The notes beneath the pieces are model-generated. The model had not been told where the DNA came from. It ran no database searches and worked only from the letters and a program-made list of their open reading frames with translations. The position numbers and the translations under genes are program-made. Positions 1 to 45,675 of a stretch of DNA of 45,675 bases are shown here, in pieces (the stretch's first letter is position 1; every line of letters begins with the position of its first letter). Source of the stretch: Muribaculaceae bacterium (GTDB taxonomy: Bacteria; Bacteroidota; Bacteroidia; Bacteroidales; Muribaculaceae); assembly GCA_017624155.1 (NCBI GenBank), contig JAGANS010000069.1, positions 1 through 45,675 on the forward strand. Direction: 5' to 3'.

Positions 1-162
1 ACGGGGTACAAAAGGTGTACTTTTTGAGAAAATCGCCCCATTTGCAGGCAAACCACGGAAAAACAGCATCTTGCTAATCCGTTTATTTGCTTGTATTTAA
101 TTTTATCCCCGTTTTTCCCGTTTTATATCGCGGAGAATTACTAATTATATATCGATTTTCAT

Positions 163-170
163 TAAATTTG
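163..170 (+). promoter_or_regulatory. -7 promoter box of the ABC importer operon
   Basis: TAAATTTG matches the Bacteroidota -7 consensus TAnnTTTG. Only eight bases separate it from the ATG at 179, so the transcript is predicted to be leaderless or nearly so. I see no convincing -33 element, and no B12 or other riboswitch in the 178 bases before the gene. Confidence 0.6.
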
Positions 171-178
171 CACAAAAA

Positions 179-1306
179 ATGAAAAGAATACCGAAATATA
201 TGCTTGTGGCGGCCACACTCCTGTGGATGTGGTTTGCAACATCGTGCGGCGGTGGTGCGGGGAAGGCTCCGGTCACTGCCGGAGACACCATAACCACGCA
301 TGCGAGGCTGCTGACGGTGGTACGCGGCGACGGCTACACCTATGCCGAGGTGCGCTCGCCGTGGAGCGATTCGGTGCCGCTCGGGCGTTATACGATAGTT
401 GATTCGGGCAGCGACGCTGACGCGTTGCCGGGCACGACGCTGATCCGGCGACCGCTGCGCCGGTCGGTGGTGTTTGCCTCGGTGCATACGGCACCGATTG
501 CCGAACTCGGTTCGCTCGACGGCATTGCGGCCGTTGCCGACGGTCAATATTTTACGCCCGGTGATACCATAGCCGGGCTGCTTGCCTCGGGGCGTATAGC
601 CGACGTGGGATCGAGCATGTCGCCGTCGCTCGAGAAGGTCATAGATCTCGAGCCCGACGCAGTGCTGCTGTCTCCGTATGAGAACGGTAACGCCGGCGGC
701 CTCGACCGCGCGGGCGCACCTATAATATATATGGCCGATTATCTTGAGGCCGACGCGTTGAGCCGTGCTGAGTGGCTGTTGCTGCTTGGCGAGCTCTATG
801 GCCGCACCGCCGAGGCAGATTCGATGTATGCCGCGACCGTTGCCGCCTATGAGAGCCTCAAGGCCCGCGTGGCCGATGTGGAGCGTCGGCCGACGGTGTT
901 TACCGAAAAGCCTTATTCGGGTGTATGGTATGTACCCGGGGGCCGCAGCTATGCGGCCGGGATGCTGGCCGATGCCGGCGCCCGCTATGTGTGGGCCGAT
1001 GACGAGAGCAGCGGCTCGCTGCCGCTTGATGAGGCAGCTGTGATCGACCGGGCGGCGGATGCCGATTACTGGCTCATAAAGGCGGCTGTTGATACGAAGC
1101 CCGGGACACTTGCCGCAGAGCTGCCGCATGCGCGGGCCTTCAGGGCCTTTCCCGGCGGAGTGTATTATTGCAATACGGTGAAGCGTCCGTTTTTCAATGC
1201 CGTGGCCTTCCATCCCGAGCGAGTACTGGCCGATTATGTGCGAATATTTCACCCCGAAGTGATGGACGGCGACACCACCCTTCAGTTTTTCACGCCTCTG
1301 AAATGA
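179..1306 (+). CDS. ABC importer substrate-binding lipoprotein (BtuF/FepB-like)
   Basis: Substrate-binding component of an importer for an iron complex, haem or cobalamin. The N-terminus is a lipoprotein signal ending in ATSC followed by G, so the mature protein should be tethered in the periplasm. Residues from about 95 to 365 fit the periplasmic-binding-protein fold of the BtuF/FhuD class (PF01497), including the typical WYVPGG stretch followed by an AGML...AGARYVW segment. At 375 residues it is of normal length. The stop overlaps the start of the permease gene (ATGA), so permease and ATPase are co-translated with it. No TonB-dependent receptor is visible, so the substrate cannot be named from context. 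Confidence 0.85.
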   Translation: MKRIPKYMLVAATLLWMWFATSCGGGAGKAPVTAGDTITTHARLLTVVRGDGYTYAEVRSPWSDSVPLGRYTIVDSGSDADALPGTTLIRRPLRRSVVFASVHTAPIAELGSLDGIAAVADGQYFTPGDTIAGLLASGRIADVGSSMSPSLEKVIDLEPDAVLLSPYENGNAGGLDRAGAPIIYMADYLEADALSRAEWLLLLGELYGRTAEADSMYAATVAAYESLKARVADVERRPTVFTEKPYSGVWYVPGGRSYAAGMLADAGARYVWADDESSGSLPLDEAAVIDRAADADYWLIKAAVDTKPGTLAAELPHARAFRAFPGGVYYCNTVKRPFFNAVAFHPERVLADYVRIFHPEVMDGDTTLQFFTPLK

Positions 1307-2334
1307 ACACAGACAGCCGCCCGCGGCGCGCGACAGCCGTATACGTGCTTGCAGCCCTTGCCTGCATCCTGACCTTTGCCGGCTGCCTGGCGTGCGGTAC
1401 AGTCGACATACCGGTGTCGGACGTATGGAATGTTCTTGCCGGCGGCGAGGCCTCCAAGCCGTCGTGGACATATATAGTGGCGCAGACCCGTGTGCCGGCG
1501 GCGTTCACCGCGTTGCTGGCCGGAGCCGCACTGGCGGTATCAGGATTGTTGCTGCAGACGACATTCGACAATCCTCTGGCGGGGCCGTCGATTCTCGGTA
1601 TCTCCACCGGCTCGAGTCTGGGAGTGGCGATAGTGATGCTTGCCCTCGGGAGTACTCTCGGTGTGTGGGGCCATGCGGCGGTCCTTGCCGGGGCTCTTGC
1701 GGGAGCGTTGGCCGTGATGGCGGTGCTGCTGTCGCTGTCTACCTTGCTGCGGTCGGCCACGATGCTGCTGATAGCCGGCATATTGATAGGTTATCTGGCG
1801 TCATCGGCCATATCGCTGCTCAATTTTTTTGCCACCCGCGAGGGCGTCCATGCTTATGTTATATGGGGCATGGGCAGTTTTGGCGGAGTCACCAATGATG
1901 TGCTGCCGCTGTTTGCCCTGCTTGTGATATTACTCATTGCTGTGGCCTGTGCGTATGTAAAACCGCTAAACGCACTGCTGCTGGGCACACGGTATGCCGA
2001 GTCGGCGGGCGTGAATATAAAGGCCACGCGCAACGGCATACTGCTGCTGTCGGGGGCGCTGACGGCGGTTGTCACGGCATGGTGCGGCCCGATAGGCTTC
2101 ATAGGGCTGGTAGTGCCGCATGTGGCGAGGCTGGCGTTGCAGACGTCGAATCACCGCACGCTGTTGCCTGCCACGGCGCTGTGCGGGGCTGCCACGGGGG
2201 CGTTGTGCCAATGGCTGAGTGTGGCGCCCGGAGCACGTGGAATCATACCGGTCAATGCGATAACCCCGTTGGTGGGCGTGCCGATAATCATATATATAAT
2301 AGTGCGCAGGCGCTCGATATTCTATTTCAACTGA
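1303..2334 (+). CDS. FecCD-family ABC transporter permease
   Basis: Inner-membrane permease of the BtuC/FecCD/HmuU type (PF01032), predicted to form the translocation path for an iron-chelate, haem or cobalamin importer. The chosen start, MNTDSRPRR, overlaps the stop of the binding-protein gene by four bases and gives 343 residues, the family's usual size; the reading frame is open further upstream, but that would run deep into the preceding gene. The sequence shows about ten hydrophobic segments, the conserved stretch NPLAGPSILGISTGSSLG, and near the C-terminus the GPIGFIGLVVPH motif that contacts the ATPase. It ends on the ATG of the ATPase gene. Confidence 0.9.
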   Translation: MNTDSRPRRATAVYVLAALACILTFAGCLACGTVDIPVSDVWNVLAGGEASKPSWTYIVAQTRVPAAFTALLAGAALAVSGLLLQTTFDNPLAGPSILGISTGSSLGVAIVMLALGSTLGVWGHAAVLAGALAGALAVMAVLLSLSTLLRSATMLLIAGILIGYLASSAISLLNFFATREGVHAYVIWGMGSFGGVTNDVLPLFALLVILLIAVACAYVKPLNALLLGTRYAESAGVNIKATRNGILLLSGALTAVVTAWCGPIGFIGLVVPHVARLALQTSNHRTLLPATALCGAATGALCQWLSVAPGARGIIPVNAITPLVGVPIIIYIIVRRRSIFYFN

Positions 2335-3107
2335 TGTCACTTACAGCAATCAATCTTACAGCGGGATATGGCCGGCATGCCGTGGTAGCCGAGGTAAATG
2401 CGACATTACCCGAGGGCAGCACAACCGTGCTGATCGGGGCCAACGGCAGCGGCAAGTCTACTCTGTTGCGCACGCTCACAGGGGCGCAAGCCGCGTTGGC
2501 TGGCCGCGTGGAGCTTGACGGTCGCGAGATCAATGCGTACAAGCCCAGTCAGTTGGCCCGGAAACTGAGCCTCGTGCTGACCGACCGCACCGGTGGCGGC
2601 GGCCTGCGTGTCGACGAGCTTGTGGGTATCGGACGTCATCCATATTCGGGCTTCCTGGGCCGGATGTCGGCGGCGGACCGCGAAGCCGTTGAGCGGGCGA
2701 TCTGCCTGGTGGGCCTCGGGCATAAGTCGGCGGAGTTTGTGGCGTCGCTGAGCGACGGCGAGCGTCAGAAGGCCATGATCGCGCGAGCGCTGGCGCAGTC
2801 GACGGAGTTGATGGTGCTCGACGAGCCGACGTCGTTTCTTGATGTGGCTGCCCGCTTTGAGATTACAGATCTGCTGAGTATGCTGAGCCGCGAGGAGGGC
2901 AAGACGATATTGCTGTCGACCCATGATACTGCGGCGGCGCTTGCGGCGGCCGACAATGTGTGGGCATTATGCGGCGGCCGCGTGTATGCCGGCAGTGTGG
3001 ATGAGCTGCGCGAAGGCGGCGTCCTCGACCGCGTGTATCCCGGCATGAGATATGATGCGGCGGCCAAAGACTTTAGGAGAATGTTGAATGTTGAAGGACA
3101 GGCATAG
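2334..3107 (+). CDS. ABC transporter ATP-binding protein (FecE/BtuD-like)
   Basis: Cytoplasmic ATPase that powers the importer encoded by the two preceding genes. The start at 2334 shares its A with the permease stop (TGATG) and gives 257 residues. Visible motifs: Walker A GANGSGKST at about 35-43, signature LSDGERQ at 139-145, Walker B LMVLDE at 159-164, and the switch histidine in STHD at 197. The position of the usual Q-loop glutamine reads LVLTDRT, a substitution I believe is seen in Bacteroidota homologues but could not check. The last codons run into a TTGAATG-type repeat that forms an inverted pair just beyond the stop. Confidence 0.92.
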   Translation: MSLTAINLTAGYGRHAVVAEVNATLPEGSTTVLIGANGSGKSTLLRTLTGAQAALAGRVELDGREINAYKPSQLARKLSLVLTDRTGGGGLRVDELVGIGRHPYSGFLGRMSAADREAVERAICLVGLGHKSAEFVASLSDGERQKAMIARALAQSTELMVLDEPTSFLDVAARFEITDLLSMLSREEGKTILLSTHDTAAALAAADNVWALCGGRVYAGSVDELREGGVLDRVYPGMRYDAAAKDFRRMLNVEGQA

Positions 3108-3121
3108 CGACTTCAACATTC
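3079..3121 (+). repeat. GAATGTT heptamer repeat with inverted copy
   Basis: Two direct GAATGTT units (3079-3092) are followed by GAAG, and an 11-bp perfect inverted copy CTTCAACATTC lies at 3111-3121, pairing with 3086-3096. The stop of the ABC ATPase gene sits in the loop. The same design recurs at 9443-9502. It may act as a terminator or mRNA end, though no U-run follows. Confidence 0.6.
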
Positions 3122-3342
3122 CATGAATAGAGGCAGCGTCAGCGGTCGGGGGCGTGCGAAGCCCGCCGGTTTACTCGTAGCCGCGTCCACCGGAGCCGCA
3201 GGCGGAGGTGCACGCGGATCGAAGCCCCCATCCGTGAAAGGCGCCCGCAGGCCGCCGATTATATCAACGGCGCATTGGCATCGTGGCTCAAATCGGCGAC
3301 CTACGGGAGCCCACTGCGCACAGTTTAGGGTTGAAGGTTGAA
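3108..3342. other. GC-rich spacer between convergent genes, no supported gene
   Basis: These 235 bases separate the ABC ATPase from the convergent regulator gene. The sequence is GC-rich, bounded on the left by the GAATGTT inverted pair and on the right by two GGTTGAA units (3329-3342). Both strands hold open frames of about 70-95 codons, but their translations are low-complexity, rich in Pro, Arg and Gly, and lack any recognisable domain. I treat it as non-coding, possibly a dispersed repeat element. Confidence 0.4.
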
Positions 3343-5565
3343 TTATAGGTCGTCGTTCTTTTTGAGGACGCGCTGGAAGTAGTAGACGTCGGTGTAGCCG
3401 CACATCTCGGCTATGTCGGCCATCGAGAGATTGTGATCGGCGGCGGTGGCCATGAGTTCGCGGGCGCGCTTCATGCGGGCGCGTGTGAGCAACTGTGCGG
3501 CCGATATGCCGAGCTGAGAGCGCAGACGGCGGTTGAGCGTAGAGCGGCTTGCGGCGGCGGCAAGTGCCATTGCGTCGACATTAGCTTCGGGATTGGAAAT
3601 GTTGTCCTCGATATATTTGCGGACACGGTCGAGGAAAGCGTTGTCCTCGGGTCGGGTGCGTGGCTCGGCGGCGATGGTACTGCCGGCCGAGGCCTCGCGA
3701 TCGCCGATGAGAGCCATGTATCGTGCAAGCAGTTCGCGCTGGCGGCGATGAAGATCCGAAATGTGGAAGAAAGTGTAGATGATGCCGGTAATGAAGGCGA
3801 TGATCAGCAGTATGAATATGGTGCGGGCCCATACAGTTTCGTACCAGTGCGGGGCGATGTCGATAACAAGGCTGCGGGCGTTCTCGACAAGGCGTCCGAA
3901 GCGGTCGGTGGATTGTACGTCGAGCACGTGCTGCCCGGGCGACATATTGAACAGGGACACACTGCGCGACGGGGCGAATGGTGTCCATGGTGAGCCGTCG
4001 ATGCGGCTGCGGTAGCGTATGTCGGTATTGTCGACATAGTCTATTGCGGCGAAGCCGACGGTGATGTTGCGACTCTCCTTGTCGAGACTGACGGCTGTGC
4101 GCGGCACGAGGCAGAATTTTGCATCGGCACCGTTGACGGCCAGGGTGGTGAATACGAGCGGCGGCACGTATCCGCGGGAGTGGATATTGTGGGATGTGGC
4201 GCGGAAAGCACCTTCCTCGGCGCCGAAAAGCCAAGAACCGTCGGGAAGACGCAGGGGTGTGGCTTCGCCGAAACGGCAGGTATCGTTCCAGAATGTGCGG
4301 CTGAGATTGGTGGCGCTGCCGTCGGCGGGATTGAAGGCTGTGACATTGTCGTTGCCGACAATCATCAGCAGTGTGTCGGAGTCGAGCTTCATGGCTTTTA
4401 TCACATCATCCTTGAGCGAGGATGTGCGGGTGTTGATATGCCTGAAGCGGGGATTGTCGCCCATGAGTTCTGTCTCGGAAATGACATTTATACCCGAGCT
4501 TTCGGTGGCGATATATATGTTGCCGTGCGAATCCTGAGCCACACACATTGTGGAATTGCTCGACAGGCCGTCGGGGTCGGTGCTGTCGCGGCGGATACGG
4601 CGAAAAGATGTGCGGGTGTAGTCATTGTCGTCGATGTGTCCGACAAGCAGACCGTCGGTTGTGGCGGCCACTATGTTGGACGAAGGCGTGATAACGAGCT
4701 GCCTCACCTTGCCGCCGGAGAAGGGCGCGGAAAGCGAGGGCCGGGGAGCCTGCGGGTCGGGGCAGCAACGGATACCGTTGCCGAACGTCGCTATCCACAG
4801 CCTGCCGCGGGCATCCTCCCTGATATCATATACGGCATCGGAGCAGATGCTCTTGTCGCCGAGTCTCATCAGGGCGCCGGGCTTGCATCCGACCCATATA
4901 TCGCCCGAACTCGTGCGGAATAGAACATAAGGAGCGACGGGCAGGCGCATGCGGCTGATCACCGAGCCGTCGGCACCGACAGTGATGATGCAACTGTCGC
5001 GACGTGTACCGACAAGCAGTTTACCATCGGGGGCATCCAAAAAAGCACGCGGGTGCAGAGCCGCTGTGCTCTGAATCACCGAGGCCGGATGATGGGTAGC
5101 CTCGAGTTTGTGCAGATAGCGGTTGTCGGCGGTCCATCGGTTTCCCTGTCGGTCGGTAAGGCCCTCCCAGGTTTTTATCATGAACCTGAGGGCAGAATCG
5201 CACCGCTGTGGCGTGATGTTTCTGAACCGGAAATCAGAGAGCGAGAATTCATACACATCGTTGTCGGTGCGGCACAGAATATCGCCACCGGCCGAGAGAG
5301 CGATGCTGAGGATGCGGTCGGAGCTGATGGCGGCGCTGTCGCCCGGCTCGATGTTTATGCGGTGGAAGTCGTAGCCGTCGTAGCAGTGCATGCCGGCCCA
5401 AGTGGCAAACCACAGCAGGCCGTAACGGTCCTGAACAGCACCTCCGATGATCGTGCTCGACAGGCCGTTGCCGAATCCATACGACTGCAGCCTGCCGTCC
5501 CCGGCACGCGAGGGCATACATGTCATGGCAAAGATGATGAGTAAGGCTACTAAACGAAGGCACAT
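3343..5565 (-). CDS. Transmembrane one-component regulator: propeller sensor fused to AraC HTH
   Basis: Predicted inner-membrane regulator that senses a periplasmic ligand and binds DNA directly. Order of parts: signal peptide (about 1-21), a two-component-regulator-type beta-propeller with repeats such as GLLWFATWAGMHCYDGYDF and GRLWIATFGNGI (about 25-480), a Y_Y_Y-like beta-sandwich (about 490-570), one membrane helix (about 582-603), a short cytoplasmic linker and an AraC-type helix-turn-helix (about 640-740). Unlike classical hybrid two-component systems it has no histidine kinase or receiver domain, so its layout is closer to SusR. The AraC domain stops at RVLKKNDDL, short of the usual final GxSPxxYR. 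It is divergent from the GH95 gene, its probable target. Confidence 0.85.
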   Translation of the reverse strand: MCLRLVALLIIFAMTCMPSRAGDGRLQSYGFGNGLSSTIIGGAVQDRYGLLWFATWAGMHCYDGYDFHRINIEPGDSAAISSDRILSIALSAGGDILCRTDNDVYEFSLSDFRFRNITPQRCDSALRFMIKTWEGLTDRQGNRWTADNRYLHKLEATHHPASVIQSTAALHPRAFLDAPDGKLLVGTRRDSCIITVGADGSVISRMRLPVAPYVLFRTSSGDIWVGCKPGALMRLGDKSICSDAVYDIREDARGRLWIATFGNGIRCCPDPQAPRPSLSAPFSGGKVRQLVITPSSNIVAATTDGLLVGHIDDNDYTRTSFRRIRRDSTDPDGLSSNSTMCVAQDSHGNIYIATESSGINVISETELMGDNPRFRHINTRTSSLKDDVIKAMKLDSDTLLMIVGNDNVTAFNPADGSATNLSRTFWNDTCRFGEATPLRLPDGSWLFGAEEGAFRATSHNIHSRGYVPPLVFTTLAVNGADAKFCLVPRTAVSLDKESRNITVGFAAIDYVDNTDIRYRSRIDGSPWTPFAPSRSVSLFNMSPGQHVLDVQSTDRFGRLVENARSLVIDIAPHWYETVWARTIFILLIIAFITGIIYTFFHISDLHRRQRELLARYMALIGDREASAGSTIAAEPRTRPEDNAFLDRVRKYIEDNISNPEANVDAMALAAAASRSTLNRRLRSQLGISAAQLLTRARMKRARELMATAADHNLSMADIAEMCGYTDVYYFQRVLKKNDDL

Positions 5566-5591
5566 GATGATGCGGTGAACGATATTCCACC

Positions 5592-5599
5592 CAAAATTA
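5592..5599 (-). promoter_or_regulatory. -7 promoter box of the AraC-type regulator gene
   Basis: On the minus strand this reads TAATTTTG, a perfect TAnnTTTG match, 26 bases before the start codon of the regulator. No clear -33 element is visible at the right spacing. Confidence 0.5.
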
Positions 5600-5632
5600 A
5601 TAAAAAATCTCCATAACCGATGTATTTGAACT

Positions 5633-5660
5633 GAAATTTATGTTAGTTGCACCGAAATTT
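5633..5660 (+). promoter_or_regulatory. Candidate AraC-family binding site (direct GAAATTT repeat)
   Basis: GAAATTT occurs at 5633-5639 and 5654-5660, repeated in the same orientation with a period of 21 bp, two helical turns. Direct half-sites at this spacing, placed just upstream of a promoter, are typical of activating AraC-family dimers. The site lies between the divergent regulator and GH95 genes. Confidence 0.45.
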
Positions 5661-5684
5661 CAAGGCAGAGTATATAACAGGAAG

Positions 5685-5692
5685 TAATTTTG
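5685..5692 (+). promoter_or_regulatory. -7 promoter box of the GH95 gene
   Basis: TAATTTTG fits the Bacteroidota -7 consensus and lies 31 bases before the GH95 start. No good -33 element is present, which fits a promoter that needs an activator bound at the GAAATTT repeats. Confidence 0.6.
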
Positions 5693-5723
5693 CGGACAGA
5701 AACCAAACTTTTAAATCACAACA

Positions 5724-8700
5724 ATGAAAACACTGAAAACCCTATTGCTGGCGGCTGCTTGGACAGCCGGCGCCCTTGCCGGAGCGGCCGCCGAGCAGAC
5801 GACAGTGGCCCACTGGGAATTCACCACGGGATATGACGAGGCCAAGGAAGGCACGACCGCGGTGTATACACCCAACGAGGACGGCTGGGCTGCATCGGCC
5901 AACCGCAGATGGACCGAACTGCAACCTTACTTCCTGCCTAACAGCTGTGCTATGGACGCGGCGGAATGTAAGGTGACGTTGCATACGAGCGACGGTAAAT
6001 GGCAGCTGACATCGAGCGGATCTAATCCGAGCTATCTGCTGCGACTGAACACAGCGTCGACCAACAAGTTCACGGCCAAGACCGACTATGCGGACGCAGC
6101 TAAGCATGACCAGTATTTTGAGGTGGCAATGCCGACAACAAATTTGAGCAACGTGAAGCTGAACTTTGCCATCGGCGACGGCTCGAGTTCGGCAACGACA
6201 TTCGGCGTAGTATATTCGACCGACGGCGGCAGCACATGGACTGTGCTCGACGACTACAAGGCTGCAAGCCACTGGAACTCGTACAACGACGCTACCTATG
6301 CGCTTGATGCCGACAACAAGGAGAGCCTGATCGTGCGTATGCTGATACAGAGCGCCACCAAGACCAGCAACTACAACCTTAAATATCTCAACGTCCTCGC
6401 CGATGACTTTCAGGCACCCGAACTCGTGAGCATAGTGCCGGCCGACGGCGAGACTGACGTGATAACGACGGGCAAGGTGGTGATGCGGTTCAGCGAGAGC
6501 GTGAATCTGTATGGCGATGCCTCGGCCACGCTTACCAATACGGCGAGCGGCACTGTAAAGACGCTCGTGCCGACCGTAAACGGCAACAAGGTGACATATG
6601 CCTACGAGGATCTTGACCTGAGCACACGGTATACATTCGCCGTCGCATCGCGGGTGTTTGCCGACATGGCCGGTAACATTGACAGAGACAAGACCTACAG
6701 CAGCACATTTACCACCTCGTCGGAGCGTCCCGTACCGCCGCCTGTGCCCGACAGCAAGAACCGGCTGTGGTATCATCGTCCGGCTGCCTACTGGGAAGAG
6801 GCCCTTCCGCTGGGCAACGGGCGCCTGGGCGCGATGGTGAGCGGCGGTGTGGCGGTCGATACCATTCAGCTCAACGAGGATACATTCTGGGGCCAGTCGC
6901 CCAATGCCAATTATAATTCTGAAGCCAAGGGCGTGCTGGCCCGTGTGCGCGAACTCGTATTTAATAAAGAGTATGCGGCCGCGCAGAAACTGGCAATCCC
7001 GGCATGGATGTCGAAAGGCTCGCATGGTGCTCAATATCAGGGCGCCGGATGTGTGTTGGTGGACTTTCCCGGACACCGCTTCAACGACGAGGAGGCAGGT
7101 GCCACCGATGACGCCCGCGACGCACAGGCCTATCTGCGCGACCTCGACCTGGCCAAGGCTGTGGCTACCACATCTTATATAGTGAACGGTGTGACGTATA
7201 CCCGCGAGATCTTCACCTCGCTGACCGATGACGTGACAATAATGCGCATCACGGCTTCGGAACCGGGCAAGCTCGATTTCAAAGTATGCTATGCCGCTCC
7301 TGTGAAGACTAATATGGCCAAGCTCGGCGTGAACGAGATCACCGCCGACGGCATGATAAAGGCTTCGCTTGTACCGGCAAAGACCCAGACCGAGAATGTC
7401 GACAACAAGCTCAACTGCTTCACATTCATCAAGGTGATTAACGAAGGGGGCATACAGAGCACGGGCAAGCGGAATATCATGCAGCAAGGTATCGTGGCCG
7501 GTAACGATTCGGCTCCGATGATAATGGTTGAAGGCGCTACCGGTGCTGTGATCGTGATCTCGGCGGCCACCAATTTCGAGCGCTACGACGACATAAGCGG
7601 CGACGCCGAGGCAAAGGCTCTGGCACACCTGAACGCCTGGCTCGACAAGGGTGCGGACTATGAAGCCGCATATGCGGCGCATACACAGAAGTATGGCGAA
7701 CAGTTTGGCCGTGTGAGTCTTGACCTCGGTCAGAATCCCGAGCGCGACGACAAGGACACAGAACAGCGAATCAAGGATTTCAACAAGAATACCAACGACC
7801 CGGTGCTTGTAGCCAACTACTTTCAGTTTGGCCGCTATCTGCTCATCAGCTCGTCGCAACCGGGCACTCAGCCTGCCAACCTGCAGGGCCTGTGGAATCC
7901 CAACGCCCGTCAATATCCGGCATGGGACTCGAAGTATACCACAAACATCAATGTAGAAATGAACTACTGGCCGGCTGAGGTGACAAACCTCACCGAATGT
8001 CACGAGCCCTTTATCGACATGGTGAAAGATGTGTCGGTAACCGGCGCCCGTACGGCATCCGAGATGTATGGCGCACGCGGCTGGGTACTCCATCACAATA
8101 CCGACCTGTGGCGTACCACCGGTGCTGTCGACAACGGTCCGGTAGGCATCTGGCCGACATGCAACGCATGGTTCTGCTCGCATCTGTGGGAGAAGTATCT
8201 CTTCTCGGGCGACAAGGAATACCTGCGCCGGATATATCCTGTGCTGAAGGGTTGCGCCGAGTTCTTCCAGGACTTCCTTGTCGAGGATCCCAATACCGGC
8301 TACATGGTGGTATGTCCGTCCAATTCGCCGGAGAATCATCCGGGCATGGAAAAATATGTGAATGACGCCGGCAAGGAAATGAATGTGGCAATGTTTGGCG
8401 GCGTGGCTATGGACAACCAGATGGTGTATGATGTGCTGAAGAATACAGCCGAGGCCACACGCATACTTGGTGAGGACAGCGGGTTTGCCGATGCTCTCGA
8501 CGCCCTCAAGGCACAGCTCACACCTTATAAGATTGGTAAATACGGCCAGGTGCAGGAATGGCAGGAGGACTGGGACCGCGAAAATTCATCGCACCGCCAT
8601 CTGTCGCATCTGTGGGGCGCGTTCCCCGGCAATCAGGTGTCGCCGTATGAGAACACCACTCTGTTCCAGGCAGCACACAAGTCGCTGGTAGGCCGCGGCG

Positions 8701-9446
8701 ATGCCGCCCGCGGCTGGTCGATGGGCTGGAAGGTGTGTCTTTGGGCACGCATGCTCGACGGGGATCATGCCCTGTCAATTATCAAGAATCAGCTGCGTCT
8801 CGTGTCGCCAAACATCACGTCGAGCGATCCCAACGGCGGCACATACGCCAATATGTTTGACTCGCACGCTCCGTTCCAGATCGACGGCAACTTTGGTTGC
8901 TGTGCCGGTATCGCCGAGATGCTGTTGCAATCGCACGGCGGCAATGTGCATCTGTTGCCGGCGCTGCCTGCACAGTGGGCCGAGGGCAGTGTGAGCGGTC
9001 TGCGTGCACGTGGCGGATTTGAGATAGTGGAACTGAGCTGGCGCGACGGCTTTGTCGACCGGGCAATCATCCGATCGACCGTAGGCGGCAACCTGCGTCT
9101 GCGCTCCAATGCGGCTCTGACAAGTGCCGACGGCCACGCTCTCTCAGCTGCCGAGGGAAAGAATCCCAACGCGATATGCACCGAGTACAACATGCCTGAT
9201 CCGATTGTGGCCGATATGAGCAAAATCCCCGACACCGTATTGCCCGAAACGTATGTATATGACATACCCACAGAGCCGGGTCAGGAGATCGAACTGGTGA
9301 GGAAGACCTCGATGATCGACGACATCATAGCCGGTGAACCGGTCAAGGCTGAGGATACTGCCGCATACGACATCCTCGGCCGCCGCGTCGACGACAGCTA
9401 CAAAGGCTTCGTGATCAGCGGAGGAAAGAAGATCGTAAGAAGGTAG
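5724..9446 (+). CDS. Secreted GH95 alpha-L-fucosidase (or alpha-L-galactosidase)
   Basis: Glycoside hydrolase that removes terminal alpha-L-fucose (some family members prefer alpha-L-galactose) from host or plant glycans. After a signal peptide (about 1-22) come a beta-rich region (to about 230), an SbsA/Big_5-like Ig domain (about 232-335), the GH95 N-terminal domain starting at [20 protein letters not shown], and the catalytic barrel. By comparison with Bifidobacterium AfcA, likely active-site residues are N741 and N743 in [11 protein letters not shown], general acid E945 in VQEWQEDW, and D1054 in QIDGNFG. The C-terminus AYDILGRRV...[10 protein letters not shown] resembles a sorting-type tail. 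At 1,240 residues it is longer than the usual 750-850 because of the N-terminal modules. It is transcribed alone, divergent from its presumed regulator. Confidence 0.92.
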
Positions 9447-9502
9447 AATGTAGAATGTTGAATGTTGAATGTTGAATTGGCGACCGCGCCGGTTCAACAT
9501 TC
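9443..9502 (+). repeat. GTTGAAT heptamer array and 16-bp hairpin between convergent genes
   Basis: Five heptamers (GTAGAAT twice, GTTGAAT three times) run from 9443 to 9477; the first contains the GH95 stop codon. The last unit opens a stem at 9467-9482 that pairs with 9487-9502 (16 bp with two G.U pairs, loop ACCG). It probably ends transcription or protects the mRNA for GH95 and perhaps for the facing muramidase gene. The same motif occurs at 3079-3121. Confidence 0.65.
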
Positions 9503-9523
9503 AGCTTCACATTTCATTTATAT

Positions 9524-10300
9524 TTATTTATATTTATTGTAAGCGGCGGCGAGGCGTTTGTGATAGCCTCGGGCTGCGTAACTCGGACCGTTGTAGCCTC
9601 GGGCGAAGGCGGTCCAGTTTTTCTTTTTAAGGGCCGGCAGCAGTCCGGCGCGCGATATGAATTCGGCAAAGAGGTCGAGCTGGTCGCGCTCGGAGCGCGA
9701 CATGAGTCTGTAAAATTCCTGCGGCGATGATGTGCCGCATTGACGCCAGTTGAATCCGCCTATCTGGAACATCCCCCAGAATGTCCCTTCGATGGCAGAT
9801 ACGGAGTCGATGTCCATAGCCTGATCGAGGCGTGCCTGCACGGCGGCTTGCTGTGATCCGTATTTTGAAATATTTGGCCGGGCGAACACGGCGGGATGTG
9901 TCTTGGTATATTTCGACAGATTAATATTGTGCCTTGCGGCCATCTTGCGGTAGACCGGAAGGTCGAAATTTATGATGGGTTTACCTTCGTCCCAGAATCC
10001 GCGGTGGCTTTTTCCTGCCTCGATCTCCACGACGGCTTTCATGGCTGCTACCTCGACACCAAGTTGTGCGGCCACCTCCTCGTAGTCGCGCTGCTGCAGG
10101 GGGCCGCTGCGCACGCTGTCGGGCATGTTGAAAGTAAGGCGTACGGTATCGCCTCCGATGACGAATATCTGTCGGTCGGGGTCGAGGTAGTGTATTGAGT
10201 CGGGCGGCGACATCACAATCTGCGATTCGGCGGATGCTCTGCCGCATGTGATCCAGGCAGCCGTCGCGGCTGTGAGTGCCCATGTGAGGATTCTTTTCAT
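9524..10300 (-). CDS. Secreted N-acetylmuramidase (DUF3380 family)
   Basis: Predicted peptidoglycan muramidase of the family first known from phage endolysins (PF11860). A signal peptide (about 1-24, ending ASA) directs it to the periplasm or outside. The domain runs from about 70 to 258: VVEIEAGKSHRGFWDEGKP holds the probable catalytic Glu (E92 or E94), and the end ARGYNGPSYAARGYHKRLA matches the family's YNGP...Y signature. The stretch usually read as FE-R/K-H is here INFDLPVY, a variation. It lies downstream of pepD on the same strand but after a strong terminator, so it is probably transcribed separately. It has no phage neighbours, which points to a cellular wall enzyme. Confidence 0.82.
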   Translation of the reverse strand: MKRILTWALTAATAAWITCGRASAESQIVMSPPDSIHYLDPDRQIFVIGGDTVRLTFNMPDSVRSGPLQQRDYEEVAAQLGVEVAAMKAVVEIEAGKSHRGFWDEGKPIINFDLPVYRKMAARHNINLSKYTKTHPAVFARPNISKYGSQQAAVQARLDQAMDIDSVSAIEGTFWGMFQIGGFNWRQCGTSSPQEFYRLMSRSERDQLDLFAEFISRAGLLPALKKKNWTAFARGYNGPSYAARGYHKRLAAAYNKYK

Positions 10301-10336
10301 CGGGAGAAAGGGTATGAATTTCGGTTAGAGGAAAGA

Positions 10337-10370
10337 AGCACAGCCCCCGTGCCATGACGGGGGCTATGCT
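10337..10370 (-). terminator. Terminator after pepD
   Basis: A 14-bp stem (10337-10350 with 10357-10370, one wobble) with a 6-base loop; on the minus strand it is followed by a pyrimidine-rich tract. It separates pepD from the muramidase gene. Confidence 0.7.
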
Positions 10371-10385
10371 GTAGGTGGGTTAATG

Positions 10386-11846
10386 TCAGGCTTTGAGGTC
10401 GGCGACCTTCTCGAGGGTGCGTGTGAGCTGCCCCCAGAAGCGCTCGACGGCGGGGATGTACATGCGTTCGCTGGGCGAGTGTACACCCTGGAGTGTCGGA
10501 CCGAATGATACCATGTCGAGGTGGGGAAGTTTTTCTTTGAACAGACCGCATTCGAGTCCGGCGTGGATTGCCTTGATGGCGGGCTTCACACCGTAAAGTT
10601 CCTCATAGGCGTCGGAGGCGAGGTGCATGATTGTGGAGTTCATGTTGGGCTTCCAGCCGGGATATCCGTCGCCGTGGGTGACTGTTGCGCCCGCGAGATT
10701 GAAGAGTGCTTCGACCTGATGGGCGATGTCCCACTTGCGCGACTCAACGGACGAGCGCTGCGAGGTGGTGACGAGTATGCCGTTGTCGGGCTGCATCTTG
10801 ACGGATGCGAGGTTGGTGGAGGTCTCTACGAGGCCCTCGAGGTCACGGCTCATCGAGATGACGCCGTGAGGTGCGCTGTACAGAGCGGCGATAAGGTGAT
10901 GGGCTGTTGTGGAGTCGACGCAGAAGTCGGGACGGTCGACCGATTCGATGGTGAGTTCGAGTGTGGGTTCGAGACCTTCGTATTCGTCTTTCACGTCGGC
11001 CACGTACTGATTGAATGCGGCTACGACGTCTTCCTTGCGCGAGGTGTGGACACCGAATACGGCGTGTGCGGCGCGGGGGATGGCGTTGCGGAGGTTGCCG
11101 CCGTCGATTTCGCAGAGCGAGAGTTCATATTTCTGACTCATGGCCCAGAGGAAGCGTGCGAGGAGCTTGTTGGCGTTGGCGCGGCCGAGATGTATGTCGC
11201 CGCCGGAGTGGCCGCCGAGGCCCTTGGCGATGTCGAGCTTGAAGTAGTGGAAGTCGGTGGGGGCCATGGAGCGGTCGTAATGGAACATGCAGGTGGTGTC
11301 GACGCCGCCAGCGCAGCCGACGAAGATCTCTGCGTCGTCCTCGCTGTCGAGGTTGAGCAGCATCTGGCCGCTGATCATGCCGTCGCCGAGGTTGTTGGCG
11401 CCGGTGAGGCCGGTCTCCTCATCGACGGTGAAGAGACATTCCACGGGACCGTGAACGAGGGAGTCGTCGACAAGTACGGCAAGGGCTGCGGCCATGCCGA
11501 TACCGTTGTCAGCGCCGAGTGTAGTGCCGTCGGCGCGCAGCCAGTCGCCGTCGACGATTGTGCGGATGGCGTTGTTCTCGAAGTCGAACGACTTGTCGTT
11601 GCTCTCGCACACCATATCCATGTGTGCCTGAAGTATAACTGTGGGAGCGCCCTCCTTGCCGGGAGTAGCGGGCTTGGTCATTACAACGTTGCCGACAGCG
11701 TCGGTCTTTGCGAAGATGCCGTGCTTGGCGGCGAAGTCGAGGAGGAACTGGCGAATCTTGCCTTCCTTTTTGGATGGACGGGGCACCTGATTGATCTGGT
11801 CGAAGATACCAAATACGAGTGCAGGCTTGAGATCTTTGATAGTCAT
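10386..11846 (-). CDS. pepD: Aminoacyl-histidine dipeptidase (M20 family)
   Basis: Cytosolic metallo-dipeptidase that hydrolyses Xaa-His and other dipeptides. At 486 residues it has the usual length. M20 zinc-ligand and catalytic motifs are visible: ILQAHMDMVCES (H75, D77), TTLGADNGIGMAA (D113), DEETGLTGA (E143, E144) and LLNLDSED. A dimerisation (lid) domain lies between about 200 and 380. It is the first gene on this strand and ends at a strong hairpin. The upstream region to 12024 is shared with the divergent small-protein gene; I could not find a convincing minus-strand -7 box in it. Confidence 0.93.
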   Translation of the reverse strand: MTIKDLKPALVFGIFDQINQVPRPSKKEGKIRQFLLDFAAKHGIFAKTDAVGNVVMTKPATPGKEGAPTVILQAHMDMVCESNDKSFDFENNAIRTIVDGDWLRADGTTLGADNGIGMAAALAVLVDDSLVHGPVECLFTVDEETGLTGANNLGDGMISGQMLLNLDSEDDAEIFVGCAGGVDTTCMFHYDRSMAPTDFHYFKLDIAKGLGGHSGGDIHLGRANANKLLARFLWAMSQKYELSLCEIDGGNLRNAIPRAAHAVFGVHTSRKEDVVAAFNQYVADVKDEYEGLEPTLELTIESVDRPDFCVDSTTAHHLIAALYSAPHGVISMSRDLEGLVETSTNLASVKMQPDNGILVTTSQRSSVESRKWDIAHQVEALFNLAGATVTHGDGYPGWKPNMNSTIMHLASDAYEELYGVKPAIKAIHAGLECGLFKEKLPHLDMVSFGPTLQGVHSPSERMYIPAVERFWGQLTRTLEKVADLKA

Positions 11847-11993
11847 AATATCAAGTTGGTTTAGGGTAATGATTCCTTTAAAAAATGTTTTAATAACGAC
11901 GTGGGTTCGTTGCCGAATGTTAAAATTGTTTATTTCGGCCCTCTAAGTTACAAATTATTTTCGAGAAAATGCAAAAAATCATCCAATCCTTAC

Positions 11994-12001
11994 TATATTT
12001 G
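11994..12001 (+). promoter_or_regulatory. -7 promoter box for the small-protein/OmpH operon
   Basis: TATATTTG fits TAnnTTTG and lies 23 bases before the start codon at 12025. No clear -33 element is seen. Confidence 0.55.
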
Positions 12002-12024
12002 CACTGTAAAAGCAAATCCGGTCC

Positions 12025-12195
12025 ATGAAATTGGCAGTTTTGACAATAATAATCCTTGCATTGTCGTTTGTATTGCTCGGTGTCAAGGTGCTTTTTGTGA
12101 AGGGCGGCAAGTTCCCCACGGGACATGTGGGCGATTCGGCGGCTCTGCGCAGCAAGGGCATCGGATGTGCTTCACACAACGACAAGCAGAAATAA
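12025..12195 (+). CDS. Small conserved membrane protein (56 aa)
   Basis: A 56-codon gene: one N-terminal hydrophobic helix (about residues 3-25, MKLAVLTIIILALSFVLLG) followed by a short polar tail with the stretch LFVKGGKFPTGHVGDSAALR and IGCAS near the end. I recall similar small proteins with a GGKFP.GH motif as widely conserved in Bacteroidales, but no function is known to me. The gene has its own TAnnTTTG promoter and is followed 43 bases later by the Skp-like gene, so the two are probably co-transcribed. The conserved Cys and His in the tail could bind a metal or haem; that is speculation. Confidence 0.75.
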   Translation: MKLAVLTIIILALSFVLLGVKVLFVKGGKFPTGHVGDSAALRSKGIGCASHNDKQK

Positions 12196-12238
12196 AGAAA
12201 AATTCCATTAATCACGGAGAAATCCACCATTACAAAAC

Positions 12239-12835
12239 ATGAAAAAACTTACACTCGCCGTCGCTACCGTCCTTGCCATTGCCGGCACCTCGTGCTCTGA
12301 CTCGGGCAAAAACAGCGTTCTGACCGCGGCCCGTCCCGCAGGCGACTCGGTTGCTGCCCGTTGCAATATCCGGTATATTGACGTCGATTCTGTTCTGAGC
12401 GCCTACACACTCGCTCAGGAACTCACCGCCCAGCAGCAGAAGGAGATGATCGCTTTTGAGAGCGCGGCCCGTCAGAAAGGAACAGATCTGCAGCGCCTGC
12501 AGAACCAGATACAGACCAAGTATCAGAACAACGGCTATCTGACTCAGGAGTCGATGGAAGCCGACATGAAGAGCCTGCAGCAGCGCCAGACCGAGGCCGA
12601 CAACTGGGCCAATACCCATCAGAACCGCCTGGCTCAACTCATGGCTCAGCAGCAGCAGCGTCTCAACGATTCGCTGCAGAATTTCCTGCGCGACTACAAT
12701 GCCGTGTATCACTATGACGCTATCCTCGACAAGAAGGTAGGCTTCTTTGATCCCTCGCTCGATATTACGGGCGATATAATCAGAGGTCTCAATGAGCGTT
12801 ATGCGCCCGCCAAGGAAAACGAAGAAAAGAAATAA
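12239..12835 (+). CDS. OmpH/Skp-like periplasmic chaperone lipoprotein
   Basis: Predicted periplasmic chaperone of the OmpH/Skp family (PF03938), which keeps unfolded outer-membrane proteins soluble. The N-terminus is a lipoprotein signal with AGTSC as lipobox. The segment IRYIDVDSVLSAY resembles the family's first beta strand; about 75-150 is a long, Gln-rich coiled coil (QQQKEM...LQRLQNQIQTKYQ...MAQQQQRLNDSLQNFLRDY), the tentacle region; a second strand pair follows (YDAILDKKVGFFDPSLDIT). At 198 residues it is slightly longer than Skp. It sits 43 bases after the small membrane-protein gene and ends at a hairpin terminator. Confidence 0.85.
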   Translation: MKKLTLAVATVLAIAGTSCSDSGKNSVLTAARPAGDSVAARCNIRYIDVDSVLSAYTLAQELTAQQQKEMIAFESAARQKGTDLQRLQNQIQTKYQNNGYLTQESMEADMKSLQQRQTEADNWANTHQNRLAQLMAQQQQRLNDSLQNFLRDYNAVYHYDAILDKKVGFFDPSLDITGDIIRGLNERYAPAKENEEKK

Positions 12836-12876
12836 CAGGAACATCATTAGAAAGAATAGTTAATTTTTCATGGTGG

Positions 12877-12910
12877 CCGTGGCTCTTCGTGAGAAGGGTC
12901 ACGGTTTTTT
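12877..12910 (+). terminator. Terminator of the OmpH-like gene
   Basis: A CCGTG...CACGG stem with an inner CTTC-GTGA-GAAG hairpin, followed by a run of six T. Confidence 0.75.
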
Positions 12911-12948
12911 TCGTGGTATAAGAGCTTGTTTTAAATAAGTTCTTATAC

Positions 12949-12985
12949 AAAAATAAGTCGGCCGGTTGCGGAGGCAATCGGCCGA
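12949..12985 (-). terminator. Terminator of the gyrA/TPR operon
   Basis: A 12-bp GC-rich stem (12958-12969 with 12974-12985, one G.T) followed on the minus strand by a T-rich tract. It faces the terminator of the OmpH-like gene. Confidence 0.75.
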
Positions 12986-13008
12986 CTGTATAGTGATACG
13001 GACCGGAA

Positions 13009-14226
13009 TCAGAGACCCTGACGACGCTTTACATCTTCCTGCATCTTCTCGTCGTGGAGGTTGTAGTAGATGTTGTCGAGATAGCGGAGAGCCTCGCCCG
13101 AGTTCTCGGGATCAATGGTATAGGCTTTTTCAAGATATTTTGTTGCCTCGATGAAGAGGGGCTTGATCTTGCTGTCGAAGTAAGCCTGATACTCGGCGGC
13201 AGATGTCGGAGCCTCATCGCTGAGCTTGTAGGCTTCCTGGCAGAGTGATGCGCCGTAGAGCGAGTTGGCCTGCTGGTTCTGAGGATCGAGTGTCACGGCC
13301 TTGAAGAACATTTCCTTGGCTTCCGGCTTCTTGTCCTGATTCTCGTAAAGGATACCTTTGATTACGTAGTATTGGGCGTTGCCGGGTTCGGCTGCGATAG
13401 CCTTGTCGATGTAGTTGAAGGCCTTGTCGAATTCCTTGTTCTGGAGATATACGTTGATGATGTTGCCGAGGTAGTTGGGATCTTCGGCGCCGTATTTGGC
13501 GTTGCCTTCAGAAGCCCATTTGATTACGGCGTCCTGATCCTTGGCGAGAGAAGCAACGGACATGGCGTAGTCGTAAAGCTGCTTTTTGCCGTAACCTTTG
13601 CTCTGAGCGTTGGCGAAAGCGCCGAGGGCATTCTGGAGCGAGTCGGCCTGCCATGCTGCGAGGGCCTGGTTGAAGTAAATTTCGCCGAGGACAGTATCAG
13701 CCTGAGCGACTATCTTGCCCTTGAAGCGAGGATCTTCGTAGAATCCGAGGAAAGCATCCCACGCGCGGTAAGCATTGTTGTATTCCTTGAGTTCCCAGTA
13801 GGTGAGGGCGGCGTTGTTGAAGTCGTTGGCGTGACCGCTGAGCGCGTTGATGATCTTGCCGGAGTTCTTGGCCTTGACTTTGCCCTTGGCATCGACAACT
13901 GTGTCGACCGAGAGGGCTTTCATGTAGTAGCCGTATCCTTCGAGAAGATCGTCGGACATCTTTTTATCGCCGCCTTCGGGAGTCTTGCCGAGCTGCTTGA
14001 AGCCGAAGAGTTCGTCGTATTCTTTGAAGAATGCATTGGCGGGGATCATGTATGTCTGCGACATCTTGGAGGTTTCGGGGTCGGAGAAGGCCGGGGTGAG
14101 GATCTTCACCACGTCGGCGGGCTTGCCGCCGCTTTTTTCGGCCTGCTTGAGCAGTTGAGTCTGAGCGCTCAGGGCCGATGCACCTGCTACAAGTGCTACT
14201 GCGGCCATAAAGAGATGTTTGTTCAT
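13009..14226 (-). CDS. Secreted TPR-repeat protein downstream of gyrA
   Basis: Tetratricopeptide-repeat protein of 405 residues with a signal peptide ending SALSAQ, so it acts in the periplasm or at the cell surface. TPR units are clear at about 150-190 (NAALTYWELKEYNNAYRAW), 195-230 and 250-330 (YLQNKEFDKAFNYIDKAIAAEP, IKGILYENQDKKPEAKEMF, VTLDPQNQQANSLYGASL). TPRs mediate protein contacts; no enzyme motif is present. It follows gyrA after 22 bases with no terminator between them and should be expressed from the gyrA promoter. A TPR gene beside gyrA recurs, as far as I know, in Bacteroidales. Partner unknown. Confidence 0.85.
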   Translation of the reverse strand: MNKHLFMAAVALVAGASALSAQTQLLKQAEKSGGKPADVVKILTPAFSDPETSKMSQTYMIPANAFFKEYDELFGFKQLGKTPEGGDKKMSDDLLEGYGYYMKALSVDTVVDAKGKVKAKNSGKIINALSGHANDFNNAALTYWELKEYNNAYRAWDAFLGFYEDPRFKGKIVAQADTVLGEIYFNQALAAWQADSLQNALGAFANAQSKGYGKKQLYDYAMSVASLAKDQDAVIKWASEGNAKYGAEDPNYLGNIINVYLQNKEFDKAFNYIDKAIAAEPGNAQYYVIKGILYENQDKKPEAKEMFFKAVTLDPQNQQANSLYGASLCQEAYKLSDEAPTSAAEYQAYFDSKIKPLFIEATKYLEKAYTIDPENSGEALRYLDNIYYNLHDEKMQEDVKRRQGL

Positions 14227-14248
14227 TGAGTGTATTGAGAGTTATGGG

Positions 14249-16840
14249 TTAATTATCTTGCTGGGATGAGTTGTCGTCGCCGGCTTCGTCGGTGTCGTCG
14301 GCATCATCGTCGGGCTCGGTATCGGGTTCTTCTTCAGTCTCGGCGGTGATGTCGAGTTCGGGAAGTTCCTCGCCGTCGATCTTTTCGACTTCTTCCTCGG
14401 GATCGGTAGGCACGGCGCAAACTGATGCTATTTCGTCGCCGCGCTTGTCGAGGTTGATGAGTCGTACGCCCTGTGTGGCGCGCCCGGCAATCTTGATGTC
14501 GGCGACGCGGATGCGGATGAGCATTCCCGAGCGGTTGATTATAACGAGGTCGTTGTCGTCGTTGACGCTCTCGAATGCGATGAGCTCGCCGGTGCGGTCG
14601 GTGACGTTGAGGGTCTTGACGCCCATTGAGCCGCGCGATGTGAGGCGGTAGGCGTCGAGGGCGGTGCGCTTGCCGTAGCCTTTTTCTGAGACTACGAGGA
14701 CGGTGTTGTCGGAGTCGGGAGTCATGGTGATGAGCCCTACGACCTCGTTGTCGGCCGAGAGGCGCATGCCTCGTACGCCGGAGCTTACGCGGCCCATTGT
14801 GCGGAGCGAGTCGGTGCGGAAGCGGTTGGCCTTGCCCTTGCGTGCGGCGAGCAGGATGTCGGAGGTGTCGTCGGTGAGGTCAACGCCGATGAGGGAGTCG
14901 CCCTCGCGGATGAGGATCGCTTTCTTGCCTTTGGCGAGTACGCGGGAGTATTCGCTGAGGGCGGTCTTCTTGACGATGCCGCGACGGGTGGCGAATATGA
15001 GATAGTGCGATCCGGCGAATTCGGGATCTTCGAGCTGCTTGCATGCAAGGTATGCGCGCACCTTGTCGCCGGGTTCGATATTGAGAAGGTTCTGCAGGGC
15101 ACGTCCCTTGGAGGTCTTGGTGGCTTCGGGGAGCTCGTATACCTTAAGCTTGTAGACGAGTCCGCGGTCGGTGAAGAATAGCATCGAGCAGTGCATCGAG
15201 GCGGTATAAATGTGCTCGATGAAGTCCTCGTCGCGGGTCTGTGCGCCGCGCGATCCTACGCCGCCGCGGTGCTGTGCGCGGTATTCGCTGAGGGGTGTGC
15301 GCTTGATGTATCCAAGGTGGGATATTGTGATGATGACGTCGTCGTCGGGGTAGAATGCCTCGGCGTTGAAGCTGCCGCCCTTGTAGTCAATGACGGTCTT
15401 GCGCTCGTCGCCGTATGTGTCGCGAACGTCTTCGAGTTCTTTGCGGATAACCTCGCGGCAAACGTTCTCGTCGCTGAGAATGAGTTCGTAGCCTGCTATT
15501 TCCTCTTCCACTTCCTTATATTGGGCATGGAGCTTGTCCTGCTCGAGTCCGGAGAGACGCTTGAGCTGCATATCGACGACGGCCTGTGCCTGGGCGTCGC
15601 TGAGGCCGAAGCGTTCCTTGAGTTTCTCGCGTGGATCCTCGTCGCGGGTTGTGTTGCGGATGATCTGTATTACCTCGTCAATGTTGTCGGAGGCGATGAT
15701 GAGGCCTTCGAGGATATGCGCACGTTCCTGAGCCTTGGCGAGCTTGTAGCGTGTGCGGCGGATCACCACTTCGTGTCGGTGGTCGATGAAGGCCTGAAGG
15801 ATTTCCTTGAGCGAGAGTGTCTTGGGACGGCCGTGGACGAGTGCTACATTGTTGACTGCAAATGACGACTGCATCTGTGTCATCTTGTAGAGCTTGTTGA
15901 GCACTACGTTGGAGTTGGCGTCGCTGCGGAGCTTGATGACTATGCGCATGCCCTCGGCGTCGCTCTCGTCGTTGATGTCGGCGATACCGTCGAGCTTTTT
16001 GTCGGTGACGAGTTCGGCGATGTATTTGATCAGCTCGGCCTTGTTGACTCCGTATGGGATCTCATGTACTATGATTGTCTCGTGGTTCTGTTCCTGCTCG
16101 ATGGTGGCGTTGGCGCGAATTATCACGCGGCCGCGACCGGTTTCGTATGCTTCGCGTACACCGTCATAGCCATATATTGTGCCGCCGGTCGGGAAGTCGG
16201 GGGCCGGGATGATGCGGAGGAGATCGTCGGTGGTAATGTCAGGGTTCTCGAGCAGAGCTATCGAGGCGTTGATCGACTCGGTGAGATTGTGGGGCGGCAT
16301 GTTGGTGGCCATGCCGACAGCTATGCCCGATGCGCCGTTGACAAGGAGGTTGGGGAATCGGGTGGGGAGGACGGTGGGTTCGCGGCGCGAGTTATCATAG
16401 TTGGGCTGGAAGTCGACCGTATCCGAATCAAGGTCGCGGAGCATTTCTTCGCCCATCTTGGCGAGACGCACCTCGGTATAACGCATGGCCGCAGGGCCGT
16501 CGCCGTCGATCGAGCCGAAGTTGCCGTGACCGTCGACGAGTGTGTAGCGCAGGCTCCAGTCCTGTGCCATGCGGACGACGGTGCCGTAGATCGAGGAGTC
16601 GCCGTGGGGATGGTATTTACCCATGACTTCGCCGACGCAGTTGGCGGCCTTCTTGTGAGGCTTGTCGGATGTGTTGCCCATCTCGTTCATGCCAAAGAGC
16701 ACGCGACGGTGGACGGGCTTCATGCCGTCGCGCACGTCGGGAAGGGCTCGCGACACTATAACCGACATAGAATAGTCGATATAGGCCGACTTCATTTCGT
16801 TTTCGATATTGATTTTAAATATACGGTCTTCTTCCAACAT
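14249..16840 (-). CDS. gyrA: DNA gyrase subunit A
   Basis: Breakage-reunion subunit of DNA gyrase, which introduces negative supercoils together with GyrB. The 863-residue product starts [20 protein letters not shown]. The active-site tyrosine is Y121 in [14 protein letters not shown]. The quinolone region reads [19 protein letters not shown], with S82 equivalent to E. coli S83 and Gly at the place of E. coli D87. The C-terminal beta-pinwheel (from about 510) carries a GyrA box QHRGGVG and ends in a very acidic Asp/Glu tail of about 50 residues. A consensus promoter lies upstream, and the TPR gene follows in the same operon. Confidence 0.98.
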
Positions 16841-16912
16841 ATTTGTGATAGATAGTTATTTTGAGTGTCTGCGGCAGAGAGATGCCGTGTGGCGTTGCCG
16901 CAAATAATCAAG

Positions 16913-16943
16913 CAAAGGTACAAAAAAAATCTGTGACTGCCAA
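16913..16943 (-). promoter_or_regulatory. gyrA promoter
   Basis: On the minus strand TACCTTTG (16913-16920) is the -7 box and TTG (16941-16943) the -33 element, 20 bases apart: a full Bacteroidota consensus. The predicted leader is about 65 bases. Confidence 0.8.
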
Positions 16944-16957
16944 GCTATGCGCGCGTT

Positions 16958-17000
16958 CATTAATAAAAAATTATAAAAGCAAGCCCGGGGCTTGCTTTTA
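16958..17000 (-). terminator. Terminator of the acyltransferase gene
   Basis: Perfect 12-bp stem (16974-16985 with 16989-17000, loop CGG) followed on the minus strand by a T-rich tract. Confidence 0.75.
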
Positions 17001-17027
17001 TAGGGTTATAGGGTTATAGGGTTATAG
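17001..17027. repeat. Three tandem TAGGGTTA octamers
   Basis: TAGGGTTA is repeated three times (17001-17024) plus TAG, wedged between the terminator hairpin and the stop of the acyltransferase gene. A short tandem repeat of this kind can expand or shrink by slippage. No function is evident. Confidence 0.85.
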
Positions 17028-17037
17028 CGCTTTTTGA

Positions 17038-18039
17038 TCAGGCTTTTTGGAGAAGGGCGCGGGAGATGAGGCGGCGCAGGGGGTCGACGGCCATGGCAAG
17101 CAGGTAGAAACCTATTATGACGGCGGCACCGGCGACCGCGAGCTGCCATCCGGGCAGGGCGGCTGCGAGCCGCAGCATCAGCGGCTTCATGGCGTTGCCC
17201 CATATCAGCGGCGATTTGTGTATGAGGTAGGCTGCAAAGGCCGAGCGGGCTGCATAGTTGATGCCCCGCGACTGTATATGCAGCGTAGTGAACAGCATGA
17301 ACAGGCTCACTGTGGAGATAAGCACCAGGGGAGAGTTGTAGGCGAAGGCGCGAGTCGGCTCCATGTAAAGCGAAGTGACGAATATGCCCATGGTGGACAG
17401 CAGGTAAACGGCGGTGATGGCCGGGCGCCGTCGGCTGATAGATGCCGGGGTCACATGCAGGCGGATGTAGCGTGCTGTCATGTAGACAAGTATCAGCTGC
17501 ACGAGGGTGTAGCCGGTGGGATTGAATGATCCCTGCCACCACCAGCCGCACCACAGATTGAAGAGCGTGAACGCGGCAAGAAGCCACGTATACTGCCGCT
17601 TGTCGAGCGCCTCCAGACCGGCATTGAGTACGGGACTGAGCAGCATCAGGCCGAAGTATGCAGGTACATACCACAGGTCGGTATGTGTGAGCACAAGCCA
17701 GCTCTCGGCCCAGCCGGTCAACGGCAGTCGCCCCGGGAAGCAGAGCATGAGCACTGTGTATATTCCGACGGCATAGAATGCGCATTGGAACAGGTAGGCC
17801 GCCGCGCTGCGCCAACGCAGCCGGATGCCGAAGTATCCCGAAATCATGGTGAAGCAGTTGACGCCTATTATGGCTATGGATTCGATGGCGAGACGCCACA
17901 GATCGTAGGCGGTGGCGTCGGCGAGATTGCCGTGGAGGGCGGGCAGGCCGAGGGCGGCGCCGTCGGCATGAACGGTGAGCACCATCAGCATGCTGATGAT
18001 GCGCAGGAGTTCGATATTTGATTTGCGCTCGGTTTTCAT
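17038..18039 (-). CDS. Acyltransferase family 3 membrane protein
   Basis: Integral membrane acyltransferase (PF01757, OafA/WecH-like), a family that adds acetyl or succinyl groups to surface polysaccharides or lipids. The ATG at 18039 is chosen because the product begins MKTERKSNIELLRIISMLM, matching the family start with the conserved VLTVHAD histidine in the first helix; the frame is open further upstream only across the rplS terminator and into rplS. The product has 333 residues and about ten membrane helices. It lies between rplS and gyrA on the same strand, downstream of the rplS terminator. The acceptor cannot be inferred. Confidence 0.82.
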   Translation of the reverse strand: MKTERKSNIELLRIISMLMVLTVHADGAALGLPALHGNLADATAYDLWRLAIESIAIIGVNCFTMISGYFGIRLRWRSAAAYLFQCAFYAVGIYTVLMLCFPGRLPLTGWAESWLVLTHTDLWYVPAYFGLMLLSPVLNAGLEALDKRQYTWLLAAFTLFNLWCGWWWQGSFNPTGYTLVQLILVYMTARYIRLHVTPASISRRRPAITAVYLLSTMGIFVTSLYMEPTRAFAYNSPLVLISTVSLFMLFTTLHIQSRGINYAARSAFAAYLIHKSPLIWGNAMKPLMLRLAAALPGWQLAVAGAAVIIGFYLLAMAVDPLRRLISRALLQKA

Positions 18040-18044
18040 ACAAC

Positions 18045-18072
18045 AAAAAAAATCCGCCTTTCGGGCGGATTT
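18045..18072 (-). terminator. Terminator of rplS
   Basis: Stem AAATCCGCC/GGCGGATTT (18050-18058 with 18064-18072), followed on the minus strand by a run of eight T. Confidence 0.85.
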
Positions 18073-18091
18073 AAGGCTTGCTTGCGTAGTC

Positions 18092-18448
18092 TTACTTTGA
18101 TACCACGCGGCGCTCTTTGATACGAGCCTTCTTGCCGGTGAGGGCGCGGAGGTAGTAGAGCTTTGCGCGACGAACCTTACCGTACTTGTTGACTGTGATG
18201 GAGTCGATGAACGGAGATTCGATGGGGAAGATACGTTCAACACCTACGTTGTCGCTCATCTTGCGGACAGTGAAGCGCTTTTTCTTGCCTTCGCCGGAGA
18301 TGCGGATAACGACACCGCGATACTGCTGAATACGTTCCTTGTTGCCTTCCTTGATGCGGTAAGCCACTGTGATGGTGTCGCCGGGGCCAAACTGGGGATG
18401 TTCCTTGCCCGATGCAAATGCCTCTTCGGCAACTTTAATCAGATCCAT
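18092..18448 (-). CDS. rplS: 50S ribosomal protein L19
   Basis: Large-subunit ribosomal protein bL19, which lies at the interface with the 30S subunit. The 118-residue product carries the family's signature segments: [54 protein letters not shown] and a basic C-terminus [16 protein letters not shown]. It is transcribed alone from a consensus promoter with an approximately 80-base leader that can fold into a stem-loop, and it ends at a strong terminator. The usual rimM/trmD neighbours are absent. Confidence 0.98.
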
Positions 18449-18482
18449 TGTAAATATTAAAATTTAAAATGTTAACATTAGA

Positions 18483-18521
18483 CGCAACATTCCCGGGCAG
18501 CCTGTCCCGACAGCGGTTGCG
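18483..18521 (-). promoter_or_regulatory. Stem-loop in the rplS leader
   Basis: Outer arms CGCAAC/GTTGCG (18483-18488 with 18516-18521) enclose an inner CGGG/CCCG stem. It lies inside the predicted rplS 5' leader and is a candidate for control by L19 itself. Whether it matches the known L19 leader families was not testable here. Confidence 0.4.
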
Positions 18522-18532
18522 CTTATCGGGCG

Positions 18533-18564
18533 CAAAGGTAGTGATTTTTTTGTTCACGGACAAA
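18533..18564 (-). promoter_or_regulatory. rplS promoter
   Basis: Minus strand: -7 TACCTTTG (18533-18540) and -33 TTTG (18561-18564), 20 bases apart, a perfect Bacteroidota promoter. Its -33 side lies close to the nagA promoter facing the other way. Confidence 0.85.
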
Positions 18565-18585
18565 TATTTCGGCGGTTTCTTATGC

Positions 18586-18612
18586 TTGATTGATGGCTTT
18601 TTATTAATTTTG
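18586..18612 (+). promoter_or_regulatory. nagA promoter
   Basis: -7 box TAATTTTG at 18605-18612, with a TTG at 18586-18588 (spacing 16, shorter than usual, so the -33 call is weak). The start codon is 23 bases downstream. Confidence 0.6.
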
Positions 18613-18635
18613 CACAAGCAATTAACCCTATAAAC

Positions 18636-19799
18636 ATGACTACACAGATTATCAACGGCACTGTACTGATGCCGTCGGGCAAGTGGCTCGAAAACGCGTC
18701 GGTACTTATCGAAGACTCAAAAATCAAATCAATCAATAGCGGCAGCGAGGTGGTTGCCGACAAGGTAATCGATGCGCGGGGCGGGTATGTTATGCCCGGC
18801 GGCATCGATCTGCATGTGCATGGCGGAGGCGGGGCCGACTTCATGGAGGCCACTCGCGAGGCCTTTGTGACGGCTGCCGAGGCGCATCGCCGGCACGGCA
18901 CTACATCGATATTGCCCACGATGGCATCCTCGACTGTTGAATCGATGCACCGCGCTGCCAAGGTGTGCGACGAACTGATGGCCGATCCGCGCACGGGCAT
19001 TTTGGGCCTGCATTTCGAGGGCCCGTATTTCGCTCCGAAGATGGCCGGCGGCCAGATCCCCGAAAATATACATCTGCCCGACCCGGCGGAGTATCATGAA
19101 TTTGTGGAGAAATATCCGAGCATCAAGCGCTGGGATGCATCGCCCGAACTGCCCGGTGCGCTCGAGTTTGCCTCCTATATGAGTTCGAAGGGAGTCATAG
19201 CCGGTCTGGCGCATACAGCAGCCACCGCCAAAGAGGTGGAGGACGGCTACAATGCCGGATTCTCGCTGGCCACACACTTCTTCAATGCCATGACTACCTC
19301 GCATAAGGTAGGCCCATACAAGCACGAGGGTACCGTCGAGGGCGTGCTGCTGATCGACGACTTTGATGTCGAAGTGATTGCCGACGGCATCCATGTGCCT
19401 GCCCCTATGCTGAAGCTGCTCCACAAGATAAAGGGTACCGACCATGTGTGCCTCGTCACTGACGCACAGGCATGCTCGGCCTCGAATACCGACAAGGCTT
19501 TTGACCCCCGCGTGGTGATATACAACGGTGTGTGCATGCTGGCCGACCACTCGGCCATCGCCGGCAGTTGCGCCACGATGGACCGTCTGATCCGCACTTA
19601 TGTACAGGAGGCCGGCGTCCCCCTGAGCGATGTGGCCCGCATGGCGTCGGAGACACCCGCCAGGGTTATGGGTATCTTTGACCGCAAGGGTAGCCTCGCC
19701 CCCGGCAAGGACGCCGACATGATGATAATGGACAAGGACCTGAATCTCACCCATGTGGTAATGATGGGCGAGGAGGTGGACCTCACTGCCGGTGCGTGA
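18636..19799 (+). CDS. nagA: N-acetylglucosamine-6-phosphate deacetylase
   Basis: Cytosolic amidohydrolase that converts GlcNAc-6-phosphate to glucosamine-6-phosphate and acetate, feeding amino sugars from wall recycling or host glycans into metabolism. At 387 residues it has the normal length. Motifs: DLHVHGGGG (H60, H62), HFEGPYF with the metal ligand E128, GLAHTAA, the histidine of ATHFFNAMT, and HVCLVTDA with the catalytic Asp. It is transcribed alone and converges on the SGNH gene 9 bases beyond its stop. No nagB lies nearby. Confidence 0.96.
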   Translation: MTTQIINGTVLMPSGKWLENASVLIEDSKIKSINSGSEVVADKVIDARGGYVMPGGIDLHVHGGGGADFMEATREAFVTAAEAHRRHGTTSILPTMASSTVESMHRAAKVCDELMADPRTGILGLHFEGPYFAPKMAGGQIPENIHLPDPAEYHEFVEKYPSIKRWDASPELPGALEFASYMSSKGVIAGLAHTAATAKEVEDGYNAGFSLATHFFNAMTTSHKVGPYKHEGTVEGVLLIDDFDVEVIADGIHVPAPMLKLLHKIKGTDHVCLVTDAQACSASNTDKAFDPRVVIYNGVCMLADHSAIAGSCATMDRLIRTYVQEAGVPLSDVARMASETPARVMGIFDRKGSLAPGKDADMMIMDKDLNLTHVVMMGEEVDLTAGA

Positions 19800-19808
19800 G
19801 CCTGAGGC

Positions 19809-20903
19809 TTATCGCCCGGCAGGGCCAATGATCGTTTCGAGCACCGGCTTCATGGCTTCGGCAAACCGGCTGAAGCCGAGGTCGGTGTAATGGTAGTTGT
19901 CGACCGTGGCCTCGACGTTGTCGAGCACACGGTCGGCGCTCATATAATAGATGTGTGGGTCGGTGGCCGCGAGGCAGCGGTAAATGGCGCGCAGCACGTC
20001 ATTTTTGTGCGTGAGTGTGGTGCGCACCTCGCTGTTGAAGCGCCATGCCGGGAACATCGGGCTTTCGACAAGGGGTATGGGAACGTCGGGCCGCGATGCG
20101 CGGAGAATTGCGACGAAGGGCTCGAGGCGGCTTTCAAGGATATCGGCGGTGCAGTTGGGCAGCATGTCGAGAACATATACCGAGGCGTCGCAGCCGGCCA
20201 TGAGGCGGGCGATCTCGGGGTCGAGACGCGCATTGCCGCTGAAGCCCAGATTGATGACCTCGCGGTTGAACATGCGGCCGAGGACCGAAGTGTGTACCAT
20301 GCCGGGGCGCGATGCGCAGCCGCCTTGCAGTATGCTGGTGCCGTACATCACCATGGGGTGGTCGCGGCGCGGCAGATCAACGGCCGGCGGCAACACGCGG
20401 GCGGCTGAGTCGGTGAGGACGTAGAGCGAGTCGACACCGTCGTAGAGCGACAGATAGAGCATATACTCGCGCATGCGCGGCTCCATGTTTTCCATAATGC
20501 ACGAGGCATTGTTGTGCGACGACATCGACGGACGGCCCGAGGCGACGGGTGTCCATGTGGAGTCGTCATCGAGCACGTAGAGGTCGACGCCACGGATGCC
20601 TGTGGCGGTCATGTGATTCATGTTGAACTTGTTGGTGGATTTCCACCGGGCACCTATGGCGGAGGCGTCGCTTCGGAACCGCACGGCCAGGCCGGCCGAA
20701 TGTTTGCCAAGTTCCCACAGATCGGTGCGGATGCTGTCCTTGAGAGAGTCGGGCAGGCGGGAATATGATTTGGAGGCGTCGGGCGCGAGAGTGCCGAGCA
20801 GGGGAAGCGTCGAAGCATCGTGAGCGGCCATCTGCGAGGGCTTGATTGCCTGGAGTGTAAATGACAGTGAAAGAGCTGTGATGAGTGATAAAATGTGCTT
20901 CAT
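19809..20903 (-). CDS. Secreted two-domain SGNH/GDSL hydrolase
   Basis: Predicted esterase or deacetylase of the SGNH fold acting in the periplasm or outside. After a signal peptide (about 1-19) comes a beta-sandwich domain (about 45-175) of the kind found before SGNH domains in carbohydrate esterases. The catalytic domain starts at HPMVMYGTSILQGG with nucleophile S190; GFSGNARLD supplies the oxyanion Gly/Asn, VLDMLPN is block III, and DNYHYTDLGF near the C-terminus holds D335 and H338. It converges on nagA and is divergent from the sugar transporter. Substrate unknown; acetylated glycans are likely. Confidence 0.85.
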   Translation of the reverse strand: MKHILSLITALSLSFTLQAIKPSQMAAHDASTLPLLGTLAPDASKSYSRLPDSLKDSIRTDLWELGKHSAGLAVRFRSDASAIGARWKSTNKFNMNHMTATGIRGVDLYVLDDDSTWTPVASGRPSMSSHNNASCIMENMEPRMREYMLYLSLYDGVDSLYVLTDSAARVLPPAVDLPRRDHPMVMYGTSILQGGCASRPGMVHTSVLGRMFNREVINLGFSGNARLDPEIARLMAGCDASVYVLDMLPNCTADILESRLEPFVAILRASRPDVPIPLVESPMFPAWRFNSEVRTTLTHKNDVLRAIYRCLAATDPHIYYMSADRVLDNVEATVDNYHYTDLGFSRFAEAMKPVLETIIGPAGR

Positions 20904-20929
20904 GTGATAATTGCGGCTGGTTACGGCAG

Positions 20930-20937
20930 CAAAGGTA
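20930..20937 (-). promoter_or_regulatory. -7 promoter box of the SGNH hydrolase gene
   Basis: Minus strand TACCTTTG, 26 bases before the start codon. No -33 element at the expected spacing. It is divergent from the transporter promoter 40 bases away. Confidence 0.55.
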
Positions 20938-20978
20938 GCAATAAAAATCCAAGGTGTCTTAAAATGAGTTTAAAAAAT

Positions 20979-21009
20979 TTTGATAATCGGGATATTCTGA
21001 GTACTTTTG
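20979..21009 (+). promoter_or_regulatory. Promoter of the sugar transporter/sdaA unit
   Basis: -33 TTTG (20979-20982), 19 bases, then -7 TACTTTTG (21002-21009): full consensus. The predicted leader is about 85 bases and contains the hairpin GGCCGC-GAGGAT-GCGGCC at 21034-21051. Confidence 0.85.
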
Positions 21010-21098
21010 CGCAATAATGCCGTAAAGGGCACAGGCCGCGAGGATGCGGCCCGCAGCAATAACTTGTTTAACTTACTTATCATATTATTATTGAATCC

Positions 21099-22970
21099 AT
21101 GAAAAGCAAACCCGATTTAAGCTTTTGGAAATTATGGAACCTGTCGTTCGGGTTCTTCGGCGTCCAGATAGCGTACGCCTTGCAGAGCTCGCAGGTGAGC
21201 CGCATATTCTCGACTATCGGTGCCGACCCGCACGATCTGAGTTACTTCTGGATCCTTCCGCCCCTGATGGGCCTTGTCGTACAGCCCGTGGTAGGCGCTG
21301 CATCCGACAAGACGTGGAATCGCTTCGGCCGCCGACTGCCTTACCTGCTCATCGGCGCTCTTGTGGCTATCGTAGTGATGTGCTTCCTGCCTAATTCGGG
21401 TTCGCTGGGTCTTGGCGTGTCGCAGGCCATCATATTCGGCCTTGTGATGCTGATGTTCCTTGATACATCGATCAATATGGCCATGCAGCCCTTCAAGATG
21501 CTTGTGGGCGACTTTGTCAACGAGAAGCAGAAGGGGCTTGCCTATTCGATACAGTCGTTCCTGTGCAACGCCGGCTCGGTGGTGGGCTATATCGCTCCTA
21601 TCGTCCTGGCGCTGTTCCTCAGCAATACCGCTCCTGCGGGCGAGGTTCCGCCTACGGTTACCTGGGCCTTCTACATCGGTGCCGCCGTACTGCTGCTGTG
21701 TGTAATATACACCTTCGCCAAGGTGAAGGAGATGCCCCCTCACGAATATGCCCAGTATCAGGGCAAGCCGTCCGATGCCGCCGACACGCACAAAGAAAAG
21801 GTAAATGTGGTGAAACTGCTGGCCCGAGCCCCCAAGGTGTTCTGGACAGTCGGCATCGTGCAGTTCTTCTGCTGGGCCGCTTTCCTGTATATGTGGACAT
21901 ATTCGACCGACGCTATCGCCGGTCATGCCTTCGGCGCCCCCTCGACCGACATCGTGACAGGCGTTACAGTCGACGGCAAAGCCTACAACGATAAATTCGT
22001 ATTCAACGGCATGCGTCCTGTGATTCAGGACGGACGGCTTGCCATCGGCGGTATCGAGGTCGACGGTCAGTATTATGAACCCGTCACCGTAACGGTCGAC
22101 GGTGATACCGTGATCTCAGGCCGTCAGGTGGTGTACAGTTATGGTGTGGCCAAGGCTGAGATCAACCCCGCCGGTCGTGGCAAGCTGGCTGAGCCGGGTC
22201 AGACCCTCGTGATCGACAATCTGCCCCCGATGCCTGTTCTTGAGGGCGCCTCGACAGTGTCGGAACTCTCGCTCGTGCAGCCCGGCACCTCGCTTACCCT
22301 GGCACATATCGCCAAGGAGCAGCCCAACGGTGAGTATGTGCTTGACCAGACGAGCGCCATCCCCGCCATTAATGATGTCGCAGCCATAGACGTGAACTAC
22401 TCGACGGTGCTTAACGCCTCATCGCAGCAATATCAGGATGCCGGCGACTGGAACGGCGTGCTGCTCGCCATTCAGGCCATAGCCGCCGTGCTGTGGGCCG
22501 TGGTACTGGCACAGTTTAAGAAGCGCAAGCCGGCCTACTCGCTGTCGCTGCTTATCGGTGCAGTGGGCTTCGCATCGGTATTCTTCATCACCGACAAATA
22601 TATGCTCGGTGTAAGCTATGCCCTGATGGGCTGCGCCTGGGCCGCAATGCTCGCCATGCCGTTCACCATTCTCACCAATGCCCTTGCAGGCGACCATATC
22701 GGCACATATCTGGGCCTGTTCAACTGCACGATCTGCATACCCCAGATTATCGCGGCTCTGTGTGGTGGCGCTATCCTGCACTGCTTCGCTCCCGCAGCCA
22801 ACGGCGCTCCTGCCACAGTGTGGATGTTAGTGGTATCGGGTGTGCTGATGCTCATCGGCTCGATCGCTGTATGGAATATCAAGGAGACGTTCGGCTCGCA
22901 GACCGGCGCGGCCGGCAAGCCACTCGACGCCATGGCCGAGTCGCAGATGGTAGCCGACGAAGATATTTAA
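21099..22970 (+). CDS. SLC45/GPH-like MFS sugar transporter with inserted domain
   Basis: Inner-membrane sugar:proton symporter of the major facilitator superfamily, related to sucrose/maltose carriers of the SLC45/GPH type. Visible family motifs: FGVQIAYALQSSQVSRIF in helix 1, PLMGLVVQPVVGAASDKTWNRFGRR between helices 2 and 3, and DTSINMAMQPFKMLVGDFV. At 623 residues it is about 150 longer than typical homologues: after helix 7 (WAAFLYMWTYSTDAI) an extra, beta-rich, polar segment from about 275 to 445 precedes helix 8 (WNGVLLAIQAIAAVLWAV). That loop should face the periplasm. sdaA follows after 21 bases, so the two are probably co-transcribed. The transported sugar is unknown. Confidence 0.85.
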   Translation: MKSKPDLSFWKLWNLSFGFFGVQIAYALQSSQVSRIFSTIGADPHDLSYFWILPPLMGLVVQPVVGAASDKTWNRFGRRLPYLLIGALVAIVVMCFLPNSGSLGLGVSQAIIFGLVMLMFLDTSINMAMQPFKMLVGDFVNEKQKGLAYSIQSFLCNAGSVVGYIAPIVLALFLSNTAPAGEVPPTVTWAFYIGAAVLLLCVIYTFAKVKEMPPHEYAQYQGKPSDAADTHKEKVNVVKLLARAPKVFWTVGIVQFFCWAAFLYMWTYSTDAIAGHAFGAPSTDIVTGVTVDGKAYNDKFVFNGMRPVIQDGRLAIGGIEVDGQYYEPVTVTVDGDTVISGRQVVYSYGVAKAEINPAGRGKLAEPGQTLVIDNLPPMPVLEGASTVSELSLVQPGTSLTLAHIAKEQPNGEYVLDQTSAIPAINDVAAIDVNYSTVLNASSQQYQDAGDWNGVLLAIQAIAAVLWAVVLAQFKKRKPAYSLSLLIGAVGFASVFFITDKYMLGVSYALMGCAWAAMLAMPFTILTNALAGDHIGTYLGLFNCTICIPQIIAALCGGAILHCFAPAANGAPATVWMLVVSGVLMLIGSIAVWNIKETFGSQTGAAGKPLDAMAESQMVADEDI

Positions 22971-22991
22971 CCGAATATTAAACAGTAAGAT

Positions 22992-24188
22992 ATGGAATCA
23001 ATACGCCAGCTGTTCAAGATAGGCAACGGCCCGTCGTCGTCGCACACGATGGGCCCGCGCAAGGCGGCCCTGCTCTTTGCCGACGCAGCCGCCGGTGCGG
23101 CACGGTGCGAGGTGACTCTGTTTGGCTCGCTCGCCGCCACAGGCAAGGGCCACCTTACCGACAAGGCCATCCTCGATGTGCTTCGGCCGGTAATGCCAAC
23201 CGAGATCATCTGGAAGCCCGAAACGGTGCTGCCTTTCCACACGAATGCAATGACATTCAGAGCCTTCGATTCCGAGAATCACGAGACGATCGCCCGCACC
23301 TACTACTCGGTAGGCGGGGGTGATATCGTGCTCGACGGCGAGTCGCGAGTGCCGGCGCAGTCGATATATCCCCTGTGCAAGATCAAGGATATACAGGACT
23401 GGTGCGAGAAGACGGGCAAGTCGTACTGGGAATACGTCGGCGAAAACGAAGGCTCCGATATATGGGATTACCTCGCTGAAGTGTGGCGAGTGATGAAGGC
23501 TGCTGTGGAACGCGGCATCGAGGCCGAGGGCGTGTTGCCCGGCGGCCTTGGCGTTCGCCGCAAGGCCGTGAGCTATTATGTGCATGCCGCCGGCTACAAC
23601 TCGTCGCTCAAATCGCGCGGTCTGGTATATGCCTATGCACTGGCCGTGAGCGAGGAGAACGCCTCGGGCGGCCAGATAGTGACGGCGCCTACCTGTGGCT
23701 CGTGCGGCATAGTGCCGGCAGTGCTCTACCACCTGCACACCTCCAAAGGCTTCTCCGAGCAGCGCATACTGCGTGCCCTGGCTACAGCCGGCCTGTTCGG
23801 CAACGTAGTGAAGCACAACGCCTCGGTATCGGGTGCCGAGGTGGGCTGTCAGGGCGAGGTCGGCGTGGCATGTGCCATGGCTGCCGCTGCAGCCTCGCAA
23901 CTGTTCGGCGGCACCCCCGCTCAGATTGAGTATTCGGCAGAGATGGGTCTCGAACACCACCTCGGACTCACATGCGACCCCGTGTGCGGACTGGTACAGA
24001 TACCATGCATTGAGCGCAATGCATACGCCGCAGCCCGCGCCCTTGACGCCAACCTGTATGCAGCCTTCTCCGACGGACGCCACTCCGTGGATTTCGACCG
24101 TATAGTGGAAGTGATGAAGCAGACAGGTCACGACATCCCGTCGCTCTACAAAGAAACAGCTCAGGGCGGTCTTGCCGTGATAAAATAA
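22992..24188 (+). CDS. sdaA: L-serine dehydratase, iron-sulfur type, single chain
   Basis: Cytosolic enzyme that deaminates L-serine to pyruvate and ammonia using an oxygen-labile 4Fe-4S cluster. The beta domain (about 1-150, starting with the SSSHTMGPRKAA signature) and the alpha domain (from about 165) are joined in one chain of 398 residues. Cysteines likely to hold the cluster are in APTCGSCGIVPAVL and LTCDPVCGLVQIPCIERNA. It is in a probable operon with the sugar transporter upstream (21-base gap). Its stop lies 40 bases before the tRNA promoter -7 box. Confidence 0.95.
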   Translation: MESIRQLFKIGNGPSSSHTMGPRKAALLFADAAAGAARCEVTLFGSLAATGKGHLTDKAILDVLRPVMPTEIIWKPETVLPFHTNAMTFRAFDSENHETIARTYYSVGGGDIVLDGESRVPAQSIYPLCKIKDIQDWCEKTGKSYWEYVGENEGSDIWDYLAEVWRVMKAAVERGIEAEGVLPGGLGVRRKAVSYYVHAAGYNSSLKSRGLVYAYALAVSEENASGGQIVTAPTCGSCGIVPAVLYHLHTSKGFSEQRILRALATAGLFGNVVKHNASVSGAEVGCQGEVGVACAMAAAAASQLFGGTPAQIEYSAEMGLEHHLGLTCDPVCGLVQIPCIERNAYAAARALDANLYAAFSDGRHSVDFDRIVEVMKQTGHDIPSLYKETAQGGLAVIK

Positions 24189-24204
24189 AAACACTGTGCA
24201 AACA

Positions 24205-24236
24205 CTTGCAAAAACCAAAATAAAGTCGTACCTTTG
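24205..24236 (+). promoter_or_regulatory. tRNA-Ser promoter
   Basis: -33 CTTG (24205-24208), 20 bases, -7 TACCTTTG (24229-24236). The mature tRNA begins 14 bases downstream. Confidence 0.75.
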
Positions 24237-24250
24237 CACCGCAAAACCAC

Positions 24251-24340
<90 letters not shown>

Positions 24341-24349
24341 AACAAAATT

Positions 24350-24392
24350 AAATCCGCTGTAAGTCAACAGCTTGCGGCGGATTTTATTTTAT
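24350..24392 (+). terminator. Terminator of the tRNA-Ser gene
   Basis: 14-bp stem with two G.U pairs (24350-24363 with 24371-24384), followed by a T-rich tract. Confidence 0.75.
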
Positions 24393-24484
24393 ATACATAC
24401 AAAAAATACATACAAATTTGCCATGTTGTAGGACAACTTTATCGGGGGCGGAAGCGTTATAGTATAAATAAAAATGTTACTGTC

Positions 24485-24925
24485 ATGAAAAAGATTGTAC
24501 TGATGTTGGCCATGGCTCTTGGCCTTACTTTTGCAGCTTCGGCCAAGGATACATACGCGCACGATGCCTCGGTATTGCCCGAGGCTGCACGCACTACCAT
24601 AAGCAATAATTTCAAGGCCAAGGTGAGCGTGGTGAAAATCGAGAAGACTATGGGCCGGATTGATGAATATGAGGTCATCCTTACCGACGGCTCTGAAATA
24701 TCGTTTGACCGCAACGGTAACTGGGACAATGTCGAGGTCAATAATACCGCATCGGTGCCGAAGGGCTTCGTGCCTAAAGGCGTGGGCGAATATGTGAAGA
24801 AGAATCATTCGGGCACACGGGTTGTCGGTGTCGATAAGGACCGCAGCGGCTATGAGGTCGAGCTCTCCAATGGCATAGACCTGAAATTTGACCGTGCCGG
24901 CAATTTTTTAAAATATGATGACTGA
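24485..24925 (+). CDS. Secreted PepSY-like protein (DUF2874 type)
   Basis: A 146-residue secreted protein with a signal peptide (about 1-20, ending ASA). The mature part shows two copies of the PepSY-like pattern (PF11396): IEKTMGRIDEYEVILTDGSE...FDRNGNWDNV and VDKDRSGYEVELSNGIDLKFDRAGNFL, each a short helix plus a beta hairpin. Such proteins are common in Bacteroidales and are thought to bind or inhibit partners in the periplasm; the role is not established. The ATG at 24485 is chosen because it starts the signal peptide. A weak promoter-like CAAATTTG lies at 24413-24420. Confidence 0.8.
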   Translation: MKKIVLMLAMALGLTFAASAKDTYAHDASVLPEAARTTISNNFKAKVSVVKIEKTMGRIDEYEVILTDGSEISFDRNGNWDNVEVNNTASVPKGFVPKGVGEYVKKNHSGTRVVGVDKDRSGYEVELSNGIDLKFDRAGNFLKYDD

Positions 24926-24954
24926 CGGCTGATATTTCGGCAATGCAAGAAAAG

Positions 24955-25006
24955 GCGCCGGAATCGTAATCAGAGTGATTATGGTTCCGGCGTCCTTTTA
25001 TTTTGT
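24955..25006 (+). terminator. Terminator of the PepSY-like gene
   Basis: Stem 24955-24972 with 24976-24993 (about 17 pairs including wobbles, loop GAG), followed by CCTTTTATTTT. Confidence 0.8.
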
Positions 25007-25017
25007 TATACCGCCAA

Positions 25018-25034
25018 ATCTATTGATAAGAGAT
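25018..25034 (+). repeat. Left inverted repeat of a candidate invertible promoter
   Basis: ATCTATTGATAAGAGAT, a near-palindrome whose centre reads GAT. It matches the reverse complement of the sequence at 25194-25210 at 16 of 17 positions. Confidence 0.6.
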
Positions 25035-25193
25035 GTTTATTGTTTTTAAACAGTTGTGTATCTGGTGATTATTATATGGGCCGGGTTGTATATGATAGTT
25101 AAATGACAAAAAAAAATTGAAATTAAAAGACAAAAAATGGTTACACAATGGCAAATAATCAAATATATTTAGTAACTTTGTAGTCCAATCCAA
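25035..25193. promoter_or_regulatory. Candidate invertible segment carrying the fimbrial promoter
   Basis: An AT-rich 159-base stretch bounded by the inverted repeats. It contains the -7 box TAACTTTG at 25173-25180 pointing at the fimbrial operon, which would be the ON orientation; transcription would start close to the right repeat. No reading frame of interest is inside. A second TAnnTTTG match (TAGTTTTG, 25228-25235) lies outside the segment and could give basal transcription. The rest of 25011-25334 holds no gene. Confidence 0.55.
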
Positions 25194-25210
25194 ATCTCTT
25201 ATCAAGAGAT
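25194..25210 (-). repeat. Right inverted repeat of a candidate invertible promoter
   Basis: ATCTCTTATCAAGAGAT on the plus strand, with 7-bp arms around ATC. The centre is the reverse complement of that in the left copy, so recombination between the two would invert, not delete, the DNA between them. Confidence 0.6.
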
Positions 25211-25334
25211 GCAGCTCGATAGTCCGTTAGTTTTGCAAGGCAGAGGCACTGTAATACGCTGATTATAGGTATTGTATGATAATATTACAAGTGCTTGCTC
25301 TCGATAAGGCCGGAATTAATGAACCATCGTACAC

Positions 25335-26585
25335 ATGACTTCAAACTTTAATTATAAAAGGGACATGGACTCCCATGCCGCAAACACCCAGCCTCCGCCC
25401 TTTTCCGGGTGGGTGGCCGACGTAGCGCGTGTATGTGTGTTGGTGGCATTCTTTATTCTGACAACATTGTCGGCCATCGATATGTCGGCGCAGACCCATC
25501 GCACCACGGTATATTTTCGTGTCGGAAAAGCTGATATAGATACTGCCATATTCGGCAACAGTGCGTCGCTTGACTCCTTGCGGCACGTTGCGGCCGAAAT
25601 AGCCGCTGACAGCACACTGGCCATAGCCGCAATTCATTACGAGGGCTATGCTTCGCCCGAAGGCCCCGAGGCTCTCAACCGTCGGCTCTCTCGGCAGCGT
25701 TGTAGGGCTCTCGAGAATTATGTGCGCGGATATTTCCCCGGGCTCGACTCCGTATCCACCTGCGGCGTTGCTGTATATGACAGCACCGTTGCCACGGCTT
25801 ATGCCCGGGCTACGGCTGCCGGGCGCAGACGCATGGTCCGTGATTTCGGACATCTGCGCTGCGCGTCGGTAACTGTCGATTGCCGGCCCGTATCTGCCGG
25901 ATCTTGTGATACTGTGGTCGAAATGCTCGCACCTGATACGGTATGCGTGGCAGCCGCCGACACAGTGGGGGCCGAAGAAATTGTGACCGAAGTATATGCA
26001 GAATATATATCGGTCGACACGATGCCCGTTCGCGGCGGCAAGCCGCTTTATATTGGGCTGAGAACCAATATGCTGTATGACGCAGCACTTATTCCGACCC
26101 TTGGTGCGGACGTATACGTGGGCCGCAAGTTCAGCATCAGCGGCCAGTGGAGCTATGCATGGTGGAGTCACGACGTGCGCCACCGCTACTGGCGCTATTA
26201 TGGCGGCGACCTGGGTGTGCGGCTGTGGTTTGGCCGGCAGGCCAAGGCCAAGCCGCTCACAGGCCATCATATCGGTATATACGGCCAGTTGTTCACCTAC
26301 GACTTTGAAACCGGCGGCAAGGGCCAGATGGGTGCGAAGTTCAACTATGGCGGCGGTATCGAATATGGATTTTCTCTGCCTGTCGGACGAAGGCTCAACA
26401 TCGACTTCTCGTTAGGCGCCGGCTTCATCACCGGACGCTACCACAAATATACCCCCGTCGACGGGCACTATGTGTGGCAGTCGACCCACAACCGCCGCTG
26501 GTTTGGCCCGACAAAAGCCGAGATATCGCTGGTGTGGCTGATAGGCCGCGGCAACTATAACGCCCGGAAAGGAGGTGGCGAATGA
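25335..26585 (+). CDS. DUF3575 outer-membrane protein of the fimbrial operon
   Basis: First gene of a Mfa/Fim-type fimbrial operon. It encodes 416 residues: a hydrophobic N-terminal segment (about 24-50), an OmpA-like domain (about 55-170) with HYEGYASPEGPEALNRRLSRQR, a linker, and a C-terminal DUF3575 beta-barrel-like domain from about 235 (LYIGLRTNMLYDAALIPTLG, FSISGQWSYAWWSHD). Proteins of this type are thought to sit in the outer membrane and help anchor or assemble fimbriae. An alternative in-frame ATG at 25365 is preceded by AAAAGGGA and may be the real start. It overlaps the next gene by four bases. Confidence 0.82.
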   Translation: MTSNFNYKRDMDSHAANTQPPPFSGWVADVARVCVLVAFFILTTLSAIDMSAQTHRTTVYFRVGKADIDTAIFGNSASLDSLRHVAAEIAADSTLAIAAIHYEGYASPEGPEALNRRLSRQRCRALENYVRGYFPGLDSVSTCGVAVYDSTVATAYARATAAGRRRMVRDFGHLRCASVTVDCRPVSAGSCDTVVEMLAPDTVCVAAADTVGAEEIVTEVYAEYISVDTMPVRGGKPLYIGLRTNMLYDAALIPTLGADVYVGRKFSISGQWSYAWWSHDVRHRYWRYYGGDLGVRLWFGRQAKAKPLTGHHIGIYGQLFTYDFETGGKGQMGAKFNYGGGIEYGFSLPVGRRLNIDFSLGAGFITGRYHKYTPVDGHYVWQSTHNRRWFGPTKAEISLVWLIGRGNYNARKGGGE

Positions 26586-27619
26586 GTCGCCAGGCCATAT
26601 ATGCAGTATGTATGGCGGCCGTGCTTGTGCTCTCATCGTGTGAACACAAGGATCTGTGCTACAACCATCCTGAGCACGCTCTGCGGTCGCAGACACGCAT
26701 CGAGGCGGCATACAACCGCATGTGGGAAGTCGGCGAGGACGGCGAGCCGGCCTGGATGCGGCGCTGGCCCGACACCTTCGGTTTCGGATATGAGACTCTC
26801 GTACCTGATATGCCCGAGGGCCTTTGTGTCAATGCGTATTCGGCCGACGGCAGCCTGTCTGTGTCGCATACGGCTGCCACAGGCGGAATTGTAAGTATGA
26901 AGGCCGGCGACAACTCGCTGCTGATGTACAATGACGATACGGAGTTCATAATATTTGACCGCCTCAACGCATCGGTGTCGGCCAAGGCCACTACGCGTTC
27001 GCGTTCGCGTGCATCATATTCAGGCAATCCGTTCTATGCTCCGGGAACCGAAGGTTATGAGCGCACCGTTACTCCGCCCGACCCGCTGTTCGGGCATTAT
27101 ATAGAGCATTATGAGCAGCCGCGGCTTCAACAGCCGCCATCGCTGGCGGTGACATTGCAGCCGTTAGTATTCACCTATGTGATAAGGTATGAATTTGAGC
27201 AAGGCATCGAATACGTGGGTATAGCACGCGGAGCCCTTGCCGGCATGGCCGAGTCGGTATTCCTTTACGACGGCCATACCGGTCCCGAGCGTGCCACGAT
27301 ACTCTACGACTGCACGGTGGAGCCGTGGGGCGTGCAGGCGGTGGTGAATTCGTTCGGCGTGCCCGACTATCCCAGCCCCGTATATCCCCGTGCCGAGCCG
27401 GGCTCGTATGCCCTCAACCTGGAGGTAAGACTCAGAAACGGCAAGACTTTCAGCTTCGATTACGATATAACCGGGCAGATGGCCGCGCAGCCACATGGCG
27501 GAGTTATCGTAGTGGACGGCATAAAGATAAGCGACGAGGACGGCGATGCCGGCGGCTCGGGCTTTGATGTCACGATAGACGGCTGGGGCGAGTTCAACGA
27601 CATAATAATCAATCTGTAA
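26582..27619 (+). CDS. DUF5119 lipoprotein of the fimbrial operon
   Basis: Lipoprotein of 345 residues, signal ending VLSSC. Directly after the lipid cysteine it has the EHKDLCYNHPEH segment that marks DUF5119 proteins, which recur beside fimbrillin genes in Bacteroidales. The mature part is beta-rich with no catalytic motif, and it probably serves as an anchor or accessory pilin. A Ser/Arg-rich tract (TTRSRSRAS) lies near residue 140. It starts inside the stop of the DUF3575 gene (ATGA) and is followed 41 bases later by the fimbrillin. Confidence 0.8.
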   Translation: MSRQAIYAVCMAAVLVLSSCEHKDLCYNHPEHALRSQTRIEAAYNRMWEVGEDGEPAWMRRWPDTFGFGYETLVPDMPEGLCVNAYSADGSLSVSHTAATGGIVSMKAGDNSLLMYNDDTEFIIFDRLNASVSAKATTRSRSRASYSGNPFYAPGTEGYERTVTPPDPLFGHYIEHYEQPRLQQPPSLAVTLQPLVFTYVIRYEFEQGIEYVGIARGALAGMAESVFLYDGHTGPERATILYDCTVEPWGVQAVVNSFGVPDYPSPVYPRAEPGSYALNLEVRLRNGKTFSFDYDITGQMAAQPHGGVIVVDGIKISDEDGDAGGSGFDVTIDGWGEFNDIIINL

Positions 27620-27660
27620 CAATCAAATATCAATAACATATCAATCAATTATCAATCAAA

Positions 27661-28671
27661 ATGAAAGCAATTCATCTGATCGCAGCAGGCGCTGCCCTCA
27701 CACTGGCGGCCTGCTCAAACGACGAAATGGTGCAGGCTCCCGAAGCCACGCCCATCGGCTTCGACTCGTACATCGGCAAGACCACCCGTGCCGATGATGC
27801 CACCTTGTCGAACGTAAAAAATATCACCGTATACGGTTATCTCGGCGATGCCGGCGCTCCAAAACTCTTCGACGGTCAAATAGTGTCTAATTCGAGCGGC
27901 TCGTGGCAATATAGTCCGCTGCAATACTGGACGGCCGGCAAGAATTACCTGTTCACAGCCGTAGCTTCGCCTGCATCGTCAGGCAACAACCATTACAGCT
28001 ATGCATGGGACGATGCCCGTCCCACGGCCATTGAAGACTTCTATGGCTCGGGTACCATCGGATTCGACAACAGCAGGGCGAGCGGTAACGAAGACCTTAT
28101 CTACGCATTCAAAACCGCGACCACACCGTCGCCTCTTGACGCAGCACCCGACCGTGTGTCGTTCTCATTCAAACATGCTCTGTCGCGCGTTAAGTTCACA
28201 TTCAAGAATGCAATGGCATCCGACGCATATTCTATAAGGGTGTATGATCTTGCAATCAACAATGCCGCCGCAACAGGCAATCTCGTTCTTGGTGCCGAGA
28301 AGCCAGTGTGGACGGTAGCAGGCTCTACCGTTCTGGAATTGCGCCCCGGCTATTTCAGCCCCGCCACCGGCACCGCGGCCAACAACTCATCCGTAGCTTC
28401 TGGTACAAAATTCATCATTCCCGAAACAAAGGCTCTCTCAATCAGCTTCAAAATCGATCTGATTGTGGCAGGCAATGTTGTCGGGACCTACTCGCATATC
28501 GAGCGTGTGCTGCCGTCGGTAGAGTTCCAGAACGGCTACAGCTACAATTTCGCTGCTGAGATCACTCCCGAAAATATCGATCCCGATCAGGATCTCTTCC
28601 CGATTCTGTTTAATGTGACGGAAGTAGAAGGTTGGACCGAAAATCCCGATGTACCTGTAACATTAGAATAA
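27661..28671 (+). CDS. Fimbrillin family protein, probable major pilin
   Basis: Predicted structural subunit of a surface fimbria (Mfa-like/fimbrillin family), exported as a lipoprotein: lipobox LAACS after a 17-residue signal. KTTRADD near residues 40-46 resembles the Arg cleavage site at which Bacteroidales pilins are trimmed before polymerisation. The mature part is two beta-sandwich domains; FSFKHALSRVKFTFKN in the middle and VEFQNGYSYNFAAEI near the end are typical of the family. At 336 residues it fits a main subunit. It is separated from the next gene by a strong stem-loop. Confidence 0.87.
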   Translation: MKAIHLIAAGAALTLAACSNDEMVQAPEATPIGFDSYIGKTTRADDATLSNVKNITVYGYLGDAGAPKLFDGQIVSNSSGSWQYSPLQYWTAGKNYLFTAVASPASSGNNHYSYAWDDARPTAIEDFYGSGTIGFDNSRASGNEDLIYAFKTATTPSPLDAAPDRVSFSFKHALSRVKFTFKNAMASDAYSIRVYDLAINNAAATGNLVLGAEKPVWTVAGSTVLELRPGYFSPATGTAANNSSVASGTKFIIPETKALSISFKIDLIVAGNVVGTYSHIERVLPSVEFQNGYSYNFAAEITPENIDPDQDLFPILFNVTEVEGWTENPDVPVTLE

Positions 28672-28680
28672 TCTGCATAT

Positions 28681-28715
28681 CTCCGTGGAGGCGTCCCAAT
28701 GGCGTTTCCACGGAG
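28681..28715 (+). promoter_or_regulatory. Intercistronic stem-loop between pilin genes
   Basis: A 13-bp stem (28681-28693 with 28703-28715; two G.U pairs) with a 9-base loop, located between the major fimbrillin stop and the next start. No T-run follows, so it is more likely an mRNA stabiliser, processing site or partial attenuator than a full terminator. Confidence 0.6.
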
Positions 28716-28733
28716 GTGTATCCACCTCATAGC

Positions 28734-30884
28734 ATGCATAAAAAGATTGAAAAGAAGCTGAAATATCTGTTGACATGTGTGGCGCCGGCGTTATTACTGG
28801 CGGCATGTGCCGAGGATACGCCTGTCGATACCGGTCGTGGATCGGGCATCGTATTCGGTATAAGCGAGGCCGTAATGTCGCGTGGCGAAGCCTCGTCCGT
28901 GGCAGGGCATTTCGATCTTTGCAATCACGCCGATACGGTGCGCGTCAGATGCACTGTGGAGGATATAGCAGTGGTGAAGGCTGCCGGTCGCGGCGAGCCG
29001 GCCACCGGAATCAAGGACTTCCGTGCATGGGCCTACCTGCACGACGGGGGGACGGTTAAACCGTTCTTTTCCGGTGAACCCGTGTCGGACAAGGGAACGT
29101 ATTGGGCCACTGATCAGAATTATTACTGGCCGACATTGGCCGGGCAGCGCCTGGCATTTACCGCTCTGTCAGTGCTCCCCGACGGTATGACAGTCGATGC
29201 GCGGCAGCAAGGTGTATCGATACAATATACCATAGCCTCGCAGGCAGCCGCGCAGCCCGATGTTATGCTTGCCGAAACCGAGCCGGTCAACGGCAACGGA
29301 ATACCGGATTACAGAGTACCTCTGAGATTCAAACACATTTGCGCCGCTGTATGCTTCAAGACCGGAAATCAGCTGATGCCCGGCACGATCGAGAAGATTA
29401 CACTCAGCGGAATACATGACACCGGCACATACGCCGACGGCGTCTGGAGCATAGCCGGGAATGTGAGGTCGTTCAGCCTCGACACATCTGTGGAAACTAC
29501 CGGCAACGAAACCGCCGGCTCAGATCTTTATCAACCATATAATACCTTTATGTTTTTGCCTCAGGTACTTGGCCCGGATGCGCGCCTTGAGGTGGTATTC
29601 AATGACAAAACCAGCGGTACCACGCGCACGCTGAGTGCATCGCTCGCCGGGCAGGAATGGCCGATGGGGCGCATCACCACATATCATATCGGCATAAGCC
29701 CCGACTTCGGGCTTGAATTCAATGTCGCCCCGCCTGTGCAGGACGCGCACTATGTGATGTGCAACACTGCGGTGAGCGTACGGGGTGTGGCAGCCAATGC
29801 CCGCTGGACACTCACGGCCAAAGCCGACGACGGTGCCGATGTGACAATACAGCGCGAGACCGATGTGAACGAATACGCACGACTGGGATTCTGGCTCGAC
29901 AAGCGAATGAGCAATGGTGTGGTACAGGACGAGAGCGTCCGCGGCACATCGATGATAAGCGGAGTGGGGAATGTGGAAAATCTCGACGTAAGAGTCTTCA
30001 TCCCTGAGAACGCCGGCGACGGTGAGCGCGGAATTACTCTCACACTGCATGTCGACGGCACTCCCGAATCGACGGCTGTCACGCAGACAATCACGCAGCT
30101 CCATCCGGTATGGAACGGCTCGGCAGGCTGGGAACAGATCGACGACAACGAGTCGGGCATATACGGTTTCTGCTACACCGCAAGGCATGTGTATGTGTAT
30201 AATAATACTCATCCTGATGTTTGGCCGTCATACACAGCATCAAAGATAATCAGTCAAGTCACAAATATGGTGACAAATTATAATGCCGGGAGCTATGCTG
30301 AGGTTATAAAATATTGGTGGAAAACTGGCTATAGAAACTATGTTGATATTGATTATCGTAAACTTAATACATTGGATAATAAGTCAAAGTCCACCACGGA
30401 TGGTTTACAGAATACACGTGATTTAGTTACTTTCGGCGGTACTGCGATAAGTAAGAATTTTGAGGAAGCAATAAAAGAAATGCGAAGGGTAACTGATACC
30501 AGCGTGCTTGCCTATTCTCCTAAAAATGAAAGAAATCCTGACAGTGATCCATCAAGCATGCCGAATTGGATAGATGGTGTAGAAATAAATGAGAGACAGG
30601 CTTTGGCTATAGTTTTGAAAAAAAACAGATACTTTCTAAATACGTCGACCGTAGAAGGTAGCGCTTCTACAACACCGCTTATCCGGCCCGAAGATATCGA
30701 ATGGTATATGCCTGCAAGCGGGCAGTTTGCAGGTATGCCGGGATGGTATGACGGGGTTGCAGCAACGCCGGGCGACTATTGGTCGTCGACCGCGGCGACC
30801 GGTACAAATTCGTATATCGGGAGCGGAATGGCGTTGCCGCGCACTACTGTCAAAAACATCCGTGTGATGCGCAACCGCCCGTAA
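28734..30884 (+). CDS. Large fimbrillin-like protein, probable fimbrial tip adhesin
   Basis: Last gene of the fimbrial operon; the ATG at 28734 gives a clean lipoprotein signal (LLLAACAED) and 716 residues. Residues about 30-330 look like a fimbrillin fold (YRVPLRFKHICAAVCFKT, MGRITTYHIGISPDF), 340-455 like a beta-sandwich, and the C-terminal part ends in WYMPASGQF...DYWSSTAATG...RTTVKNIRVMRNRP, the pattern of the DUF1566/FISUMP lectin-like domain found at the ends of many Bacteroidales surface proteins. This suggests a tip adhesin. DNA from about 30190 to 30650 is distinctly richer in A+T than the rest of the gene. Confidence 0.78.
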   Translation: MHKKIEKKLKYLLTCVAPALLLAACAEDTPVDTGRGSGIVFGISEAVMSRGEASSVAGHFDLCNHADTVRVRCTVEDIAVVKAAGRGEPATGIKDFRAWAYLHDGGTVKPFFSGEPVSDKGTYWATDQNYYWPTLAGQRLAFTALSVLPDGMTVDARQQGVSIQYTIASQAAAQPDVMLAETEPVNGNGIPDYRVPLRFKHICAAVCFKTGNQLMPGTIEKITLSGIHDTGTYADGVWSIAGNVRSFSLDTSVETTGNETAGSDLYQPYNTFMFLPQVLGPDARLEVVFNDKTSGTTRTLSASLAGQEWPMGRITTYHIGISPDFGLEFNVAPPVQDAHYVMCNTAVSVRGVAANARWTLTAKADDGADVTIQRETDVNEYARLGFWLDKRMSNGVVQDESVRGTSMISGVGNVENLDVRVFIPENAGDGERGITLTLHVDGTPESTAVTQTITQLHPVWNGSAGWEQIDDNESGIYGFCYTARHVYVYNNTHPDVWPSYTASKIISQVTNMVTNYNAGSYAEVIKYWWKTGYRNYVDIDYRKLNTLDNKSKSTTDGLQNTRDLVTFGGTAISKNFEEAIKEMRRVTDTSVLAYSPKNERNPDSDPSSMPNWIDGVEINERQALAIVLKKNRYFLNTSTVEGSASTTPLIRPEDIEWYMPASGQFAGMPGWYDGVAATPGDYWSSTAATGTNSYIGSGMALPRTTVKNIRVMRNRP

Positions 30885-30898
30885 AAACGGCAAAAGTT

Positions 30899-30930
30899 GT
30901 TGGATATCCGCGAGGATATATGTACCTTTG
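30899..30930 (+). promoter_or_regulatory. Promoter of the small SGNH hydrolase gene
   Basis: GTTG (30899-30902) and -7 TACCTTTG (30923-30930), 20 bases apart. The start codon follows 28 bases later, so this gene does not depend on the fimbrial promoter. Confidence 0.75.
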
Positions 30931-30958
30931 CATCGGTACTAATTATCAGTATAAAACA

Positions 30959-31648
30959 ATGTACAGACTATTGATGATATTAGCTGCGATGCTGATGTAT
31001 GCATCCGGCGTGTCGGCCCAAAAGACCGATTGGGCGAAGTTTGACCGCTATGCCGAGGCCAACAGGGAGGTACAAGCCGATCCCGACAACAAGCGCCGGG
31101 TGGTATTCTTCGGAAATTCGATCACACAGTTCTGGGCATCGAAGCGCCCTGCTTTTTTTGAGTCGAACGGCTTCATAGGTCGCGGAATAGCCGGACAGAC
31201 GACCTATCAGTTCCTGTCGCGCTTCCGCGAGGATGTGGTGAATCTGCACCCGCGCCTTGTCGTGATCAACGCCGCGACAAACGATATCGCCGAGAATTCG
31301 CATCCCTACGACGAGCAACGCACGCTTGGCAATATAAAGTCGATGGTCGAGATAGCCCGTGCCAACGGCATCAGGGTGATATTGACGAGCACCCTGCCGG
31401 CTGCCGGATTCAGCTGGAACAAGGAGATAAAGGACGCGCCCGAGAAGATTGCCGCCCTCAACAGACTGATCGCCGAATATGCACGTCAGGAGAAAATCCC
31501 ATACGTCGACTATCATTCGCAAATGCTCGACGAGGACGGGCGCAGCCTCAGCCGCATGTATACCGAGGACGGCGTGCATCCTACCGTGGCCGGGTACGAG
31601 GTGATGGAAGCGCTGATACTGCCCTGCGTGCGTAAGATAGTGAAATAG
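30959..31648 (+). CDS. Secreted SGNH/GDSL hydrolase
   Basis: Single-domain SGNH esterase of 229 residues with a signal peptide ending VSAQ. Catalytic blocks: VVFFGNSIT with nucleophile S54, GIAGQTTYQ (oxyanion Gly), VVINAATNDI (Asn), and DGVHPTVAGY supplying Asp and His at about 206 and 209. It resembles acetylhydrolases acting on platelet-activating-factor-like lipids or acetylated sugars. The ATG at 30959 is chosen from the signal peptide and its own consensus promoter. It stands between the fimbrial operon and the recombinase gene and ends at a strong terminator. Confidence 0.87.
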   Translation: MYRLLMILAAMLMYASGVSAQKTDWAKFDRYAEANREVQADPDNKRRVVFFGNSITQFWASKRPAFFESNGFIGRGIAGQTTYQFLSRFREDVVNLHPRLVVINAATNDIAENSHPYDEQRTLGNIKSMVEIARANGIRVILTSTLPAAGFSWNKEIKDAPEKIAALNRLIAEYARQEKIPYVDYHSQMLDEDGRSLSRMYTEDGVHPTVAGYEVMEALILPCVRKIVK

Positions 31649-31670
31649 ACTATTATAGAGTGTGCATGAT

Positions 31671-31699
31671 ACGCAATCCGCTGCGGATTGCGTTTTTTT
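31671..31699 (+). terminator. Terminator of the SGNH hydrolase gene
   Basis: Near-perfect stem ACGCAATCCG/CGGATTGCGT (31671-31692) followed by seven T. Confidence 0.9.
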
Positions 31700-31732
31700 G
31701 TTATAGCAACTCATGCATCACATCTATAATAT

Positions 31733-32926
31733 ATGGCAACAATCAAAGTAAAGGTAGAGCCGGCGACCATCACAGACGTCCCGGACAAAGTTTATTATCA
31801 GATAAGTCACAAGGGACGTGTCCGCCGGATATTCAGCGGTTACCGCATTGAAAAAGGCGAATGGAACGGCGTGCGGGTGACACCGGTGCGCGATGACGTG
31901 GCCCGCAACAGCGCGCTGAAAAACATATCGGCCGGTATTAAAGCCGGGCTTGCACGCTTGGCAAGAATCGTGGCGGCTCTCGACAGCAATGCCGCCGAAT
32001 ATGATGTGGCGGATATCATCGACGCCTATGCCGCGTATATGGCCGAATACTCGTTTACGGCATATATGCAAGGGCTCATAGCAGGTCTTAAGGCGGCAGG
32101 GCGTGTGCGCACTGCCGAGACTTACGAGGCCGCAATGCGCAGTTTTGCAAAGTATTGCGGAACCGACATCATGCTCGATACGATCGACAGCGGCCTTATG
32201 GCCGGCTATCAGCAGTGGCTGTCGGCGCGGGGGCTTACGATGAACAGTATATCGTTCTACAACCGCATATTGCGGGCAGCATACAACCGTGCGGCCGACA
32301 GCGGGGCGATAGATCAGCGACACCCTTTTGCCAAGGTGTATACCGGGATTCCGGCCACGGTGAAGCGGGCGCTACCCCTGTCGGTGATGAAGCGGATCAG
32401 GAAGCTCGATCTGCACGATAAGCCGGCAATGGAATACGCACGCGATATGTTTCTGTTGAGCTTCTATCTGCGAGGGATGAGCCTGATCGACATGGCCTAT
32501 CTGCGGCGCAGCGATCTGCGCAACGGCTATGTGGTGTACCGGCGGCGCAAGACCGGCCGGTTGCTGATGATAAAATGGACGTCCGAGATGCAGCGCATCG
32601 TGGACGTCCATAAGTGCGGATCGGGCGATTATCTGTTGCCGGTATTCAGGCTGAAGCCCGATGGCAGGAGTTCCTACCGCAACTGCTGTTACAACATCAA
32701 CAGGCAGCTGCACCGTATCGGGCATGCGCTCGGACTCTGCACACCGCTCACCATGTATGTGGCGAGACACTGCTGGGCAACAGCGGCACGCAGTAAAGGC
32801 GTGCCGCTGAGTGTGATAAGCGAGGGCATGGGGCACAATTCCGAGGCCACGACGCGGATATACCTGGCATCGCTCGACACATCGGCGGTCGACAAGGCCA
32901 ACTCGCTGGTGATAGGAAGTATATAG
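31733..32926 (+). CDS. Tyrosine site-specific recombinase (candidate invertase)
   Basis: Tyrosine recombinase of 397 residues with the layout of Bacteroidales integrases and DNA invertases: N-terminal arm-type domain (1-85), SAM-like core-binding domain (about 90-200) and catalytic domain (about 210-390). Catalytic residues: R247 in FYLRGMSL, K273 in RRRKTGR, Y342 and R345 in TMYVARHCWAT (Tyr replacing the usual His of HxxR, as I recall from other Bacteroidales invertases), H368 in GMGHNS, and nucleophile Y377 in TRIYLA. No excisionase, relaxase or phage gene is near, and no att duplication was seen. Its position after the fimbrial operon makes it the best candidate to act on the repeats at 25018 and 25194. 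Confidence 0.88.
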   Translation: MATIKVKVEPATITDVPDKVYYQISHKGRVRRIFSGYRIEKGEWNGVRVTPVRDDVARNSALKNISAGIKAGLARLARIVAALDSNAAEYDVADIIDAYAAYMAEYSFTAYMQGLIAGLKAAGRVRTAETYEAAMRSFAKYCGTDIMLDTIDSGLMAGYQQWLSARGLTMNSISFYNRILRAAYNRAADSGAIDQRHPFAKVYTGIPATVKRALPLSVMKRIRKLDLHDKPAMEYARDMFLLSFYLRGMSLIDMAYLRRSDLRNGYVVYRRRKTGRLLMIKWTSEMQRIVDVHKCGSGDYLLPVFRLKPDGRSSYRNCCYNINRQLHRIGHALGLCTPLTMYVARHCWATAARSKGVPLSVISEGMGHNSEATTRIYLASLDTSAVDKANSLVIGSI

Positions 32927-32931
32927 ACTGA

Positions 32932-34071
32932 TCAGCCTATCAGTTCCACGCCGATGCCGGGGCGGTCGGGGATGGTGACCTTGCCGTCGACGATCTTGAT
33001 GCCGTCAAAGCGGTCGTTGGCGATGAGCAGGTTGCCGTCGAGATCGGCCCAGTCGACCATCGGCGAGAGCTGCGCGGCGGCCGTTACGGCGCATGATGTC
33101 TCGGTCATGCAGCCGAGCATCACCTTCATGCCGAGGGCGCGGGCCAGATTGGCCATCTTGTGTGCTTCATAGAGGCCTGTGCTCTTCATGAGCTTGATGT
33201 TGATGCCGTCGTAGGCATCGGCGGCACGGCGCACGTCGGAGATGCGCTGCAGGTACTCGTCGGCGATGATCGGCAGCGGCGAGCGCTCGCGCAGCCATGC
33301 GGTCTCCTCAAACATTTCCTTGGGCATGGGCTGCTCCACGAAGAGGCAGTTGCGGTCGGCAAGCCACTTGCACATGTCGAGGGCCTTGTGCTTGTCGGTC
33401 CAGCCCTGGTTGGCGTCGACACAGATAGGCACGTCGGAGCGTTTACGGAAAGCCTCGGTTATTTCCTTGTCGTGATCGAGACCCATTTTGATCTTAACCA
33501 CCTTGAAGGGTGCGGTCTCGTCGATCTTGGCGGCCATTTCTTTTGGATCGGCGTCGTAGCTGATCGTGAACGATGTGTTGGGTGCCTTCTCGGGCGAGAG
33601 ACCCCAGATTTTGTACCAGGGCTGACCCATAATCTTGCCGGTGAGGTCGTGAAGAGCGATGTCGACCGATGCTTTGGCGGCGCGGTCGTTGGGAGCCACG
33701 CTGTCGAGATATTCGTGAATCTCGGCGAGGCGGAACGGATCGGAGAACTGGGCGAGGTCAAGCGAATTGAGATATTTGCATACCGACTCCACGTTTTCGC
33801 CGAGATAGGGAGGCATGGATGCCTCGCCGTAGCCTACGAGGCCGTCGTATTCGATCTGCACCTGCACGCCGGGGGTGGTGGTGCGCTGATTGCGGGCGAG
33901 ATTGAAGGCGTGGCGCAGTTTGAGCTCGTATGGCTCGAACGACAGGTTGAGGCGTCCGCTGCGGGCCGCCTTGCGTGTGGCGGTGTCGGTGCCGGCTGCA
34001 GATAGCGATATTGGCGCTGCGGCAAAAGCGAGGCCGAGGGCCGATGTTTTGAGGAAATTTCTGCGGTTCAT
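32932..34071 (-). CDS. L-Ala-D/L-Glu (dipeptide) epimerase
   Basis: Enolase-superfamily epimerase that converts L-Ala-D-Glu from murein into L-Ala-L-Glu, which ordinary dipeptidases can split. Active-site pattern: K193 and K195 in VVKIKMG, metal ligands D219 (CVDANQGW), E246 (FVEQPM) and D271 (IIADE), and K293 (INIKLMK). The N-terminus MNRRNFLKTSALGLAFAAAP is a twin-arginine-type signal, so the enzyme is exported folded, unlike cytosolic E. coli YcjG. It is the last gene of the five-gene operon, 16 bases after the NlpC/P60 gene. Confidence 0.92.
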   Translation of the reverse strand: MNRRNFLKTSALGLAFAAAPISLSAAGTDTATRKAARSGRLNLSFEPYELKLRHAFNLARNQRTTTPGVQVQIEYDGLVGYGEASMPPYLGENVESVCKYLNSLDLAQFSDPFRLAEIHEYLDSVAPNDRAAKASVDIALHDLTGKIMGQPWYKIWGLSPEKAPNTSFTISYDADPKEMAAKIDETAPFKVVKIKMGLDHDKEITEAFRKRSDVPICVDANQGWTDKHKALDMCKWLADRNCLFVEQPMPKEMFEETAWLRERSPLPIIADEYLQRISDVRRAADAYDGINIKLMKSTGLYEAHKMANLARALGMKVMLGCMTETSCAVTAAAQLSPMVDWADLDGNLLIANDRFDGIKIVDGKVTIPDRPGIGVELIG

Positions 34072-34087
34072 GGTTCCAGAGGTGAGA

Positions 34088-35251
34088 TTAAGGGTTATTA
34101 TTAAGGTTAAAATACCAGGGATGATCGATGGCGCGTACTATGCCGTCGGTGCCCTGCGAGCCGTCGATGCGCGTGGCGCTGAGAGGCGAGTATAGATAAT
34201 CGGGCGATGCGGGGTCGAGGCTGTTGCGCTTGACACGGCCCGAGGAGTGAACATAGCGTGAATTGGAGTCGTAGAGGCCGACGTGAGTAACGCGGCCTGT
34301 GTCCTTGTTACCGAAGAACAGGAGATCGGCGGCCCGGAAGGAGCCTGTGTCCATGCCGTCCATGCGCCGGCCGGTGAGGGCCTGCTGCGAGGCGTCGCGG
34401 CGCAGGATTATGCCGTTGTTGAGATAACTTACCTTGACGAGGCCCGAGCAGTCGACACTCTTGACGGATGTGCCGCCCCACAGGTAGGGCGAACCCTCGA
34501 GCGAATATGCTGTATCAAGAATCTTCTGCGCATCGAAGGGCTGGCCGGCCCACTCGGCAATCGGCTGCAGTGAGGCGAAATCGGCCCAGCCGCGACGCCC
34601 GTCGGGCAGAGTGATCTGTACACGTCCGTCGGTGAGAGTGGCAGGGTCGGCCTCGACTATCGCACCGAGCACAAGGTCGGTGACAACGTCGCGCGGCCCA
34701 CGGGCCGTCGGGGTGGTGTATGCACGGCTCTGCCACAGTTCCTTCACTACATATCGTGTGTCGGACGAGCGCCAGCCGGCGGCACGTTCACGGGTGATCG
34801 GCTTGACAGAGCTGTCGGGCGACCATGCGATGTAGCCGTCGGGGGTCTGCACACGCCACCATCCGCCCTTGTATTCGAGCAGGCGGACCGGAGTGCCCAT
34901 CACGGCCTGAGTGGCAACCTCGGCGGCATGTGCGCCACGGGTGCGGAGTGTCACTACAGGGATGCTGACAAGGGCTGTGGAGTCGGCGGGATATACGGCG
35001 AGCGAGTCGATGAAGTCGACCCCGGCCGAGTGGAGTGCCTCAGTCAGCAGGTCGTGGGCGCGTTGCTCGGAAGTGACACCGCGGACAACGGTGCGGCCGT
35101 CGGCAGTCTTGTCGGAAGTGACTTCGAGCACGGCCTGACGCGAATCGGGGTAATACTGGCTTTTCACTGCCTTGACAGCATCATCGACAGTGTCGGCACC
35201 TGCGGTGAACAGTACCGACAGGGCCAGGGCGGCTGTTGCAAGGCGTTTCAT
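34088..35251 (-). CDS. NlpC/P60 endopeptidase with SH3b domains (YkfC-like)
   Basis: Predicted gamma-D-glutamyl-L-diamino-acid endopeptidase that cuts murein stem peptides after D-Glu. The start at 35251 overlaps the stop of the transglutaminase gene by four bases (ATGA) and opens a signal peptide; product 387 residues. SH3b-type domains lie at about 90-240 (VRLLEYKGGWWRVQTPDGYIAW), and the NlpC/P60 domain from about 250: C268 in SVDCSGLVKVSYL, H323 in RVTHVGLYDSN and a third histidine in YVHSSG. The product L-Ala-D-Glu is the substrate of the epimerase encoded next. Confidence 0.9.
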   Translation of the reverse strand: MKRLATAALALSVLFTAGADTVDDAVKAVKSQYYPDSRQAVLEVTSDKTADGRTVVRGVTSEQRAHDLLTEALHSAGVDFIDSLAVYPADSTALVSIPVVTLRTRGAHAAEVATQAVMGTPVRLLEYKGGWWRVQTPDGYIAWSPDSSVKPITRERAAGWRSSDTRYVVKELWQSRAYTTPTARGPRDVVTDLVLGAIVEADPATLTDGRVQITLPDGRRGWADFASLQPIAEWAGQPFDAQKILDTAYSLEGSPYLWGGTSVKSVDCSGLVKVSYLNNGIILRRDASQQALTGRRMDGMDTGSFRAADLLFFGNKDTGRVTHVGLYDSNSRYVHSSGRVKRNSLDPASPDYLYSPLSATRIDGSQGTDGIVRAIDHPWYFNLNNNP

Positions 35252-36585
35252 TTCTTTTTCTTGGCTACCGGGGTTACTGATATGAGTTCGAGTCTGCGGC
35301 TCCAGGCGGGATAGAAGAGGTTGCCGTGCAGGCACTCAACCTCGCCCATCTGGGCGTCGACGGTTTCGGAGCGCACATATTGCTTGCGGGGGAAGAATTC
35401 CTTGCATACGCCCTTGTTGGCGGCAAAACGGTGGGCATCCATGCCGTGGGAGTAGAAGCCTCGGATGTCGGGGTCATCCGAGCCGGTGTAGCGGCCGAAT
35501 GACACGTCGACGGGCACCCAGCCCACGCCTTCAAAATATACCTCGGCCCAGTCGTGGAGATTCTTCTCGCCGGGATGGAGCATCCAGCCGCTCTCCCAGC
35601 GGGCCGGAACGCCGAGACTGCGCATCAGCGATATGTAGAGGAGCGATACCTGGCCGCAGTCGCCGTGACCCTGCTCCACCACATACTGTGGTATGCAGGG
35701 GATGGTGCTGTATTCGCGTGCGCCGGCCCAGGGGTAGTGGCGGATGATGTAGTCGTAGACGAGTTCGCTCTGGCGGAATGGATTTGTCTCATCGCCGACG
35801 ATGGCGTGGGCCAGCGAGTCGAGGCGTATGATATGCGGTGCCTCCATGGCGGTATATTCCTTGTAGAGTTTGCTCTTCTTGTTATAGGGCTTCATTTTGG
35901 AGAGAATCTCGTCGGCGGGGAAGTATTCGCCCTCGGTGACAAATTCGGCCACGTATTCAAAGTGGGCGGTGTCGCCGGGCTGCGGTGCCAGGCCGTGGAA
36001 GCAGATGGTATTGTGGTCGGATTTGCCGTCGCTCATCACATACTGGGCGGGTGACGCACTGAGCAGTTTGAAGCTGTGCTGACGCTGGGTAGCCATAGGC
36101 ACGGGCATCCACACGCTCAGCAACTCGCCGTCGATGGCGCTGTTGTAGGGCACATCGACTGAGAAACGGTACACTACCTTGTGGGCCGCGCCCAGAGGAT
36201 TCTTGCCTTCGCGCTGGCGCACTACCGAGTCGACATAGCTGATGCGGGCGGCCGAGGCCTGCGAGCCGCGATGTTTCCAGCCGCCGTTGGTGGCCGGGTT
36301 GAGAAGCTTCATGTTGCCGGGTGCCTTGCGGAACACGCGCTCGACACCGTCGAATGTGAGTGTCTCGACGTATTTCTTGTCTATGTACTCGCGCAGCTGT
36401 TCGCGGGTGAACGACGGATCCTTGGCCTTGATGAGTTCGTAATACTCATCGACAGTGTAGGGGAAGTCGGCGCGTGTGCGCTGCATTATTGCCTGCGCCG
36501 AATCGGCTTCGAGCCATCGCGGCGCCGAGGCCGGGGCCGACAGGGCGCCCAGTGCGAGGGCGATTGTCAATAGTTGTTTCAGCAT
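35248..36585 (-). CDS. Secreted transglutaminase-like cysteine protease
   Basis: Periplasmic protein of 445 residues with a transglutaminase-like papain fold (PF01841). A signal peptide (about 1-21) is followed by an N-terminal domain (to about 260) and the core: C310 in GHGDCGQVSLLYISLMRSLG, His in NLHDWAEVYFEGVGW and Asp in VPVDVSFG. Bacterial members mostly act as peptidases or amidases rather than cross-linkers. Its place in the operon, with an NlpC/P60 endopeptidase and a dipeptide epimerase, suggests cleavage of murein or other D-amino-acid peptides. Stop overlaps the NlpC/P60 start; 21 bases separate it from the CBM9-like gene upstream. Confidence 0.85.
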   Translation of the reverse strand: MLKQLLTIALALGALSAPASAPRWLEADSAQAIMQRTRADFPYTVDEYYELIKAKDPSFTREQLREYIDKKYVETLTFDGVERVFRKAPGNMKLLNPATNGGWKHRGSQASAARISYVDSVVRQREGKNPLGAAHKVVYRFSVDVPYNSAIDGELLSVWMPVPMATQRQHSFKLLSASPAQYVMSDGKSDHNTICFHGLAPQPGDTAHFEYVAEFVTEGEYFPADEILSKMKPYNKKSKLYKEYTAMEAPHIIRLDSLAHAIVGDETNPFRQSELVYDYIIRHYPWAGAREYSTIPCIPQYVVEQGHGDCGQVSLLYISLMRSLGVPARWESGWMLHPGEKNLHDWAEVYFEGVGWVPVDVSFGRYTGSDDPDIRGFYSHGMDAHRFAANKGVCKEFFPRKQYVRSETVDAQMGEVECLHGNLFYPAWSRRLELISVTPVAKKKK

Positions 36586-36606
36586 GGGGTATAGGGTGTT
36601 ATGGAT

Positions 36607-37269
36607 TTAAGGTCGGGCAAAGTAAATGTCGCCGAAGAAGTCGGGACGGTGGAAGTCGGGCTTGTCGGTGAGGATGGGATTCCACGACAGGTAGTGGGGC
36701 TCGGATGTGGCTGAGGCGCACTTGTAGAAGTTGCCGCGGACTTTCTCGGGCATGTTGTCGGCATCGAGTCCCATCAGCGACAGCGGAATGGCAACGAGGA
36801 GATTCCAGGTGAACAGTCCCTCGAGCTCGCGGAACGGTCGTGTGCCGCACGAGGCATAGCGGCGTATGGATGCGAGTTGGTCTGCATCGAGCCTTGTGGG
36901 CTGCGGACGCACCATGCGGTGCGATGCGTTGATGGCGCCGATGCAGTTGAACTCGAAGTTCCAATATTCGCCTCCGGGAACGGGTTCCACAAAAAATTCC
37001 ACACACGAGTCCTCGCTCACGGGCGACTGGTTGGCGGTGTTTTCGGCGCGCAGGTAGTTGCAGCGCACCAGAAAGTCGATATAAAGGTATTCCCTTGAGT
37101 AAGCCGTGGCAAACGAGGCCATGGGGCGGTAGGACGATACCTCGGGCCAGTCGACATACGAGATTTCGCCTCGGGCGCCTTTGTCATCGAGCAGGGCGAT
37201 GATGGCGTCGGTTTCAGTGATGTCGTCGAGTGCGTCAATGCGCGGTATTACAAGAGGTGCGGGTTTCAT
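36607..37269 (-). CDS. CBM9-like sugar-binding protein
   Basis: A 220-residue protein of the carbohydrate-binding family 9-like type: ASFATAYSREYLYIDFLVRC, SCVEFFVEPVPGGEYWNFEFNCIGAINAS, and a late FTWNLLVAIPLSLMG. The fold is a beta-sandwich that binds reducing sugars in enzymes such as xylanases. No signal peptide is seen from the ATG at 37269 (MKPAPLVIPRID), so it may stay in the cytoplasm. The frame continues upstream, but that would overlap the exporter gene. Second gene of the operon, 7 bases after the LysE-type gene. Its role beside peptide-cleaving enzymes is unknown; binding of amino sugars or anhydro-muropeptides is a guess. Confidence 0.75.
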   Translation of the reverse strand: MKPAPLVIPRIDALDDITETDAIIALLDDKGARGEISYVDWPEVSSYRPMASFATAYSREYLYIDFLVRCNYLRAENTANQSPVSEDSCVEFFVEPVPGGEYWNFEFNCIGAINASHRMVRPQPTRLDADQLASIRRYASCGTRPFRELEGLFTWNLLVAIPLSLMGLDADNMPEKVRGNFYKCASATSEPHYLSWNPILTDKPDFHRPDFFGDIYFARP

Positions 37270-37276
37270 GATCGGT

Positions 37277-37918
37277 TTAAAGGATGTCTTTGATAGCCAT
37301 GGTGATGCCAAATGCGGCCATGACAAAAAGTATTACAGATATTATACGGTTGACGAGCCACAGCGAGCGTACATTGACGCGCCGGCGCAGTCTGTTGACA
37401 AGCCATGTGACGCCATACCACCACATCAGCGCGCCGCTGAGGATGCATACATATACAAATATATAGTGGTGCACCCCGAAGTCGGGCAGGATGATGCAGA
37501 ACCGGGCGAAAAGGCCTACGATAAAGAACAGAATCAGCGGATTAGAGAATGTGAACAGGAATCCGGTGACAAAGTCGGTCCAGTAGTTGGTCGGAGGCGA
37601 GGTCTCGACACTCTTGAGTGAGCGGGTGGGGTTTTTCCTGAAAAGATAAGCGGCGAAGATGGCGAGCAACACACCGCCGCCAAGCTGGAGCCACAGTTGC
37701 TGCTTCTCTATGAAGTCGGTGACAAAGCTGAGACCGAAGCCGGCAAGGAGGCAATATATGAGGTCGCTGAGGGCAGCGCCGATGCCTGTGAACATAGCCG
37801 GCCAGCGGCCCTTGCTGAGGGTGCGCTGGATGATGAGCATGCCTATTGGCCCCATCGGCGCCGATATCAGCGCCCCGATGGCCACGCCGCGGGGTAATAT
37901 GTAAAGCAGTTGCTCCAT
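37277..37918 (-). CDS. LysE-family amino acid exporter
   Basis: Inner-membrane exporter of the LysE/RhtB family (PF01810), 213 residues with about six helices. Typical features: IGALISAPMGPIGMLIIQRTLSKGRWPAMFTG at the N-terminus (APxGP motif), a long central loop, and FLFTFSNPLILFFIVGLFA in the second half. It is the first gene of a five-gene operon; the ATG at 37918 lies only 10 bases after the -7 box, so the message is nearly leaderless. In this context it may release surplus diamino acid or other amino acids from murein breakdown; that is inference. Confidence 0.87.
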   Translation of the reverse strand: MEQLLYILPRGVAIGALISAPMGPIGMLIIQRTLSKGRWPAMFTGIGAALSDLIYCLLAGFGLSFVTDFIEKQQLWLQLGGGVLLAIFAAYLFRKNPTRSLKSVETSPPTNYWTDFVTGFLFTFSNPLILFFIVGLFARFCIILPDFGVHHYIFVYVCILSGALMWWYGVTWLVNRLRRRVNVRSLWLVNRIISVILFVMAAFGITMAIKDIL

Positions 37919-37928
37919 TTTCAACAAG

Positions 37929-37960
37929 CAAATTTAGCAAATAAGCCCGAGAGGTGCAAA
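37929..37960 (-). promoter_or_regulatory. Promoter of the murein-peptide operon
   Basis: Minus strand: -33 TTTG (37957-37960), 20 bases, -7 TAAATTTG (37929-37936), a perfect Bacteroidota promoter, driving the exporter gene and the four genes behind it. Confidence 0.88.
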
Positions 37961-38041
37961 TTTTTATAGCTGTAGCCGGTCTTAAAATATATGAAAAGTC
38001 TGTAGCCTGATATATTGACTCCAAGTCGTCATCAAATAAAA

Positions 38042-38091
38042 ATCCCTCAATGAGGGATGAATTTCGCAATTTTCATCCCTCATTGAGGGAT
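38042..38091 (+). promoter_or_regulatory. Twin 17-bp palindromes, candidate operator of the AAA ATPase gene
   Basis: ATCCCTCAATGAGGGAT (38042-38058) and ATCCCTCATTGAGGGAT (38075-38091) are each perfect palindromes about one central base, with centres 33 bp apart (three helical turns). Together they also form a larger inverted repeat. The second ends seven bases before the -7 box, so a bound protein would cover the promoter. Confidence 0.75.
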
Positions 38092-38097
38092 TTTTTA

Positions 38098-38105
38098 TAT
38101 CTTTG
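38098..38105 (+). promoter_or_regulatory. -7 promoter box of the AAA ATPase gene
   Basis: TATCTTTG matches TAnnTTTG, 17 bases before the ATG at 38123. Confidence 0.7.
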
Positions 38106-38122
38106 TGGAAATATTATTTGAA

Positions 38123-39298
38123 ATGACAGATTACTCACTAATATCCTTCATGGAGGAACGCCTGCGCGACACTCCAACGCGGTTTCGCCGTTATATGTAT
38201 GACTGTATTGACTGGAATCAGCGAATGATAGGGCTGACGGGTCCGCGCGGAGTAGGCAAGTCGACTATGATGCTCCAATATATGCTGTCGCAGCCATCGC
38301 GCGACGGTATGCTGTATGTGACGGCCGATCACATGTATTTTACCAACCATAGTCTGGTAGGCCTTGCCGATGACTTTGTGAAGGAGGGCGGAACATGGCT
38401 GTGCATTGACGAGGTACACAGATATTCCGGATGGTCACGGGAGCTCAAACAGATATATGACGGACATCCGCGGCTCAAGGTGGTGTTTACCGGATCGTCG
38501 GTGCTCGATATCAACAAGGGAGAAGCGGATCTCAGCCGCCGTGCGCTAATGTATCACATGCAGGGTATGTCGTTTCGGGAATATCTTGCTATGAACCGTG
38601 GGATAGAGACAAGAACTTACACCCTTGACGAAATACTTGCTGGAAAAGTAAGAATTGAAGGACTTGAACATCCCCTGCCGGTTTTTCGTGAATATCTCAG
38701 CAACGGTTATTATCCGTTTGCTGTTGAGGGAGAATTTGAGCGGCGCATGATGCAGATCATAACTCTTACAGTTGAGAACGATATAGCGATGTTTGCCGAT
38801 ATGAAAGCTGCTACAGCGCGCAAGATAAAGCAACTGCTGGCTGTGATCTCAGAGTCGGCTCCATACAAACCGAGTGCCGAAAGCCTTGCAACGGAAATCG
38901 GAGTGAGCAAGAACAGCATACCCGACTATCTTGCATGGCTTGAGAAAGCCGGTATGATAGGGCAGTTGCGTGATGATACCAAGGGCATGCGTGGTCTCGG
39001 CAAAGTAGAGAAAGTATATATCGACAATCCGTCGTTATTGTCGGTGCTTGGAGGCGGTCACCCAAATGTTGGTAACCTGCGTGAGACCTTCTTCTATAAT
39101 CAGATGCGTGTCAACAACTGTGTTTCCGCATCGAAAATAGCGGATTTTCGCATAGGTAATCATATTTTTGAGATCGGTGGTCGTGGCAAGGGACAGAAAC
39201 AGCTTGAAGGCTCGCCTGAAGGTATAGTTGTAAAGGACGATATCGAACTGGCGTATGGAAATATAGTACCGTTGTATCATTTCGGTTTCAATTATTGA
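38123..39298 (+). CDS. AAA ATPase with C-terminal DUF4143 domain
   Basis: ATP-binding protein of the AAA_14/DUF4143 type, abundant in Bacteroidota but of unsettled function. The ATG at 38123 gives 391 residues. Motifs: Walker A GPRGVGKS at 40-47, Walker B TWLCIDE at 91-97, and FTGSS at 122-126 as sensor. A winged-helix-like segment (about 250-285: SAESLATEIGVSKNSIPDYL) could bind DNA. The C-terminal DUF4143 region (about 310-391) has ADFRIGNHIFEIGG, which recalls the D...ExK pattern of PD-(D/E)xK nucleases, though the usual Lys reads Arg. It is a lone gene, with lower GC than its neighbours and a palindromic operator. Confidence 0.85.
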   Translation: MTDYSLISFMEERLRDTPTRFRRYMYDCIDWNQRMIGLTGPRGVGKSTMMLQYMLSQPSRDGMLYVTADHMYFTNHSLVGLADDFVKEGGTWLCIDEVHRYSGWSRELKQIYDGHPRLKVVFTGSSVLDINKGEADLSRRALMYHMQGMSFREYLAMNRGIETRTYTLDEILAGKVRIEGLEHPLPVFREYLSNGYYPFAVEGEFERRMMQIITLTVENDIAMFADMKAATARKIKQLLAVISESAPYKPSAESLATEIGVSKNSIPDYLAWLEKAGMIGQLRDDTKGMRGLGKVEKVYIDNPSLLSVLGGGHPNVGNLRETFFYNQMRVNNCVSASKIADFRIGNHIFEIGGRGKGQKQLEGSPEGIVVKDDIELAYGNIVPLYHFGFNY

Positions 39299-39319
39299 CA
39301 ATATTTTGCAAAGCGGAAG

Positions 39320-39350
39320 TTGCCTGAAATGGCGATTTTTCGTAACTTTG
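39320..39350 (+). promoter_or_regulatory. uvrA promoter
   Basis: TTG (39320-39322), 20 bases, -7 TAACTTTG (39343-39350); start codon 26 bases downstream. No LexA-like site was recognised. Confidence 0.8.
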
Positions 39351-39376
39351 TAAGTTAAAAGGATTGTCAATTAGTA

Positions 39377-42160
39377 ATGTCTGAAAAAAATATATCTATA
39401 AAGGGCGCCAGGGTCAATAATCTGAAAAACATAGATCTTGAGTTGCCCCGTGGAAAGTTTATTGTCATCACCGGTCTGTCAGGTTCCGGTAAGTCGTCGC
39501 TCGCCTTCGACACGCTGTATGCCGAGGGGCGCCGCCGCTATGTGGAAAGCCTCTCGGCATACGCGCGACAATTCCTCGGCAAGATGACCAAGCCCGAGTG
39601 CGATTTCATACGCGGGTTGCCGCCTGCTGTGGCTATCGAGCAGAAAGTCAATACCCGCAATCCGCGTTCGACAGTAGGCACATCGACCGAAATTTACGAC
39701 TACCTGCGACTTCTTTTCGCCCGTGTGGGCAAGACCATATCGCCGGTATCTGGCACCGAGGTGAAGAAACATACCATCGAAGATGTTGTGGCCGCCGCTC
39801 AGGCCCGCGGGGTAGGGACACGTGTGGCTGTCGTGGCCCCGGTCGAGGTTCCCGAAGGGCGCGACATGGCCACTCAGCTCGACATATTGCAGAAGGAGGG
39901 CTTCTCGCGTGTGGTTGTCGACAACAGTTTTGTAGGCATCGACGAGGCATTGCAGGATACCGGCCTGCTGAAGCAGCGCACGGTGGACCTGCTCATCGAC
40001 CGACTGGCTGTGTCGGACAGCCGCGACGAGACATCGCGCCTTGCCGAGAGTGCCGAGACAGCATTCTTCGAGGGTTCCGACAAGTGCTCGCTGTTGGTGT
40101 TCGGCGACTCGGGCGTGGAGCGGCTCGACTTTTCCAAGCGATTCGAGGCCGACGGAATGGTATTCCCCGAGCCGACCGACCAGATGTTCAACTTCAACAA
40201 CCCTTATGGCGCGTGCCCCACGTGCGAGGGATTCGGCATGGCGCTCGGCATCGACGAAGGCCTGGTGGTGCCCGACCCGACGCTGTCGGTATACGACGAT
40301 GCCGTGGCGCCGTGGCGCGGTCCGGCCATGAGCGAGTGGAAGCGCGAGTTCATACGGCATGCCGCTGAGGTCGACTTCCCTATCCACAAGGCTTATTACA
40401 AACTCAGCGACAAGCAGAAAGAACTGTTGTGGCGGGGGTTCGGCGGATGGATAGGCATCGACGGCTTCTTCGGATGGATGGAGTCGCAGCGCCACAAGGT
40501 GCAGTATCGTGTGATGTATGCCCGCTATCGCGCCAAGACGATATGTCCTGCGTGTCACGGCTCGCGCCTGCGCCCCGAGGCGCTGAATGTCAAGGTGGCC
40601 AACGTCACCATTGCCGAACTTGTGAAAATGCCCGTAAAGCGGCTGCGCGAGTGGTTCGACCGGCTCGAATTTACCGATAACGACGCCCGCATCGCTGCCC
40701 GTCTGCTTGTCGAAATCAAGAACCGTCTGTCATATCTCGACGAGGTAGGGCTCGGCTATCTTACCCTCGACCGCCTCAGCAACTCGCTGTCGGGCGGCGA
40801 GAGCCAGCGTATCAACCTGGCCACATCGCTGGGGTCGAGCCTTGTAGGTTCGCTCTATATCCTCGACGAGCCTTCGATCGGCCTTCATCCACGCGACACC
40901 GACCGCCTGATCGGCGTGTTGCGCAAGCTTCAGGGCCTCGGCAATACCGTGGTGGTTGTCGAGCACGACGAGGAGATAATGCGCGCCGCCGACATGCTGG
41001 TGGATGTCGGTCCCGACGCCGGCCGCCTCGGCGGCGAGATAGTGTTCAGCGGACCGCTCTCGGCCCTTCCCGATGCCGGGCGGTCGTATACGGCCAAGTA
41101 TCTGACCGGCAAGATGAAAATCGCTGTGCCGGCCCATCGCCGCAAGTGGCGCGACTATGTGGAGATAACCCATGCCACCGAGAACAATCTTAAGGACGTG
41201 AGTGTAAAGTTTCCTTTGGGAATCCTTACTGTGGTGACCGGTGTGAGCGGCTCGGGCAAGTCGACACTTGTGGGCAATATACTGTATCGCTCGCTTGGCC
41301 GCAAGCTCGGGGTAGAGCAGGCCGCGCCCGGGCGCTTCGGCGAATTGCGCGGCGACGTGCAGCGCCTCGGCGACGTGGTTTTTGTCGATCAGAACCCCAT
41401 CGGCAAATCGTCGCGATCCAACCCTGCCACTTATCTCAAGGCATATGACGAGATCCGCGAACTCTTCGCTTCTCAGCAGTCGGCACGCCAGATGGGCTTT
41501 ACGCCTGCCTATTTCTCGTTCAATACCGATGGCGGCCGCTGCGAGGAGTGTAAGGGCGACGGCTTTATAACCATACCGATGCAGTTTCTCGCCGATGTTA
41601 CCGTCACATGCGAGGTGTGCGGCGGTCAGCGTTTCAAGAAAGAGATTCTCGAGGTCCGGTACCGCGACCGCAATATCAACGATGTGCTCGACATGACCGT
41701 CGACCAGGCGATCGAATTCTTCGGCGAGAGCGACGGCTCATGCGAGCGCCGCATAGTGCGCCGCCTGCAGCCGCTACATGATGTAGGCCTCGGCTATATC
41801 AGACTGGGACAGTCGTCATCGACCCTCTCGGGCGGCGAGAACCAGCGCGTGAAACTGGCCTCGTTCCTTGCCGACGACCGCGCCAAGCCCACGATGTTCA
41901 TATTCGACGAACCCACCACCGGGCTTCACTTCCACGACATCAATGTGCTGATGGCGTCGTTCGACCGCCTTATCGCCAAGGGCCATACGCTTGTGATTAT
42001 CGAGCACAACCTTGATGTGATCAAGTGTGCCGACCATATCATCGACCTCGGCCCGGACGGCGGCGAGGCAGGCGGCACGATCGTTGCCGAAGGCACACCC
42101 GAGCAGATAGCCGCCTGCCCCGCGAGCATCACCGGCCGATACCTGAAAGGCAGTCTATAA
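39377..42160 (+). CDS. uvrA: Excinuclease ABC subunit A
   Basis: DNA-damage-recognition ATPase of nucleotide excision repair; a UvrA dimer loads UvrB at lesions. The 927-residue protein has both ABC modules: Walker [10 protein letters not shown] near the N-terminus and GVSGSGKST near 620, signatures [12 protein letters not shown] and [12 protein letters not shown], and Walker B motifs [12 protein letters not shown] and [12 protein letters not shown]. Zinc-binding CPTC/CPAC and CEEC/CEVC pairs are present. Start [19 protein letters not shown] is typical. Its last six bases overlap the end of the convergent serpin gene. Confidence 0.98.
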
Positions 42161-43408
42161 ATTACAGATACGGCCGGCCATAAGTATCGTTCCCGATTTA
42201 CGGTTGAAGAGGAAATAAAGGAACGGGCGGTCGAGCGTGAATACCACCTCGTCCGATTTATCGGGCATCGCCGTGTCGACTACACCTATTACTGTGGCGG
42301 CGGCAGCAGTTACACCTTCTTCTTCTACTTTAAGGATTGCCTTTTGCTTTGTCTTAAGGTAGAGGTGGTCGTCGATACGCACATCCCCCATTTTGTCAAG
42401 TTTGCTGTTATAGCCGGATAGTCCGATCGAATTGAGCCAGGGACTGAGGTCCGCATCCGAATTTATCTGAAATTTTGGCAGACTGAGATCCACAGAGTGT
42501 GCCCGTGCATTATTGACAATTCCTTTCCATTCATCGCAGGATATTGTTGCCGACAGATCCTTTATGTCTGTATTCCCTTCAGGTAATATAAACGCTATTG
42601 CCGCATCGCCTTCCAGAGTCTTGATTACGGCGCTTAGCCTCTCTTGTTTCACATATTGATATGTATTGTAACTGTGCATCATATCAATCTCCGAATCTGA
42701 TTCGGTACCGTGGAAAGTAGCCTTTGCTGTTTTGTCTTTTTTGAAGGAGTCGTTCCATTTACCTTTGAAATACAAGGCGTTGATCAGAAATACGATACTT
42801 CGGTCATCAGTGCGTTGGATCATTTCGCTGATATATCCATGCGTCTTGTTGTGTATCCACGCATTCATCTTTCCGGCCACAGACTTGTCGGTGAAGTCCA
42901 CGCCGTTAACTTCGGCATAGAACGTCCGGTTGATATTTCGCACGTAGCTGTCCGTAACTTTGCATCTGCTGCTTGAATACCATATCGAGTTGGCAAGTTC
43001 GACGTTTTTACGGCCGGCCATATATCTCATTATCTTGTTGCAGGCATTGTTCAGATCCGCTATATCCGGTGCGTTGAGCACTTTCAGAGTAGCGCTTGTG
43101 ATAGCGTCATCGCCCGAATTTGCAAGCATGGCCAGTGCGAGAGATGCACTCAAAGGCGATACGGAATAATTTTCATGATTATCCTGCATCGAGGCGCTGA
43201 AAAACGCATCATAATGTATAGCCGCGGCATTGAAAAAATCAATGCCAAATTTATTAAGGCCATCGTTGGCGTCAGCTTCGGTCCCCGACAGCGATAAGTC
43301 AGCAGTCGGCTGTATAGGATTCGGATCGTCCCACTTGCTGTTTGATTCGCTTGAACACCCGGCCAAGAGTAGCGCCGATGCGAAGATTAATGGAAGTTTG
43401 ATTTTCAT
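42155..43408 (-). CDS. Serpin (serine protease inhibitor) lipoprotein
   Basis: Surface or periplasmic serpin of 417 residues, lipid-anchored through C18 (LLLAGC). The fold is complete: ENYSVSPLSASLALAMLANS, FLINALYFKGKW and the C-terminal DRPFLYFLFNRKSGTILMAGR. The reactive-loop hinge VEEEGVTAAAATVIGV (about 361-376) has the small-residue run found in inhibitory serpins, so it should trap a protease. Counting 14 residues on from the hinge Gly puts the P1-P1' bond at about T379-A380, suggesting an elastase- or subtilisin-like target. It has its own promoter. Confidence 0.92.
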   Translation of the reverse strand: MKIKLPLIFASALLLAGCSSESNSKWDDPNPIQPTADLSLSGTEADANDGLNKFGIDFFNAAAIHYDAFFSASMQDNHENYSVSPLSASLALAMLANSGDDAITSATLKVLNAPDIADLNNACNKIMRYMAGRKNVELANSIWYSSSRCKVTDSYVRNINRTFYAEVNGVDFTDKSVAGKMNAWIHNKTHGYISEMIQRTDDRSIVFLINALYFKGKWNDSFKKDKTAKATFHGTESDSEIDMMHSYNTYQYVKQERLSAVIKTLEGDAAIAFILPEGNTDIKDLSATISCDEWKGIVNNARAHSVDLSLPKFQINSDADLSPWLNSIGLSGYNSKLDKMGDVRIDDHLYLKTKQKAILKVEEEGVTAAAATVIGVVDTAMPDKSDEVVFTLDRPFLYFLFNRKSGTILMAGRICNL

Positions 43409-43487
43409 GGGATATACTTTATGTTTATAATATGGGATTTTGAGGCTAATATGTCGATTATTGGACGTGATGAAATACTAACGGCCG

Positions 43488-43519
43488 CAAATTTAAAACA
43501 AATATTCAAGAAATGCAAA
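43488..43519 (-). promoter_or_regulatory. Serpin promoter
   Basis: Minus strand: -33 TTTG (43516-43519), 20 bases, -7 TAAATTTG (43488-43495). The leader is about 75 bases. Confidence 0.8.
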
Positions 43520-43574
43520 TTGCTGGCAATTTTTTAAAAAAACAGTAAAAAATAATCCAAAATGATATATAGAA

Positions 43575-43644
43575 GTCAATAAAACAATCATGCGGCCATA
43601 AGACCGGCGGGTGATGCCGTTTCTTATAGCCGCATGATTGTTTT
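43575..43644 (-). terminator. Long hairpin terminator after the DUF4293 gene
   Basis: A perfect 16-bp stem (43581-43596 with 43629-43644) continues inward with further pairs (CATAAGA/TCTTATA and CCGGC/GCCG). On the minus strand it is preceded by the DUF4293 gene and ends in TTTT. Confidence 0.75.
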
Positions 43645-43662
43645 GGTCTGTTTCTTCCTCTT

Positions 43663-44082
43663 TTATCGCAGGCGGTCGACCGAGCGCAGGAGCTTATGGT
43701 CGTGGCGCATGCCGCGGAGGGCGAGCAGGGCGAAGATCACGGCGAGCACAAGCAGCATCACGCCGCCGAAGAGCACGGGTGTGGCGCCTTCAAAGCCGGC
43801 ATAGATATAGAAAAAGCTTGCCACTATCGACACGCATATCAGTACCATCGACAATATGGTCATCTTCATCTGCATGCGCAGGTTTTTGTACATGAAAATC
43901 GCCAGTATGAGCAGTATGGCTATGAGAAGATTGACAACCAGAAGTACCGGTGCATCCTTGACATAGACTGACCTGATTGTGGCATCCGCCGCCTCGATGT
44001 CGGCGAAAGGTGTGAAGCAGAATATCGCCATAAGCACGGCGGCGATAAACAGCATGACGGTTTGGATTCGTTGGATTTGCAT
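43663..44082 (-). CDS. DUF4293 family membrane protein
   Basis: A 139-residue protein with four predicted membrane helices (about 7-24, 45-63, 72-93, 100-122), opening with MQIQRIQTVMLFIAAVLMA and ending in a basic tail. It matches DUF4293, a Bacteroidota family whose function is not known to me. It follows the TPR gene after 14 bases, so both are probably in one transcript that ends at the long hairpin beyond its stop. Confidence 0.85.
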   Translation of the reverse strand: MQIQRIQTVMLFIAAVLMAIFCFTPFADIEAADATIRSVYVKDAPVLLVVNLLIAILLILAIFMYKNLRMQMKMTILSMVLICVSIVASFFYIYAGFEGATPVLFGGVMLLVLAVIFALLALRGMRHDHKLLRSVDRLR

Positions 44083-44096
44083 ATTGTGGAGTGTTT

Positions 44097-45675
44097 TTAG
44101 TTGGCGTATTTCACAGCCTCGACAATCAGCATCATCGATGACGTGTCTATCCCGGCTTCCCTGAGGTGCGGGTCATCGGCCCGCAGAGCTTTTTCGAGGC
44201 GGTCGGGATCGGCGGTGTCGGCGGAGGCATACAGGCGGTAGTAATTTATGGCTTCGCGCAGGTCGCCCAGGGCGCGGGCCACGTGGCCGGCATTCAGATA
44301 GTCGTCGGGCGAGGCTCCGAGAGCGATTATCTTGTCATACGATTCTTTGGCGCGGTCGAATTCGTGGGTCAGAAACTGAGTCCAGGCAAGGGCCCGCAGC
44401 GGTTTCATGGAATCGGGCGTCAGATAAGCAGCTTTGTAGAACTGTGCTTTGGCCCGGTCGGGCTTGCCGGCCTCGATGAGGGCATAGCCCAGGCTGAGGG
44501 CTACAGCAGGGTCGTCCGGGAGCATTTCGGCAAGACGTGTATAATATCCTGCGGCGCGCTCGGGCTTGCCGTCGCGGCGCAGGGCGGCGGCGAGGCGTCG
44601 CAATGTCCATTGCGAACCGCCGTCGAGCAGTTCGGCCTCTTCATATCGGCTGATGGCGGCGGGAATGTCGCCGGCACACTCGAGTGCGTAGCCCCATTGC
44701 TGCGAGCGGGCGGCGTCGGGCATCGATATGCCGTCGAGCATACGGAAGGCTGATGCTGCTTCGCGCCAGAATTTGTGTCTGAAGTAGAAGCCGGCGACGG
44801 TGGCCAGCAGCTCCTCGTTGTCAAATCCCGATGCGAGCGGCCGCACCTGCAGCATGTCGGGTGCCTCGCCGAACAGCGGGAAGAACTCGCCGCGTCGGCG
44901 GTGTATCTCGTAGAAGCGGTAAAGATTCTGCACGTATTTGTTGATTGCATTGCGCATCAGTCCGTCGCCCGAGGCCTTCTCGACCTCCGACATCGCCTGG
45001 CGTGCCTGCTCGGCCTGCATCTTCATGGCGCCGAGAGCGGCCTCGCGCTGTGAGGCCGGCATGGTGGCGGCGGCAAGCACAAGCGAGTATTTGTCGCTGT
45101 CGCAGAGTACAGGCACCATGCGCAGCAGATTGCCGAGGCTCCCCTCGAAGTCATCGACCGAGGCTACAGCCGAGTTGCCGTCATAAAATGGCAGGAACCA
45201 GTTGCTGAGACGGTGGAAGAAGGGAAAGTGCTTCATGTGGCGGAACGAACTCATCATTATGTCGCCGCCCTCGGCCTGGATGTCGCCGAGTTCCTTGAGC
45301 GTGCGGCCGATTTCGCTGCCGGCAAGGGCTTCCTCCCACTCAGGGTTCATGCCCTCGGCGAGCGATTCGGCATCGAATTCGCCGTTCTGAAGCTTGGCCT
45401 GCAGGTCGGGATCGATTTTCAACAGCGACGGTATTACTTCGTTCTGCATCTTCTCGGTGAGGCGCCGGGTATCGACCGTGCGCATGAATTCGATGGCTGT
45501 GAATGCGAAGTGCCGCTGCCAGCCCGGAATCTCCTTCATGGCTGCCAGCCGGTTGGCGATGTCGCGGGGTACCGGGCGATAGCGGTAGCGGTACATCGAT
45601 GCGGCGACGCCGGCCAGTGCGCGGGCATCAGTGTCGGGGTCGGCGCCGGTGTAGGCGCCGATGAGCAAGGCAAGG
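44097..45675 (-). CDS. TPR-repeat protein, 5' end beyond the window
   Basis: Partial gene: the frame is open to the right edge, so the true start is outside. About 525 residues are visible. The first half is helical without clear motifs (DIANRLAAMKEIPGWQRHFAF, MMSSFRHMKHFPFFHRLSNW); the second half has TPR units (GYALECAGDIPAAISRYEEA, AAGYYTRLAEMLPDDPAVAL, AKAQFYKAAYLTPDSMKPLR, DDYLNAGHVARALGDLREAI). It is likely a scaffold or adaptor; cellular location cannot be judged without the N-terminus. DUF4293 follows in the same operon. Confidence 0.82.
   Translation of the reverse strand, partial: LALLIGAYTGADPDTDARALAGVAASMYRYRYRPVPRDIANRLAAMKEIPGWQRHFAFTAIEFMRTVDTRRLTEKMQNEVIPSLLKIDPDLQAKLQNGEFDAESLAEGMNPEWEEALAGSEIGRTLKELGDIQAEGGDIMMSSFRHMKHFPFFHRLSNWFLPFYDGNSAVASVDDFEGSLGNLLRMVPVLCDSDKYSLVLAAATMPASQREAALGAMKMQAEQARQAMSEVEKASGDGLMRNAINKYVQNLYRFYEIHRRRGEFFPLFGEAPDMLQVRPLASGFDNEELLATVAGFYFRHKFWREAASAFRMLDGISMPDAARSQQWGYALECAGDIPAAISRYEEAELLDGGSQWTLRRLAAALRRDGKPERAAGYYTRLAEMLPDDPAVALSLGYALIEAGKPDRAKAQFYKAAYLTPDSMKPLRALAWTQFLTHEFDRAKESYDKIIALGASPDDYLNAGHVARALGDLREAINYYRLYASADTADPDRLEKALRADDPHLREAGIDTSSMMLIVEAVKYAN

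Follow-up and report, generated by a model that had tools for sequence, protein, structure and literature searches.

The fimbrial cluster and the segment upstream of it

The window, a 45,675-nucleotide stretch of contig JAGANS010000069.1 from a Muribaculaceae bacterium (assembly GCA_017624155.1), carries a fimbrial gene cluster on its plus strand. The first gene (25335 to 26585) encodes a DUF3575 protein of 416 residues (Pfam PF12099, E = 1.9e-36) and is followed by genes for a 345-residue DUF5119 protein (26582 to 27619; PF17145, E = 4.8e-30) and a 336-residue fimbrillin-like protein, Mfa_like_1 (27661 to 28671; PF13149, E = 8e-21). All three matches are well above the Pfam cut-offs, and the last, at 75.6 bits against a cut-off of 27, identifies a fimbrillin-like structural gene as found in Mfa/FimA-type operons. 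These families bear out the initial annotation of this DNA, made from the letters alone, in its choice of a fimbrial operon as the target of the switch discussed below. No solved structure matched the fimbrillin at an E value of 0.1. The last gene of the presumed operon is a large open reading frame (28632 to 30884) of 750 residues if counted from its mechanical start, the true start not being settled, in which no family was found. Next come a GDSL lipase-like gene (30959 to 31648, start read from the sequence; the mechanical frame begins at 30779) preceded by a TACCTTTG box of its own at 30923, a hairpin resembling an intrinsic terminator (31671 to 31693, plus strand) and, closing the cluster about 6.5 kb downstream of the segment, a gene for a 397-residue tyrosine recombinase (31733 to 32926, plus strand), the presumed invertase.

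The segment upstream of the DUF3575 gene (25018 to 25210, 193 bp) is intergenic and flanked by 17-base inverted repeats, within the 10 to 40 nt usual for Bacteroidales promoter invertons. It had been annotated as an invertible promoter in the ON state, and the elements named in that proposal are all in the sequence. The left site, ATCTATTGATAAGAGAT (25018 to 25034, plus strand; ATCTATT-GAT-AAGAGAT), and the right site, ATCTCTTATCAAGAGAT (25194 to 25210; ATCTCTT-GAT-AAGAGAT on the minus strand), agree as inverted copies at 16 of 17 bases and have opposed central triplets, GAT and ATC. A -7 box of the Bacteroides type, TAACTTTG (25173 to 25180, plus strand), lies 13 nt inside the right site and faces the neighboring fimbrial operon, as in promoter invertons, and a second TAnnTTTG, TAGTTTTG, occurs outside the segment at 25228 to 25235. 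What had gone unremarked is the layout of the arms, each an imperfect 7-3-7 palindrome, ATCTCTT-NNN-AAGAGAT, around its triplet.

The DUF3575 gene on the right reads away from the segment and a PepSY-like gene on the left reads towards it. The fimbrial operon is therefore the only target that the promoter could drive, and the box points at it, in agreement with the ON state originally assigned. On the left side lies a strong hairpin (24950 to 24998), preceded by an A-run and followed by a T-run and thus terminator-like in both directions (-34 kcal/mol with z = -9.1 on one strand, -25 kcal/mol with z = -7.1 on the other); it would end OFF-state transcripts coming from the flipped promoter. A tRNA-Ser (tga) gene at 24251 to 24338 overlaps the start of the mechanical frame at 24257 to 24925, and the PepSY-like gene probably starts further down. 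In its own assembly, the segment is present in one orientation only.

The arms belong to a dispersed site family

Taken alone, the inverted repeat goes little beyond chance and is only suggestive: of 40 simulated windows, 5 (about 1 in 8) contained some 16-of-17 inverted pair separated by 60 to 320 bp. At least three matches to the right-arm site within three mismatches were found in none of 100 dinucleotide shuffles of the window (mean 0.07), the pattern being derived from the window's own right arm. With the repeat near the chance rate, decisive support comes from membership in a site family found elsewhere, which we define here as ATCTCTT-NNN-AAGAGAT. The right arm fits it at 14 of 14 half-site positions and the left arm at 13 of 14, with one mismatch, and the central triplets, GAT and GAT when read as inverted copies, fit as well.

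A loose-pattern scan found inverted site pairs in 35 of 397 genomes of the window's bacterial family, its own genome counted, and a scan of genome_contigs found at least 118 stretches with site pairs. Among the matches listed in the latter are Phocaeicola vulgatus ATCC 8482, with three segments, P. massiliensis, P. sartorii, P. faecalis, Dysgonomonas mossii and Muribaculum caecicola. Three records titled Clostridium sp. (L119, L130 and L164) also have sites; as the L119 segment is identical to L065, from a genome of the window's genus (G035), the title of L119 is doubtful and probably wrong. The letters of the site motif were not found in the literature searched, and no paper was found there uniting Muribaculaceae, phase variation and invertible.

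From the loci of both scans and of a recombinase search, 101 distinct pairs were read and 92 were retained. The nine dropped were seven with unlike cores (L108 four times, L141 at 4572, L148 and L168), L118 and the second pair of L063. The first counts cover 80 of the at least 118 stretches (L091 to L170); the other 38 (L171 to L208) were held back and yielded 31 new distinct pairs, besides nine already counted. Exact arms were present in 27 of the 31, which were counted; two of the remaining four have unlike cores. Many sites of the 397-genome scan are listed without a locus and were used solely in a hand-made table of cores.

Two other segments front DUF3575 genes, one (L063/L135) in a genome of the window's bacterial family and one (L122) in Bacteroidaceae IMSAGC_004, where the gene after DUF3575 matches DUF3868; with the window's, all three read ON. 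DUF3575 operons need not carry the switch, for no site with two or fewer mismatches was present at any of 19 DUF3575 loci from the window's genus. For a check of orientation in relatives, the best-scoring DUF3575 proteins of the genus are 36 to 68% identical over parts of the protein, none being close. The window's own genome has a second fimbrillin locus on contig 66, a contig on which no site was found even when three mismatches were allowed. At L135:7101-7396, three site copies with core AAC, two direct and one inverted, lie between a family recombinase and the DUF3575 gene, with two boxes aimed oppositely: a compound switch with two possible inversions.

The distal tyrosine recombinase

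The protein encoded at 31733 to 32926 has a SAM-like domain (2.5e-16) and a catalytic domain (3e-8). Residues R247, K273, R345, H346, H368 and Y377, which we take to be the catalytic positions of the tyrosine recombinase family, are conserved in it and invariant in the recombinase alignments. Identity is 42 to 52% to nine relatives and 38 to 58% to recombinases within 600 bp of family sites, against 26 to 37%, partly over short stretches, to four other tyrosine recombinases of the same genome. The assembly, 87.8% complete, has no other close member (next best match 62 bits, against 887). Five NCBIfam recombinase or invertase models matched (Xer, integron and general tyrosine recombinase), all far below cut-off, and solved structures gave two distant Xer-type matches. 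In a tree of 53 recombinases, the protein groups with relatives from its own bacterial family, some with sites and some without, and three further recombinases of its genome fall elsewhere. The exact placement is unsure, as 20 of the 50 inner branches are unresolved and the bootstrap had not converged.

That the fimbrial cluster includes a recombinase of this family also supports reading the segment as an invertible promoter; the position of the enzyme's gene at the far end of the target cluster is a little unusual. No site lies in the 450 bp on either side of the gene, the best candidates having six mismatches on the 3′ side and five on the 5′ side. In the DNA examined, a family recombinase lies within 600 bp of 20 of the 92 segments, and the window's segment has no adjoining one. 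In all 20 cases, a set mostly chosen by site, the 3′ end of the recombinase gene faces the segment. Of 24 homologues obtained by protein search alone, one without downstream DNA and one with only 141 bp of it, five have a site (at most one mismatch) in the 450 bp downstream, 19 have none downstream and none has one upstream. The recombinase beside a segment of P. vulgatus ATCC 8482 (L141:3435-4370) has a 312-residue frame, against about 400 in most relatives, and is possibly broken.

As no recombinase is found beside the window's segment, or on the visible side of a second segment on contig 34 (see below), remote action of the clustered enzyme would be the economical explanation. We also considered that its expression might be coupled to the ON state by readthrough from the fimbrial promoter, an idea weakened by the box at 30923 and the hairpin at 31671 to 31693. 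Given the terminator-like hairpin ahead of its gene, the recombinase probably does not arise by readthrough from the fimbrial operon.

Conceivably, the segment was once invertible and is now locked ON, the distal recombinase serving something else. The mismatch in the left arm, the lack of an adjoining recombinase and the ON reading of three out of three DUF3575-linked segments would agree with this, as would a precedent in P. vulgatus CL10, where a promoter with a broken neighboring invertase stayed largely ON (PMC13114119). Against these points stand half-sites that fit the family at 14 and 13 of 14 positions, a matching core, and a family recombinase free of internal stops in the same cluster, and we regard locking as unlikely. 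Still harder to sustain is the proposal that the recombinase is the integrase of an island beside tRNA-Ser and that another enzyme flips the segment. A tRNA-Ser gene does lie upstream, 7.4 kb from the recombinase, and the recombinase has no site beside it; however, the rest of the window repeats no stretch of the tRNA-Ser exceeding 11 bases, so that an island integrated at this tRNA was rejected for want of a tRNA repeat, and the protein is closer to site-adjoining recombinases (38 to 58%) than to the four others of its genome (26 to 37%).

Core triplets and promoter direction across the family

Strand exchange by tyrosine recombinases across a short core demands matching cores. The search patterns fixed the arms, and mostly also the length (175 to 206 bp), and left the triplets free. 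When all 101 pairs are restricted to those with exact arms, both L063 pairs included, the central triplets match as inverted copies in 89 of 89, with a chance of about 6% each given the triplet spectrum; the held-back set gives 27 of 27, with a chance of about 11% each. The pairs behind these counts are not independent, the genomes being related and some carrying several segments. The 92 retained pairs contain 31 different triplets. A match between inverted copies is what strand exchange by a tyrosine recombinase demands.

The notion that private cores insulate the segments of one genome from each other was not supported. A hand-made table of core classes covers 18 genomes that have at least two segments each; in it a class is shared by 38 of 60 pairs from one genome and by 121 of 1165 pairs from different genomes. 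The sharing is driven by P. massiliensis, P. faecalis and a few others that have a single core throughout (in the two named species, one core is common to all segments read), and falls to 3 of 22 upon removal of three Phocaeicola sets, Pullibacteroides and BRZ_LL.

Exactly one outward TAnnTTTG lies 10 to 16 nt inside one arm in 82 of the 92 retained segments, the interiors shuffled with preservation of single-base composition only giving a mean of 1 and a maximum of 4. A box 10 to 16 nt inside an arm is likewise present in 25 of 27 held-back segments (same shuffles: mean 0.3, maximum 2). The modal distance from box to arm, 13 nt (44 of 82), is that of the window. Judged by the direction of the nearest genes, the 82 one-box segments comprise 12 that are ON, 34 that are OFF, 23 with a possible target on both sides and 13 with none on either. 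Where a family recombinase lies within 600 bp (20 segments), the box faces it in 14 and faces the other way in four; two have no box. A single group of 16 related downstream proteins includes four ON, five OFF and seven ambiguous by rule; eight members of this group were tested and all match the UpxY model, one over the cut-off, and a ninth, L159, is also over it. The occurrence of both box directions, compared between loci and not between alleles, is comparative evidence suggesting that segments of the site family flip.

Were the arms a pair of palindromic operators around an ordinary fixed promoter, nothing would flip; their palindromic form, common to many operators, and the lack of a flipped junction in the window's own assembly would suit this. 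An operator does not need a matching triplet, yet the triplets match throughout both sets (89/89 and 27/27) while their 31 kinds vary between loci. The direction of the box relative to its target also differs between loci, and the recombinase 3′ end lies towards the segment in 20 of 20 recombinase-adjoining cases. Fixed operators thus appear very improbable.

The promoter inside the segment

Aligned on their boxes, the 82 family promoters have no strong -33 box and share a conserved run like TTTCAAATATTTT directly 5′ of the -7 box. The window has AATCAAATATATTTAG at this place, keeping the run largely intact. The want of a good -33 element, which the initial annotation had counted as a weakness, is therefore a trait of the whole family and no longer tells against the promoter. 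A profile was made from the family promoters without the window, using positions outside the fixed bases. It gives the box inside the segment 8.67 bits, the second-best value among 35 TAnnTTTG in the window. Left out and ranked within the family, the window's promoter comes 52nd of 81 (median 11.3 bits); it is a typical member, somewhat weaker than average. The other weakness, the second TAnnTTTG outside the segment, also falls away: TAGTTTTG fits the bare pattern but scores -23.9 bits (28th of 35), against 8.67 inside, and that it is the real promoter, making segment orientation irrelevant, is hardly credible.

A second segment in the same genome and targets elsewhere

Within two mismatches, the only other sites of the genome are a pair on contig 34 (237 to 253 and 412 to 428; core TGT; 192 bp across), where the DNA on one side of the segment ends after 236 bases. 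The box of this segment (L034:237-428) points away from a reading frame cut by the contig end, 22 of whose 43 residues match L159 at 73%. As L159 is over the UpxY cut-off and the box faces away, the segment reads OFF. The 43 residues alone matched no Pfam family, and a search of the genome with the UpxY model found nothing. We tentatively entertain, at rather below even odds, that one enzyme, the recombinase whose gene closes the fimbrial cluster, inverts two unlinked promoters, the fimbrial one (GAT, ON) and the UpxY-like one of contig 34 (TGT, OFF). If this were true, a single enzyme would couple the fimbria to surface polysaccharide, and the different cores would keep the two segments from recombining together.

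Proteins of 449 to 524 residues at L048:10072-11427, L076:1844-3190 and, as a weaker case, L155:4053-5624 lie behind segments of the site family; each resembles a UpxY antiterminator preceded by a decayed tyrosine-recombinase part. The L048 protein matches Phage_int_SAM_5 at residues 15 to 83 and UpxY at 277 to 448, and the L076 protein matches UpxY at 294 to 442, both UpxY matches being below cut-off. A search of just ten downstream proteins with a profile of eight recombinases gave 2e-11 for L048, 5e-8 for L076, 5e-5 for L155 and 0.4 for L109, and hhalign of four of these proteins with ten recombinases gave 97.9% over 227 columns. In L048, the places of the catalytic Arg (YLRG to YGGG) and Tyr are lost. 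The literature search found no paper combining UpxY, integrase, fusion and NusG.

Targets of other kinds were also observed. Fifteen related proteins of 161 to 179 residues lie behind segments at Phocaeicola loci (L091, L092, L124, L141 and others); the one tested, L091, is an AraC/HTH_18 regulator and not a structural gene. Large proteins at L104:959-3958 and at the related loci L113, L126 and L140 also lie behind segments of the family; L104, the only one tested, contains a TonB-dependent receptor plug domain.

Comparison with known switches

Promoter invertons of gut Bacteroidota were reportedly catalogued by Jiang et al. in 2019. In the fimS switch of E. coli, the tyrosine recombinases FimB and FimE invert a promoter ahead of a fimbrial operon. 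The window resembles it in joining a tyrosine recombinase to such a promoter and differs in the type of fimbria, of promoter and of site, and in that both fimS recombinases are encoded beside the switch.

The likeness to the promoter invertons of gut Bacteroidota in PMC11892184 is one of architecture: these too have short inverted repeats around a Bacteroides-type promoter 5′ of surface genes, linked site-specific recombinases, and FimB/Mfa2 fimbrial genes among those inferred to be switched. According to the same paper, invertases near invertons are generally not regulatable by the inverton's promoter, whereas the gene for the window's recombinase follows the promoter on the same strand, with a terminator-like hairpin in between. 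P. vulgatus CL10 has an invertible promoter before upxY, with inversion detected by PCR and a -7 box between inverted repeats as in the window; the authors regard a different recombinase of the cell as the probable agent of its flipping (PMC13114119). There the target is a polysaccharide locus, unlike the window's fimbria. The IP-ARG invertible promoters of Bacteroidales conjugative elements are segments beside an invertase gene, neighboring ones sharing similar repeats and differing in promoters (PMC8748976). They drive resistance genes on conjugative elements, unlike the window, where a scan of nine proteins found no resistance or conjugation family. In Bacteroides fragilis, one enzyme, Mpi, flips many dispersed promoters (PMC5903667). 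Mpi is a serine recombinase, whereas the enzyme clustered with the window's fimbria is a tyrosine recombinase.

The proposed switch

Comparison with the site family upholds the invertible promoter first proposed for this locus. We put at roughly 0.9 the probability that the segment at 25018 to 25210 is an invertible promoter, flipped by a tyrosine recombinase and here ON, in front of the fimbrial operon. The recombinase, most likely that at 31733 to 32926 acting remotely, would bind the palindromic 7-base half-sites of both arms, and strand exchange across the identical central GAT would flip the segment. In the present orientation, the TAACTTTG promoter would drive the DUF3575-DUF5119-fimbrillin operon; once flipped, it would face the two-way hairpin at 24950 to 24998 and the convergent gene, and the fimbria would be off. 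The sites, the box, the genes, the family of the recombinase and the architecture common to the site family are established; the site-family evidence on flipping is all comparative, and from it we infer inversion in this strain. The identity of the flipping enzyme, and production of the fimbria only in the ON state, we infer likewise.

Promoter invertons before surface genes of Bacteroidota are already known, and the window very probably holds a further one, adding a probably phase-variable fimbria in a Muribaculaceae-related lineage. The switch is recognizable from sequence alone, its marks being palindromic arms, core triplets that match, and a -7 box some 13 nt in from one of the arms; over the two sets, triplets match in 116 of 116 pairs and a box lies 10 to 16 nt inside an arm in 107 of 119. 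With such a signature, promoters of this kind, and often also whether they are ON or OFF, could be recognized in a single assembly when no reads are available.
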